A stretch of DNA of 64,000 nucleotides from Panicum virgatum (taxonomy: Eukaryota > Streptophyta > Magnoliopsida > Poales > Poaceae). Shown here one piece after another: positions 1-64,000 of the stretch (its first letter is position 1; every line of letters begins with the position of its first letter). The stretch covers positions 26,194,938 to 26,258,937 of the forward strand of contig NC_053146.1 in NCBI RefSeq assembly GCF_016808335.1, given 5' to 3'. Both the position numbers and the translations under genes were made by a program. Below the pieces are notes generated by a model. That model saw nothing but the letters and a program-made list of their open reading frames with translations. It was not told where the DNA came from and ran no database searches.

Positions 1-1102
1 CCTGACATTCAAAGTACAGTTCGGATGGTCTTTTAAAGTACTTGTCGGTTGGGGTTAGAGGCTTGTTACCCATGAGAGTGTCCAAAAGGCACTCGGGTAA
101 GATGCAAACCTCAGCAGCAGGGTCATGAAGAGCTTCTATGATTTTTGCCTTCATACAACAAGTTATGGCTGCAGAGGTTGGGCTAATTTGAATCGCTTCG
201 GAAGCATGCTTTGCCTCCTTTGACCAATCAATTGCGGGTGTATGGCGGAAAACTTTATCGAGTGTCTCATAAGGACACAACAATTCTGTAGGTTTCTCGT
301 GCCTAGGATTCGAGGTGTTTTTGATGTTCCCTGAAGGGTCATCCTCGAATCGGGAAGAGAACTCTGAAGGTTGGATTTCTTCTTCCTTCGGTGTTCGTGG
401 TTCGGGAGAGGGCTCAACAAACGAATATTGAGATGTGGAAGATGAAGGCTCAGATTCGGGTGTTGAGAGACTCTCATGGCTCGACGCGGATTCCTCCCGG
501 CGGGGTTCACTATGGTCGGTAGAAAAGAAAGAGTCTTCTAAAAAACTATCTAGGATGTCTCTTCCTTCTTCCGAAGTTGTGTGCATGAACCATCCTCCGC
601 TGGCTTCGTCAAGCACTAGGGCAGTTTCCATGTCTAAACCCGAGTAGAAAACTTCCAACGATACTTCATCGGGTATAGACATGTCTGGGATAGATGCCAA
701 AAGGCGCGAGAATCTAGCCCATGCTGCACCTATGGACTCCTCTAATTGGTCAAAATCGAGGATGTCGATCGGTAGGGAGTCTATGCGTTCGGTGAGGGAG
801 AACGAGTAACAAAAGTCATCTCGAAACTCCTCCCAATCACCGCTCATATTTCCTATCATGCGGGTGTACCATTGCTCCGCCCTCTCTATAAGAGAGAAGG
901 GGAACAATTTCTACCGCAAGGCTTCTTGTGTCATGCCTAGGATTTCTAGGCCCGAACACAGTTCCTCGAATTCTACCAAATGCTCATAGGGATCTTCATG
1001 AATTTCTCCAGAGAAGGGTCGCTTCCGAACCATGGCTATAAAGCTAGGGTCGAGTTCATGGTTAGATGAGGAAGATGGTGATGGCTCAAAGAACTCGCCC
1101 AT
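1..1102 (-). pseudogene. gag: Athila-like gag (partial, one in-frame stop)
   Basis: The minus strand is open from an ATG at 1102 to the window edge except for one TAG at 911-913, where relatives have the tryptophan of an LRWKLFPFSL-type motif (TGG to TAG). The N-terminus carries SFIAMVRKRPFSG and EDPYEHLVEFEELCSGL, typical of gag in this group; H (37739 onward) and G (56545 downward) have the same blocks. Further on come a WARFSRL block and an acidic, serine-rich stretch. As capsid/nucleocapsid precursor it would build the cytoplasmic particle. No zinc knuckle is visible in the part present. The protein is broken by the stop but otherwise well kept, so the element is fairly young. Confidence 0.8.
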
Positions 1103-1219
1103 TGGGGTATAGAGCTAGGGAAAGGATAGCTGCTCCAAGGGTAGCGGGGGTAGAGGTAGGAGGAAAGAAAATGAAAAAGATACGAGGACGTCTGAGTTCG
1201 AAGATAATGTTGCTGCCGT

Positions 1220-1237
1220 TCCCCGGCAACGGCGCCA
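1220..1237 (-). other. Primer binding site, tRNA-Asp type (element A)
   Basis: The minus strand reads TGGCGCCGTTGCCGGGGA, complementary to the 3' end of plant tRNA-Asp. It lies 7 nt inside the LTR end at 1245. This is the minus-strand cDNA priming site and the standard Athila PBS. Confidence 0.9.
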
Positions 1238-1244
1238 GAAAGCT

Positions 1245-2541
1245 TGTTGGTATTTTGTAACGTCACGAATAAAATCCGCAAGCGCACGGATACCGCTGTA
1301 GCTTTCACCCAAGAGTATTCCAGGGTATCGTATCCACTAGAGAACGTGAGTACACAACCTACGGGTTCAGGCTGTCCAAGGACACATACACTGGTGTAGG
1401 AGGATAAGAAAGAGAGGACTTTCTAAGATCTAAAATCTATGCTTAGAATAAGAGATCACGTCGCCGTTATACTTCGAGCTAAAGGTATCGACCGGCTTAT
1501 ACAAGCCGATAATTCCAATATGTGCTATATCTGATATCCAAACTTGGAGGATTACTAAAAGGCTCGAACAGGGCTGTCAACACCTGCCTGCTACCTCTAC
1601 AAACCGTGGGACTATCAGACAACTGAGTGGTATAATCCAGCCTAGACACCACGTCTACGCCTTTCCCTACTAACTCTAGAGGCATACAGGGTTATCCTTT
1701 TCTATCCGGAGTCCAACTCTAGAGTCAAATGCTACTCGCTAGCATACACATCAACTAATATCAGGCAGAGATGATAACTTGCGATCTAAACTCTAATTCT
1801 AAATAAGCAAAGAAAGTCTCAAACACTTACAACCGAATAAGCATCCGTCGAGGTACAAGCGGAGAAGAGCGCCAACAAGCCCGGCACATCCCCCGACTAT
1901 CTCCCTCACTCTCGTAGAGGTACAATTTGGAGAAGAGCGCCATTGCCGGCACCCCTCCTGAGTACCTCTACTCCTAAACTCCTACTAAACACAAGCTAGA
2001 GAGGGTCTACACTTGGAGGTGAGTGATGTGTTGTGTGTTGTGTTCATTCCTCTACCCCTCCCCTTGTATTTATAGGAGGGAGCCATGGGCTGAAGCACCT
2101 GGAATCGACCTAAACAACCAGCAGGGAGGCGTCATGTGTCGAGGATGAGGCGGTGGGGCCCATGGGCCAGGTCGGCCGACCAGTAGGTTGGTCGGCCTGC
2201 CAGGTGGGCCAACCTCCCCCAGCTTCGTCCAGCAGGTTGTCCTGGGCCTCTTTGTCCTAGCCCAGTCGTGCTTGGCCTGTCTTGAGTGGTTTGAACTGGG
2301 TTCTTGGGCTACACTTGGTCCATTTTAGCCTGAATCAGTGCTCTGATAATTTCTATGATTTATGTTGGGCCAAAGTGTGCTTGAAACCTGCAAAATTAGT
2401 TCAAAACCACCTCCACACATTCTCAAGCACCATACGTGCAATTTGTTAATAAATAAACCCTATGCTAGCATTTATTCCACTTTGTGGTTCCTTTTTGTGC
2501 AGGAGATGACGGTCAAAATTGGTCGTTAGTGACCGTCAGCA
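1245..2541 (-). repeat. 5' LTR of element A (1,297 bp)
   Basis: Minus-strand ends are TGCTGACGG and CCAACA (TG...CA). Its 3' part shares a block containing CGCAAGCGCACGGATA with the LTRs of K, H, F and G. A TATA-like TATAAATA lies at 2067-2074 on the minus strand, and a GGTCGGCCGACC palindrome lies upstream of it at 2170-2181. ORFs inside the LTR are not conserved and I do not call them. Confidence 0.85.
2067..2074 (-). promoter_or_regulatory. TATA box of LTR A
   Basis: TATAAATA on the minus strand, in a C-rich context just upstream of a stretch that would be R/U5. Position within the LTR matches the TATA boxes of G and H. Confidence 0.6.
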
Positions 2542-2877
2542 GAGGTATGTCCACTTGCCGGGCCGATCAGTTACTAGGCTTGCCGTGTACCATATTTACG
2601 GCATGTGGCTAGTAATTTCAAACGCTTAATCAACACTACCACACACTGCGGCCTTATCAAGTTTTATCAACACAGATGGATTTCCACCATGAAACTTGTA
2701 TCCCAATCTGTCCTATTAGCATAGCATCTAGTCGAACTCTGTTTCTAGTGTTCAATCAATAGGTATCTAGAATTATGCATCTAAGGTTTTCAATCAACTC
2801 CAATAACTTAAATGCACAAGTAAATAATAATAATAGTTGCATAATTTAAAATAATAGGATTATGCACTGGGGCTTGC

Positions 2878-3069
2878 CTTTAGTGACGTTTATAAAGTCA
2901 ATAAGCTTTAGTTCTTCCAAATCGAAGTTCGGGACTTCAATTAGTTCCGCGATGTTGATTGGGCTTCATGTAGTTCACTCTCGGACTTTGGGTTCACGTT
3001 CAGGTCTTCATTATCTTCCGTCAAGCTTCTGGATGAGTTCGTATATTCCGTCATCTAGCGATATTATTT
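2878..3069 (-). pseudogene. Degenerate LTR exon A in LTR B
   Basis: The minus strand has a TATAG acceptor-like end just before 3069, then a frame reading SLDDGIYELI, matching TLSDGTYELI in the E LTRs and NLADGDYELV in J. An in-frame TAA follows shortly after. The AAG/GCAAGCCCC donor-like end at 2878 is kept. This copy is a decayed version of the conserved LTR exon described in the findings. Confidence 0.5.
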
Positions 3070-4476
3070 CTATACACAATGCAGTACTCGAAATTAGTGA
3101 AGTGCTTAAGTATAGCTTTCCTTCACTAAAAAGTTGTTATCCAATAAAGTAAACATTTAAGACCGAGCTTAAAAGTGTTACTTTACTGGGTAATCGTTTA
3201 TAGAGTAAAAGTAAACACAAGGAACTCCCTAAAATAACAAAACTAGCTACACTAAGAAACATGGTTTGAAAAGAGAGTAAGGGTAGTTCTAGAAACATGG
3301 GGTGGGTTGAATTCAAATCTATAATTTGAATTCAAAAGAAATTTCAACAACTAGGGTTTTAAAACAAACAATAATTTAAAGTCAAAAGAAAATACCATGT
3401 ATATGAATCAGGCTCAAACATGGAGTTTGTTTTAACAAAAACAGCACTAGCACAACAAAATCTATTTATAAGTCAAGTTCCAGATATAACTAGGGACTGA
3501 AACTTCATGGACATGACAAACTACTTAGGGGTAGCTCTCAAGAATATTTTCATAAATTTGCATGAATAGGAACTAGAATTTATGAATTAACCCTAAAACT
3601 CAAGAATAAATCAAAAACTCATGTTATACAGTGCAAAAATTATCTCAAAAATTATCATAAACTATTTATGATTAGTAGAGCTGATGATAAAAAAATGGTC
3701 CTAATAAATTAACAAATGGATATGCTAGAAATAAACAAAGCACGTGAAATAATAAGCAAAAGTCAAGCATTTGGACCACAATTTTTTCAAGAGACTATAC
3801 ATGGCAAAAGGATGCTAGGTTCCAAAAATCAAATATAACAAAGATATCGTTAAAAAGATATAAATAAATCACTCATTTGCTAACAATTAAACTAGAGCAC
3901 ACAATATAAAGTTTCAAACAAACTTTAGTAGCCAAGGTTATAGAGCTAATTAAGAGGAACACAATAAAATTTATTTGGCATTTTTCTGATTTTTCTACTA
4001 ATTTCTATGAATTTTCAAAGTTCATATTGAAAAGGATTTGAACTCTTGCAGCAAGGACCCTGAAAAGATTCAAACCAAAGCAAACAGGCCCTTGGCCGAG
4101 GTCAAAGCAGGGGAAGGGGGTTGACCGGCCAAATCCGGCGGCGCTAGTCGCTGGCGGCGAGGGGTAAGTGGCCAGGGAGCAAGAGGGGATCATGGCGCAC
4201 CTGATGGCTGGTCTGAATGGGGCGCGGGATGGCCGGAGGGAGCTCGTCGGCGATGGCGCAGAGCTTGGCGGCGGGGATGAACGGCGACTGCGGTGCTCCG
4301 TCAAGGGAATGGCGAGGAGAGGTGGTGGAAAAGCTTCACGAGCTCAAGGCGGAGCTAGCTGGAGGGTTATGGGGGTCGAAAGGGGACTATGGCGGCATGT
4401 CCACAGTGGATAGAGCTCGTCGGAGTTGGGAGAGGGTGCAGTGGTGAGGTATGCCGGTGATGGAGTCCGGCCAGGG

Positions 4477-4487
4477 CTATTTATAGG
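4477..4487 (-). promoter_or_regulatory. TATA box of LTR B
   Basis: CCTATAAATAG on the minus strand within the GC-rich zone. J has CCTATAAAG at the corresponding place (60062), which supports this as the LTR core promoter. Confidence 0.6.
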
Positions 4488-5423
4488 CCCAGAATGGAGA
4501 AGATAAGTAATAGAAGGAAGGGATGAGCTCGCCGGGGCTGTGGGCAAAGTCTGGCGGCGGCAATGGCTGTTCCATGGGCGGCCGGCGATGTGGCTCAAAG
4601 AGGATTGCCCTGGGCAGCGTGGCGCAAGGCATGGAGGCTAGGTAGAGGCAGTTCAAGAGGCGGCGGTGCTTGCGTTTGACCCATGGGGCGGCGAGGCGGC
4701 TCGGTAGGTAGTTCCCGCGGCGGTCGGGTTCGCTGGAATTCCAAAACAGAGGCGGCGAGACCAGCGGTGCGGCGTGGGAAGAGGAGAGAGCGCCAGCGAG
4801 GGAGAAGTGGAGCCAGGGAGGACCTAGGGAGGTCGGTTGGCGCTCCAGTGGCGGCGCGGCCAGCCTGGGGGCGAAACCAGCGACGGTGGCGCAGACCGGC
4901 GGCGAAGGGGCGGCGCCTCTGTTTCAAACAGAGAGAGAGGAGGAAGAAGATACTGTGGGTGGACCTGGTTGTAAAAAGGAAAAAGGTTAGGGGGTTTTAT
5001 GTAAACATAAAATTTCCCACTGCTTGAGGGCTCAAATGAAAAAGTGTTCAACATAAAAGTTGTGTAACTTTTCAAGAGCTACAACTTTTATGTTGTGCAA
5101 AATTTCACTAGATCAAAGGATTTTGAAATATTTTAAAATCCGTCAAATCTTTAAAAATGCAAAAGAACACAATTTAAGTTTCAAAATTGCAAGGGTAGCC
5201 CTAAGCATAAAAATGTCTTTTTATGAGGGTAAAAGTGAAAAACAAAATGTGCATTTTAACCCCTCATAAAATTTGAAATTTTTCCTTTTGCAAAACTATT
5301 TTGTAAAAAGGACTTTGCACTTTTTCAAAATTACAAAAATACCCTTGCTCTGGAAATCATGGTTTAAATTTTTAAATCAACACAAAAATTATATTTTTAA
5401 CCCCTAAAACCTGGATTGTCACA

Positions 5424-7875
5424 TTTAGAGTGCACCAGAAAGCATGGGTTAAAGATGAATACCAACAAGTGCACGTTTGGTGTGTCGGCTGGTCAATTCC
5501 TTGGGTTTATGGTTCATGAAAGATGAATTGAAATTAGTCAGAAAACCATTAAAGCCATTAACAAAGTAGTGGCTCCAGAAACAAAGGTTGAACTTCAATC
5601 ATTGATCGGCAAGATTAATTTTATCCGGAGTTTTATTGCTAATTTGTCTGGTAAAATACAGCCGTTCAGTTCATTATTGAAGTTGAAGGCCGATCAGAAA
5701 TTTATGTGGTGAGAAGCACAGCAAAAGGCATTGGAAAAAATCTAGCAATTAACATCGCCTCCTGTGTTGGTTCCACCGCAAAAGCACAAGCCGTTTAAAT
5801 TATATTTATCGACTGTTGAACGTGCTATCGGATCGGCCCTTATTCAAGAATTTGAAGGAAAAGAACGTGTGATATATTTTGTTAGCAGAAGATTTTTAGA
5901 TGCTGAAACCAAGTATTCTCCCGTCGAAATATTGTGTCTTTGCGTATACTTTTTTTGTACCAAGCTTAGATATTATTTATTATCGGCTGAGTATGTTGTG
6001 GTAAGCAAAGATGATGTGATTAAGTACATGCTCTCATTGCCGATTTTAAATGGGAGAATTGGAAAATGGATTTTGGCCTTATCTGAGTTTGATCTAAGAT
6101 ACAAATCGGGTAAAGCAGTGAAGGGACAAGTCATGGCCGATTTCATTGTTCAGCATTGTGGGTCAGAATTGGGAATTGTTGATCTTGTTCCATAGACATT
6201 ATTCTTTGATGGTTCGTCATGTGGAGCTGGATCTAGTATCGGCATTGTCTTGGTATTGCCTAGGGGGGCAACTTTTGAGTTGTCTTTTCCAATAGAAGCG
6301 ACCGCTACTAATAATCAGGCAGAGTACCAGGCTTTGCTCAAAGAAATTCAACTACTGCAATAAATTGGAGCCAATGTAGTAGAGAAATTTGGGGATTCTA
6401 TGTCGGTGGTTAATCAATTGATCGGCATATATGAATGTAAAGATGATATCCTACGGGTTTATCATGAAGAATGCTGCCGATTGCTGAAAGAGTTTAAGAA
6501 AGTGACTGTAGAACATGTCCCCAAGTTTTACAATGGTGATGCGAATCGGCTGGCTCAGCATGCCTCTGGTTATCGGCCGATAGAAGGTGCGATGGCTCTG
6601 GAATTGTCTGCTGATGATTGGAGGAAAGAAATTGTCGATTATTTGGAAGTTCCCTCCAAGAAAGTGAGCCGAAGAATTAGATTTTAAGCAACTAAGTATG
6701 TATTGCTTGAAGGAGAATTATATTATCAGACGATTGATGGGGTTTTGCTCAGATACCTTGACAAGGAAGAGGCTAAGGTTCTGATGGGATAAATACATGA
6801 AGGTGTTTGTGGATATCATCAATCGGCATACAAGATGAAGTGGGTAATTAGGAGAAACAAATATTTTTGGCCAACAATGCTGGAAGATTGCTTCACTTAT
6901 TATAAGGGGTGCCAAGAGTGCCAAAAGTTTGGTAACTTGCAGAGGGCACCGGCATCGGCTATGAATCCTATAATTAAGCCGTGGCCATTCAGAGGGTGGG
7001 GAATTGATCTAATCAGGCAAGTTTATCCACCATCCAGCAAGAATCATAAGTTGATACTGGTGGCGACAGATTATTTCACCAAATGGGTTAAAGCGATTCC
7101 TCTGAAAACTGTGACATCCAGAGAGATGATTGAGTTTGTGATGGAACACATTATCTATCGGTTTTGTATTCCACAGACCATTATGACCGATCAAGGTAGT
7201 ATATTTATTTCTGAGGAATTTGAGAAATTTGCCACGAGTATGAGAATCAAATTGTTGAATTCTTCTCCATACTATGCCGAAGCTAATGGCCAAACGGAAT
7301 CATCCAACAAAGGGATCATTAAGTTGATTAAGAGGAAGGTTGACGAGCAGCCAAGGAAGTGGCATACTACATTTAATGAGGCTTTGTGAGCCTATAGGAT
7401 GGCTTGTCATGGAGCCACCAAGGTGTCTCCATATCAGTTAGTGTACGGGCATGAAGCTGTTATTCCTTGGGAACCAGGACTTGGCTTCAGACATGTCACG
7501 TTCCAAGATCAGTTAACAGCTGATGATTACATGGCACTGATGAAAGATGAGTTGGCGGATTTGACTGGTCATCGGCTACACGCTCTCATAAATGTTGAGG
7601 CCAACAAAGTTAGAGTGGACCGATGGTATGACAAAAAGGTCATGGTCAAAACTTTTGACCAGGGGGACTTGGTATGGAAATTGATCCTGCCGATAGGAAC
7701 TAAGGATCCCAAATTTGGCAAATGGTCCCCAACATGGGAAGGACTGTATAAGATTAACAGATGTGTTCCTGGAAACGCATATATTTTGGAGACATTGAAA
7801 GGAGAAGAGTTTTCCAGAGCACTTGATGGAAAATATTTGAAGAAGTATTACCCAAGTGTTTGGGTAGATGCATAG
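5424..7875 (+). pseudogene. pol: Tat-type pol: RT end, RNase H, archaeal-like RNase H, integrase
   Basis: One frame runs from 5425 to the final TAG at 7873-7875 and is interrupted by about eight stops (near 5526, 5711, 5744, 6193, 6361, 6685, 6790, 7387) without a clear frameshift. Domains: RT C-terminus with KCTFGVSAGQFLGF (about 5455-5520); first RNase H (about 5764-6195); second RNase H with FDGSSCG, NNQAEYQALL and GDSMSVVNQL, giving the catalytic D, E and D (6205-6420); integrase zinc finger with HEG...H and CQECQ (about 6796-6930); integrase core with VATDYFTKW, MTDQGS and ANGQTE (7045-7310); C-terminal GDLVWK block (about 7663). Two RNase H domains mark the Tat lineage. Not functional. 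Confidence 0.85.
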
Positions 7876-8252
7876 CCGATTACATGAAGGATCGGTTGGT
7901 TTCAAATATAGCCGATACAGAGAAGTGTCACCTTCAGCATAAAAAATAAGAAAGATTTGATCGTGACGTGAGCGCGTTCAAATGCTTTCGCGGCCGATAT
8001 AATTTGTATCGCCCTTAGTGCAAAAAACAGATTTTGTTCAAGATTGCGTGGTGTTTTTCTATGTTTGTTGGGGTTTTAATGACCAGTTCTCTAATTTGGA
8101 TTATGAAGGCACATGAGTTCAGTGCATGCGATGGTCGCGGTTAAGTGCGTACAAATCCAGAGAAAATCAGATCGAGACGAAGACGGAAAGGGGGAGGAGG
8201 CCCATTCATTTATATTTACAAGGAGCCAGATAGGCTGTTACATCACTACAAC
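7876..8252 (+). other. Element T 3' untranslated stretch
   Basis: Non-coding sequence between the end of Tat pol and the antisense ORF. It contains several GCCGATA-like copies and a purine run (GGAAAGGGGGAGGAGG near 8186-8202). I see no ORF, tRNA or hairpin that I can support. Confidence 0.5.
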
Positions 8253-8595
8253 CTAATCCGACTCATCGCCGAAGACATTGCTGACAACCCCATCTAGGCT
8301 AACATCATCGATGATGGCGTCGGCGATGATGCTGAGGTCATCAACCAAGTCCTTGAACTCCTCCCGCGCCGCGCCCCACTCGGGGAAGATCGGCTGGAAC
8401 TGATGGTAGTCAGCCCCAGACATGGTCGACACCACAGCTATGGCCCTGGCAGCGCCCTCATGGGCCCCATGGCCAGCGACCTCCGTGACGCGGCTGGGGA
8501 TGTTCCGCAGGCGTGCGGCGACGGTGCTCCCCAGGGCATTGACCGAGTCTATGGTGACTTGGGCGACCAGTCCTGTCCCTTGGCTCCTCCCCGTG
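8253..8595 (-). pseudogene. Antisense ORF of the Tat element (C-terminal fragment)
   Basis: The minus strand is open into a stop at 8253-8255. The C-terminal part contains IPSRVTEVAGHGAHEGAARA followed by an acidic segment rich in D, I and L. This matches in style and place the antisense additional ORF known between pol and the 3' LTR of Tat elements (gene 23 of Grande is the named example). Its function is unknown. Above about 8595 the similarity passes into a GC-rich LTR fragment, so the N-terminus is lost; the longer open frame up to 9242 is a GC artefact. Confidence 0.55.
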
Positions 8596-9099
8596 CGCAC
8601 ACGCGTCCTAGACGCCGGGAAACGCTGCCACGACAGCCCTCCGCCCGCTAGCACCGCCACCTTGCTGGCCGCCCGGTTCCGACCACCCCCGGCCGCGCAT
8701 TGCCTCCCAGGCGAAATAAACCCGCCCCTACACTCTCCCCCACGCCTATATAAACCCTGGAGCCAGCCCTCGCGCGCGGACACACCACCTCCCCTACTCT
8801 GCCTCCTCCTCCATCGGCGGCGACGCTCTGCGCCGTGCCGACGACCCTCCTCCGCTCCTGCACTGCCCCGGCCGGACCCCGTCTCACCTTCCTCGACCTC
8901 CGGTGAAGCTTTCAAGCCTAACCGCGCCGGCCCGAGCTCGCCGGAGCTCGCCGGACTTGGACGAACTCCTCCGCCTCTTCTACTCTGCCGTGGAGCCACC
9001 TTTTCTGACCCCTTTCGACCCAACCCCGACCACCCCAAGGTTTGCCACCGAGCCCTGAACCTCTTCCCCAACTTCTCCCTCGCCGCCGGCGACGGACCT
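8596..9099 (+). repeat. Fragment L: GC-rich Tekay-like LTR promoter segment
   Basis: It resembles the promoter zone of LTR J (around 59910-60090): CGCACACGCGTCC, then TGCCACGACA and CCCTCCGC, then a TATATAAA box (8747-8754) followed by a C-rich transcribed leader. The left end against Tat sequence is a blunt loss of similarity near 8595. The right end is the insertion point of K at 9100. Confidence 0.5.
8747..8754 (+). promoter_or_regulatory. TATA box in LTR fragment L
   Basis: TATATAAA within CGCC...CCCTGG, in the same setting as the J and B boxes. Confidence 0.55.
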
Positions 9100-9797
9100 T
9101 GTTGGCATTTCTTAGCACAATCACTAGGAACGGGGGTGTTACGCTCGTCCCTAGCAACGGCGCTAGAAATGCTGGGTTGGTATGTCTTAACATTTATAGA
9201 AAGATCCGCAGGCGCACGGATATACCCGTTGTAGCATTTCACCCGGAAGTATTCAGGGTATCGTTATTTATATTTTCCCAAGGGATGACGTGGTTGTGTA
9301 AAGATGTTTACCAGTTACATAACCATGACATTATGAAATAAGGTGCAGACTATTGATTATACAGGGGTAAGTGATAAATAAAGGATAATCAGGGGTAATG
9401 TGACACACATAGAACAGCCAACTCTCATGAATAAAGTATAAACAAGCACACCTAAGATTAGTGGGAGCATAGGCACAAATCCTAATATACTATTCATGTC
9501 AGCAGATAAGTTATGTTAGCCACATGCTTAGAGCTGCAGGTGCAGGGAAATTAGGGACATCAGGGAGAATGACCCGCACTGGAGAACATCCAGTCCCGTT
9601 TCATCTTTGCATAAACTCCTACACGATACCAGAATGTCGGGGAGTACGCTAACCGAGAAGCAGATTCCTGGCGGACCGACAGGGCTGTCACCACCTGCGG
9701 TCTACCCCAGTCAAACCGTGGAGCACCATCAATCCGTCATATCCGAGGGATCCCGCATACCCGGGCACCATGCGTGCATACGAGGTCACTACCTTAG
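9100..9797 (-). repeat. LTR K: 3' portion of an F-like Athila LTR, interrupted by H
   Basis: On the minus strand this ends GGCATTCC-type/CCAACA like the F LTR (compare 41810-42482). It contains the same CTAGGAACG and TCCGTGCGCCTGCGG blocks and the TGCGGGATCCC stretch. At 9797 similarity stops exactly where LTR H begins with TGTTGACGG (9798), so H inserted into K. The remainder of K should lie right of the window. Confidence 0.7.
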
Positions 9798-10266
9798 TGT
9801 TGACGGTCCTTAAGTTAGAAATAAAGCCGTCAACTCCTGCATCTTTTGATAACTTTCGAACACCAAAAGTAGTTATAGGGCTTATTTCTAACCATTTCCA
9901 TATGTTTTGGTGATTCTTGGATTGCAGGCACCCATACACGGATTAAGGCGAAAACAGACAAAAGACATAATACAATTGCACAGAATATCCAACCCTGCGT
10001 CACACTTACAAAGAGGGCCCACAAAACAGAGCAAACCGACAAATGAAGCACCGGCACGAACATACACAAGAGTGGGCCCACTCACCAGTCACCCAGCAAA
10101 TGATGGTGATCAGGCGGCAGAGTGGGGCCGGCTGAACCCCAGGTTCAGCCGAACCTGGGCTGGTTCCCGGCCTGCTCAACTTCGGAAGGAAGGTTGCCAC
10201 CGCCATCCCAACATCGGTTGCCAGTGTTCCCGCGCTTTTCTCACCTAGGAACTAACCTCTCCACAC

Positions 10267-10273
10267 TATATAA
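10267..10273 (+). promoter_or_regulatory. TATA box of LTR H
   Basis: CACTATATAAGGGGCC, the same context as the F 5' LTR box at 41413. E-minus inserted about 130 bp downstream, inside the transcribed part, so H transcripts would run into the insertion. Confidence 0.65.
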
Positions 10274-10397
10274 GGGGCCTCCACACACCCTCTCAAGTCA
10301 TTCACAATTTTCATTCATTCCACAAGGAGGAGTAGTAGTAGGACTCCACTTGTATCATTAGAGTAGAGGAAGTGTGCGAGGTGGAGGATCGGAGAAG

Positions 10398-10402
10398 AGC
10401 CG
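10398..10402 (+). repeat. Target-site duplication AGCCG, left copy (E-minus)
   Basis: AGCCG immediately before TGTGGCAG, the left terminus of E-minus. The identical AGCCG follows the right terminus at 36976-36980. This proves E-minus arrived by integrase-mediated insertion into LTR H. Confidence 0.9.
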
Positions 10403-10772
10403 TGTGGCAGAACCGCCTAAATTATCCCGGCTCAAGTGCGCAGGCCATCACCATAAAGGCAACATTAGCTTAAACGCACTTCAAACGGAACAATTTTTGG
10501 TCTGTCGGGTAACGTCCCGATACAACCACCGATTCTCGGATCGAACAAGCATACCCCGCACGAAGGCGAGTCCAGAGATATTACAACCACAATTTTTACA
10601 TCACAGGCATAGTAGTTATTACAAACGGGTTCTAAAACATTAATACAAGACCAAACGTAGCAAAGCAGTTATACAAGCCATAACTATAAGTTCAGAGTTT
10701 AAAACAGCGGAAGATAAAACACGACGGCTACAACACGTCGCAAAAGGATACCAGGCTAGCCCAAGCCGGGTA

Positions 10773-10882
10773 TCACTCGTCATAGTCATTGCCGGTCGCA
10801 GACGTATCCCACTCTATGGACCAGCCAGGAGGCAACGAGCAAGGGTAGGTCAAGCTAGCGATCTGGTCCTCAAAACTCATAC
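10773..10882 (-). CDS. LTR exon B (E-minus 3' LTR), conserved small coding exon
   Basis: The minus strand has a TTTTTCAG acceptor-like end just before 10882, then a frame with FEDQIASLTYPCSLPPGW and a TGA at 10773-10775. Length is 110 nt, the same as in E-plus. The product is unknown. See E-plus exon B for the reasoning. Confidence 0.5.
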
Positions 10883-11849
10883 CTGAAAAAGGGTTTCAAC
10901 AGCAAGGCTGAGTATTCTAATACTCAGCAAGACTTAACCGTCAACGGGTATAAGTAGCCCACCTTAGCTAGACTATGCAAGGCTTTGTGAGGCTCTGGTT
11001 TTCTTTTGCTGAAAAGCAATAAAGAGTATGTCCTTACTTTCAAGTTTTAGCTTTCAAGGTTCTAGTTGATTAACCATTCTATGTAAGCAGCTACTATCCA
11101 ATCATGGTAGAAAATTAAGCAAACATCAAGATTGATTAAAGTATTGTTGCTCTTCTTACTCTGTGTGGCAAAGAGATCAAGCAGTCTCATTTCATCGTGA
11201 GAGGCGGACGATTCTGAATCGAAATTCAACCTTGCAAGGATAAACCTAACACACACGTCTGGAACACCGTCGGGTCATTCCCAAACAACCGTTGACCTTT
11301 CTTTCCGGCTTGTGGATAGGGTCACTCTCCCCGACTACAGGGCTCCAAGGCCGAACCTTGTCCCTAGAAGTCGTAGTGTTGCGCAACATAAGAATAAAAC
11401 CTATCCCTACTGAGAGAGTGAAAGGTATATCCACTCCCCGGTCCAATCGGCTACTAGGCTTGCCGCGTACCATATTGACGGCATGTGGCTAGTACTTTCA
11501 AAGACTTAACCAACGCTACCACACACCGCGACCTTAGCAAGTTCATTAACACAGACGGGGTCTCTCATGAAGCTATGATATCGATCACAACCCCGTCCGT
11601 CGTCCTTATATTGTTAACAGAAAGTAAACAGGCAATTCCTATAAAGCTCGCGAGTGACAGGCAATCACTCGACTTTTACCGGTCCTAAAAGCTTAGCAAG
11701 TAGTCGAACTCAAATCTAGTATTCAGTACATGGGTTCCTAGGATCATGCATCTAGGGTTTCAATTCAAATCCTAAGAACTATAAATGCACAAGTAGGTAA
11801 CAACAGTAAATGATAATAATTTGAAATATAGGTTATGTCCGGGGCTTGC

Positions 11850-12002
11850 CTTCTCGGTAGTTGCTAACTATTTCAGCCCTAGGCTCTTCCGAACTTTGGT
11901 CCGGGGCTTCAGTTAGTTCCGCAGTGTTTACTTGAGCTTCGAGATCACCTCCGTCAGATTCCGGGATCAGCTCGTACGTCCCGTCCGATAAGACAGTCGT
12001 GT
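11850..12002 (-). CDS. LTR exon A (E-minus 3' LTR), conserved small coding exon
   Basis: 153 nt between CATATAG and G/GCAAGCCCC. Its open frame starts in phase 1 and contains LSDGTYELIPESDGG and an acidic SSEEPRAEIVS tail. It differs from E-plus at a handful of residues, and the frame is intact. Joined to exon B at the marked sites it stays in frame. Confidence 0.5.
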
Positions 12003-14391
12003 CTATATGTAATGCAAGAACAACATTATAAGCACACATGGGCAATCGTTTATAGAGTAGTTAAATAACAAAACTAACTACACAAGGCATCATGATCAAC
12101 AGCACAAAAGAAGACAAGTGGGGGTGGTTTTCTTATAACAAACAAAACATAGTTTGCTAACCATTCAACTACTCATAGTACAAACAGTAATAAAATCTGC
12201 CAAAATTACCCTAAGCAGAACATGAACAAAGCAATCTACCCTGTAAAAATCATGCCAAGACTTGTAGTCAAATAAACACAACAAATCATTCATGCAGGCA
12301 GCACATAGACAAACTTGAATTATACAGGTCAAACTAAAGCAAAACAGAAGCTCAAAATTTAACAGGAGCTTGATACAGATAAGAACTAACTACAGTGAAT
12401 TTTTCATGATTTTATCTATACAGAAATAAATATGAGAAAATAAACAAAACAGACAACAGATTAGCAAGATTTATTTTTAGCCCTTGACCTAGCCACGAAC
12501 TGCAGCTCAAACTTCCTAGACAAGCTAAGATACTCCAGATGTACACTCAGGAATAATTTCAGGATTTATTAAGAACAGAAACTATTTACCATAATTAAAG
12601 TCTACTAAATAAGGATTAAACCAAATAAATAGCTACACAAGAGAACTGATCATGAAATTTTTATAACAAAGCTAGTGTAACAAGAGTAAACTACCACCAA
12701 AATTTTATAGCAAAACCAGATTTCAAGCATCAGATAAGAAAAAGATTAAATAACTAGTATTTATAAACCTAGTAACACAAATCAAAATCTACAGCAAAAA
12801 CTTGCAACTAAAGCCTAACATATTATGGTTCTACTGCATAGAGCTCTTCAAGAGGATTCCAAAACATCAAGATTTCCTATTTTACGAATTTTCTATGAAT
12901 TGATACTGAATTTCAAAGTTCACTGAAAAACATTGCAAACCAGTCCCTAAGGCACTATTGCAATGAGTCACTGACTACGCAGATAACCCCCTGGGGTTTT
13001 TCAAATTCAAACCCCGACGTCCCTGGCCGGGTCAGAGAGGGGAGTCGGGGTTTGACCGGCCGTTTCCCGGTGAGGGGGTCCGGCGGCGAGGGTAGAGAGG
13101 TGTGGGAGCTTCACGGGTTCAAGGCGCACCTCTGGGTGCTTGGAATCGAGGCTAGGGTGGTCAGAGACGGGGTGTCGACGGCGAGCGGTGGCTTGCGGGC
13201 TCGGAGCACGGCGGCGGGGTGACTCCGGTGGGGTTCGGGTGAGGGGAAGGGGCCTGGGAGTTGCGCGAGGGCGAGGTGCGGCTAACGGTGGGGGTTGTAG
13301 GGGTGGAGCGGGTCTGGGGTGGCGGCTCCGCGGCGGGGTGAGCTCGCCGGCGTTCCAGCGGGGCGGCAGCGGTGTTCTGCGGTGTTGGAGCGAGGAGAGA
13401 GCAAAGGAGCGAGTGAAATCGACTCCTGGGGTTCTTGTAGTGCTCAGGCGCGCGAAATATCGAGAGCTGGGCCTCTGGTTCGGGCTCTCCACGGCGGCGT
13501 CGCGGTGGCGGCCGCCGGGGTGGTTCTGGAAGCGGCAGGGGTGCGTGGCACGGCCGAGGAGCTCCAGCGCGAGGCAACAGGAGGGGGAGGAGGTCGTCCG
13601 CGACGCGTGGGTGCCAGCGCACGGCGAAGTAATGGCCGGGAAAGCTGGGAAGGCGCCGGCGGGCGGCGCTGTTGGTGGACGGCGGCGAGAAGCAGAGCAG
13701 GGAGGGGGAAGAAGGGGATAAGGGCGATTTTGCAATTTCCAAAATCACCCTTATCCCCTTCTTCCCCCTCCCTGCTCTGCTTCTCGCCGCCGACGCCACC
13801 GACAGCGCCGCCGCCGACGCCTTCCCGGCTTTCCCGGCCATAACTTCGCCGTGCGCTGGCACCCACGCGTCGCGGACGACCTCCTCCCCCTCCTGTTGCC
13901 TCGCGCTGGAGCTCCTCGGCCGTGCCACGCACCCCCGCCGCTTCCAGAGCCACCCCGACGGCCGCCACCGCGACGCCGCCGTGGACAGCCCTGGACAGCG
14001 CCCGCCGCGCCCTTCTAGCGAGCGCCCGAGCCCTACAAGAACCCCAGGAGTCGATTTCACTTGCTCCTTTGCTCTCTCCTCGCTTCCACACCGCAGAACA
14101 CCGCCGCCGCCCCACTGGAACGCCGGCGAGCTCACCCCGCCGCGGAGCCGCCACTGCAGGCCCGCTCCACCCCTACAGCCCCCACCTTTAGCACCGCCTC
14201 GACCTCGCGCAGCTCCTAGACCGCTTCCCCTCGCCCGAACCTCACCGGAGCTACCCCGCCGCCGTGCTCCGAGCCCGCAAGCCGCCGCTCGCCGTCGACA
14301 CCCCATCTTCGACCACCCTAGCCTCGATTCCAAGCACCCAGAGGTGCGCCTTGAACCCGTGAAGCTCCCACACCCCTCCATCCTCGCCGCC

Positions 14392-15488
14392 GGTGAGCCC
14401 CTCGCCGGTAAACCGCCGGTCAAACCCGCGCTCCCCCTCTGACCCGACCCGAGGACCTCGGTTTTGAATTTGAAAAACCCTAGGGGGGTTGTCTGCGTAG
14501 TCAGTGACTCATAGGAATAGTGCCCACAGGGACTTGTTTGTAATAGTTTGCTGTGATCTTTGAAATTCAATATCAATTCATAGAAAATTCATAAAATAGC
14601 AAATCTTGATGTTTTGGAATCCTCTTGAAGAGATCTATGCAGTAGAACCATAATATGTTAGGCTTTAGTTGCAAGTTTTTGCTGTAGATTTTGATTTGTG
14701 TTACTAGGTATATAAATACTTGTTCTTTAATCTTTTTCTTATCTGATGCTTGAAAGCTTGTTTTGCTCTGAAATTTTTGTTGTAGTTGAATCATGTTACA
14801 CTAGTTTTGATATAAAATTTTCATGATCAGTTCTTTGTTATAGTTATTTGTTTGATTTAATCCTTGTTTAGTAGACTTTAATTATGATAAATAGTTTCGA
14901 TTCTTAGTAATTCATGAATTTATTTCTGCATGTTCTTCTGGAGTAGATTAGCTTGTCCAGGAAGTTTGAACCTTAATTCATGACTATAACAGGAGCTAAA
15001 ATTGAATCTTGCTAAACTGATGTCTGTTTTGTTTATTTTCTCAGAATTATTTCCGTATAGATAAAATCATGAAAAATTTTCAGTAGATAAATCATCCCTG
15101 TTTAGATCTCCTGTTAAATTTTGAGATTCTGTTTGGCTCTAGTTTGATTTGTATAATTCAAGCTTGTACTAGGTGTTGCCTGCATAAATGATTTATTGTG
15201 ATTAATTGGGTACATGTCTTGGCATGATTTTTGCAGGGTAGCTTAGTATGTTCATGTTCTGTTTAGGGTAATTTTGGTAGAATTTATTAATATTTGTACT
15301 CTGAGTTGTTGATTTGTTTGCAAAACATGACTTAATTGTATAGGAAATCACCCCCACTTGTTTATGAAGTTAGTCAACTTCATTTGTGCTGTTGATCATG
15401 ATGCCTTGTGTAGTTAAATTTGGTATTTAACTGCTCTATAAACGATTGCCCATGTGTGGTTATAATGTTGTTCTTGCATTACATATAG
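14392..15488 (+). other. Putative intron 1 of the LTR transcript
   Basis: It begins GTGAGC after CTCGCCGCCG in the GC-rich zone and ends ACATATAG before exon A. The sequence switches from very GC-rich to T-rich at the start, as in grass introns. It contains the conserved CTCTATAAACGATTGCCC block shortly before the acceptor. The donor is not kept in the E-minus LTRs (GCGACC and GGACCC instead), so exon 1 is uncertain. Confidence 0.4.
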
Positions 15489-15641
15489 ATACGACTACTT
15501 TGTCGGACGGGACGTACGAGCTGATCCCGGAGTCTGACGGAGGTGGTCTCGAAGCTCAAGTGAACACCGCCGTACTAACTGAAGCCCCGGACCAAAGTTC
15601 GGAAGAGCCTAGAGCTGAAATAGTTAGCGACTACCGAGAAG
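15489..15641 (+). CDS. LTR exon A (E-plus 5' LTR), conserved small coding exon
   Basis: 153 nt bounded by ACATATAG on the left and AAG/GCAAGC, a GC-type donor, on the right. The frame is 2 nt + 50 codons + 1 nt and contains TLSDGTYELIPESDGG followed by an acidic stretch. The J LTR has the same bounded exon at 144 nt (nine fewer) with NLADGDYELVPADS. Phase and frame are kept although the surrounding DNA has diverged. I recognise no domain. The region upstream has no ATG in the GC-rich exon, so the translation start is unknown. Confidence 0.5.
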
Positions 15642-16607
15642 GCAAGCCCCGGACATAACCTATACTTCAAGTTATTATCACTACTGTATTACTTACTTGT
15701 GCATTTACAGTTCATAGGTTTTGAATTGAAACCCTAGATGCATGATCCTAGAAACATATGTACTGAACACTAGACCTGAGTTCGACTACTTGCTAAGCTT
15801 ATAGGACCGGTAAAAGTCGAGTGATTGCCTGTCACTCGCGAGCTTTATAGGAATTGCTTGTTTACTTTCTGTTATCAATATAAGGACGACGGGCGGGGTT
15901 GTGTTCGATATCATGACCTTATGTGATACCCCGTCTGTGTTGATGAACTTGCTAAGGTCGCGGTGTGTGGTAGTGCCGGTTAAGTTTTTGAAAGTACTAG
16001 CCACATGCCGTAAATATGGTACGCGGCAAGCCTAGTAGCCGATTGGACCGGGGAGTGGATATACCTCCCACTCTCTCTTAGGAATAGGTTTTATTTTTAT
16101 GTTGCGCAACACTACGACTTCAAGGGACAAGGTTCGGCCTTGGAGCCCTGTAGTCGGGGAGAGTGCCACTATCCACAAGTCGGAAAGAAAGGTCAACGGT
16201 TGTTTGGGAATGACCCGACGGTATTCCAGACGTGTGTGCTAGGTTACCCTTGCAAGGTTGAATTTCGATTCAGAATCGTCCGCCTCTCACGATGAAATGA
16301 GACTGCTTGATTGATCTGCCACACAGAGTAATAAGAGCAACAATTTTATAATCAATCTTGATGATTTCCTTAGAAGTTCCACCATGATTGGATAGTAGTT
16401 GCTTACATAGAATGGTTAATCTACTAGAATCTTGAAAGCTAAAACTTGAAAGTAAGGACCTACTCTTTATTGCTTTTCAGCAAAGGAAAACCAGAGCCTT
16501 ACAAAGCCTTGCATAGTCTAGCTAAGGTGGGCTACATATACCCGTTGGCGGTTAAGTCTTGCTGAGTATTAGAATACTCAGCCTTGTTGTTGAAAATCCT
16601 TTTTCAG
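15642..16607 (+). other. Putative intron 2, conserved across LTR families
   Basis: Begins GCAAGC and ends TTTTTCAG. Several blocks are conserved with LTR J (62232-63205): CCCTAGATGCATGATCC, GACAACGGGCGGGGTTGTG-like, GTACTAGCCACAT, GATTGGACCGG, GTAGTCGGGGAG and AATCGTCCGCCTCTCACG. Conservation this strong in a non-coding stretch suggests RNA structure or protein-binding function. A near-perfect hairpin sits 25 nt before the acceptor. Confidence 0.4.
16561..16582 (+). promoter_or_regulatory. Conserved hairpin before exon B acceptor
   Basis: Arms GCTGAGTATT and AATACTCAGC with a 2-nt loop AG. The same hairpin is at 10907-10928 and 34400-34421 (inverted), 27731-27752 and, slightly changed, 63160-63181 in J. 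It ends 25 nt before the CAG acceptor, so it could affect splice-site use or act in the RNA. Confidence 0.55.
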
Positions 16608-16717
16608 GTATGACTTTTGAGGATCAGATCGCTAGCTTGACCTATCCTTGCTCGTTGCCTCCTGGCTGGTCCGTAGAGTGGGATACGTCTTCGGCCGGCA
16701 ATGACTATGACGAGTGA
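16608..16717 (+). CDS. LTR exon B (E-plus 5' LTR), conserved small coding exon with stop
   Basis: 110 nt after TTTTTCAG, read as 2 nt + 35 codons + TGA (16715-16717). It contains MTFEDQIASLTYPC and LPPGWSVEWD. J (116 nt) encodes FEDLFASLTWPC and LPPGWSVEWD. Over the 23 aligned codons from FED to EWD I count 8 identical, 11 with synonymous change only and 4 with amino-acid change, which points to selection on protein. Joining exon A to B at the marked sites is in frame in E-plus, E-minus and J. The protein is unknown; a tryptophan/proline motif is its clearest feature. Confidence 0.55.
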
Positions 16718-17090
16718 TACCATGCTTGGGCTAGCCTGGTATCCTTTTTGCGACGTGTTGTAGCCGTCGTGTTTTATCTTCCGCTGTTTAAACCCTGAAG
16801 CTTTATACTTGTGGCTGGTACAACTGTTTTACTTAAGTTGGCTTTGTAATAATGTTTTTAACTGGTTTGTAATTATTACCATGCTTGTGTTGTAAAAATT
16901 GTGGTTGTAATATCTCTGGACTCGCCTTCGTGCGGGGTATGCTTGTTCGATCCGAGAATCGGTGGTTGTATCGGGACGTTACCCGACAGACCAAAAATTG
17001 TTCCGTTTGAAGTGCGTTTAAGCTAATGTTGCCTTTATGGTGATGGCCTGCGCACTTGAGCCGGGATAATTTAGGCGGTTCTGCCACAGC

Positions 17091-17103
17091 TGGTATCAGA
17101 GCT
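17091..17103 (+). other. Primer binding site, initiator tRNA-Met type (E-plus)
   Basis: TGGTATCAGAGCT, complementary to the 3' end of initiator tRNA-Met, two bases after the LTR end CTGCCACA. Same site on the minus strand at 33880-33892 in E-minus. Confidence 0.9.
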
Positions 17104-17371
17104 GCAAGCATACACCGGAGATGTTGGAACCTTAAAAATCGCTTTCCGTATAAAATTGGAACAACAAGGTATTTCAAAAAATTACGTTGGATTCGTTAAG
17201 AGTTGTGCATAGAACGTAAAGTCCTAGGGAATTTATGGGAATTACTAGGTGGTTATTTCTGTATGGTTTATGTTATCTGACTTCCAGCACTTTATATTTT
17301 GTTAAACCATACTCACAAGCAACTCTTAATTCTTGTAACGACGCACCTACGTGAGGTAAGGTGGTAAGGAT

Positions 17372-17748
17372 CCTCAGTCAGCTGAGGGAGTCTGACCTTC
17401 CCGTCGGTGATGCGAGCCGAACGCTGCCCTCAAGCAGTGGCTTACTTGAGGTGCTTCCAATATACCGACTATTAGTTGACTATATTGGAAGTAAAGTGTG
17501 CTCAGTCAGCTGAGGGAGTCTGACCTTTCCGTCGGCGATGCGAACTGAACGCTGCGCTCAAGCAGTGGCCTACTTGAGCTGCTGCCAATATACCGATCTC
17601 GGTCGACTATATTGGGAGTAAAGGAACTCGTGAATACGCCACTGAGTAGCGTATGTTAACGTTGGCCATACGACGGAAATTGTATGGCTGCCGCTTCTAT
17701 AGTGAGCGGTAATGTTTGGGAACGCTTTCATGTGTGCTGGCATGAAAG
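17372..17748 (+). ncRNA. Stem-loop array in the E-plus leader (tandem ~125-nt modules)
   Basis: Module 1 (17372-17491) and module 2 (about 17501-17615) each contain three hairpins: CTCAG/CTGAG, CTCAAG/CTTGAG and CCAATATA/TATATTGG. Four more follow: ATACGC/GCGTAT (17634-17654), CCATAC/GTATGG (17665-17688), CCGCT/AGCGG (17691-17709) and CTTTCATG/CATGAAAG (17724-17748). The outer pair of the second hairpin is C-G in module 1 and G-C in module 2, a compensatory change. E-minus has the same array (33240-33612). A packaging or dimerisation signal is the natural guess, not shown. Confidence 0.6.
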
Positions 17749-17758
17749 GTTCATTGGT

Positions 17759-17779
17759 TATATATATATATATATATAT
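17759..17779 (+). repeat. TA microsatellite
   Basis: About ten TA units directly after the stem-loop array. The E-minus copy is much shorter (around 33218-33225). Confidence 0.8.
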
Positions 17780-18367
17780 GTTCTGTCAATCTTCTGCAGG
17801 TACGCTAACCGCGATCGATAAGTTAAGAACGGTTAGAGTGTATCGACTAGCTATATAGGGAGAGCCGTATTTATGTATGCCACCGTGCTAACCACGTAAG
17901 TCCAACCTTAGTTGGCAATTGTTTATCTTGTGAGGAAGGTCAGGACATGCATACATATCTGGTTGATGTTTGATTGGTTCATAATATTTGAAGTTGCTAC
18001 ATGAGCTTGTTAAGGAAATTCTAGTATGAATCTTTATAAGATAAGTGTTAGTGTGCTTAAAACATGAGTGAGGGAAACTCTGATTTTAGTAGCATGCTTG
18101 TTAAATGCTTAGGTTTCCTTGGATGAAAAATATGGTTTTGAGTCATGCCTTCCTCCTAAGCCCCATCTTGTTGTTGTAAGGATCTTTTCATTCATTAGAA
18201 TCTCAAATGATGAACCAGTACCGATTGTGGTTTATTATTCTTTGAGCTTGGAATCTTATCATCTTTTGATTTAGAATCATAGTTGTTTGACCGCAGTCTT
18301 CTTAAAGCTTTATTTGAGAAGTCTTGAGATAATTGTATTACTCACATTTGAATCCTTTTTGATTCAG

Positions 18368-19270
18368 ATGGCGACTTGTTCCCAGATCTTTTGGGATGAG
18401 GAGGGAAATGCTCATACCGATTGTCTGTACTGGGAGGGTTTTCCGAGGATTCTTTGGGATTCACTTCGTATCTTCCACTACCCAGATCCACCCCAGTACA
18501 CGGGACGCCAGTTTTCTGAGGATGGAATTAAGAAGAATAGAGTTACAATGACCATTCCTCAGCACCCCACCTTGGAGTGGCCACCGATTGAGATTGAGGT
18601 GATTGGGTACCGTCTTGTGGATGCTTTTGAGAAAGCAGCTCTCAACGCTATTACCACTTTTTGTGAGCACCATCCCGAGGAGGTAGCTGCCTACCCTATT
18701 GGTTTGTTTCCAGCAGTCAGTACTGGACATGCAGAGTGGCTGTTCAGGGTCACACACTTTGGGCACTTGATTGGAGATGTAGCGGATGAGACTATTGAGG
18801 CAGTAGTCAGATATATGAATGCTCAGTCTCACTACCAGATACTCCAGCAGCGACACATGGACCAGGTGATAGACTTGGCCCAGAGTTTTCAGCGAGGCCT
18901 TCGTTTGAGGGATACTCAGATTCAGGGACTTCAGGATGCCGTTGCTGGGAGGGATCTGGCCATTGCATAGTTTGAGCATCAGGCTATGGAGCATGGTGCT
19001 GAGATAGAGCAGCGCAACATAGTTATTGGTTTTCTTCAGGGGCAGGTGAATGAGCTTCAAGCAGATTGGGCTGATGCTTTAGCACATGTTGGTATGCTCC
19101 AGGAGCAACTAGATGCCCCAGCTGAGCCTGCAGCAGCAGATGAGGACCCCGAGGAGATTGAGGGAGTTTCTGATCTAGATTCAGAGCACGCACTTGCTGA
19201 GCCTAACCCTCAGCCGGACGATTCTTCTTCCGGCAGTGCCTCTTCTGTGGGCAACCTCGACGACTTCTAG
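18368..19270 (+). pseudogene. orf0-like additional ORF upstream of gag (one in-frame TAG)
   Basis: The ATG at 18368 is preceded directly by TTTTTGATTCAG. 903 nt, 300 codons, with one TAG at 18968-18970 where E-minus has CAG. The N-terminal half starts MATCSQIFWDEEGNAHTDC and holds a compact region rich in W, Y and P. The middle (about residues 155-260) is rich in Q, L and E with heptad-like spacing, probably coiled coil. The tail is acidic and serine-rich, ending SSVGNLDDF. Rice RIRE3 and RIRE8 carry an unassigned ORF (orf0) at the same place, as I recall. Function unknown; a particle-associated or RNA-binding role would be speculation. E-minus has an intact copy of the same length, so the ORF was maintained until recently. 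Confidence 0.75.
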
Positions 19271-19905
19271 GCGCCTTAGACTAGTCCTAGATAGTTCGTG
19301 TTTTCTCTTGTTGTAGCTTGTACATAGGAAAGAGATGTTGTAAGATAGCCCTAGGGAGGAGTACCACTTGTTGTATTATATGTGGTAAGGGTGAGTGATG
19401 TTAGGTTGTAAGAAAAATGTTGCTTTGAATGAAATATAAGTAGCGACTACCAGTTTGGAAATCATAATCTTTCTACTTAGCAAATCTCTGCATTTGTGCA
19501 TTTTCACGCCGTTTGATGAATACTAAAGATGTTGCAAATCTTGTGGCATATGTGCTTATCAAATGTTAGCATGTTGAATCTGTGAGACTAAATTTTAGTC
19601 CAACCCCTTCTATGATCCCTGTTGTTTAGCAACATAGCACATAGCAATGAAGAGCGAATTGATAGATTACGTTCTTTACCCTTTGCTCTCAGTATTGAGT
19701 CTCTATACGATGGAGCATGAAGCTATCTAACAGCTGACCAGTTTTGATTTTTGTGGGTTGCACAGTTATGTGTTGGGCATATTGTGCTACGCCGCATCTA
19801 GTTAAATTTTGCTGATTTTGTTTTATCCTATGTATGATCATTGCACGTACCATTGATTTTGGAAGCGAGAAATATGTATCTAATGGATGTCTTCCATAAT
19901 TACAG
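19271..19905 (+). other. Spacer between orf0-like ORF and gag (E-plus)
   Basis: AT-rich, no conserved ORF. It ends TTCCATAATTACAG directly before the gag ATG, again a 3' splice-site-like sequence. The E-minus equivalent is 31083-31721. Confidence 0.5.
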
Positions 19906-22900
19906 ATGGTTGGTCATACACGCGGAACGCCTGATGGCTTTGGTTGTGAAACTGGCAGTGGATCTCAGCAACCACCGCCACCCCTGTCGAATCTGGCCGA
20001 GTTAATGGCCATGCAAACAGAGTTGCTTCGCCAGCTAGTCCAAGGGCAACAAAATCAGCCACGCCAACAGTATGGAGGAAGGGAGGCACAACCAGCGGGT
20101 TACCAGGAATTCTTTGGTACCCAACCTCCGCTTTTCAGCAAAGCTGATGACCCATTGGATGCCGATGCTTGGCTTCGTACAATCAATTCCAAGTTTGCTT
20201 TGTTAGTGGTACCATGTATTGATGCAAACAAGGCCCCCTTTGCCGCCCAATAGCTGCGTGGTCCTACACGTATATGGTGGGATAATTATTGTGCAATGTA
20301 GCCTGCTGAACATATCATATCTTGGGAGGAATTCAGAACAGCCTTCAGATCACATCATATTCCGGATGGACTAATTGAAAGAAAGTTGAATGAATTCTTG
20401 GCTCTAGATCAGGGAACCCGCACTGTTCTACAATATGCACAGACCTTCAATCATCTGTGCCAGTATGCGGGCCATCATACTGATACTGATGCCAAGAAAT
20501 GTGATCGTTTCCGTCGTGGCCTCAATACTAAGCTCAAGGAACGTTTAAACTTGGTTCAGCCTAATACCTAAAATGAGCTGGTTAATATGGCCATTACGCA
20601 AGAGGATTGTATTGCTGCACATCGTGCTGAGAAAAAGCGGAAGGCACCAACGGGACCCTCGAGTGCCCAGCCACCGAGGTATCGTCTAGTGCAAAATACT
20701 CCACCCAGGTCTCCACAAAGAAATGCCCAGGTGGGTAGGTTTGTCTTTAGGCCGCCTCAGCAACAAGGAGGATTCAGACCTCTAGTGCCTCAGCAACAGC
20801 AACAGCAGCAGCAACAGCAGCAATTTAGCCCAAGACCGAATGCCCCACAGTTCAATAGTGGGAATAGTAATAATCGATGTTTCAACTGCGGCAGTGCTTC
20901 TCATTTTGCCAAGAATTGTCCACAGCCCAGAAGGAATAATCCAGGGCAAAACTCCAACCAGAATAACAACAAGAGCAAGGGCAAGAGGCAAATGGTGCAA
21001 GTCCGACAAGGGCGAGTTAACTTCACTACTCTTGCAGACCTTCCAGCAGGAGCACCAGTAATGACAGGTACTTTCTCTATCCACAATAAACCCGCAGTCA
21101 TATTATTTGATTCTGGTGCAACACATAGTTTTATAAGTGCCAAATTTGGAGCAAGATTAGGATTGGATTTTTGTCATACTAAGGGATCTTTTATGATAAC
21201 AACCCCTGGTGGGAAGATAGCTTCCAATCAAATCGCTAGATGTGTGCCAATTAAGCTGGGTAGCAAATTGATAAAGACATATTTGATCTTGTTGAACTTA
21301 GAAGGCATGGATATTATCCTGGGCATGAATTGGATGACTACACATAAAGTACTATTAGATATCTCTTCACGAGCTGTCGAGATAGATTCACCACACCAAG
21401 GAGCCACCATACTTTATCTACCACAACAAGAGTGCTTCAACTCTTGTGCCTATGCAGCAAAAGAACTTAAACTTGAAGATATCCCTGTTGTGTGGGAATA
21501 TGCGGATGTATTTCCAGATGATTTGCCTGGAATGCCCCCTGATAGAGATATCGAGTTTGTTATTGAGCTTCAACCCGGTACCGCCCCTATTTCTAAGAGG
21601 TCGTACCGAATGCCTCCAAATGAATTAGCAGAATTGAAAGTCCAACTCCAAGACCTTCTTGACAAAGGCTTTATACGTCCAAGTTCTTCACCCTGGGGAT
21701 GTCCAGCCCTGTTTGTGAAAAAGAAGGACAACAGCTTGAGGCTATGTGTTGATTATCGACCACTCAATGCGGTCACTATTAAAAATAAGTATCCTCTTCC
21801 CCGCATTGATATTCTATTTGATCAGTTAGCTGGAGCTAAGGTTTTCTCTAAGATTGATCTTCGTTCTGGCTACCATCAAATAAAGATCAAACCTTGTGAT
21901 ATTCCAAAGACTGCTTTCTCTACCAGATATGGACTATATGAATATCTGGTTATGTCTTTTGGCCTTACCAACGCCCCAGCATATTTTATGTACTTGATGA
22001 ATTCAGTCTTCATGCCGGAGCTGGATAAATTCGTCGTGGTTTTCATTGACGATATTTTGATCTACTCCAAGAATGAAGAAGATCATGCTGAACATTTGCG
22101 TATCGTTCTTCAACGATTACGAGATCATCATCTTTATGCCAAATTCTCCAAGTGTGAATTTTGGTTGGACAGTGTGAAATTCTTAGGCCACACTATCTCC
22201 AGTGATGGTATATCTGTTGATCCAACTAAAGTACAAGAAGTGATGGATTGGGAATCTCCTAATTTAGTTCATCAAATTCGCAGTTTTCTTGGTTTAGCTG
22301 GCTATTATCGTCGATTCATTACTGATTTCTCCAGAATAGCCAAGCCTATGACGGCGTTATTGAAGAAGGGAGTGAAGTTTGTTTGGAATGATAAGTGTGA
22401 AGAAGCTTTCCAAACTCTCAAAGCAAGATTAACTACCGCTCCAGTGTTGTCTACACCGGACAGTACCAAATCTTTTGATGTCTATTGTGATGCTTCGGGT
22501 ACGGGACTTGGTTGTGTGCTTAAGCAGGACAACCGGGTTATTTCTTATGCATCAAGAGCTCTCCGGAATCATGAGAAGAATTATCCAACCCATGATCTAG
22601 AGTTAGCAGCTGTCATTCACGCTCTTAAGATTTGGAGACATCATCTTATGGGAACTCACTGTAATATTTACACTGACCATAAGAGCCTCAAGTATATCTT
22701 CACTCAAGCTGATCTCAACATGAGACAGAGACGCTGGCTGGAGTTGATAAAGGATTATGATCTAGAAGTGCACTATCATCCAGGAAAGGCTAATGTGGTT
22801 GCGGATGCACTCAGCCGCAAGTCACAATGCCATTGTCTATCTGTAGAACCATTCAATGAAACTCTATGCCAGGAAATGATGAAGTTAAACCTAGAAATGG

Positions 22901-24438
22901 TACCTCAAGGAAGTTTAAACCATATATCCCTTGAGCCTACACTTCATGATAGCATCATCATGGGGCAATTACATGATGAGGGTATCAAAGTCATCAAGGA
23001 AAAGTTATCACAAGGAGAAGTAAAGTACAAATGTTTCATAGTGGATCATAGGGGAGTTCTATGGTTTGAATCCCGACTGGTGGTACCTAAGGATCATCAG
23101 CTTAGAAAGCAAATCCTTGATGAAGCACATCTATCAAAGTTTTCGATTCATCCCGGTGGTACCAAGATGTACCATGATCTCAAACAAAATTTCTGGTGGA
23201 CTCGAATGAAAAGAGAGATCGCCAGATATGTTTCTGAATGTGATGTTTGTCAAAGAGTTAAGGCTAGTCACTTGAAAGTAGCTGGTACTCTCCAACCTTT
23301 ATCTATTCCATCCTGGAAATGGGAGGACATCAGTATGGATTTTATCGTTGGTTTACCCACTAGTCCTCATAAGCATGATTCTGTTTGGGTAATCGTTGAT
23401 AGACTCACCAAGACCGCTCATTTTATTCCAGTGCACACAACTTATTCTGCCAAGAGATACGCAGAGATTTATCTCGATCAGATTGTTCGTTTACATGGAA
23501 TTCCAAAGACGATTATTTCTGATCGTGGGCCTCAGTTTATTGCACGTTTCTGGGAGCAGATGCAAGAATTCCTTGGAACAAAACTAATCCGTAGTTCAGC
23601 TTATCATCCACAAACAGATGGGCAAACTGAACGCATCAATCAAATCCTTGAAGACATGTTGAGGGCATGTACTATTCAATATGGCAAGAACTGGGTCAAG
23701 TGCCTAGCACTGGCAGAGTTTTCATACAATAACAGTTATCAATCCAGCATGCAAATGGCACCATTTGAAGCATTATATGGTCGAAGGTGTCGAACTCCTT
23801 TGAATTGGTCACAAGCTGGGGAACGCAAAATTTTTGGGCCAGATTTAGTCTCGGAGGCAGAGGAGCAAGTCAGAGTTATCCAGGTTAATCTTAAAGCAGC
23901 CCAATCAAGACAGAAAAGTTATGCAGACAAAAGAAGAGATCCTTTACAATTCGAGGTAGGGGACTTTGTATATTTGCGAGTATCTCCTACTAAAGGTGTT
24001 CAACGCTTTGGCTTAAAAGGGAAATTAGCACCCCGATACATCAGACCATTTGAAATTATCGAAACTTGTGGACCCGTTGCCTACCGACTTCGTCTTCCAT
24101 CTCAGTTGGCTTCCATTCATGATGTTTTCCATGTATCCCAACTCCGGAAGTGCACCAGGGTACCTACTGAGATCCTTGAACCACAGGATATCGAGATTGA
24201 ATCCGATCTATCTTATAAGGAGTATCCAATCAAGATTCTTGACACCAAAGAAAGAAGTACTAGAAGGGAGAAAGTTAAAATGTACAAAATCCAGTGGAAT
24301 TAGCATACTGTAGAAGAAGCTACTTGGGAAACTGAAAATTTTCTCCAAAGAAATTTTCCCGACTTTCTTAGAACCAATCCAGGTACCAAGTCTTTGCACC
24401 CTTTTCTTTCTGTAATCTCGGGACGAGATTCCTTTTAG
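19906..24438 (+). pseudogene. gag-pol: Tekay-type gag-pol polyprotein with chromodomain (four in-frame stops)
   Basis: One frame from ATG 19906 to TAG 24436-24438 with stops at 20251, 20299, 20569 and 24301 and no frameshift; the stretch 20587-24300 is open (1,238 codons). Domains: gag capsid (19906-20600); glutamine tract (20792-20823); zinc knuckle [14 protein letters not shown] (20878-20919); aspartic protease [10 protein letters not shown] (about 21103); RT with FIDD catalytic motif (22042-22053); RNase H beginning FDVYCDASG (about 22474); integrase zinc finger (23127-23260) and D, D, E core with SMDF, SDRGPQF and ERINQ (23330-23650); chromodomain (about 24220-24380). It would make the particle, copy the RNA and insert the cDNA; the chromodomain targets heterochromatin in this group. 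The stop at 24301 cuts the chromodomain. Confidence 0.9.
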
Positions 24439-24447
24439 GGGGGAAGG
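24437..24447 (+). other. Polypurine tract (E-plus)
   Basis: AGGGGGGAAGG directly before the 3' LTR (24449), overlapping the gag-pol stop codon. It primes plus-strand DNA synthesis. Confidence 0.85.
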
Positions 24448-26658
24448 CTGTAACACCCCGGGTGTCTGCATAGTAAGTAAATAGGTGTCTGCATAGTAAT
24501 TGTGTATGTTTGATATGCATCATGTGCTTGAATTGCTTGAAAAGGATCTTCTTGTAATTATGAAAGGTTATATGTGTAATTATGATTTTATGCAAGGTCC
24601 TTTATATAGTTATTTGTGAATATAGCTTTTGTGGAGGGTGTTTTTGTAAAATTGCAGTGCATTTAATGCATGACAGCCATTTTGGCTTTTGAGTCTAGAG
24701 TTGAAGTGAATTTGCGTTGAAAAAGACAAATTTCCTAGAATTCAAATTCCTTTCTATGTTTTTAATTTTAACTCTTGAACCTTTGGTCAAATAAATTTTT
24801 GCACAACATCAAAGTTGTAGATCTTGAAAAATTGAACAACTTTCATGTTGGGTACTTTTCCATTTGAGCTTTGGTTTAAAAGTTATCGCTGGTTTACAGT
24901 TTAGTCCCTGGAACTTTTGGAAATTTCAAAATCGCCCTTATCCCCTTATTCCCCCTCCCTGCTCTGCTTCTCGCCGCCGACGCCACCGACAGCGCCGCCG
25001 CCGACGCCTTCCCGGCTTTCCCGGCCATAACTTCGCCGTGCGCTGGCACCCACGCGTCGCGGACGACCTCCTCCCCCTCCTGTTGCCTCGCGCTGGAGCT
25101 CCTCGGCCGTGCCACGCACCCCCGCCGCTTCCAGAGCCACCGCGACGCCGCCGTGGACAGCCCTGGACAGCGCCCGCCGCGCCCTTCTAGCGAGCGCCCG
25201 AGCCCTACAAGAACCCCAGGAGTCGATTTCACTCGCTCCTTTGCTCTCTCCTCGCTTCCACACCGCAGAACACCGCCGCCGCCCCGCTGGAACGCCGGCG
25301 AGCTCACCCCGCCGCGGAGCCGCCACTGCAGTTCCGCTCCACCCCTACAGCCCCCACCTTTAGCACCGCCTCGACCTCGCGCAGCTCCTAGACCGCTTCC
25401 CCTCGCCCGAACCTCACCGGAGCTACCCCGCCGCCGTGCTCCGAGCCCGCAAGCCGCCGCTCGCCGTCGACACCCCATCTCCGACCACCCTAGCCTCGAT
25501 TCCAAGCACCCAGAGGTGCGCCTTGAACCCGTGAAGCTCCCACACCCCTCCATCCTCGCCGCCGGTGAGCCCCTCGCCGGGAAAACGCCGGTCAAACCCG
25601 CGCTCCCCCTCTGACCCGACCCGAGGACCTCAGTTTTGAATTTGAAAAACCCCAGGGGGTTGTCTGCGTAGTCAGTGACTCATAGGAATAGTGCCCACAG
25701 GGACTTGTTTGTAATAGTTTGCTGTGATCTTTGAAATTCAATATCAATTCATAGAAAATTCATAAAATAGCAAATCTTGATGTTTTGGAATCCTCTTGAA
25801 GAGCTCTATGCAGTAGAACCATAATATGTTAGGCTTTAGTTGCAAGTTTTTGCTGTAGATTTTGATTTGTGTTACTAGGTATATAAATACTTGTTCTTTA
25901 ATCTTTTTCTTATCTGATGCTTGAAAGCTTGTTTTGCTCTGAAATTTTTGTGGTAGTTGAATCATGTTACACTAGTTTTTCTATAAAATTTTCATGATCA
26001 TTTCTTTGTTATAGTTATTTGTTTGATTTAATCCTTGTTTAGTAGACTTTCATTATGATAAATAGTTTCTATTCTTAGTAATTCATGAATTTATTTCTGC
26101 ATGTTCTTCTGGAGTAGATTAGCTTGTCCAGGAAGTTTGAGCCTTAATTCATGACTAGAACAGGAGCTAAAATTGAATCTTGCTAAACTGATGTCTGTTT
26201 TGTTTATTTTCTCAGAATTATTTCCTTATAGATAAAATCTTGAAACATTCGCAGTAGATAAATCATCCCTGTGTAGATCTCCTGTTAAATTTTGAGATTC
26301 TGTTTGGCTCTAGTTTGATTTGTATAATTCAAGCTTGTACTAGGTGTTGCCTGCATAAATGATTTATTGTGATTAATTGGTACATGTCTTGGCATGATTT
26401 TTGCAGGGTAGCTTAGTATGTTCATGTTCTGTTTAGGGTAATTTTGGTAGAATTTATTAATTTTTGTACTCTGAGTTGTTGATTTGTTTGCAAAACATGA
26501 CTTAATTGTATAGGAAATCACCCCCACTTGTTTATGAAGTTAGTCAACTTCATTTGTGCTGTTGATCATGATGCCTTGTGTAGTTAAATTTGGTATTTAA
26601 CTGCTCTATAAACGATTGCCCATGTGTGGTTATAATGTTGTTCTTGCATTACATATAG

Positions 26659-26811
26659 ATACGACTACTTTGTCGGACGGGACGTACGAGCTGATCCCGG
26701 AGTCTGACGGAGGTGGTCTCGAAGCTCAAGTGAACACCGCCGTACTAACTGAAGCCCCGGACCAAAGTTCGGAAGAGCCTAGAGCTGAAATAGTTAGCGA
26801 CTACCGAGAAG
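26659..26811 (+). CDS. LTR exon A (E-plus 3' LTR)
   Basis: The encoded peptide is identical to the 5' LTR copy at 15489-15641, with the same CATATAG acceptor-like and AAG/GCAAGC donor-like borders. The frame is intact. In a full-length transcript this copy lies downstream of gag-pol and could be reached by splicing from an upstream start, as with retroviral LTR-overlapping genes. Confidence 0.5.
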
Positions 26812-27777
26812 GCAAGCCCCGGACATAACCTATACTTCAAGTTATTATCACTACTGTATTACTTACTTGTGCATTTACAGTTCATAGGTTTTGAATTGAA
26901 ACCCTAGATGCATGATCCTAGAAACATATGTACTGAACACTAGACCTGAGTTCGACTACTTGCTAAGCTTATAGGACCGGTAAAAGTCGAGTGATTGCCT
27001 GTCACTCGCGAGCTTTATAGGAATTGCTTGTTTACTTTCTGTTATCAATATAAGGACGACGGGCGGGGTTGTGTTCGATATCATGACCTTATGTGATACC
27101 CCGTCTGTGTTGATGAACTTGCTAAGGTCGCGGTGTGTGGTAGTGCCGGTTAAGTTTTTGAAAGTACTAGCCACATGCCGTAAATATGGTACGCGGCAAG
27201 CCTAGTAGCCGATTGGACCGGGGAGTGGATATACCTCCCACTCTCTCTTAGGAATAGGTTTTATTTTTATGTTGCGCAACACTACGACTTCAAGGGACAA
27301 GGTTCGGCCTTGGAGCCCTGTAGTCGGGGAGAGTGGCACTATCCACAAGTCGGAAAGAAAGGTCAACGGTTGTTTGGGAATGACCCGACGGTATTCCAGA
27401 CGTGTGTGCTAGGTTACCCTTGCAAGGTTGAATTTCGATTCAGAATCGTCCGCCTCTCACGATGAAATGAGACTGCTTGATTGATCTGCCACACAGAGTA
27501 ATAAGAGCAACAATTTTATAATCAATCTTGATGATTTCCTTAGAAGTTCCACCATGATTGGATAGTAGTTGCTTACATAGAATGGTTAATCTACTAGAAT
27601 CTTGAAAGCTAAAACTTGAAAGTAAGGACCTACTCTTTATTGCTTTTCAGCAAAGGAAAACCAGAGCCTTACAAAGCCTTGCATAGTCTAGCTAAGGTGG
27701 GCTACATATACCCGTTGGCGGTTAAGTCTTGCTGAGTATTAGAATACTCAGCCTTGTTGTTGAAAATCCTTTTTCAG

Positions 27778-27887
27778 GTATGACTTTTGAGGATCAGATC
27801 GCTAGCTTGACCTATCCTTGCTCGTTGCCTCCTGGCTGGTCCGTAGAGTGGGATACGTCTTCGGCCGGCAATGACTATGACGAGTGA
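27778..27887 (+). CDS. LTR exon B (E-plus 3' LTR)
   Basis: Same 110-nt exon as 16608-16717, ending in TGA at 27885-27887, preceded by the hairpin (27731-27752) and TTTTTCAG. Frame intact. Confidence 0.5.
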
Positions 27888-28258
27888 TACCATGCTTGGG
27901 CTAGCCTGGTATCCTTTTTGCGACGTGTTGTAGCCGTCGTGTTTTATCTTCCGCTGTTTAAACCCTGAAGCTTTATACTTGTGGCTTGTACAACTGTTTT
28001 ACTTAAGTTGGCTTTGTAATAATGTTTTTAACTGGTTTGTAATTATTACCATGCCTGTGTTGTAAAAATTGTGGTTGTAATATCTCTGGACTCGCCTTCG
28101 TGCGGGGTATGCTTGTTCGATCCGAGAATCGGTGGTTGTATCGGGACGTTACCCGACAGACCAAAAATTGTTCCGTTTGAAGTGCGTTTAAGCTAATGTT
28201 GCCTTTATGGTGATGGCCTGCGCACTTGAGCCGAGATAATTTAGGCGGTTCTGCCACA

Positions 28259-31082
28259 TTTGTCTCATGTTGAGATCAGCTTGAGTGAAGATATATTTGA
28301 GGATCTTATGGTCAGTGTAAATATTACAATGAGTTCCCATAAGATGATGTCTCCAAATCTTAAGAGCGTGAATGACAGCTGCTAACTCCAGATCATGGGT
28401 TGGATAATTCTTTTCATGATTCCGGAGAGCTCTTGATGCATAAGCAATAACCCGGTTGTCCTGCATAAGCACACAACCAAGTCCCGTACCCGAAGCATCA
28501 CAATAGACATCAAAAGGTTTGGTATTGTCTGGTGTAGCCAATACTGGAGCAGTAGTTAATCGTGCTTTGAGAGTTTGGAAAGCTTCTTCGCACTTATCAT
28601 TCCAAACAAACTTCACTCCCTTCTTCAATAACTCCGTCATAGGCTTGGCTATTCTGGAGAAATCAGTAATGAACCGACGATAATATCCAGCTAAACCAAG
28701 AAAACTGCGAATTTGATGAACTGAATTAGGAGATTCCCAATCCATCACTTCTTGTACTTTAGTTGGATCAACAGATATACCATCACTGGAGATAGTGTGA
28801 CCTAAGAATTTCATACTTTCCAACCAAAATTCACACTTGGAGAATTTGGCATAAAGATGATGATCTCGTAATCGTTGAAGAACGATACGCAAATGTTCAG
28901 CATGATCTTCTTCATTCTTGGAGTAGATCAAAATATCGTCAATGAATACCACGACGAATTTATCTAGCTCCGGCATGAAGACTGAATTCATCAAGTACAT
29001 AAAATATGCTGGGGCGTTGGTAAGGCCAAAAGACATAACCAGATATTCATATAGTCCATATCTGGTAGAGAAAGCAGTCTTTGGAATATCACAAGGCTTG
29101 ATCTTTATTTGATGGTAGCCAGAACGAAGATCAATCTTAGAGAACACCTTAGCTCCAGCTAACTGGTCAAACAGAATATCAATGCGGGGAAGAGGATACT
29201 TATTTTTAATAGTGACCGCATTGAGTGGTCGATAGTCAACACATAGCCTCAAGCTGTTGTCCTTCTTCTTCACAAACAGGGCTGGACATGCCCAGGGTGA
29301 AGAACTTGGACGTATAAAGCCCTTGTCAAGAAGATCTTGGAGTTGGACTTTCAATTCTGCTAACTCATTTGGAGGCATTCGGTACGACCTCTTAGATATA
29401 GGGGCGGTACCGGGTTGAAGCTCAATAACAAACTCAATATTTCTATCAGGGGGCATTCCAGGCAAATCATCTGGAAATACATCTGCATACTCCCACACAA
29501 TAGGGATATCTTCAAGTTTAATTTCTTTTGTGGCATAGGCACAAGAGTTAAAGCACTCTCATTGTGGTAGATAGAGTATGGTGGCTCCTTGATGTGGTGA
29601 ATCTATCTCAATAGCTCGGGAAGAGATATCTAACAGTACTTTAAGTTTAGTCATCCAATCCATGCCCAGAATAACATCCATGCCTTCTAAATTCATTAAG
29701 ATCAAATCTGTCTTGATCAATTTACTACCCCGCTTAATTGGCACATGTCTAGTGATTTGATTGGAAGCTATCTTCCCACCAGGGGTTGTTATCATAAAAG
29801 ATCCCTTAGTATGACAAAATTCCAATCCTATTCTTGCTCCAAATTTGGCACTTATAAAACTATGTGTTGCACCAGAATCAAATAATATGATTGCGGGTTT
29901 ATTGTGGATAGAGAAAGTACCCGTCATTACTGGTGCTCCCTCTGGAAGGTCTGCAAGAGTAGTGAAGTTAACTCGCCCTTGCCGGACTTGCACCATTTGC
30001 CTCTTGCCCTTGCTCTTGTTGTTGTTCTGGTTGGAGTTTTGCCCTGGATTATTCCTTCTGGGTTGTGGACAATTCTTGGCAAAATGAGAAGCACTGCCGC
30101 AGTTGAAACATCGATTATTACTATTCCCACTATTGAACTATGAGGCATTCGGCCTTGGGCTAAATTGCTACTGCTGCTGTTGCTGTTGCTGTTGCTGAGG
30201 CACTGGAGGTCTGAATCCTCCTTGCTGCTGAGGCGGCCTAAAGACAAACCTGCCCACTGGGGCATTTCTTTGCGGAGGCCTGGGTGGAGTATTTTGCACT
30301 AGACGATACCTCGGTGGCTGGGCACTCGAGGGTCCCGTTGGTGCCTTTCGCTTCTTCTCAGCACGATGTGCAGCAATACAGTCCTCTTGCGTAATGGCCA
30401 TATTAACCAGCTCATTATAGGTATTAGGCTGAACAAGGTTCAGGCGTTCCTTGAGCTTGGTAGTGAGGCCACGACGGAAACGATCTCGTTTCTTGGCATC
30501 CGTATCAGCATGATGGCCCGCATACTGGCACAGATGATTGAAGGTCTGTGCATATTGTAAAACAGTGCGGGTTCCCTGATCTAGAGTCAAGAACTCATTC
30601 AACTTTCTTTCAATTAGTCCATCCGGAATATGATGTGATCTGAAGGCAGTTCTGAATTCCTCCCAAGATATGACATGTTCAGCAGGCTGCATTGCACAAT
30701 AATGATCCCACCATATACGTGCAGGACCGTGAAGTTGCTGAGCGGCAAAGTGGGCCTTGTTTGCATCAACACACGGTACTGCTAACAAAGCAAACTTGGA
30801 ATTGATTGTACGGAGCCAAGCATCGGCATCCAATGGGTCATCAGCTTTGCTGAAAAGCGGAGGTTGGGTACCAAAGAATTCCTGGTAACCCGCTGGTTGT
30901 GCCTCCCGTCCTCCATACTGTTGGCGTGGCTGATTTTGTTGCCCTTGGACTAGCTGGCGAAGCAACTCTGTTTGCATGGCCATTAACTCGGCCAGATTCG
31001 ACGGGGGTGGCGGTGGTTGCTGAGATCCACTGCCAGCTTCACAACCGAAGCCATCAGGTGTTCCGCGAGTATGACCAACCAT
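28259..31082 (-). pseudogene. gag-pol: E-minus gag-pol, cut within RNase H
   Basis: On the minus strand: gag from ATG 31082 through a glutamine tract (about 30168-30200), TAGs at 30168-30170 and 30138-30140 (CAG and CAG in E-plus), zinc knuckle (about 30105-30070), protease with [10 protein letters not shown] (about 29885-29855), a TGA near 29559, then RT (FIDD near 28940) and RNase H up to DLNMRQ at 28260. There it meets the 3' end of E-plus, so the last residues of the open frame (28188-28258) are LTR sequence. Gag is uninterrupted here, unlike in E-plus. Integrase and chromodomain are absent. Confidence 0.85.
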
Positions 31083-31721
31083 CTGTAATTATGGAAGATC
31101 CATTAGATACACACTTCTCGCTTCCAAAATCAATGGTACATGCTATGATCATACATTGGATATCAAAATAAAATCAGCAGAATTTAACTAAATGCGGTGT
31201 AGTACAATATGCATAACACCTATTTATGTAACCCATAATACTCAGAATAGGTCAGCTGTCAGATAGCTTCAAGCTCCATCGTTTTGGATACTTAATACTG
31301 AGAGCAAAAGGGTAAAGAAGATCATCTAGCAATTTATTCTTTATCGCTATGTGCTATGCTGCTAATCAACGGAGATCATAGAAGTTATTGGACTAAAAAT
31401 TTAGTCTCACAAATTCAATAGGCTAAATTTGATGAGCACCCATGCCACAAAACTTGCAACATCGGTAGTATTCATCAAACAGCCTAGAAATGTACCAACG
31501 AAGAGAATTGGTAAACAGGAAGATCATGATTTCTAAACTGGTAGTCGCTACTTATTACACTCAAAGTAGCATTTTTCTTACAACCTAACATCACTCACCC
31601 TTACCACATATAATACAACAAGTGGTACTGTTCCCTAGGGCTATTTTACAACGTCATCTTCCCTATATACATATGCTACAACAAGAGAAAACACGAACTA
31701 TCTAGGACTAGTATAAGGCGC
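31083..31721 (-). other. E-minus spacer between orf0-like ORF and gag
   Basis: Non-coding counterpart of 19271-19905, ending (minus strand) in TTACAG just before the gag ATG. No further feature seen. Confidence 0.5.
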
Positions 31722-32624
31722 CTAGAAGTCGTCGAGGTTGCCCACAGAAGAGGCACTGTCGGAAGAAGAGTCATCCGGCTGCGGGTTAGGCTCAGCAAGT
31801 GCGTGCTCTGAATCTAAATCAGATACTCCCTCAATCTCCTCTGGGTCCTCTTCTGCTACTGCAGGCTCGGCTGGGGCATCTAGTTGCTCCTGGAGCATAC
31901 CAACATGTGCTAAAGCATCAGCCCAATCTGCTTGAAGCTCATTCACCTGCCCCTGAAGAAAACCAATAACTATGTTGCGCTGCTCTATCTCAGCACCATG
32001 CTCCATAGCCTGATGCTCAAACTGTGCAATGGCCAGATCCCTCCCAGCAACGGCATCCTGAAGTCCCTGAATCTGAGTATCCCTCAAACGAAGGCCTCGC
32101 TGAAAACTCTGGGCCAAGTCTATCACCTGGTCCATGTGTCGCTGCTGGAGTATCTGGTAGTGAGACTGAGCATTCATATATCTGACTACTGCCTCAATAG
32201 TCTCATCCGCTACATCTCCAATCAAGTGCCCAAAGTGTGTGACCCTGAACAGCCACTCTGCATTGCCAGCACTGACTGCTGGAAACAAACCAATAGGATA
32301 TGCTGCTACCTCCTCGGGATGGTGCTCACAAAAAGTAGTAATTGCTTTGAGAGCTGCTGCCTCAAAAGCATCTACCAGACGGTACCCGATCACCTCAATC
32401 TCAATCGGTGGCCACTCCAAGGTGGGGTGCTGAGGAATGGTCATTGTAACTCTGTTCTTCTTAATTCCCTCCTCAGAAAACTGGCGTCCCGTGTACTGGG
32501 GTGGATCTGGGTAGTGGAAGATACGAAGTGAATCCCAAAGAATCCTTGGGAAACCCTCCCAGTACAGACAGTCGGTATGAGCATTCCCCTCCTCATCCCA
32601 AAAGATCTGGGAACAAGTCGCCAT
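31722..32624 (-). CDS. orf0-like additional ORF of E-minus, intact
   Basis: 903 nt from the ATG at 32624-32622 to the TAG at 31722, without stop or frameshift. The protein starts MATCSQIFWDEEGNAHTDC, has a long Q/L/E-rich, probably coiled-coil middle, and an acidic C-terminus ending SSVGNLDDF. It differs from the E-plus copy at scattered positions only. The ATG follows GATTCAG, as in E-plus. The upstream frame is open to 32678 but I prefer this ATG for its splice-site context and identical position in both copies. No known catalytic motif. Function unknown; it resembles in position orf0 of rice RIRE3/RIRE8. Confidence 0.75.
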   Translation of the reverse strand: MATCSQIFWDEEGNAHTDCLYWEGFPRILWDSLRIFHYPDPPQYTGRQFSEEGIKKNRVTMTIPQHPTLEWPPIEIEVIGYRLVDAFEAAALKAITTFCEHHPEEVAAYPIGLFPAVSAGNAEWLFRVTHFGHLIGDVADETIEAVVRYMNAQSHYQILQQRHMDQVIDLAQSFQRGLRLRDTQIQGLQDAVAGRDLAIAQFEHQAMEHGAEIEQRNIVIGFLQGQVNELQADWADALAHVGMLQEQLDAPAEPAVAEEDPEEIEGVSDLDSEHALAEPNPQPDDSSSDSASSVGNLDDF

Positions 32625-33879
32625 CTGAATCAAAAAGGATTCAAATGTGAGTAATACAATTATCTCAAGACTTCTCAAATAAAGCTTTAAGAAGACTGCG
32701 GTAAAACAACTATGATTCTAAATCAAAAGATGATAAGATTCCAAACTCAAAGAATAATAAACCACAATCGGTACTGGTTCATCATTTGAGATTCTAAGGA
32801 ATGAAAAGATCCTTACAACAACAAGATGGGGCTTAGGAGGAAGGCATGACTCGAAACCAAATTTTTCATCCAAGGAAACCTAAGCATTTAACAAGCATGC
32901 TTCTAACATCAAAATTTCACTCACTCATGTTTTAAGCACACTAACACTTATCTTATAAGGATTCATACTAGAAATTCCTTAAAAAGCTCATGTAGCAACT
33001 TCAAATATTATGAACCAATCAAACATCAACCAGATATGTATGCACGTCCTGACCGTCCTCACAAGATAAACAATTGCCAACTAAGGTTGGGCTTACGTGG
33101 TTAGCACGGTGGTATAACATAGATACGGCTCTCCCTATATAGCTAGTCGATACAGTCTAACCGTTCTTAACTTATCGAATCGCGGTTAGTGTTCCTGCAG
33201 AAGATTGACAGAACAATATATATATCCAATGAACCTTTCATGCCAGCACCCATGAAAGCGTTCCCAAACATTACCGCTCACTATAGAAGCGGCAGCCATA
33301 CAATTTCCGCCGTATGGCCAACGTTAACATACGCTACTCAGTGGCGTATTCACGAGTTCCTTTACTCCCAATATAGTCGACCGAGATCGGTATATTGGCA
33401 GCAGCTCAAGTAGGCCACCGCTTGAGCGCAGCGTTCGGTTCGCATCGCCGACGGGAAGGTCAGACTCCCTCAGCTGACTGAGCACACGTTACTTCCAATA
33501 TAGTCAACTAATAGTCGGTATATTGGAAGCACCTCAAGTAAGCCACTGCTTGAGGGCAGCGTTTGGCTCGCATCACCGACGGGAAGGTCAGACTCCCTTA
33601 GCTGACTGAGGATCCTTACCACCTTACCTCACGTAGGTGCGTCGTTACAAGAATTAAGAGTTGCTTGTGAGTATGGTTTAACAAAATATAAAGTGCTGGA
33701 AGTCAGATAACATAAACCATACAGAAATAACCACTTAGTAATTCCCATAAATTCCCTAGGACTTTACGTTCTATGCACAACTCTTAACGAATCCAACGTA
33801 ATTTTTCGAAATACCTTGTTGTTCCAATTTTATACGGAAAGCGATTTTTAAGGTTCCAACATCTCCGGTGTATGCTTGC
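32625..33879 (-). other. E-minus untranslated leader
   Basis: Counterpart of the E-plus leader in inverted orientation, including donor-like CCACGTAAGCCC (about 33095 minus) and the stem-loop array. The TA microsatellite is reduced to a few units. Confidence 0.6.
33240..33612 (-). ncRNA. Stem-loop array in the E-minus leader
   Basis: Same two modules and four additional hairpins as E-plus 17372-17748, with the stems kept. Loop changes (for example CCATAC-GGCGGAAATT-GTATGG against ACGGAAATT in E-plus) outnumber stem changes by eye, although the first CTCAG/CTGAG stem has one mismatch here. Confidence 0.6.
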
Positions 33880-33892
33880 AGCTCTGATACCA
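33880..33892 (-). other. Primer binding site, initiator tRNA-Met type (E-minus)
   Basis: TGGTATCAGAGCT on the minus strand, two bases from the LTR end at 33895. Confidence 0.9.
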
Positions 33893-33894
33893 GC

Positions 33895-36800
33895 TGTGGC
33901 AGAACCGCCTAAATTATCCCGGCTCAAGTGCGCAGGCCATCACCATAAAGGCAACATTAGCTTAAACGCACTTCAAACGGAACAATTTTTGTCTGTCGGG
34001 TAACGTCCCGATACAACCACCGATTCTCGGATCGAACAAGCATACCCCGCACAAAGGCGAGTCCAGAGATATTACAACCACAATTTTTACAACACAGGCA
34101 TGGTAATAATTACAAACCAGATAAAAACATTATTACAAAGCCAACTTAAGTAAAACAGTTGTACAAGCCACAAGTATAAAGCTTCAGGGTTTAAACAGCG
34201 GAAGATAAAACACGACGGCTACAACACGTCGCAAAAAGGATACCAGGCTAGCCCAAGCATGGTATCACTCGTCATAGTCATTGCCGGCCGAAGACGTATC
34301 CCACTCTACGGACCAGCCAGGAGGCAACGAGCAAGGATAGGTCAAGCTAGCGATCTGATCCTCAAACGTCATACCTGAAAAAGGGTTTTCAACAACAAGG
34401 CTGAGTATTCTAATACTCAGCAAGACTTAACCGCCAACGGGTATATGTAGCCCACCTTAGCTAGACTATGCAAGGCTTTGTAAGGCTCTGGTTTTCCTTT
34501 GCTGAAAAGCAATAAAGAGTAGGTCCTTACTTTCAAGTTTTAGCTTTCAAGATTCTAGTAGATTAACCATTCTATGTAAGCAACTACTATCCAATCATGG
34601 TGGAACTTCTAAGCAAATCATCAAGATTGATTATAAAATTGTTGCTCTTATTACTCTGTGTGGCAGATCAATCAAGCAGTCTCATTTCATCGTGAGAGGC
34701 GGACGATTCCGGGATCAGCTCGTACGTCCTGTCCGATAAGGCAGTCGTGTCTATATGTAATGCAAGAACAACATTATAAGCACACATGGGCAATCGTTTA
34801 TAGAGTAGTTAAATAACAAAACTAACTACACAAGGCATCATGATCAACAGCACAAAAAAAGTTGACTAACTTCATAAACAAGTGGGGGTGGTTTTCTTAT
34901 AACAAACAAAACATAGTTTGCTAACCAATCAACTACTCATAGTACAAACAGTAATAAAATCTACCAAAATTACACTAAACAGAACATGAACAAAGCAATC
35001 TACCCTGTAAAAATCAAGCCAAGACTTGTAGTCAAATAAACACAACAAATCATTCATGCAGGCAGCACATAGACAAACTTGAATTATACAGGTCAAACTA
35101 GAGCAAAACAGAAGCTCAAAATTTAACAGGAGCTTGATACAGATAAGTACTAACTACAGTGAATTTTTCATGATTTTATCTATACAGAAATAAATATGAG
35201 AAAATAAAAAAAACAGACAACAGATTAGCAAGATTTATTTTTATCCCTTGACCTAGCCATGAACTGCAGCTCAAACTTCCTAGACAAGCTAATATACTCC
35301 AGATATACACTCAGGAATAATTTCAGGATTTATCAAGAACAGAAACTATTTACCATAATTAAAGTCTACTAAACAAGGATTAAACCAAATAAATAGCTAC
35401 ACAAGAGACCTGATCATGAAATTTTTATAACAAAGCTAGTGTAACAAGAGTAAACTACCACCAAAATTTTATAGGAAAACCAGCTTTCAAGCATCAGATA
35501 AGAAAAAGATTAAATAACTAGTATTTATAAACCTAGTAACACAAATCAAAATCTACAGCAAAAACTTGCAACTAAAGCCTAACATATTATGGTTCTACTG
35601 CATAGAGCTCTTCAAGAGGATTCCAAAACATCAAGATTTCCTATTTTACGAATTTTCTATGAATTGATACTGAATTTCAAAGTTCACTGAAAAACATTGC
35701 AAACCAGTCCCTAAGGCACTATTGCAATGAGTCACTGACTACGCAGATAACCCCCTGGGGTTTTTCAAATTCAAACCCGACGTCCCTGGCCGGGTCAGAG
35801 AGGGGAGGCGGGGTTTGACCGGCCGTTTCCCGGCGAGAGGGTCGCCGGCGGCGAGGGTAGAGAGGTGTGGGAGCTTCACGGGTTCAAGGCGCACCTCTGG
35901 GTGCTTGGAATCGAGGCTAGGGTGGTCGAAGACGGGGTGTCGACGGCGAGCGGCGGCTTGCGGGCTCGGAGCACGGCGGCGGGGTGACTCCGGTGGGGTT
36001 CGGGTGAGGGGAAGGGGCCTGGGAGTTGCGCGAGGGCGAGGTGCGGCTAACGGTGGGGGCTGTAGGGGTGGAGCTGGTCTGGGGTGGCGGCTCCGCGGTG
36101 GGGTGAGCTCGCCGGCGTTCCAGCGGGGCGGCGGCGGTGTTCTGCGGTGTGGGAGCGAGGAGAGAGCAAAGGAGGGAGTGAAATCGACTCCTGGGGTTCT
36201 TGTAGTGCTCAGGCGCACGAAATATCGAGAGCTGGGCCTCTGGTTCGGGCTCTCCACGGCGGCGTCGCGGTGGCGGCCGCCGGGGTGGTTCTGGAAGCTG
36301 CAGGGGTGCGTGGCACGGCCGAGGAGTTCCAGCGCGAGGCAACAGGAGGGGGAGGAGGTCGTCCGCGACGCGTGGATGCCAGCGCACGGCGAAGTAATGG
36401 CCGGGAAAGCTGGGAAGGCGCCGGCGGGCGGCGCTGTCGGTGGACGGCGGCGAGAAGCAGAGCAGGGAGGGGGAAGAAGGGGATAAGGGCGATTTTGCAA
36501 TTTCCAAAAGTTCCAGGGACTAAACTGTAAACCAGCGATAACTTTTAAACCAAAGCTCAAAAGGAAAAGTGCCCAACATGAAAGTTGTTGAATTTTTCAA
36601 GATCTATAACTTTGATGTTGTGTAAAAATTTATTTGACCAAAGATACAGGAGCTAAAATTAAAAACATAGAAAGGAATTTGAATTCTAGGAAATTTGTCT
36701 TTTTCAAAGCAATTTCACATCAAATGTAGACTTACAAGCAAAAATGGCTACCATGCATTAAATGCACTGAAATTTTACAAAAACACCCTCGACAAAAGCT

Positions 36801-36975
36801 ATATTCATAAATAACTATATAAAGGACCTTGCATAAAATCATAATTACACGTATAACCTTTCATAATTACAAAAAGATCCTTTTTAAGCATTTCAAGCAC
36901 ATGATGCATAGCAATCATACACAATTACTGTGCAGACACCTATTTAATTACTGTGCAGACACTCGGGGTGTTACA
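33895..36975 (-). repeat. 5' LTR of E-minus (3,081 bp, internal deletion)
   Basis: Minus-strand ends are TGTAACACCCCGAGTG (36975) and CTGCCACA (33895). Compared with the 3' LTR of the same element it lacks about 747 bp (equivalent to 11215-11961). The loss is joined at GATTC (about 34706), which occurs at both borders in the undeleted copy. The deletion removes most of exon A, its donor and the conserved intron-2 block. Exon B (34265-34374) and its hairpin (34400-34421) remain. The GC-rich zone is 35770-36500. Confidence 0.85.
34265..34374 (-). CDS. LTR exon B (E-minus 5' LTR)
   Basis: 110-nt exon with the frame intact (FEDQIASLTYPC, LPPGWSVEWD, TGA at 34265-34267). Its partner exon A is mostly deleted from this LTR, so this copy could not make the spliced product. 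Confidence 0.4.
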
Positions 36976-36980
36976 AGCCG
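36976..36980 (+). repeat. Target-site duplication AGCCG, right copy (E-minus)
   Basis: AGCCG directly after TGTTACA, matching 10398-10402. LTR H resumes here. Confidence 0.9.
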
Positions 36981-37627
36981 GACGTGTCGGCCTCTCTTCG
37001 TCTTGTACTTCGATGGGTACGAATCACTTGAGTAAGTATCCGGAGTTCATCTTCTGTTTAAGTTCTTGGTTAAGTATTCTTAAGTTATTCATTTGTTTAC
37101 GGGTTCATCGTCCGTTCTCGTAACGGATACTCTAGTAGAGGGCCCCTTATAAAGATGGGTAACCCTGCGCAACGCTAGAGTACGTAGTCGAAGGCTTAAG
37201 TGTGGTGCTTAGGTCCTAGATTGCCTTTGTTTGCCTCATGCTCCACAGTATTGTGGGGTAGACTGCAGGTGGTGACAGCCCTGTCAGTCCACTACGAAGC
37301 TGCTTCATGGTTAGTGCACTCCCCCCTGTCCGAGTACGGTGTAGAGCCACAAGCCGGAGGTCCCTCACAGTACCTGGGTGATACCGGAGCCCGAAGTAAA
37401 CAAGTGATGAGCCTAAGTTTACCTTGCCTTGACTCTTAACCTTAGATAAACCACACTACCCCAAAGCTCTCCTACCTCTTGTTCTCCTGGGTTAAGTTAG
37501 CCAGAAGATCGTTACACCTCCGTTCCCTGTGAAATCTCGATACCCTGAATACTCTCTGGATGATGTTCTACAACGGTATCTTCCGTGCACTTGTGGATTA
37601 TTCTGTGATCGTTAAGAAATACCAACA
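36981..37627 (+). repeat. 5' LTR of H, second part
   Basis: Continues LTR H after E-minus and ends ATACCAACA at 37627. Contains the Athila 3' block (GATACCCTGAATACT, GTATCTTCCGTGCAC). Joined length with 9798-10402 is about 1.25 kb, like LTRs A and G. Confidence 0.85.
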
Positions 37628-37635
37628 AGCATTTC

Positions 37636-37653
37636 TAGCACCGTTGCTGGGGA
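37636..37653 (+). other. Primer binding site, degenerate tRNA-Asp type (H)
   Basis: TAGCACCGTTGCTGGGGA against the standard TGGCGCCGTTGCCGGGGA. The three differences are C-to-T or G-to-A transitions, consistent with decay of methylated DNA. Confidence 0.8.
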
Positions 37654-37738
37654 ATGGTTGCTGTAGTTATCTTCGAACCTAGTTTTCCCGTGTATCTTTT
37701 CTTTTACTTTCTCTTTTCTTTTATCCTTTTCTTTTACC

Positions 37739-39268
37739 ATGGAAAACCTTTCTATCCAAAAGCTTTCCGCTCCCAAGGGCGGGTTCGTAGAGCCACCATA
37801 ATCATCTAAGCCAATCACAGCTTCCAGCTTCAAGCTCCGCCCTAGCTTTATAGCCATGGTTCGGGAACAAACCTTCTCAGGATATGATAACGAAAATCCC
37901 TACCACCACCTACGAGAGTTCGAGCAGTTGTGCTCATGCCTGTCAATCGCAGGCATGGCATAAGAAACACTTCGGTGGAAGTTGTTTCCCTTCTCTCTCA
38001 ATGAGAGGGCGAGGCAATGGTACGCCCACAATGTAGAAAAGGTAAATGGAGAATGGGAAGAACTACGAGATAGATTCTGTCTCACGTTCTTCCCCATTTC
38101 TCGCATCGCTTCCCTACAGAAAGAAATCCTCGACTTTCGTCAGGATGAGAAGAAATCTTTAGGTGCAGCCTGGGCCAGGTTTTCACAGCTTACGCATGCC
38201 GGCCCAGACTTGTCTATCCCTGACCACGTGTTGCTTCAACACTTCTGGTTAGGGCTTAGCAAGGAATCTGCCCTACAGCTTGATCTCTGCCGGAGGGTCG
38301 TTTACCCATAAAACCACAACCGAAGGAGAAGCTCTCCTGGATCGTATCCTAGATAACACAACCTTCACAAAAACCCTTCCGGCAGCAGAATTCTCAAGCC
38401 ATGAGGAAGTTCCGTTGGTTGATTCTACAAATCCACCACCAAATCCCATAGAACCAACCTCCGAATCTTCCCCCGAACAAGAAACAATGGAGGAAGAAGA
38501 AATTCAACCTCCAGAGTTTCCCTTCAACATTGAGGACATTTTTCAAAACTATGGAAACACCTCGATGTATCCCCGTGAAAAGAGTCCTCCAGTTCCCAAG
38601 GACCCAATAACCCCTCCAGACAAAGCTTCCTTACAAGAAGCCATTAAGGTGGTGACAGCTGTCATGAACAGTGAATGGGTACACGAAGGGGAGATGTCAT
38701 TCGAAGCAATTCAAATTCAAACCCCTTTATATACTCTTCCTTGTTTCATCCAAGGAACTGCTGTCTCAGCTCACTACAGCCCCACGGTCGGAGCAAATAT
38801 CATGTCTGCATCCTTTGCACTTAGCCACCTAAGTGACAACCCATTGCTCCTGACCTCAAGATCCATATGGAGTGGACCTCATTCCACCATGGAAGGTATC
38901 GGAATCTTGCATGACATACCTGTTTGGTATGATAAAACTGAGATTGCCTTAGATTTTCATATCTTCGAAGTCCAAGACTTCGACATTTTAATCGGGCATC
39001 CCGTCGAGAAGATGTTCCAAAACATTTCCCCTTTGGGAACACTCGACGTAACTCTTGGGGGTAAGGACATCAGCTTTCCAATACTTCGGTCAAAAGATTC
39101 CATGACCAAACCTACGCCCCAAGAGGAAACAGTTGATGAGGTAGAGGCCGCCCTTCCAATAGAAACTCCTAAATCCTCCTTAGAACAAGATGCCGAACTC
39201 TTTACAGAAGAAGAGGATGATCAGGATGAAACCTTTGAGTTACCTACTCATGAACAATCTCCTCGTTA
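37739..39268 (+). pseudogene. gag: H gag-protease region (stops and a frameshift)
   Basis: Starts at ATG 37739 in frame 2 with the blocks IAMVREQTFSG, NPYHHLREFEQLCSCL, LRWKLFPFSL and RARQWYAHN. Stops occur near 37799 and 37961. Near 38275-38300 the frame shifts to frame 0, which stays open to 39268. That part holds an acidic linker and a retropepsin-like segment (HYSPTVGANIMS for the usual D-x-GA motif, then DFDILIGHP near 38980). The aspartate of the active-site triad appears replaced. Closest in the window to G gag. Nonfunctional. Confidence 0.8.
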
Positions 39269-40975
39269 ACCCATAGAACTGAAGCCTCTTCCTTCTAGAC
39301 TTCGCTATGCTTTTCTAAATGATAACACTGAAACCCCCGTCATCATTAGTGACAAGCTATCTGACGAGGAAACAACAAAATTAATTGTTGTTCTGGAAAA
39401 GCATAGGGCTGTGTTCGGCTACTCACTCCAAGACCTTAAGGGAATCAGCCCTGCCCTCTGCACATATCGTATTCCAATAGATCCTACAAAAGCACCTTCT
39501 AGGGAGCCTCAGTGTAGGCTCAACAATATGACGTGAGAGGTTGTCAAGAAAGAAGTCCTGAAACTCCTGCATGCTGGGATAATCTATCCCATGCAACATA
39601 GCAAGTGGGTTAGCCCAGTCCAGTTAGAGCCAAAGAAGGGAGGTATGATGGTCGTTGAAAATAACAAAAACGAACTAATCCCTCAACGAACCGTCACGGG
39701 ATGGAGGATGTGCATAGATTACCGAAAACTCAATGCAGCAACAAAGAAGGATCACTTTCTGCTTCCGTTCATTGATGAAATGTTAGAACGGCTAGCTAAG
39801 CACTCCTTCTGCTTTCTCGATGGGTATTCGGGATATCATCAAATCCCCATCCATCCCGACGACCAGAGTAAGACCACGTTTACATGCCCCTACGGAACCT
39901 ATGCTTATCGTAGGATGTCGTTTGGGCTATGTAACGCTCCGGCACCATTTCAAAGATGCATGATGTCTATCTTTTCCGACATGATCGAGGAAATCATGGA
40001 AGTTTTTATGGACGATTTCTCCGTCTATGAAAAAACTTTCGATCATTGTCTTGAAAATTTAGACAAGGTCTTACAAAGATGCCAAGAGAAGGACCTGGTT
40101 CTCAATTGGGAGAAATGCCATTTCATGGTCCGTGAAGGCATCGTCCTCGGACACTTATTGTCCGAAAGAGGAATAGAGGTGGATAAAGCCAAGATTGAGG
40201 TCATAGAACAGCTTCCACCTCCGGTAAATGTTAAGGGCATTCATAGCTTCCTAGGACACGCAGGGTTCTACAAAAGATTCATCAAAGACTTTTCACAAAC
40301 TACTAGACCCCTCACAAGCCTGTTAGCTAAGAATGCACCCTTCGAGTTCACTGACGAGTGCTTAAAAGCCTTTAACACTCTGAAAAAGGCACTCATCTCG
40401 GCTCCGATCACCCAACCTCCTGATTGGAGCCTTCCCTTCGAAATAATGTGTGACGCTAGCGATTTTGCTGTTGGGGCGGTCTTAGGCCAAACCAAATATA
40501 AAAAAGCATCACGCAATCGCTTACGCTAGCAAGACGCTAACTGGAGCCCAACATAATTATGCAACCACAGAGAAGGAGCTCTTGGCAGTTGTCTTTGCTA
40601 TAGACAAGTTTAGGTCTTATCTGGTTGGAGCAAAGGTTATTGTTTATATTGATCATGCAGTTTAAAATACTTGCTCACCAAGAAAGATGCTAATCCATGC
40701 TTAATAAGATGGATCCTCTTACTCCAAGAATTTGACCTTGAAATAAAAGATAAAAAGGGAGTAGAGAATACTGTTGCAGATCATCTATCACGTATGCAGG
40801 TCACTAACTTGTAGGAAACTTCGATAAATGATTTTCTACGAGATGACATGCTTCTTAAGGTGATGGACTCTACCCCATGGTACGCAAATATTGTGAACTT
40901 TATGGTTGCAAGATATGTGCCACCTGGGGAGAACAAGAAAAAGCTTATCTACGAGAGCCGTCGACATCTCTGGGA
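39269..40975 (+). pseudogene. pol: H reverse transcriptase and RNase H
   Basis: Frame 0: PIELKPLPS linker, then RT with SKWVSPVQ, RTVTGWRMCIDYRKLN, FLDGYSGYHQIPI, FMDDFSVY (catalytic pair intact, about 40008-40030) and a LGHAGFYKRFIKDFS thumb. Stops at the TAA ending 39268 and at the TGA near 39536. RNase H begins FEIMCDASDFAVGAVLGQ (about 40438). A frameshift in an A-run at about 40497-40508 precedes the rest of RNase H ([23 protein letters not shown]), and further stops follow. The block ends in the integrase linker at HLWE (about 40970), where F inserted. Typical Athila RT. Confidence 0.85.
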
Positions 40976-42482
40976 ATTATGACCGTCAACTATGACCGTC
41001 AACTATACTCATAAAAGAAAGAAAACTATACCTCTTACTCACATATTTGTATCACTAACCTAGCTCCACAATTGTTTTCGAAGATTTATGATTTCAGGAG
41101 CACAAGTCCGGAATAAGAAGAAAACACGACGAATACGCAGACAGACGTTGCAAACGATCGTGTCTTGCCTAACACATGCAAAGGAGGCCCACAAACCAGA
41201 CCAAACTGACCAACCAAGCCCCAACACCGACCATCTGACATCAGGACCCACCAGGTAGTGTACTAGAGAAGGATGGTGGCCAGAGGCGGCAGGGGCCGAC
41301 CCCACCTGGCAGCCAAACATGCTGAGTTTTTGTGGGAAGACTGATCTTATCCTCTAGAGGTCGGTTAGGCATGTTTCCATGTATAGAATTGGCGGGAACC
41401 GACCTCAAGCACTATATAAGGGGCCTCCCACCACTCGCTCCCACACACACCACTTGAAGGCCTCTCTCTCACACTCACTTGTGACTTGTACTCCTTAGGG
41501 TAATGGAGCTAGGCTAGTACTTCATCTCCTTAGCGAATCCAGTCGTCCTCGGGTCGGCGAGCAATCCTCGGCCTCTGGTATGGCTTTGTATTCTGACTTT
41601 CATTATGCTATTCATATTGAGTTCGTTCTTGGTTATCTTGCTATGTTTGTAGCTTGCTTAGCCTTGATCTGTGCTTTAACAAGTTATACTAGTTGCTTGC
41701 TTAGACAAGATGATCTGGGTAAGGATATCGGGTCGTTGTGCTTTCGGGCTTCCCTTAGCATCTTACCTGTTCATCCGAAGGGTAGGGGACCCGAGGGTGC
41801 TAGGATAGTGACCTCATATGCGGGCATGGTGCCCGGGTATGCGGGATCCTTCGGATATGATGGTACTCCACGGTGTGACTGGGGTAGACCGCAGGTGGTG
41901 ACAGCCCTATCGGTCTGCCAGGAAGCTGCTTCTCGGTTAGCGTACTCCCCGATGTTCGGGTATTGTGTAGGAGTTCATGCAAAGATGAAACGGGACTAGA
42001 TGTTCTCCAGTGCGGGTCATTCTCCCCGATGTCCCTAATTTCCCGGCACCTGCAGTTCTAAGCATGTGGCTAACGTAACTTATCTTCTAACATGAATAGT
42101 ATTCTAGGAATCTTTACCTATGCTCCCACTAACCTTAGGATTGCTTGTTTATTCTTTATTCATGAGAGTTGGTTGTTCTGTGTGTGTCACATTGCCCCTG
42201 ATTATCCTTTATTTATCACTTACCCCTGTATAGTCAGTGGTCTTCATCTTATTTCATACGTGTCATGATTATGAAACTAGTAAATAAACTTTACACAACC
42301 TAGCCATTCCTTGGGAAAATATAAATAACGATACCCTGAATACTTCCGAGTGAAATGCTACAACGGTATATCCGTGTGCTTGCGGATCTTTTGGTAAACG
42401 TTAAGACATACCAACACCAGCATTTCTGGCGGCGTTGCTAGGAACTAACCCCTCCTAGTGGCGACGCTAAGGAATGCCAACA
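40976..42482 (+). repeat. 5' LTR of F
   Basis: Collinear with the 3' LTR, but the first ~20 bp (TGTTGACGGTCGTTAAGTGC in the 3' copy) are absent, and a 13-bp unit GACCGTCAACTAT is present twice at 40981-41006. TATA box at 41413-41420. Ends GAATGCCAACA at 42482. Confidence 0.8.
41413..41420 (+). promoter_or_regulatory. TATA box of F 5' LTR
   Basis: TATATAAG followed by GGGCCTCCC. The corresponding ~105 bp is missing from the F 3' LTR (around 48774), a promoter deletion in that copy. Confidence 0.65.
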
Positions 42483-42490
42483 AGCATTTA

Positions 42491-42508
42491 TGGCGCCGTT
42501 GCCGGGGA
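42491..42508 (+). other. Primer binding site, tRNA-Asp type (F)
   Basis: TGGCGCCGTTGCCGGGGA, perfect, eight bases after the LTR end. Confidence 0.9.
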
Positions 42509-42639
42509 TGGCACTAGGTGTAAAGTTATTTACTAAGTACATAAACATGGCAATATAAGTAAGAGGTAGCTACTGCTTATACAGGCTAATGTGTTTATCT
42601 TTTGTGTTTTCTCCTGATTGGATGAAAACAGGGTAGTGT

Positions 42640-44690
42640 ATGTCTGGTTTTTCCTTGCCGACAAACTTTGTTGAAAATCCCGAGAAGCTCGTGAGAAGGG
42701 TCCGACCTCGCGTCGTCCCTCCTCCGATCTCGCAGTCGACAAGTGTACCAGCTTCCCAAGCACCATCAACAATCACTGAACCCATGGCTGAGAAGACTCT
42801 CCGCGACTTCTCCGTCCCCTCAGCTGCCAATGTGGCAACTGGACCCAATGTTGATGTTGGGAACGTGAACTTTGAGCTGAAGTCCAGCCTCATTAACATG
42901 GTGCAGGCAAGCCCATTCTGTGGCAAGTCGAATGAGGACGCTAACGCCCATCTCCAGATCTTTCTGGAGTTATGCAAGACTGTAACTATATGGGGCGTTA
43001 CGGCTGATACCATCAGGCTCCGCTTGTTTCCTTTTTTCCTCCTGGGGAAGGCGAAACAATGGTTTTATCAGAACAAGGAAGCTGTCAGCACGTGGGACAA
43101 ATGTTTCACGGCGTTCCTCGCCATATTCTTCCCATTGGGCAAAACAAATGCCCTACACGGAAGAATTACAAGTTTCCAGCAGACAGGGATGGAATCCATC
43201 CCAGAAGCTTGGGAGAGACTGCTAGAATACATACTCGCCTGTCCTCATCATGGGATGGATGAGTGGCTCGTGCTTCAAAGCTTCTACAATGGGCTAACGA
43301 CAACATCCAGAGCCCACCTTGATTCTGCTGCTGGAGGAGCCTATCTGGACCTAACAATCGCCAAGGCTACAACCTTGATTGAAAAGATGGTCTCCAACCA
43401 GGGCTGGAACAAGGAGCGTTCCCAGCCCAGAACCAAGGGTGGAATGCATACCGTCAAGGAGACGGATATGCTCGCCACCAAGCTGGACCTCCTACTAAAG
43501 AAACTCGATGAAGGGAACCGGCCACAGATGCATGTTCCCGTCCATGCCATGAACTCATAGTTTACGTGCGAGGTTTGTGGTGATGGTGGACACTCGGGTA
43601 ATGACTGCCCCGAAACCCGAGAAGATGCAGCCTACATCAATAATAACAACACCGGGTTCCGTCCACAAGGAGGCCAGGGTTGGGGTCAGGCACGCCCACC
43701 ATTCCAAGAAGGAGGTAACAACTATAACTCAAATTTCAATTCGAATTTCAATTCGAACCAACCCTCCTTAAGAGATCTAGTCTTTGGTCAAGCTAAAATC
43801 AATGAATCTTTAAACAAAAAGTTTGCCGCCAATGATAAAATTTTAGAAGGTATAAATGCAAAAGTTGAAACTCTTTCTTCTGCTCTTAAAAATCAACTAA
43901 GTTTCAGCAAAATGATAGAAACACAACTTGCACAAATCGCTGCTCCTGCTCCTGTTTCTGAGTCTGGAAAGATTCCGGGGCAACCCGAATCTCCCGTTGA
44001 AACTGCGAATATGGTGTCTACCAGGTGGGGCCACCTTCCCCGACAGACTTCTTGAACTAACCATGCAGGCAGGTGCAATCCCCCGAAGAATGACACTTGG
44101 GATGGCCTGGTAGCAGCAATTCAAAAAGATCCAGGGGTCCCCATGATCAGCTGCTCAATCTTCGATCAATACTATGAGCATGCGCTCTGCGACATGGGGG
44201 CCAATGTCAACATTATGCCCATGGTAATATATGAGAAACTCTTATACCCTGCTCTCTCAACAACATACATGTGGGTGCAGCTCGCAGACTCTACAATACG
44301 GTATCCCAAAGGGAAAGCCAAGAATGTCCTGGTCCGCGTGCGAGACTCCTTCATCCTTGTAGACTTTATAGTGATGAACAGAGAGGGCGACCTCGGAATT
44401 GAGCTCATCCTTGGGCGACCATTCCTGAGGGCTGCCAGAGCGAGGATCGACGTAGGAAGAGGAGAAATCTGTTTCCGCGTCGGAAAGGAGAACATGTTCT
44501 TCAGATTCAAACAAAGAGAAGAGCAGCGTATCCTGAACCAATAGGACGACGAAGGGCAGGCACTTTGGGAAGCACCAGAATCCCCACCACTAGGACCTAC
44601 GACCACACGATCCAAGAAAAGACGTGCAAAGAAGGTGTGGCGTAAGGTCACAAGCTCGTCCTCGTCCAATTCTCCAGGACGAGCCGAGTA
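42640..44690 (+). pseudogene. gag: F gag-protease (three in-frame stops)
   Basis: Frame 1 from about 42640, interrupted by TAG 43558-43560, TGA about 44053 and TAG 44542-44544, and closing near 44690. Gag core: NFELKSSLINMVQ, LRLFPFFLLGKAKQW, AFLAIFFPLGKT and ESIPEAWERL, which is the canonical Athila gag and differs from the H/G type. Zinc knuckle CEVCGDGGHSGNDC (about 43567-43608) just after the first stop. An asparagine-rich linker (43730-43760) follows. Protease: ALCDMGANVNIMP (about 44185) with the D-x-GA motif intact and ELILGRPFL (44400-44430). It would make particles and process its own gag, but nothing that copies or integrates DNA. Confidence 0.8.
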
Positions 44691-44989
44691 GTGGTAAACA
44701 CAGCAAGAGAAAGGTCCGGCTCATCAGACTCGAAACGACAAGCCCTTGCCGAAGGTAAATCGGTACGTATCTCATAACCACTCTCCACCATTTTGCTTTT
44801 CTCAACTTTCTTCGATTTTTCCCACTGCATATTTGAATTTTCAAAACACTCATGCATGCTAGAAACTTTTCTAGCACCTTTTATGACTTTCACAAAAACC
44901 CAAAAACATCTTTTCGAAGCAAAGTTTGGCCGACACCAAAGTCTAAAAAGTTTATGACGGTTAGAAGGGCAGTGGGCCATGGCTATCAG

Positions 44990-45370
44990 CAGGGGGGCCC
45001 ACCTAGGGTTCGGCTGAACCCTAGGGTCGGCCGGCCCCCTGCCAACGGCTAGTAGGCCCAGCTTTTTCCAACGGTCACTAGCCGTTGAGCCTAGTCTCTC
45101 CCAATGGTGCCCGGCCATTCTCCCTTTAAATAGAGGCCGAGGGGTAAGTTTTGAGCTCTCACACTCAACTCTCATTCACTCACTCCCTCTCAAACTCTCT
45201 TAAACTTTGCTCTCGGGTTTTCATTGGATTTTTACTCAAGATTTGAATTCAAGATACCTCTCTCTCTCTCATTTCTTTGCTGCAAGAAAGAAGGAGCAAC
45301 TCACGAGTAAGAACATTCAACTCGGTTTCACTAACGTAACCCGTTTCGAGTTGCACGTGTTTTGTCCATC
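44990..45370 (+). promoter_or_regulatory. Internal promoter-like region before ORF-1 of F
   Basis: Contains a hairpin AGGGTTC-GGCT-GAACCCT (45005-45022), then GGGTCGGCCGGCCCC, then TTTAAATAG (45125-45133), then a CT-rich leader with CTCTCTCTCTC (about 45262) and ATG at 45371. The layout (GGTTCGGC palindrome, TATA, CT-rich leader) copies that of the Athila LTR U3-R region, although this is not an LTR. I infer a separate promoter for ORF-1. Confidence 0.5.
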
Positions 45371-46887
45371 ATGAAAGGCATAGGGCGGAAGGTCTCCGGC
45401 GTATTCAAGAAGATGACGGGTGGAAGTTCGTCCCGTTCTCAGGGTGGTTCAAGCTTGTACACATCCGAACCTACGCCTACACCAAGCATGATGGACTGCG
45501 AGGAAGAAGAACAATACAAAGAAATGCAAGCCGAACCGCAAGCCGAGATCATAGAGATTGATGTAGAAGATGCACCGTACCTCGACTTGCAAGATGATCG
45601 TGAACGACAAGGCTACGCCATCCTCAAGAATAGAAGCTTCGTCCACACCCGAGCATTCCATCCGGACCTCCTCATCAAAATAGGTATCTACGAAGACTTC
45701 TCTAACGTTTGGCATGCAATTGGATGGGACAACTTCGTTCCCGTTGAGGAGTATGGTTCTCGACTCCTCACCATCCAATTTCTTTGCACTCTTCGGGGGG
45801 TGGAAAATGGGGTTTATTTTCGACTTTTCGGGAAAGAATTTTTGCTTTCTTGGAAAACTTTTGCTGGCCACCTCGATTTCAACAAACGCTGGCCGATTTC
45901 TCTCGATCATGCTTGCCGCGGTTTTAATCGTCATGAATTTTGGGGCCAGATTTCGGGTCAAGTTGTCCATGGCAAGTTTGCACCTCGGTGCAACGACATT
46001 CATACTCCGACTCTTCGGTTGATGCACAAATGGTTAGCCATCACTCTCTTTCCAAGAGATGATGTCCGACCCGTGCGCAACGATGAGTTGCTCATTCTAT
46101 ATGCCATGGTCAACAAGATCAAAATCTCCCCCGCGCAAGCTTTGGTTAAGCAATAGCTTTTGAATTTCAAGATGACGAGTCCTATTGAGTGCACTTCTTT
46201 GATTACTCGTATCTCTACACGTATCGGTGCCCTAGAGGGGAATTTTATTCCTTCAATTGAGGGCGACCGTACGTATATCGATGAGGCTTATTTGATCCAA
46301 GGTCACACACTCAAGAAAGGCCCGAATGACTCTTTAATTTTCTTTTACTTGGGCTATACAAATGAAATTCCGCTGCCCAATGCAGAGTTTCATTTATATA
46401 ATTGCCATTTTCTAACCATCCCTCTCGTTCCACGAGAAGGAGGTCGTTGGCATAGATCTTCTGGTTTGCCTGGCAGGATGACAAGAAGCAGGACCAGAAG
46501 GGAGGCAGAGCCGACACCACCACCTCAGCAGCCACATCATACACATCAGCATGAGGCCGGAGGTTCGTCATGGCACAATGCCAGCAATGAGGAGTGGACA
46601 CGGTAGGCACCAAGCCACCGGTCCACCTGTTCTAGCTCCAGTGGAGCCCCGAACTTCATCAGATGGACGTCTTCGTCCCGAGGTTTCGGTCACCCAGCAG
46701 CTAGGTGAGCTGCAGGGTGCAGGGTGACAACTTACAAGAGATGCTGAACCAACACATCGATACTACCCAAGCATGGCAGCTTCACACTGGCGAGAGAATC
46801 CATGACATGGAGCAGTTGCAGTTGCAGCGACAAGAGGAGTGGAGGGTATACTGCCGCTGGACGAGTTTCAACCCTGATCCGCCATAG
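45371..46887 (+). pseudogene. ATHILA ORF-1-like protein of F
   Basis: ATG 45371 (MKGIGRKVSGVFKKMTGG). The frame is open to a TAG at 46154-46156 (probably from TGG), open again to 46606, with the C-terminus (NLQEMLNQHIDTTQ... to 46887) in frame 1 after a shift near 46700. The core has FWGQISG, DIHTPTLRLMHKWLAITLF, VRNDELLILYAMVNK and IECTSLITRISTRIG, matching the pattern of the Pfam ATHILA ORF-1 family. The N-terminus is basic and serine-rich, the middle acidic. Function of the family is unknown. The C-terminal Q/E-rich segment could form a coiled coil. That one amber and one shift are all the damage suggests the gene was used until fairly recently. Confidence 0.75.
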
Positions 46888-48361
46888 TAAGACTGAAACT
46901 AGCTTAGGGGAGGACCCCCACGAGAGATAACTTGTATCATTTATCTTTACTGCTTTCAAAACCTTGCATGAAATCCATAAAAATTTGCATAACTAAAAAC
47001 AAATAAAAATTTGCAAAACTTAGAAAAACACAAAAAATATTTTCCTTTTTAATATGTGTAGTAAGCATGGTGTAAGTTTTCCCTGTTGAGATGATGAATA
47101 TTTGCTCCGTTAATTTCCTTCATATGCTTAGTTACAACATTATGCTCTACCTAGTTTTGGGTTTGGTGGCTTGAAATGTTCAAACCTTAAACTTGAAACT
47201 TGTGGGTAGCAAAAAGCATGATCCAAATCTAAGTTGTTGTGAGCTATGATATAGTTAAGTAGAATTGCTATGATCTTCTCTTATGTGATGCTTGATATCC
47301 GGAGTATTTTAATTTTGAAAACACAAAACAAAAATATAATGAAGTTCCTCGATGATAAGAAATTCCTAACCAAAGCCATATGTTGTTGTTCATTGCAAAA
47401 CCTTCCACATATGCAACTTGTTATCTCATTGAGTTTTGCCAAATTGTTGTGACCCTTAGTGCGATTCATTTCATACTCCCATGATCAAGATCACATACAT
47501 GTTTCCACCACATGCTATGCTTCTACACTAGAAGTAAGCAAATATCCATCCACAAAATAAAACTCCATGTCCATGTATGACACCACTCTCTCTCAAAAAT
47601 ATGCCAAGGATATAGGGCTATGCAAAAAGAAAATAAGAGATGCATACCCAAAGAAGATATGCCACATGCTTCGGCATGTCAAAAAAAAGGGAAAAGATGC
47701 ATACCCAAAGAAGGTATGCCACATGCTTAGGCATATCAAAGAAAAAAGAGAGAAAAGAAAAGATAGCCCCTTATCCAAAAAGAAAGAAAAAGGGGAGATG
47801 GTGCATGCAAAAGGAGTTCATACACCATCCACCAAAAATATCCACACTTGCACATCTTGATCAAGATTTATGACTTGTTTCTCCTTTGGATCCGGTCTTT
47901 GACTTAACAAAAATATGAGAAGCAAGTATGCCTTCAAATCCTTCATACCTACAGCTCCACAAAAACAGCCATTAGAGATAGGTTGAGGAAGTAAGGCACA
48001 ATAAAAAGCCTTGGTAAGAAATCATACACATTGAGCAATCCGAGAGATCATCCGAGGAACTTTATAAATTTCTTTTGAAAAACTTTACAAAACCTCCAGA
48101 TTGACGGTTGAACTAAAGAGAAAGAAATATGAGCACTCTACGATACTGTTCTGACACTCAACCGCCAAAGATGAGGTGAAGCTATAAGCTCCACAGGAGT
48201 AAGGTAAGAGGTAAGAACAATGGCCAACTTATTCAAAATCAAGGTAAGAAACATCCGGTTGTGCCTAAGTATGAGTTGGAAATTCAACATTGTAGCAACT
48301 CCTGATCCACAACGAGCGCCTTGTTTTGCTCGGGACGAGCAAAAGGCTAGCTTGGGGGTGT
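46888..48361 (+). other. F 3' non-coding region with PPT
   Basis: AT-rich, no supported gene. Contains a tandem repeat (47639-47756) and, near the end, TTTGCTCG-GGA-CGAGCAAA (about 48325-48344) followed by the polypurine tract TTGGGGGTGT (48352-48361). The same GAGCAAA-then-TTGGGGGTG arrangement occurs in G (50503-50530, minus). Confidence 0.6.
47639..47756 (+). repeat. Two-copy 58-bp tandem repeat with hairpin (F)
   Basis: Each copy starts GATGCATACCCAAAGAAG and contains ATGCC-ACATGCTTC-GGCAT or a close variant, followed by an A-rich run. Short ORFs across it are low-complexity lysine-rich and not believed. Confidence 0.65.
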
Positions 48362-49252
48362 TGTTGACGGTCGTTAAGTGCGAATTATGACCATCAACTA
48401 TACACATAAAAGAAGGAAAACTATACCTCTTACTCATATATTTGTATCACTAACCTAGCTCCATAATTGTTTTCGAAGATTTATGATTTCAGGATTACAA
48501 GTCCGGAATAAGAAGAAAACACGACGAATACGCAGACAGACATTGCAAACGATCGTGTTCTGCTTAACACATGCAAAGGAGGCCCACAAACCAGACCAAA
48601 CCGACCAACCAAGCCCCGGCACCGACCATCTGACATCAGAACCCACCAGGCAGTGTACCAGAGAAGGACGGTGGCCAGAGGCGGCAGGGGGGGTTCGGCC
48701 GACCCCACCTGGCAGCCAAACAGGCTGAGTTTTGGCGGGAAAACTGATCTTATCCTCTAAAGGGCAATTAGGCATGTACTCCTTAGGATAGTGGAGCTAG
48801 GCTAGTACATCATCTCCTTAGCGAATCCAGTCGTCCTCGGGTCGGCGAGCAATCCTCGGCCTCTGGTATGGCTTTGTATTCCGACTTTCGTTATGCTATT
48901 CATATTGAGTTCGTTCTTGGTTATCGTGCTATGTTCGTAGCTTGCTTAGCCTTGATCTGTGCTTTAACAAGTTATACTAGTTGCTTGCTTAGACCAGATG
49001 ATCTGGATAAGGATATCGGTTCGTTGTGCTTTCGGGCTTGCCTTACCTGTCCATCCGAAGGGTGGGGGACCCGGGGTGCTAGGATACTGACCTCATATGC
49101 GTGCATGGTGCCTGGGTATGTGGGATCCTTCGGATATGATGGTGCTCTATGGTGTGACTGGGGTAGACCGCAGGTGGTGACAACCCTATTGGTCCGCCGG
49201 GAAGCTGCTTCTCGGTTAGGGTACTCCCCGATGTTTGGGTATCGTGTAGGAC
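48362..49252 (+). repeat. 3' LTR of F, first part
   Basis: Starts TGTTGACGGTCG. Carries GGGTTCGGCCGACCCC (about 48689-48704), then lacks ~105 bp including the TATA box around 48774. Interrupted at 49253 by G. Confidence 0.8.
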
Positions 49253-50502
49253 TGTTGGTATTTGTTAACGCAAACAGATAAATCCGCAAGCGCACGGATA
49301 CCGCTGTAGCTTTCACCCGGAGTATTCCAAGGTATCAATTTCCACGGGGAACGAGAAGTGAACTAGAAAGGGGCCAAGGTCATCCAAAGAGAAGGTAGAA
49401 TGGACGTTTTTGTAGGAAGAGAGGGTCTCCTAAGGTATTCCTGAGGTTACCAGATGCTAAAGGGGCAGCCTCACTAAACTTCACTTACTTTGGAGCGACG
49501 GTACCTTTCCGATCCTCGAAAAGACTGGGAAAAGGTGATCGGTGTTAGGCCGCCAATAGCCCTACGAAAACACCAACCCGAACGTGGTGGAATACAAAGG
49601 CCTGGTCGGAGCTGTCACCTCCGGGACTACCACAACTATCCGTGGGGTTGGTCACAAACTTAGGTAAACACAAGCCTAGACACCACGTCTATGCTAATGA
49701 TTACTACTCTAACCCAGTACCTGGACTAGAGCACTCGGTCGAGCGGAATTCCCGATAGTGAAATAAAGCAAGAACTGAATTTAGACATATAATAATTTCA
49801 GAAATATCGGAAGATAGCCTGGAAGCAACTCGAGTTGAAGCAGATCCGTAGAGGTACAAAAGCTGAGGAGATTCCGACAAGCCCAGCTCCTCCTCCTCTC
49901 TTCTACTCTCACTCTCCTCCTCTTTTCTAAATATACAACTAGGCGGAGAACACCTAGAGGGACACTACTACAAGGATAGGATGGAGAAATGAAGCTCAAG
50001 TGTGTAAGTGTGTGAGGCGAGAGGTGGAGGGAGGCCCCTTTTATAGTCTTCAGGGTCGGTTCCCGCCAAATGCATATATGGAAGGTGATCAGGAGGTGTA
50101 GGGGGCATGCCACGTCGAAGTGCATCTGGACGGGATGCTGGCCAGGTTCGGCCGACCCAGGGGGTCGGCCGACCCCACCTAGCAGCAGCTCATCCATATC
50201 TTCCTAGGGGAGTCTGATCTGTGGGCCCTTGTCAAGATGTCGTGGTGCATTTGCCTTGGTTCCCCCATTTGCTCTGACATATGGGCCCTCCTTGTAAGTG
50301 ACACATCTCAGTGTTGTGCTTTCTTCCTCGTGTTCACTCGTGTTTTCTCCTTTTTACAGATGTGGGTGCCTGCAGATGACAATTCACCAAAACTTGTGGA
50401 AATGATTAGTCATAAGCCCTATATCTAAGTTTGGTGATTATTTCTGGTAAAAAGCTGCAAGAGTTGACGATCGAAAATGACACTTAAGGACCGTCTACAA
50501 CA
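49253..50502 (-). repeat. 3' LTR of G (1,250 bp)
   Basis: TGTTGTAGACGGTCC to CCAACA on the minus strand; the TGTTGACGG start of the partner LTR has two extra bases here. TATA (TATAAAAG, 50038-50045 minus) and two GGTCGGCCGACC-type palindromes (50144-50175). Open frames of ~130-190 codons inside both G LTRs are not supported as genes. Confidence 0.85.
50038..50045 (-). promoter_or_regulatory. TATA box of G 3' LTR
   Basis: TATAAAAG on the minus strand before GGGCCTCCC. The partner LTR has it at 57492-57499. Confidence 0.65.
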
Positions 50503-52080
50503 CCCCCAAACTTAGTCCTTTGCTCGTCCTCGAGTAAAGTTTGAAGATAAAGTAAACATAAACATAGCAATTCAAGATATGGAACTGTCATAAATCTTAT
50601 CCCAAAACATACCTTATACTTGTGGGATATGTGGGGTGGCTAACATATCTTCTTGAGCGGTTGAGAAATGGAACAGCTCTGGAACATAGCCATCTCATTC
50701 CATTTTCCCATCTTAGTAACTTGGAGAGATTTTTTAAAAAACATAGTTCACATGCATTCCTCAAATGGTATTCTCAAATCCCTCAAAGTGTTTGTTTCCT
50801 CACCAGGGCATTTTGAGTTTTTGCCTTCTTTTTCTTCCTACATCTAAAAAGCTTATGTGGAGCTCAGGTAGGGGAAGTTTGAAGGCATACTTGTATTGCA
50901 TATTTTGCTAAGTCAAACAATGGATCCATGGAGAAAAATATCATACAATCAAACCAAGATGTGCAAGTGTGTGGATATATAGACGCTATCCTAATTCTAT
51001 TATGCTCTTTGAAACAATTCTCTCTCTTTATTGAGACTTTGAAGACACCTTTTGTGAGAACATGGGCTATCTTTTATTCCTTTCGTTTTTCTCTCTCTTT
51101 TTTTCATGTCTCACTTTTTCTTTCATCATTTTTTAATGATAGCCTCATGTCTCTTTTCACTACAAAACTTTTCAGAGAGAGATCATACATATTTGGAGCA
51201 TTTATTTTGAAAGAGCCTAACCAATATATTTTTGTTCACTCCCAGTGTAGGAGTAGAACATTTTTTTGGTGGATCCTAAGTGGAATGTATGTCTTGCGCC
51301 TACTCCCAGTATAGGAGTAGTGCAAATTTTTTGTGGCGTGTACGTGATCTTGGTTTTAAAAGCATGATAAATTTCTTGACATGGGTCAACAAAGCTTGAC
51401 AAAGCTCAAAGCAATAACAAGCAGCAAAAGTCATATCTCACTTCACATTGAAGGGTTTCAAAATGTAACATGAAATTTGGCCTTGGAAGGAATTTCTATT
51501 ACCATTGAGGAGTATGTGAGACTATGGATTTTTTTATATATTTTAGCAAAAGCAAATTCTCCAAGTACTTTGAATAGAAAAGGAAGGATTTCCATGCCAA
51601 AGCCATATCTCACTTCACAACAACTTAGGCAATATTTTTTTTCTATATGTTTTACCCACAAGTATTGAGGATATGTAAGGAACAAAATTTATGCAGACCA
51701 TGCTTAAAGAGCTATATTTAAATTTACTTTCAGATTTTAAATCTAAGTGTGGACTTTTGCTTCTTTTTAAATTTTTGCAGAGTAAGCATACAACCAGGAG
51801 AATGCATATGAAAAGGTGGGAAGGAAATGATCAAACCAAGTTGTGTACATGCTCCTCCAACAGTTCATGATGTGGTTCGGTGCCTTTTGTTCTTCAATGG
51901 AGGTGTTGCACACCCCCACACTTCTTTGGAGCTATATCTGCTTTTTATTCAAAGACAAAAACAAGTGAAAATAACAGAGACTCTTCTGGTGGGAAACACC
52001 AGAGAGTCAAATTTATTGGACTCATATTTTACAATTTTTTTTAATTTGTTTTTGTTTTTTTCTCGACAAGATTGAATGTT
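50503..52080 (-). other. G 3' non-coding region with PPT
   Basis: PPT CTAAGTTTGGGGG at 50515-50503 (minus), preceded by GACGAGCAAAGGA. The rest is AT-rich with no believable ORF. Two related hairpin units with CACTCCCAGTGTAGGAGTAG (51239-51258) and CTACTCCCAGTATAGGAGTA (51299-51318) lie about 60 bp apart. The region corresponds to 46888-48361 of F. Confidence 0.6.
51239..51330 (-). repeat. Paired hairpin repeats in the G 3' region
   Basis: TACTCC...GGAGTA stems in two units about 60 bp apart, each followed (plus strand) by a run of T and GTGG. Analogous in place to the F tandem repeat. Confidence 0.5.
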
Positions 52081-54656
52081 TTAAGTTGAATCATTAAATT
52101 GAAGAAATTCAATCGTGTCAATTTCTTCTATTTTTTTTGGTTCAAGGAAAATTTTTAAACGATGGCCATTTACCTTGAATATGTTACCGTCATCACTTTG
52201 GAGCGTGATGGCACCATGTGGAGAGGTCTCGATCACTTTGAATGGCCCTTCCCATTTACTCCGAAGTTTTCCATGACCAAAGAGTTTTACCCTTGAATTG
52301 AACATCAAGACCTTATCTCCTAGTTTGAACTCTTTGTGTTTGATTCTCTTGTCATGCCACCACTTTATTCTTTCTTTGTAGATCTTGGAGCTGTGGTATG
52401 CTTTTTCTCTCCATTCCTCTAGCTCAGATATTTGTATTTGTCTCTTCCTTCTAGCTAGGTGGAGATCCATATTCCACATCTTGATGGCCCAATGGGCTTT
52501 GAACTCCAACTCCACGGGTAGATTGCATGTTTTTCCATATACCAGCTGGTTTGGCGACATGCCTATGGGCGTTTTGTAAGCTGTTCGGTATGCCCATAGT
52601 GCATCATGCAGCTTGTTCTTCCAATTCTTCCCCATTTCATCCACGGTGTTCTGCAGAATGTTCTTTATCTGTTTGTTCGATGTTTCAGCTTGACCATTTG
52701 TCTTGGGATGGTATGGAGTTGCAACATTGTGCTTAACTCCATGTTCGGCCAGGAACTACCGAAAGGTCTTGTAGATGAAGTGTGACCCTCCATCACTTAT
52801 GACCATTTGGGGTGTTCCAAACCTTGGGAATATCACTTCTTGGAACATCTTTCTGGAGTGCTTGGCACCGTTAGATCGGCAGGGAAGTGCTTCAACCCAT
52901 TTGGACACATAGTCCACTGCTACCAAAATATATTCTGCATCTCCAGACTTTGGGAATGGTCCCATGAAGTCTATCCCCCAGACGTCAAACAACTCCACTT
53001 GGAGGTTGTTCATGAGCGGCATTGCATCCCATGCGTTGATGTTTCCATGTTTCTGGCATCTAGCACATCTTCTGACAAATTCTTTTGCATTTTGGTACAT
53101 CGTTGGCCAGAAGAATCCGCTTTGCCAGATCTTGGCATGTGTACGAAATGCTCCATAGTGTCCTCCATAGGGTGATGGATGACATCTTTCTATGATCTTT
53201 GTGGCTTCAACATTTGGGACACATCTCCTCAACAGCCCATCGGCACAGACTCGGTAGAGGTATGAGTCGTCCCACAGGTGGGAACGGCTTAGATGCTTGA
53301 GTTTTCTCCTGTCCTCCCCTGGTGCAACATATCCTACAACCATATAGTTGACAATATTTGCGTACCATGGATTTGAGTCCGTTACCTTGAGGAGAGTGTC
53401 GTCCCTAATATAATCGTTGATGGGTAACTCATGTGTGTCTCTATGATGAAGCCTAGACAAGTGATCGGCTACCGAGTTCTCTACTCCTTTCTTATCTCTT
53501 ATTTTGATGTCGAACTCTTGGAGTAGAAGAATCCATCGGATGAACCGAGGTTTAGCATCTTTCTTAGTGAGGAGGTATTTGAGTGCAGCATGGTTGGTAT
53601 ACACAATTACCTTTGACCCCACTAAGTAAGATCTAAACTTGTCTATTGCAAAGACAACTGCCAACAACTCTCTTAGTTGTGGCATAGTTCAGCTGTGCCC
53701 TGGATAAAGTCTTGCTAGCGTAGGATATAGCATAATGCTTTTTATCCTCTGTTTGGCCTAAAACGGCCCCAACAGCAAAGTCGCTAGCATCGCACATGAT
53801 TTCAAAGGGCAGCTTCCAATCAGGTGGCTGGATGATTGGGGCTATAATGAGTGCCTTTTTCAGGATTCGAAAGGATTCATGGCACTCATTGTTAAATATG
53901 AAAGGTGCATCTTTAGCCAAAAGGCTTGTCAAGGGTCTAGCGATTTGAGAAAAGTCTTTGATGAAACGCCTATAGAACCCTGCATGGCCTAAAAAGCTAT
54001 GAATGCCTTTCACATTCATGGGAGGTGGAAGTTGTTCAATGACCTCAATCTTTGCTTTGTCCACCGCTATCCCACGAGCAGACACCTTATGTCCAAGCAC
54101 TATCCCTTCCTGAACCATGAAATGGCATTTCTCCTAGTTCAGGACTAAGTGCTTTTCTTCGCATCGTTTGTAAGACTTTTTCTAAATTCTCCAGACAATC
54201 TGTGAAGGTTTTGCCATAGACGGTAAAATTGTCCATGAACACCTCCATGATTTTCTCGATCATGTCGGAGAAGATAGACATCATGCACCGTTGGAAGGAA
54301 GCTGGAGCATTGCATAATCTGAATGACATGTGTCGGTATGCGTAAGTTCCATACGGGCATGTAAATGTAGTCTTACTTTGGTTGTCGGGGTAGATCGGGA
54401 TTTGATGATACCCGGAGTACCCGTCAAGGAAACAAAAGAAGGAATGGTTCACGAGGCGTTCTAACATTTCGTCAATGAACGGCAATGGGAAATGATCCTT
54501 CTTAGTGGCCTTGTTGAGTTCCCGGTAATCTATACACATCTGCCACCCCGTGACAGTCCGTTGAGGGATAAGTTCATTCTTTTCATTCTCAACGACTGTC
54601 ATACCTCCTTTCTTCGGTACGACCTGGACCGGGCTGACCCACTCGCTATGCGGCAC
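52081..54656 (-). pseudogene. pol: G pol: RT, RNase H, integrase
   Basis: Minus strand. RT (54656-about 54150) with RTVTGWQMCIDYRELN, FLDGYSGYHQIPI and FMDN at about 54236-54225, where the second catalytic aspartate of the FMDD motif seen in H is replaced by asparagine. Frameshifts near 54150 and 53660. RNase H: FEIMCDASDFAVGAVLGQ, then [18 protein letters not shown]. Integrase: zinc finger [19 protein letters not shown] and CARCQKHG (about 53180-53040), core VDFMGPFP and [12 protein letters not shown] at 52756-52758 (CAG in relatives) and open again to TGA/TAA at 52081 with [12 protein letters not shown] and GDKVLMF. Athila-type. Dead through RT mutation and frame damage. Confidence 0.85.
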
Positions 54657-56545
54657 GGGATAGATAATAAGGCATGCAAGAGTTTCATGACCTCTTTCTT
54701 AACAACCTCGCGCATAGCGTTGTTAAGTCTCCTTTGTGGTTCCCTCGACGGTGAAAAGTCAGGATCGATAGGGATTCTATGAGTGCAGAGGGTGGGACTA
54801 ATCCCTTTGAGGTCTTGGAGCGAGTAGCCTATGGCCGCTTTGTTTCTTTCTAGGACGGCAACAAGTTTTCGGGTTTCTTCTTGGGAGAGCTTGTCGCTTA
54901 TGATGACAGGAGTTTAGGGGTTATCATTTAGAAAGACATATCTTAGGCCGGAAGGAAGGGGTTTGAGTTCGATTGAGGGTTCTGATGGCTCCTCGATTTG
55001 ATCTAGTTCAATGGGTTTTGCCAGCTCTTCTTCTTCTTCAATGAAGTTTTCAACGTCTAGAGTTGGTTCAGCCTTGTTTTCTAGGTAAGCCATCATGACA
55101 TTCTCCATAGGGTTTCGTGTGGGTTTAGGCTCCATTATCGCATTGTTTGAGCGTGAAAGTGGAACAGCGATAGGAGAACTTCCCAATTTTACATTCAAGA
55201 GACCCTGTTTTGGTCTTTCCTGAAAGAGTGTCCCTAAGGGTAAACCAATCAAGCAGGACATTTCTGAGACATCATAGATATGAAAATCCAGACGATACTC
55301 AGAATCTCTTATGCGCAAAGGAATAGACCTTATGATCCCATAGCTTTCAAGAATGACTCTCGAAGGAATTTTTACAAGCTTATGAGATGGGATCACAGAC
55401 TCATTGGGGCAAAGCATTTCAGCTAAGACTTTTGGAATAATATTCATCCCAACGGGCTAACAGTAGTGAGCCTCTAAGATGGTTTTCTTAAGGATGCAAG
55501 GTAGAACATCAGATGGAGTGATGATTCGGGCTACCTCGTTGGATAACTCTGCTTCTGTCGACCATTCACAACTCATGATGGCCGAGAGTCCTTTGATATG
55601 TTCTAAAAGGAAGGGCTCACTGTGCGGACCATCATCCTCAGTCGGTGCAGAGTGCACTAGAGGTCTCACTTGTACTGGAAAATTCGAGGCATTTCCAAAA
55701 TCTTCAAAAAGATCTTCCTCGAATTCAAAGGGAAAAGAAGAGGGATGAGGTTCATCATCCTCTTGAGTTTGGTGCATTCCCTTAATGAGAGGTTCATCAG
55801 CAACCGGTTCATGGGAAGGATTCAAAGGAATTTTAGAAACGGTTGCGAGCACCTCCTTTTCTTGGTCGGGACTTGACTCCACTATTTCTTTCGGGGACTC
55901 GTCATATATGTCGGTGTAAGGGGTATTTTCAAGGATTTTTTTAAGGATGGACTTCCCCTCGCTAATGGCCATTTGCTTAAACGAGCGTCCAGAAGAAATA
56001 TCTAGGTAATCAGCAGTCTCTTTGCTCAGTCCAAGATGGAAGTGATTCAAAAGGACGTGGTCAGGCAAAGAAAGGTTTGGGCCAGTACTTATAAGGTTTG
56101 TGAATCTAACCCAAGCTGCTCCTAGAGTCTCCTTCTCTTTCTGTTAGAAAGTGAGAATTTCTATACAAAGGGCACCAACTTGGGAATCGGGGAAGAAAGC
56201 GAGACAAAATTTGTCCCGAAGTTCGTCTCAGTTTCCATTAACTCCACCAACGGTATGAGCATACCATTTCTTCGCTCTTCCCAAAAGGGAGAATGGAAAC
56301 AACATCCATTTGATGGTCTCATGTTCCATACCCTCAATATGAAGGCAAGAACACAAATGCTCAAATTCCCGAAGATGGGTATAAGGATTTTCATCTTCAT
56401 GCCCAGAAAAGGATTGGTCCCGAACCATGGCTATAAAGCCAGGACGGAGTTCATAGCCAGGGGCTGTGATTAGCTTTGACGACTGTGGTGGCTCTAAGAA
56501 CTCGCCCTTCGGTGCAGAGAATTGATGAATAGGAGTGGAATCCAT
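54657..56545 (-). pseudogene. gag: G gag-protease region
   Basis: ATG 56545 (MDSTPIHQFSAPKGEF). Blocks: RPGFIAMVRDQSFSG, NPYTHLREFEHLCSCL, MLFPFSLLGRAKKWYAH. In-frame stops near 56226 and 56146, in the stretch ADYLDISSGRSF the frame is open (56068-55457), stop near 55457, open again to 54914 with DFHIYDVSEMSCLIGLP (protease-like end). The linker to RT continues to about 54660, where the frame changes. Same family as H gag. No zinc knuckle seen. Confidence 0.75.
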
Positions 56546-56638
56546 GTGGTGGGTGGTTGATGATTGTGGTGAAAGTGGTGGTGGTAAAATGAAAAAGGAT
56601 ACGCGGATGATTTGGTTCGATTCTAGAACAGCTACCAT

Positions 56639-56656
56639 TCCCCGGCAACGGCGCCA
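56639..56656 (-). other. Primer binding site, tRNA-Asp type (G)
   Basis: TGGCGCCGTTGCCGGGGA on the minus strand, perfect. Normally the LTR would begin 8 bases away at about 56664; here F-LTR sequence intervenes. Confidence 0.9.
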
Positions 56657-56664
56657 GAAAGCTT

Positions 56665-56706
56665 CTCGGTTAGCGTACTCCCCGATGTTCGGGTATCATG
56701 TAGGAC
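56665..56706 (+). repeat. Misplaced 42-bp copy of F-LTR flank
   Basis: CTCGGTTAG...TGTAGGAC, matching the F-LTR flank left of G (49211-49252) with a few substitutions. It joins the G PBS spacer at a shared GCTT. Confidence 0.85.
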
Positions 56707-57953
56707 TGTTGGTATTTATTAACGCAAATAGATAAATCCGCAAGCGCACGGATACCACTGTAGCTTTCACACGGAGTATTCCAAGGTACCGATTTCCACG
56801 GGGAACGAGAAGTGAACTAGAAAGGGGCCAAGGTCATCCAAAGAGAAGGTAGAAAGGATGTTTTTGTAGGAAGAGAGGGTCTCCTAAGGTATTCCTGGGG
56901 TTACCAGATGCTAAAGGGGCAGGCTCACTAAACTTCACCTACTTCGGAGCGACGGTACCTTTCTGATCCTCGAAAAGACTGGAAAAAGGTGATCGGGGTC
57001 AGGCCGCCAACAGCCCAACGAAAACACCAACCCGAACGTGGTGGAATACAAAGGCCTGGTCGGAGCTGTCACCTCCGGGGCTACCACAACTATCCGTGGG
57101 GTTGGGCGCAAACTCAAGTAAACACAAGCCTAGATACCATGTCTATGCTAATGATTACTACTCTAACCTGGTACCTGGACTAGAGCACTCGGTCGAGCGG
57201 AATTCCCGAAAGTGAAATAAAGCAAGAACTGAATTTAGACAAATAATAATTTCAAAAATATCGAAAGATAACCTGGAAGCAACTCGAGTTGAAGCAGATC
57301 CGTAGAGGTACAAAAGCTGAGGAGATTCCGACAAGCCCGACTCCTCCTCCTCTCTTCTACTCTCACTCTCCTCCTCTTTTCTAAATATACAACTAGGTGG
57401 AGAACACCTAGAGGGACACTACTACAAGGATAGGATGGAGAAATGAAGCTCAAGTGTGTAGGTGTGTGAGGTGAGAGGTGGAGGGAGGCCCCTTTTATAG
57501 TCTTCAGGGTTGGTTCCCGCCAAATGCATATATGGAAGGTGATCAGGAGGAGTAGGGGGCACGCCACATCGAAGTGCATCTGGACGGGATGCTGGCCAGG
57601 TTCGGCCGACCCCGGGGGTCGGTCGACCCCACCTAGCAGCAGCTCATCCTTATCTTCCTCGGGGAGTCTAATCTGTGGGCCCTCGTCAAGATCCCGTGGT
57701 GCATTTGCCTTGGTTCCCCCGTTTGCTCTGACATGTGGGCCCTCCTTATAACTGACATGTCTCAGTGTTGTGCATTCTTCCTCGTGTTCACTCATGTTTT
57801 CTCTCTTTTGCAGATGTGGGTGCTTGCAGATGACAATTCACCAAAACTCGTGGAAATGATTAGTCATGAGCCCTATATCTAAGTTTGGTGATTATTTCTA
57901 GTAAAAAGCTGCAAGAGTTGACGGTCGAAAATGACACTTAAGGACCGTCAACA
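56707..57953 (-). repeat. 5' LTR of G (1,247 bp)
   Basis: TGTTGACGGTCC (57953) to CCAACA (56707) on the minus strand. Very similar to the 3' LTR. TATA at 57492-57499 and GGTCGGCCGAACC-type palindromes (about 57600-57630). Confidence 0.85.
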
Positions 57954-58467
57954 AGGAGTTCATGCAAAGATGAAACGGGACTAGATGTTCTCCAATGCAG
58001 GTCATTCTCCCCGATGTCCTTAATTTCCCGGCACCTGCAGTTCTAAGCTTGTGGCTAACGTAACTTATCTGCTAACATGAATAGTATACTAGGAATCTTT
58101 GCCTATGCTCCCACTAACCTTAGGATTGCTTGTTTATTCTTTATTCATGAGAGTTGGCTGTTCTGTGTGTGTCACATTACCCCTGATTATCCTTTATTTG
58201 TCACTTACCCCTATATAGTCTGTGGTCTTCATCTTACTTCATACGTGTCATGGTTATGAAACTAGTAAATAAACTTTACACAACCTAGTCATCCCTTGGA
58301 AAAATATAAATAACGATACCCTGAATACTTCCGAGTCAAATGCTACAACGAGATATTCATGCGCTTGCGGATCTTTCTATAAACATTAAGACATACCAAC
58401 ACCAGCATTTCTGGTGGCGTTGCTAGGAACTAACCCCTCCTAGTGGCGACGCTAAGGAATGCCAACA
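57954..58467 (+). repeat. 3' LTR of F, second part
   Basis: AGGAGTTCATGC resumes the F LTR after G and ends GAATGCCAACA at 58467. H integrase resumes at 58468. Confidence 0.85.
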
Positions 58468-59284
58468 ATGATGCGTACTCATAGCAGAAGCCATACAAAT
58501 CATCGAGAAATGCCACACTGCGGCACATGGAGGCCACTATGGAGCATTCAGAACTCAAGCAAAAATCTGGCAAAGTGGTTTCTTCTGGCCAATAATGTAT
58601 GAAGACACCAGAGAATTCATTCGAAGGTGTCGAAGATGTCAGATGCATGGTGGCATAACAACTCGCAATGCAATGCCCCTCACAAACGATCTCCAAGTCG
58701 AACTATTCGACGTTTGGGGCATCGACATCATGGGACCATTCCCGAAGTCCCAGGATTGCGAGTACATATTGGTAGCAGTGGAGTACGTATCCAAGTGGGT
58801 GGAAGCACTACCTTGCAGAGCTGCTGATGCCAAACACGCCCGGAAGATGTTCCTGGAAGTCATCTTCCCCCGGTTTAGAACTCCAAGAATGGTCATAAGT
58901 GACAGAGGGTCACACATCATTGATAAAACCTTCTAAAACTACCTAAGGGAGTTAGGAGCCAAGCACAACATTGCCACTCCATACCACCCACAAACAAACG
59001 GTCAGGCAGAAACTTCCAACAAACAAATTAAAAATATTCTGCAAAAGACCGTCAACAAGATGGGGTAGGGATGGAAAAGTAAGTTGCCTGATGCACTATG
59101 GGCATACAGGACAGCATACAAAACCCCCATCGGAATGTCCCCATTCCAACTCGTCTACGGCAAAACATGCCATCTGCCAGTGGAACTAGAACACAGAGCC
59201 CACTGGGCCATCCGGCAATGGATCATGGATTTGAAGCAAGCCGGAAAGAATCGACAGATTCAACTGGCAGAGTTGGAAGAGTGG
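58468..59284 (+). pseudogene. pol: H integrase (interrupted by F upstream and J downstream)
   Basis: Frame 2: zinc finger H...[15 protein letters not shown] and CRRCQMHG (58530-58650), core VWGIDIMGPFP, DSR-type VISDRGSH (about 58893-58916), TAA at 58934 (CAA expected), [15 protein letters not shown] (about 58975-59020), TAG near 59066, then [19 protein letters not shown] and LAELEEW at the J insertion (59284). It continues pol from 40975 with roughly 45 bp lost at the F junction. The GAGTGG before 59285 holds one copy of the expected J duplication. Confidence 0.85.
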
Positions 59285-60061
59285 TGTGACACCTCAGGTG
59301 TCAGTACTTTTAAATACAATCAATGTACCTTAGTTAAAGTTAAAACAAAAATTTGAGAAATTAATTCAAAGAGAAAGGACCAAATAAAATACAAATCATA
59401 CAAAAGAAATTAAAGGAAAAAGAGAAAGGAGTGAAAAGCTACTCAAAATTTAATTCAAAAATGTGCACAAAATTTTTGTTGGCTCATGAGAGGTGTTTCA
59501 ATTGACATGTGCTCAATTGAACTTCAGCCAAAATCAAGTCAAAAACTGAATAAAACTAAAGTCCTTTTGTGCAAATATGCAAATGTACCAATAGTTCAAA
59601 ATGTGAGTTTCAAACGAAAATTTGCATAACACAAAAGTTGTAGATCTTGAAAAGTTATGCAAAAATGGTATTCAACACTTTTCCATTTGAGCCCTCCAAT
59701 TAGGAGATAATTTTAGTTTACCGAGAGGTCCCTGGATTTTCAGAAATCACAAATATGCCCTTATCTCCATCTCTCTCTCCCCCGGCCTGCTCTGTTCGCG
59801 CCGCCCGCCGTACGCCGCCGGTGGACTTCGTCCACTGCGCGCCCACGGCCAAATGGACCCGGGGAAACCGTTTAGCGCCACCTGGCCCGCCCCTTGGCAT
59901 CTCCTCGCGCGCACACGCGTCCCAGGCCGCTCCCCGTGCCGCCACGACACCCTCCGCCATGCGCCGCGCCGCTGCCTCCTCCACCCGCTCGCCGTCGAGT
60001 CGCCCAGGGCCAAATCGACCGCCCCCAGTCACTGCATTCCTCCCCCAGGAGCTCCTTGGCC

Positions 60062-60068
60062 TATAAAG
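60062..60068 (+). promoter_or_regulatory. TATA box of LTR J
   Basis: CCTATAAAG upstream of a C-rich leader, matching the B box. Confidence 0.6.
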
Positions 60069-62087
60069 ACCCCCAGCACCCCACAGTCGCGCCCCTTCTC
60101 CCTCTTCTTCCTCCACCCGCCGCTCCGCCATGGCCGCCGAGATCCAGCTCGCGCGGGCCAGCTAGCCCAGCCCCACATTGCCCCCTCCGACCACCGCAGA
60201 AGCTTCTCCACCTCCTAGTTACGCTCCACGTGCGCGGAATCGAAACCAAACCCCCTCCCGACGCCGTTCCCCTCTTGCGCCGCCGCCGGCGAGCTCGGGC
60301 TCACCACGGACCGGCCAGCTCCGAAGGAGACCGAGCCCGACAGCTACCCCAGAAGCATCCACGAGCTCATGCGGTGCTCGTGCGCGCCTTGTTCCCCTAC
60401 CCCGAGCCCTCCTTCGCCTCCAGCGCCGGCGAACCGAACAACCGACCCGCCATCAACGCCGACGAGCTTGAACCCGTGCACCAAACGCTCGAACGTCGAC
60501 TAGGGTAGGTGTTCCTCGAACCTTTCTCTCCTACGCGCCTCCCCGTGGCAGCCCCGGTAAGCCCTGCACCGCAGAACACCACCGGCAAGATGCCACGGCG
60601 GAGAAGTCCGGCGAAGGACCCGGTTGTAATTTGTTTTTTTCGTTTAAGGGTGTTTCTGCAAGTTTTTCAGTGTATACCAGTGAACTCCTAAAATGCGAAA
60701 AAAATCACAGAAAAATTGGAAAAATGCAAACTCAACTGATCTGGATTCCTTGTAACAAGATCTACAAATTTTGTAACATTCACATTTGCAGAAACTCAAC
60801 CGAGTTTAATCTAGGGAAAAGATTAAGAAAACCACCTTATGCATGTTCATGAAGTTATGCTCATCAAATGCCCTTGATTTTTGGATATGTTATCACTAAT
60901 GGAATTTTAAGATCACAGTGAAAAGATGACACCAACCCAAAATAGTTATCATGTTGGAACAATCAAGATTCTCTAATCTGTTGTTAGCTTTCTCGATTTA
61001 ATTCTGGAAAATATGCGCATGAACTTGCCCTGGAATTTTTACTACGTGCATGTAAAACTAAAACACTGTTAATACCTAAATTTCAGATTTATTAGAGTTT
61101 ATTTGCTATATACCATGATTTATGCTTGTTTAATCAACTTAATTCCTCATATATAGCTCTTATGCTCAGAAAAATCCATATTTATTTCTGGAGTCTTTTT
61201 TTAGCTCTGTGTTCCTATCAAAAAAATTTGAGCTGCAGTTACTGAGTTTGGCTTTGTCGAATAATCATGCTTAGCATCTTAGGGCTAGATTTACTATTTT
61301 TGTTCTGAGTAATCTACAATGTTTCTGATCATTATTTTTGGGCATGATCTTGTTTAGAGTATGTTCTACCTGTGATAAAAAGTTCAGATGCAATACTGGT
61401 CAAATGCATCTTGAGAAATTTATGCAAACTCATGTTAAGTTAACTGAATAACTAATTTATCATAGTGAGTTAAATCTTGAAAACTTTTCTGGAGTATGTT
61501 TAACTCAGGACTAGTCTCTGGTAAAAATTTGAGAACCAAATCCTTAGTAAAACTTTCTGTAGAATTAATCTTTGTTAATGGCTTGCTGTTTTTATTCTTT
61601 TTATCACCTCTGTTGTATAAGTGTATAAAATCTGGAAAAATTTCAGTGCTGAGTATATGCTGTGAAGTTGCTCCCATAATATTTGCAGCACCAGAACCCA
61701 TGTTAAACATTCTGTACAAAAAGATGAAGCAACTAGAGTAATCCATTTGCATGAATAGTTATAGTTTTTGCTCTATGGTAGATGCTGAAATTTATACCAT
61801 GAATGTTCAAGTTTGGATCTGAGTTACTTTAGTGTTTCATCACTAGCTCTTTAGTAGTTGTGTTGTTAAGAAAGAATGAAAGCATGCTATGTGTTGAAAT
61901 TAAAAATGAAAACCCAAAACCCCACCCATTCATGAATAAACGTAGTTATGTTTACTACTCTATAAACGTTTGCCCATGCATTGAAATGTGAAATCGTCAC
62001 TAAATTAACTTTCATTGGACTACAACTTTATAGTGAAGGAAAGAAATTGTTATCCATGAATAACTCATAATCTTGCATGGCATATAG

Positions 62088-62231
62088 AAACGATTAATCT
62101 CGCGGACGGTGACTACGAACTGGTGCCCGCGGACTCTCGTGCGGATCAGGAGGTCTCCTTGAACTGTACTAACTTGTCTCAAGACCTGGGCCAAGCCCCA
62201 GAAGCTTTTCTGCCTGACAGTGCCCAAGAAG
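62088..62231 (+). CDS. LTR exon A (J), conserved small coding exon
   Basis: 144 nt between GGCATATAG and AAG/GCAAGCCCC. The frame (2 nt + 47 codons + 1 nt) reads NLADGDYELVPADS, then an acidic stretch. It is nine nucleotides shorter than in E, so the phase is unchanged. Open throughout. Confidence 0.5.
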
Positions 62232-63159
62232 GCAAGCCCCGGAGCATAATCCCACTATTTTTCCGAATTATCATTCTGCTATCTATTTATTAATGTATGG
62301 TAATAGTTGGTTTTCTGCATTTAAGTTCTCTAGGCGTTGATCGAAAACCCTAGATGCATGATCCATAGGAACCTATGTTTGATACCGGATCTCTCTATCG
62401 ACTAGTTGCCATGCTAAATAGGTACGGTAGAAGTCGAGTGGTTTTCTGCCTCTCGCGAGCAAATAGGAATTGTACTGACTTTAATTCCTGTTGAAATGTA
62501 AGGACAACGGGCGGGGTTGTGTAGTTGTGATACCCCGCTGGTGTAGTCAAAAATGGCTAAGGTCGAGGTGTGTGGCTCATTTCGTTAAGCGTTTGAAAGT
62601 ACTAGCCACATACCGAGAAATATGGTAATCGGTAAGCTTAAGTACCTGATTGGACCGGCGAGTGGAACGATCTCGCACCCTCCTGGTAGAAGTAGGGTTT
62701 ATTTTTATGTCGCGACGTACGGGTGCAGAGTGGTCGGACTCTGTAGTCGGGGAGGGTGTTCCGGATCCACGGACTGGAAAGAAAGGGGAAAAGTAGCGTG
62801 GGCGGGAGCGAAGTCAATCCCCATGCGTGTGGTCTAGGTTCCCCTGGCCAGGTTGAAATTCGATTCGGAATCGTCCGCCTCTCACGGCATGAGATTGCTT
62901 AATAATTTCGGTCACATAGAGTAACAAGTGGAATATGATGATGAAAATACTGCTGGTTGATTAAATGGTTGCTCTACCATGTTTGAGTAGAGTTAGTTGC
63001 AAATTTAGAATGGTTAATTCCACTAGAATCTGGCTAAGTAAAACCTGAAAGTAAGGATCAACACTTAGCGGCATTTTTGGCAAACAAACCCTACCAACCA
63101 AAAAAGGCCTTGCATGTCTAGTTATCGGACTATGTTATATCCGGAGACGGGTCAGTCTT

Positions 63160-63181
63160 GCTGAGTATTAGCATACTCAGC
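63160..63181 (+). promoter_or_regulatory. Conserved hairpin before exon B acceptor (J)
   Basis: GCTGAGTAT/ATACTCAGC arms with a 4-nt loop TAGC. It ends 24 nt before the CAG acceptor at 63205, the same spacing as in E. Confidence 0.55.
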
Positions 63182-63205
63182 CTTGCTTGTGGCACTGTTT
63201 TTCAG

Positions 63206-63321
63206 GTACTAACTTTGAAGATCTGTTTGCGAGTCTTACTTGGCCTTGTACTCTGCCTCCGGGTTGGTCTGTTGAGTGGGATGGCCCTTCAGCTGGTGCT
63301 AATCACCCTCCCGCTGAGTGA
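63206..63321 (+). CDS. LTR exon B (J), conserved small coding exon with stop
   Basis: 116 nt after TTTTTCAG; frame 2 nt + 37 codons + TGA (63319-63321). It encodes FEDLFASLTWPC and LPPGWSVEWD and is two codons longer than in E near its C-terminus. There is no ATG at the exon start, unlike E, so it must be read from an upstream exon. Together with exon A this is the key comparison for the LTR gene. Confidence 0.55.
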
Positions 63322-63679
63322 CGCATTCGTACGGGCTTTACCGATGCGTCACGTTATCTCGCTAGTTATCTTTACTACTTTCGCTGAACATGAGACTTAA
63401 ATAATTGAGTAGTTGTAACTCCGCAGTACTTGCTACTCTGAACATGGTTTGTAATAAAATTTCTTTCCGCTGCAATCACTCTGAGATGTATGAATTGGTT
63501 TGTGTTGTAATCTCTGGGCTCACCTTCGTGTGAGTGTTGTCTGCTGATCCGGGAATAGCGTGGCTTTTATCGAGGCTTCACTCGAGGAACTACCGGAGAG
63601 TGCCAAATTGGGTCAGAGTTGCTTAGCAACAAAGATCAGTGCACCCGGGCCCAGTAGTTTTGGGTGGTTCCGCCACAGC

Positions 63680-63692
63680 AGGCATCAAAGCT
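63680..63692 (+). other. Primer binding site, degenerate initiator tRNA-Met type (J)
   Basis: AGGCATCAAAGCT against TGGTATCAGAGCT, two bases after the LTR end. Three differences. Confidence 0.65.
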
Positions 63693-64000
63693 CGCAGACA
63701 GCCTACCAGAGATGGCAACCTCGGTTTTCAAAACAACAATTTAAAACTTGACTTCAAAGCTACTAAAGTTTTTGAAAGAGTTTAGGATCTCCAAGGACAA
63801 GTCTAGGACGTAAAGCCCTAGGGAATCTTATGGGTATAATCAGGTGGCTTATTTTGTATGGCTAACTTCCAGCACCTTACTTTTCAGTATTTAAATTCTG
63901 CAACTACATCATCGCCACGAAGGTATGCTTACTCAGTCAGCTGAGGGAGTCTGACCTTCCCGTCGGTGATGCGAGCCGAATGCTGGAGCTCAAGCAGTGG
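63693..64000 (+). other. J leader (partial)
   Basis: Homologous to the start of the E-plus leader (17104-17441): GGACGTAAAGCCCTAGGGAA, a donor-like AAG/GTATGC (about 63920), then CTCAGTCAGCTGAG and GTCGGTGATGCGAGCCGA. It ends within the CTCAAG arm of the second hairpin at the window edge. Confidence 0.65.

Follow-up and report, generated by a model that had tools for sequence, protein, structure and literature searches.

Can the long terminal repeat (LTR) of a grass retrotransposon hold a spliced, protein-coding gene of its own? Plant retrotransposon LTRs are usually treated as regulatory DNA, and the question is raised by two short open stretches, exons A and B, that a sequence-only reading picked out in a 64,000-nucleotide window of the Panicum virgatum genome (contig NC_053146.1, positions 26,194,938 to 26,258,937; all coordinates below are those of this window). 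From the comparisons of LTR copies and database proteins described here, we consider it likely that A and B constitute a selectively maintained coding sequence of the retrotransposon, joined by the splicing of a GC-AG intron within the LTR.

Exons A and B and the intron that separates them (intron 2) all lie inside the LTR of a Ty3/gypsy element, E. We refer to its 5' and 3' LTRs as E5 and E3, to the E-minus LTR as Em, and to further LTRs as J, K and M. E3 is full length (24449..28258, plus strand, TGTAACACC...CTGCCACA, 3810 bp), and E5 is truncated and stands head-to-head with Em. Directly after E5, at 17091, is TGGTATCAGAGC, which we take to fit the initiator tRNA-Met as the primer-binding site (PBS). 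An ORF0 in two frames (18368-19270) lies upstream of the gag-pol frames, which are found between 19906 and 24303, and Pfam matches in two pieces of the frame 20587-24303 have the Ty3/gypsy pol order RVP_2, RVT_1, RT_RNaseH, Integrase_H2C2 and rve. This pol order, the LTR ends of the TG...CA type (TGTAACACC/CTGCCACA) and a PBS adjoining the 5' LTR identify E as a Ty3/gypsy LTR retrotransposon. The Tekay label given in the sequence-only reading is compatible with the layout of E; no chromodomain was found by Pfam in the open part of pol, which ends at 24303. ORF0 of E matched no Pfam family, and in four sequences its piN/piS is about 0-0.4 along much of the frame. J is read as a 5' LTR because internal sequence follows it, and the next J-family copy, 11.9 kb downstream, is 100% identical from exon A to exon B, suggesting that the J family is young. 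The head-to-head junction of E5 and Em forms a large palindrome (13400-14072), around which, near 13700, Rfam returned many microRNA-like matches, all below the gathering score. A further stretch at about 14590-14690 (25760-25859 in E3) shows only 4.2% divergence among copies within an otherwise variable upstream LTR.

In E5, exon A (15489..15641, plus strand) holds 50 full codons with 2 leading nucleotides and 1 trailing nucleotide, intron 2 (15642..16607, plus) is of the GC-AG type, and exon B (16608..16717, plus) ends with the stop codon TGA. The borders proposed in the sequence-only reading were reproduced in E-plus, E-minus and J, with ATATAG before A, GAAG|GCAAGC at its end and TTTTTCAG before B. 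Its claim that the joined exons form a single open frame in all three also held, as did the exon lengths of A and B (153 and 110 nt in E versus 144 and 116 nt in J, differing by 9 and 6). The border dinucleotides are well kept: the AG of ATATAG (15483..15488, plus) is present in 28/28 E and 30/30 J copies, the GC of the predicted 5' splice site GCAAGC (15642..15647, plus) in 27/28 E and 28/30 J copies, and the AG of the predicted 3' splice site TTTTTCAG (16600..16607, plus) in 26/28 E and 30/30 J copies. Upstream of exon A, a TATA-like block, CTCTATAAACG (15434..15444, plus), occurs in E (in variant form in some copies), in J and in the decayed copy M, and is a possible core promoter. Both exons recur in E3 (A at 26659..26811 and B at 27778..27887, plus), in Em (A at 11850..12002 and B at 10773..10882, minus) and in J, where A (62088..62231), intron 2 (62232..63205) and B (63206..63321) are on the plus strand. 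K retains exon B (34265..34374, minus) and an exon A remnant (34705..34748, minus) in which the match to exon A stops after its first 46 nt and which adjoins a deletion into intron 2. The third diverged LTR, M, has a decayed exon A with stop codons (2878..3069, minus), and its LTR similarity ends near 2542, before any exon B.

Comparison of the E and J LTRs indicates that it is the protein sequence of exon B that has been kept. Over the 23 codons from FED to EWD, the sequence-only reading had counted 8 identical, 11 synonymous and 4 residue-changing codons, and our recount gave exactly these numbers. Of 25 residues in exon B, 19 are kept between E and J; when the same substitutions were redistributed over the same bases, a mean of 10.9 residues was kept and 0 of 100,000 randomisations reached 19. 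Across the 23 codons dN is 0.12 and synonymous sites are saturated (pS 0.89), and the two other frames have dN/dS ratios of 2.58 and 0.91. When stop-free segments in the three forward frames of the two LTRs were compared, exon B, with E 6e-18, and exon A, with 2e-10, came out as the two best matches. The signal was weaker in the first 15 codons of exon A, where 3,436 of 100,000 randomisations reached the observed conservation. Between E and Em, exon A conservation was reached in 676 of 50,000 randomisations, and exon B gave no signal (4/6 changes nonsynonymous, with 34,188 of 50,000 randomisations reaching the observed value).

We then considered copies within each family in the window's own genome (1.13 Gb in 627 contigs). 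The E and J queries gave 5,287 and 4,066 first-look candidate places, respectively, mostly unscored and possibly overlapping. From the best-scoring E matches, 40 were scored, and the set analysed comprised 28 copies (E5, Em and 26 of 38 copies from outside the window, with the other 12 rows left out); 40 J candidates, likewise the best-scoring ones, were also scored, giving a set of 30 (J and 29 copies, with 11 further rows unused), so that both sets are biased towards high-scoring copies. The sequence-only reading had named a dN/dS near 1, or frameshifts as frequent as in the flanks, as evidence against it. Neither was seen in the copies of these two families. Among the 28 E copies, piN/piS is 0.29 in exon A and 0.26-0.27 in exon B, and the exons are without the indels that the flanks and intron have. 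The low ratio is found only in the predicted frame, with the other frames at 0.91-1.92, and changes placed on a tree built from the intron gave 0.33 (A) and 0.25 (B) versus 0.91-1.51 in the other frames. Third codon positions took 65/119 changes in A and 32/59 in B on this tree. No gap interval falls in the 263 exon sites versus 35 in the 1,166 sites of flanks and intron (3 in 100 upstream, 26 in 966 intron and 6 in 100 downstream sites), whereas 7.9 would be expected in the exons (Poisson P about 4e-4); the intervals counted are distinct ones, and their independence as events is unproven. In the intron itself, 0/66 overlapping windows of 50 codons had a ratio below 0.30, but of those of 35 codons 2/72 were under 0.28, the lowest being 0.22; taken alone, the exon B ratio is thus not extreme. 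One E copy carries a premature stop (L028) and another has lost the stop (L015). The J copies bore out the indel part of the claim (0 in 260 exon sites versus 19 in 1,373 others) and the frame part only weakly, with omega of 0.61 in A and 0.55 in B versus 0.51 in one wrong frame of B, as would be expected for young copies; one of the 30 has a premature stop. The earlier proposal of protein-level constraint on a stretch of LTR is thus supported by the frame-specific piN/piS, the absence of exon indels and the residues conserved between E and J.

The LTR also carries constraint of another kind, given that intron 2 is non-coding, conserved and partly foldable. Identity between E and J is 71.5% in intron 2, compared with 52.1% in exon A, 62.5% in exon B and 45.8% downstream. 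Consensus folding gave z-scores of -2 to -4.2 in many windows of intron 2 and near 0 in several; downstream of exon B they stayed around 0 until near the LTR end, where -2.75 was reached. Double changes in the predicted pairs number 11/160 and 15/167 and come from few lineages, and with so few to support individual pairs, we regard the fold as a lead and not a result. No fitting Rfam family was found, one further match (E 4) lying outside the intron. In a prokaryote collection one intron pattern had no match, and the single hit obtained there (L009), which reads like an efflux-pump protein, we took as chance. Shortly before exon B, an inverted repeat with 8-nt arms, CTGAGTATTAG(A/C)ATACTCAG, is kept in E (16562-16581) and J (63161-63180). 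After the PBS, a near-identical block beginning CTCAGTCAGCTGAGGGAGTCTGACC occurs at 17374-17430 and again near 17500 in E, and near 63930-63990 in J. It is closely preceded by a donor-like sequence, AG|GTAAGG in E and AAG|GTATGC in J, and its potential hairpin, with a palindromic CAGCTG, resembles a dimerisation signal. We rejected the block near 17374 as coding sequence, since the DNA is near-identical between E and J and duplicated in E, and judged by eye it is more likely an RNA element.

Two readings would dispense with present-day coding selection. Conservation could act at the RNA or DNA level, as in a regulatory element, with the open frame incidental, and the strongly conserved, partly foldable and non-coding intron 2 speaks for such a reading. 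However, the exons are unlike the intron and flanks in their frame-specific piN/piS, their excess of third-position changes and their lack of indels, and exon B has kept its residues between E and J while its synonymous sites became saturated, so that we regard this as the least probable of the explanations considered. Scarcely more credible is capture from the host, with A and B as a gene fragment that is decaying neutrally and owes its constraint to a past in the host. The intron-exon structure, unusual for an LTR, would suit a capture, but the whole block of A, intron and B is common to E and J, exon B is still in frame after synonymous saturation, and copies within the E family show measurable constraint.

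Evidence for splicing at the A|B border comes from database proteins. The joined E peptide (86 residues) matched 1,727 proteins at E up to 1, and 3 of the 120 listed cover the junction. A six-sequence profile matched 3,330 of the 7,992 proteins scored at E up to 0.001, with two further junction readers, P0121 and P0122, among the 120 listed. The proposed border is therefore read exactly by five protein clusters (P0002, P0006, P0017, P0121 and P0122), which have ..EG followed by [M/N/E/T][T/S/N]FED; P0121 is J-like. All five are from JGI source contigs, and these intron-less contigs are presumably transcripts. The junction pattern searched, which covers the MSF and J types only and left out the MTF variant of E5 itself and that of P0006, had 0 matches in the 1.13-Gb genome, suggesting that the five clusters are probably spliced RNA; processed DNA copies in other species may be another source. 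A search with exon B alone returned 33 proteins, which besides P0006, P0017 and P0122 mostly read the 3' end of the intron or start in exon B; genome-like copies mostly have ..FSG or FLG, the intron end, before xxFED. In P0217 and similar entries, many database copies of exon B carry W or R where the stop should be and the frame continues, which may be selection by length because the search favoured long frames. Taken together, a selected and probably spliced coding sequence within the LTR is well supported by these comparisons.

The left border of exon A is also reflected in database proteins. In P0001, two copies of exon A are joined by a codon for D, exactly as donor-to-acceptor splicing between two LTRs predicts. 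This joint would be such a splice if it does not reflect DNA duplication, which it could, given the tandem repeats that exon A contains in P0003 and P0004. Among 203 of 244 proteins surveyed (41 had no motif match), the residue before the exon A border is I, L, R, V, K or, in P0001, E; codons for the first five can end in A, and the E of P0001 can belong to the joint. The border codon reads N or Y in 4/203 proteins, indicating loss of the G of the AG.

The sequence-only reading had noted that the first exon lacks an ATG and guessed that the N-terminus comes from elsewhere. We found no AUG in exon A of E5 or J, and J has an in-frame stop upstream of it. An upstream AUG in E is in frame and open in only 18/28 copies, two E copies (L008 and L025) have ATG as the first codon of A, and an ATG at the start of exon B is present in E copies and not in J. 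Over the 12 codons upstream of A in the 28 E copies, piN/piS is 18, with 0 synonymous versus 29 nonsynonymous tree changes; coding constraint therefore begins at the left border of exon A, and extension of the exon to the AUG at 15452 was ruled out on these values and the 18/28 open copies. No coding exon was seen in the LTR upstream of A in E3 and 20 copies with 35-codon windows, a size that shorter exons could escape, and all 40 lowest-ratio windows listed contain stops. The guess therefore fits: the limit of constraint at the border, the upstream stop in J and the scan point to an N-terminus from another exon or to a non-AUG start. A scan of the 5' internal region used four sequences (E, K and 2 of 20 fetched stretches, with 15 unmatched and 3 partial), in which ORF0 gave the expected constraint.

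Between these two sources of an N-terminus the evidence is mixed. Four of the spliced clusters (P0002, P0006, P0017 and P0121) keep, by eye, genomic-type sequence upstream of A, which indicates that the ATATAG acceptor was not used in them, while P0001 argues for its use. It is possible, if somewhat doubtful, that translation begins at a non-AUG codon within or just before exon A and that the upstream exon is a non-coding LTR leader, GC-rich, with a donor AG|GTGCGC and an intron 1. In both E5 and J, exon A has ACG as its first full codon, but P0006 has serine at this position. The GC-rich leader lacks AUG in 7/7 E copies (1.7-2.1 expected in each, the copies being related) and keeps the AG|GTGCGC donor in 6/7, but AUGs are present in the J leader, and none of the database proteins inspected shows a joint between leader and A.

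The predicted protein is short and has few recognizable features. The C-terminal box of the A-B peptide reads FEDxxASLTWPCTLPPGWSVEWD, and the residues before the stop differ by family (TSSAGNDYDE versus GPSAGANHPPAE). Neither the E nor the J peptide matched a Pfam family, the E peptide had only three weak matches in PDB (E 0.25 or higher), AlphaFold gave no confident fold for P0006 (mean pLDDT 39.7), no relatives were found in a viral collection, and the tail of P0020 after exon A had no convincing match within the window. We propose that LTR transcripts are spliced only in part, as the GC donor suggests. Unspliced RNA, still carrying the conserved and partly foldable intron 2, could act as genomic RNA, and spliced RNA would give a small acidic accessory protein of about 85 residues from A and B plus a further N-terminus. 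This N-terminus would not be coded directly upstream of A; its source would be either an upstream exon spliced to A at ATATAG|A, the most useful case being a splice from the internal region into exon A in the 3' LTR, or initiation at a non-AUG codon close to where A begins.

An unlikely alternative to a free accessory protein is that the coding sequence A-B works as an upstream ORF with a conserved peptide in the 5' leader, the nascent peptide controlling translation of the downstream ORF0 and gag. As placed in the 5' LTR, the frame does precede the PBS, ORF0 (18368-19270) and gag-pol, and the peptide is short, without a Pfam family or a confident fold. Typical stalling peptides are conserved up to the stop, however, whereas here the last residues vary between families, and part of the peptide requires prior splicing.

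How, then, does an LTR-borne accessory protein compare with known systems? The frames of MMTV sag and HIV-1 nef either extend into the LTR from beyond it or occupy U3, and neither has its own intron. As for these genes, the protein frame of A+B coincides with LTR sequence and may depend on a splice from upstream; unlike them, both exons and the intron are inside the LTR, the donor is GC and there is no Pfam match. No sequence relation to sag or nef was found with Pfam, with only weak PDB matches; the comparison is one of analogy. In retroviruses, the packaging signal can lie inside an intron and is lost from spliced RNA. Intron 2 would resemble such an intron as conserved, partly foldable RNA that is lost on splicing; here the intron is within the LTR, and a packaging role would be an analogy. 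Among plant Ty3/gypsy elements, the Ogre group has an intron in gag-pol that is partially spliced, according to the available text of Neumann et al. (2019; PMC6317226); that intron is placed there between internal frames, whereas the A-B intron is in the LTR. The available portion of Gao et al. (2012; PMC3485330) describes Retrosat2, RIRE3 and RIRE8 as Ty3/gypsy elements of grasses whose LTRs measure about 3 kb or longer and which have an ORF0 upstream of gag-pol. E shares this layout, and its long LTR and its ORF0 are in keeping with a Retrosat2-like element. Both exons, however, are in the LTR and ORF0 of E is separate at 18368-19270, so A+B is not the ORF0 of Retrosat2-type elements, which in the same portion is a different protein encoded upstream of gag-pol. 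There the LTR is treated as regulatory and not coding, and LTR searches outside Oryza gave nothing at E below 1e-5. Our literature search, made outside subscription papers, found no LTR gene of the A-B kind for plant elements, and within that scope A-B may be new in print.

In summary, a selected, spliced coding sequence in the LTR would mean that a major component of grass genomes encodes one more protein. Tentatively, we put forward a spliced regulatory gene in the LTRs of grass Ty3/gypsy elements by which every LTR, including solo LTRs, is a potential two-exon gene, the weak GC-AG intron doubles as a conserved structured RNA, and splicing selects, as in complex retroviruses, between genomic RNA and the mRNA of an accessory protein. 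If the joint between exon A copies in P0001 is a splice, transcripts would also link the 5' and 3' LTR copies. These LTRs are very abundant; A-B would confer coding potential on solo LTRs, and it would make the balance between genomic RNA and mRNA directly testable.
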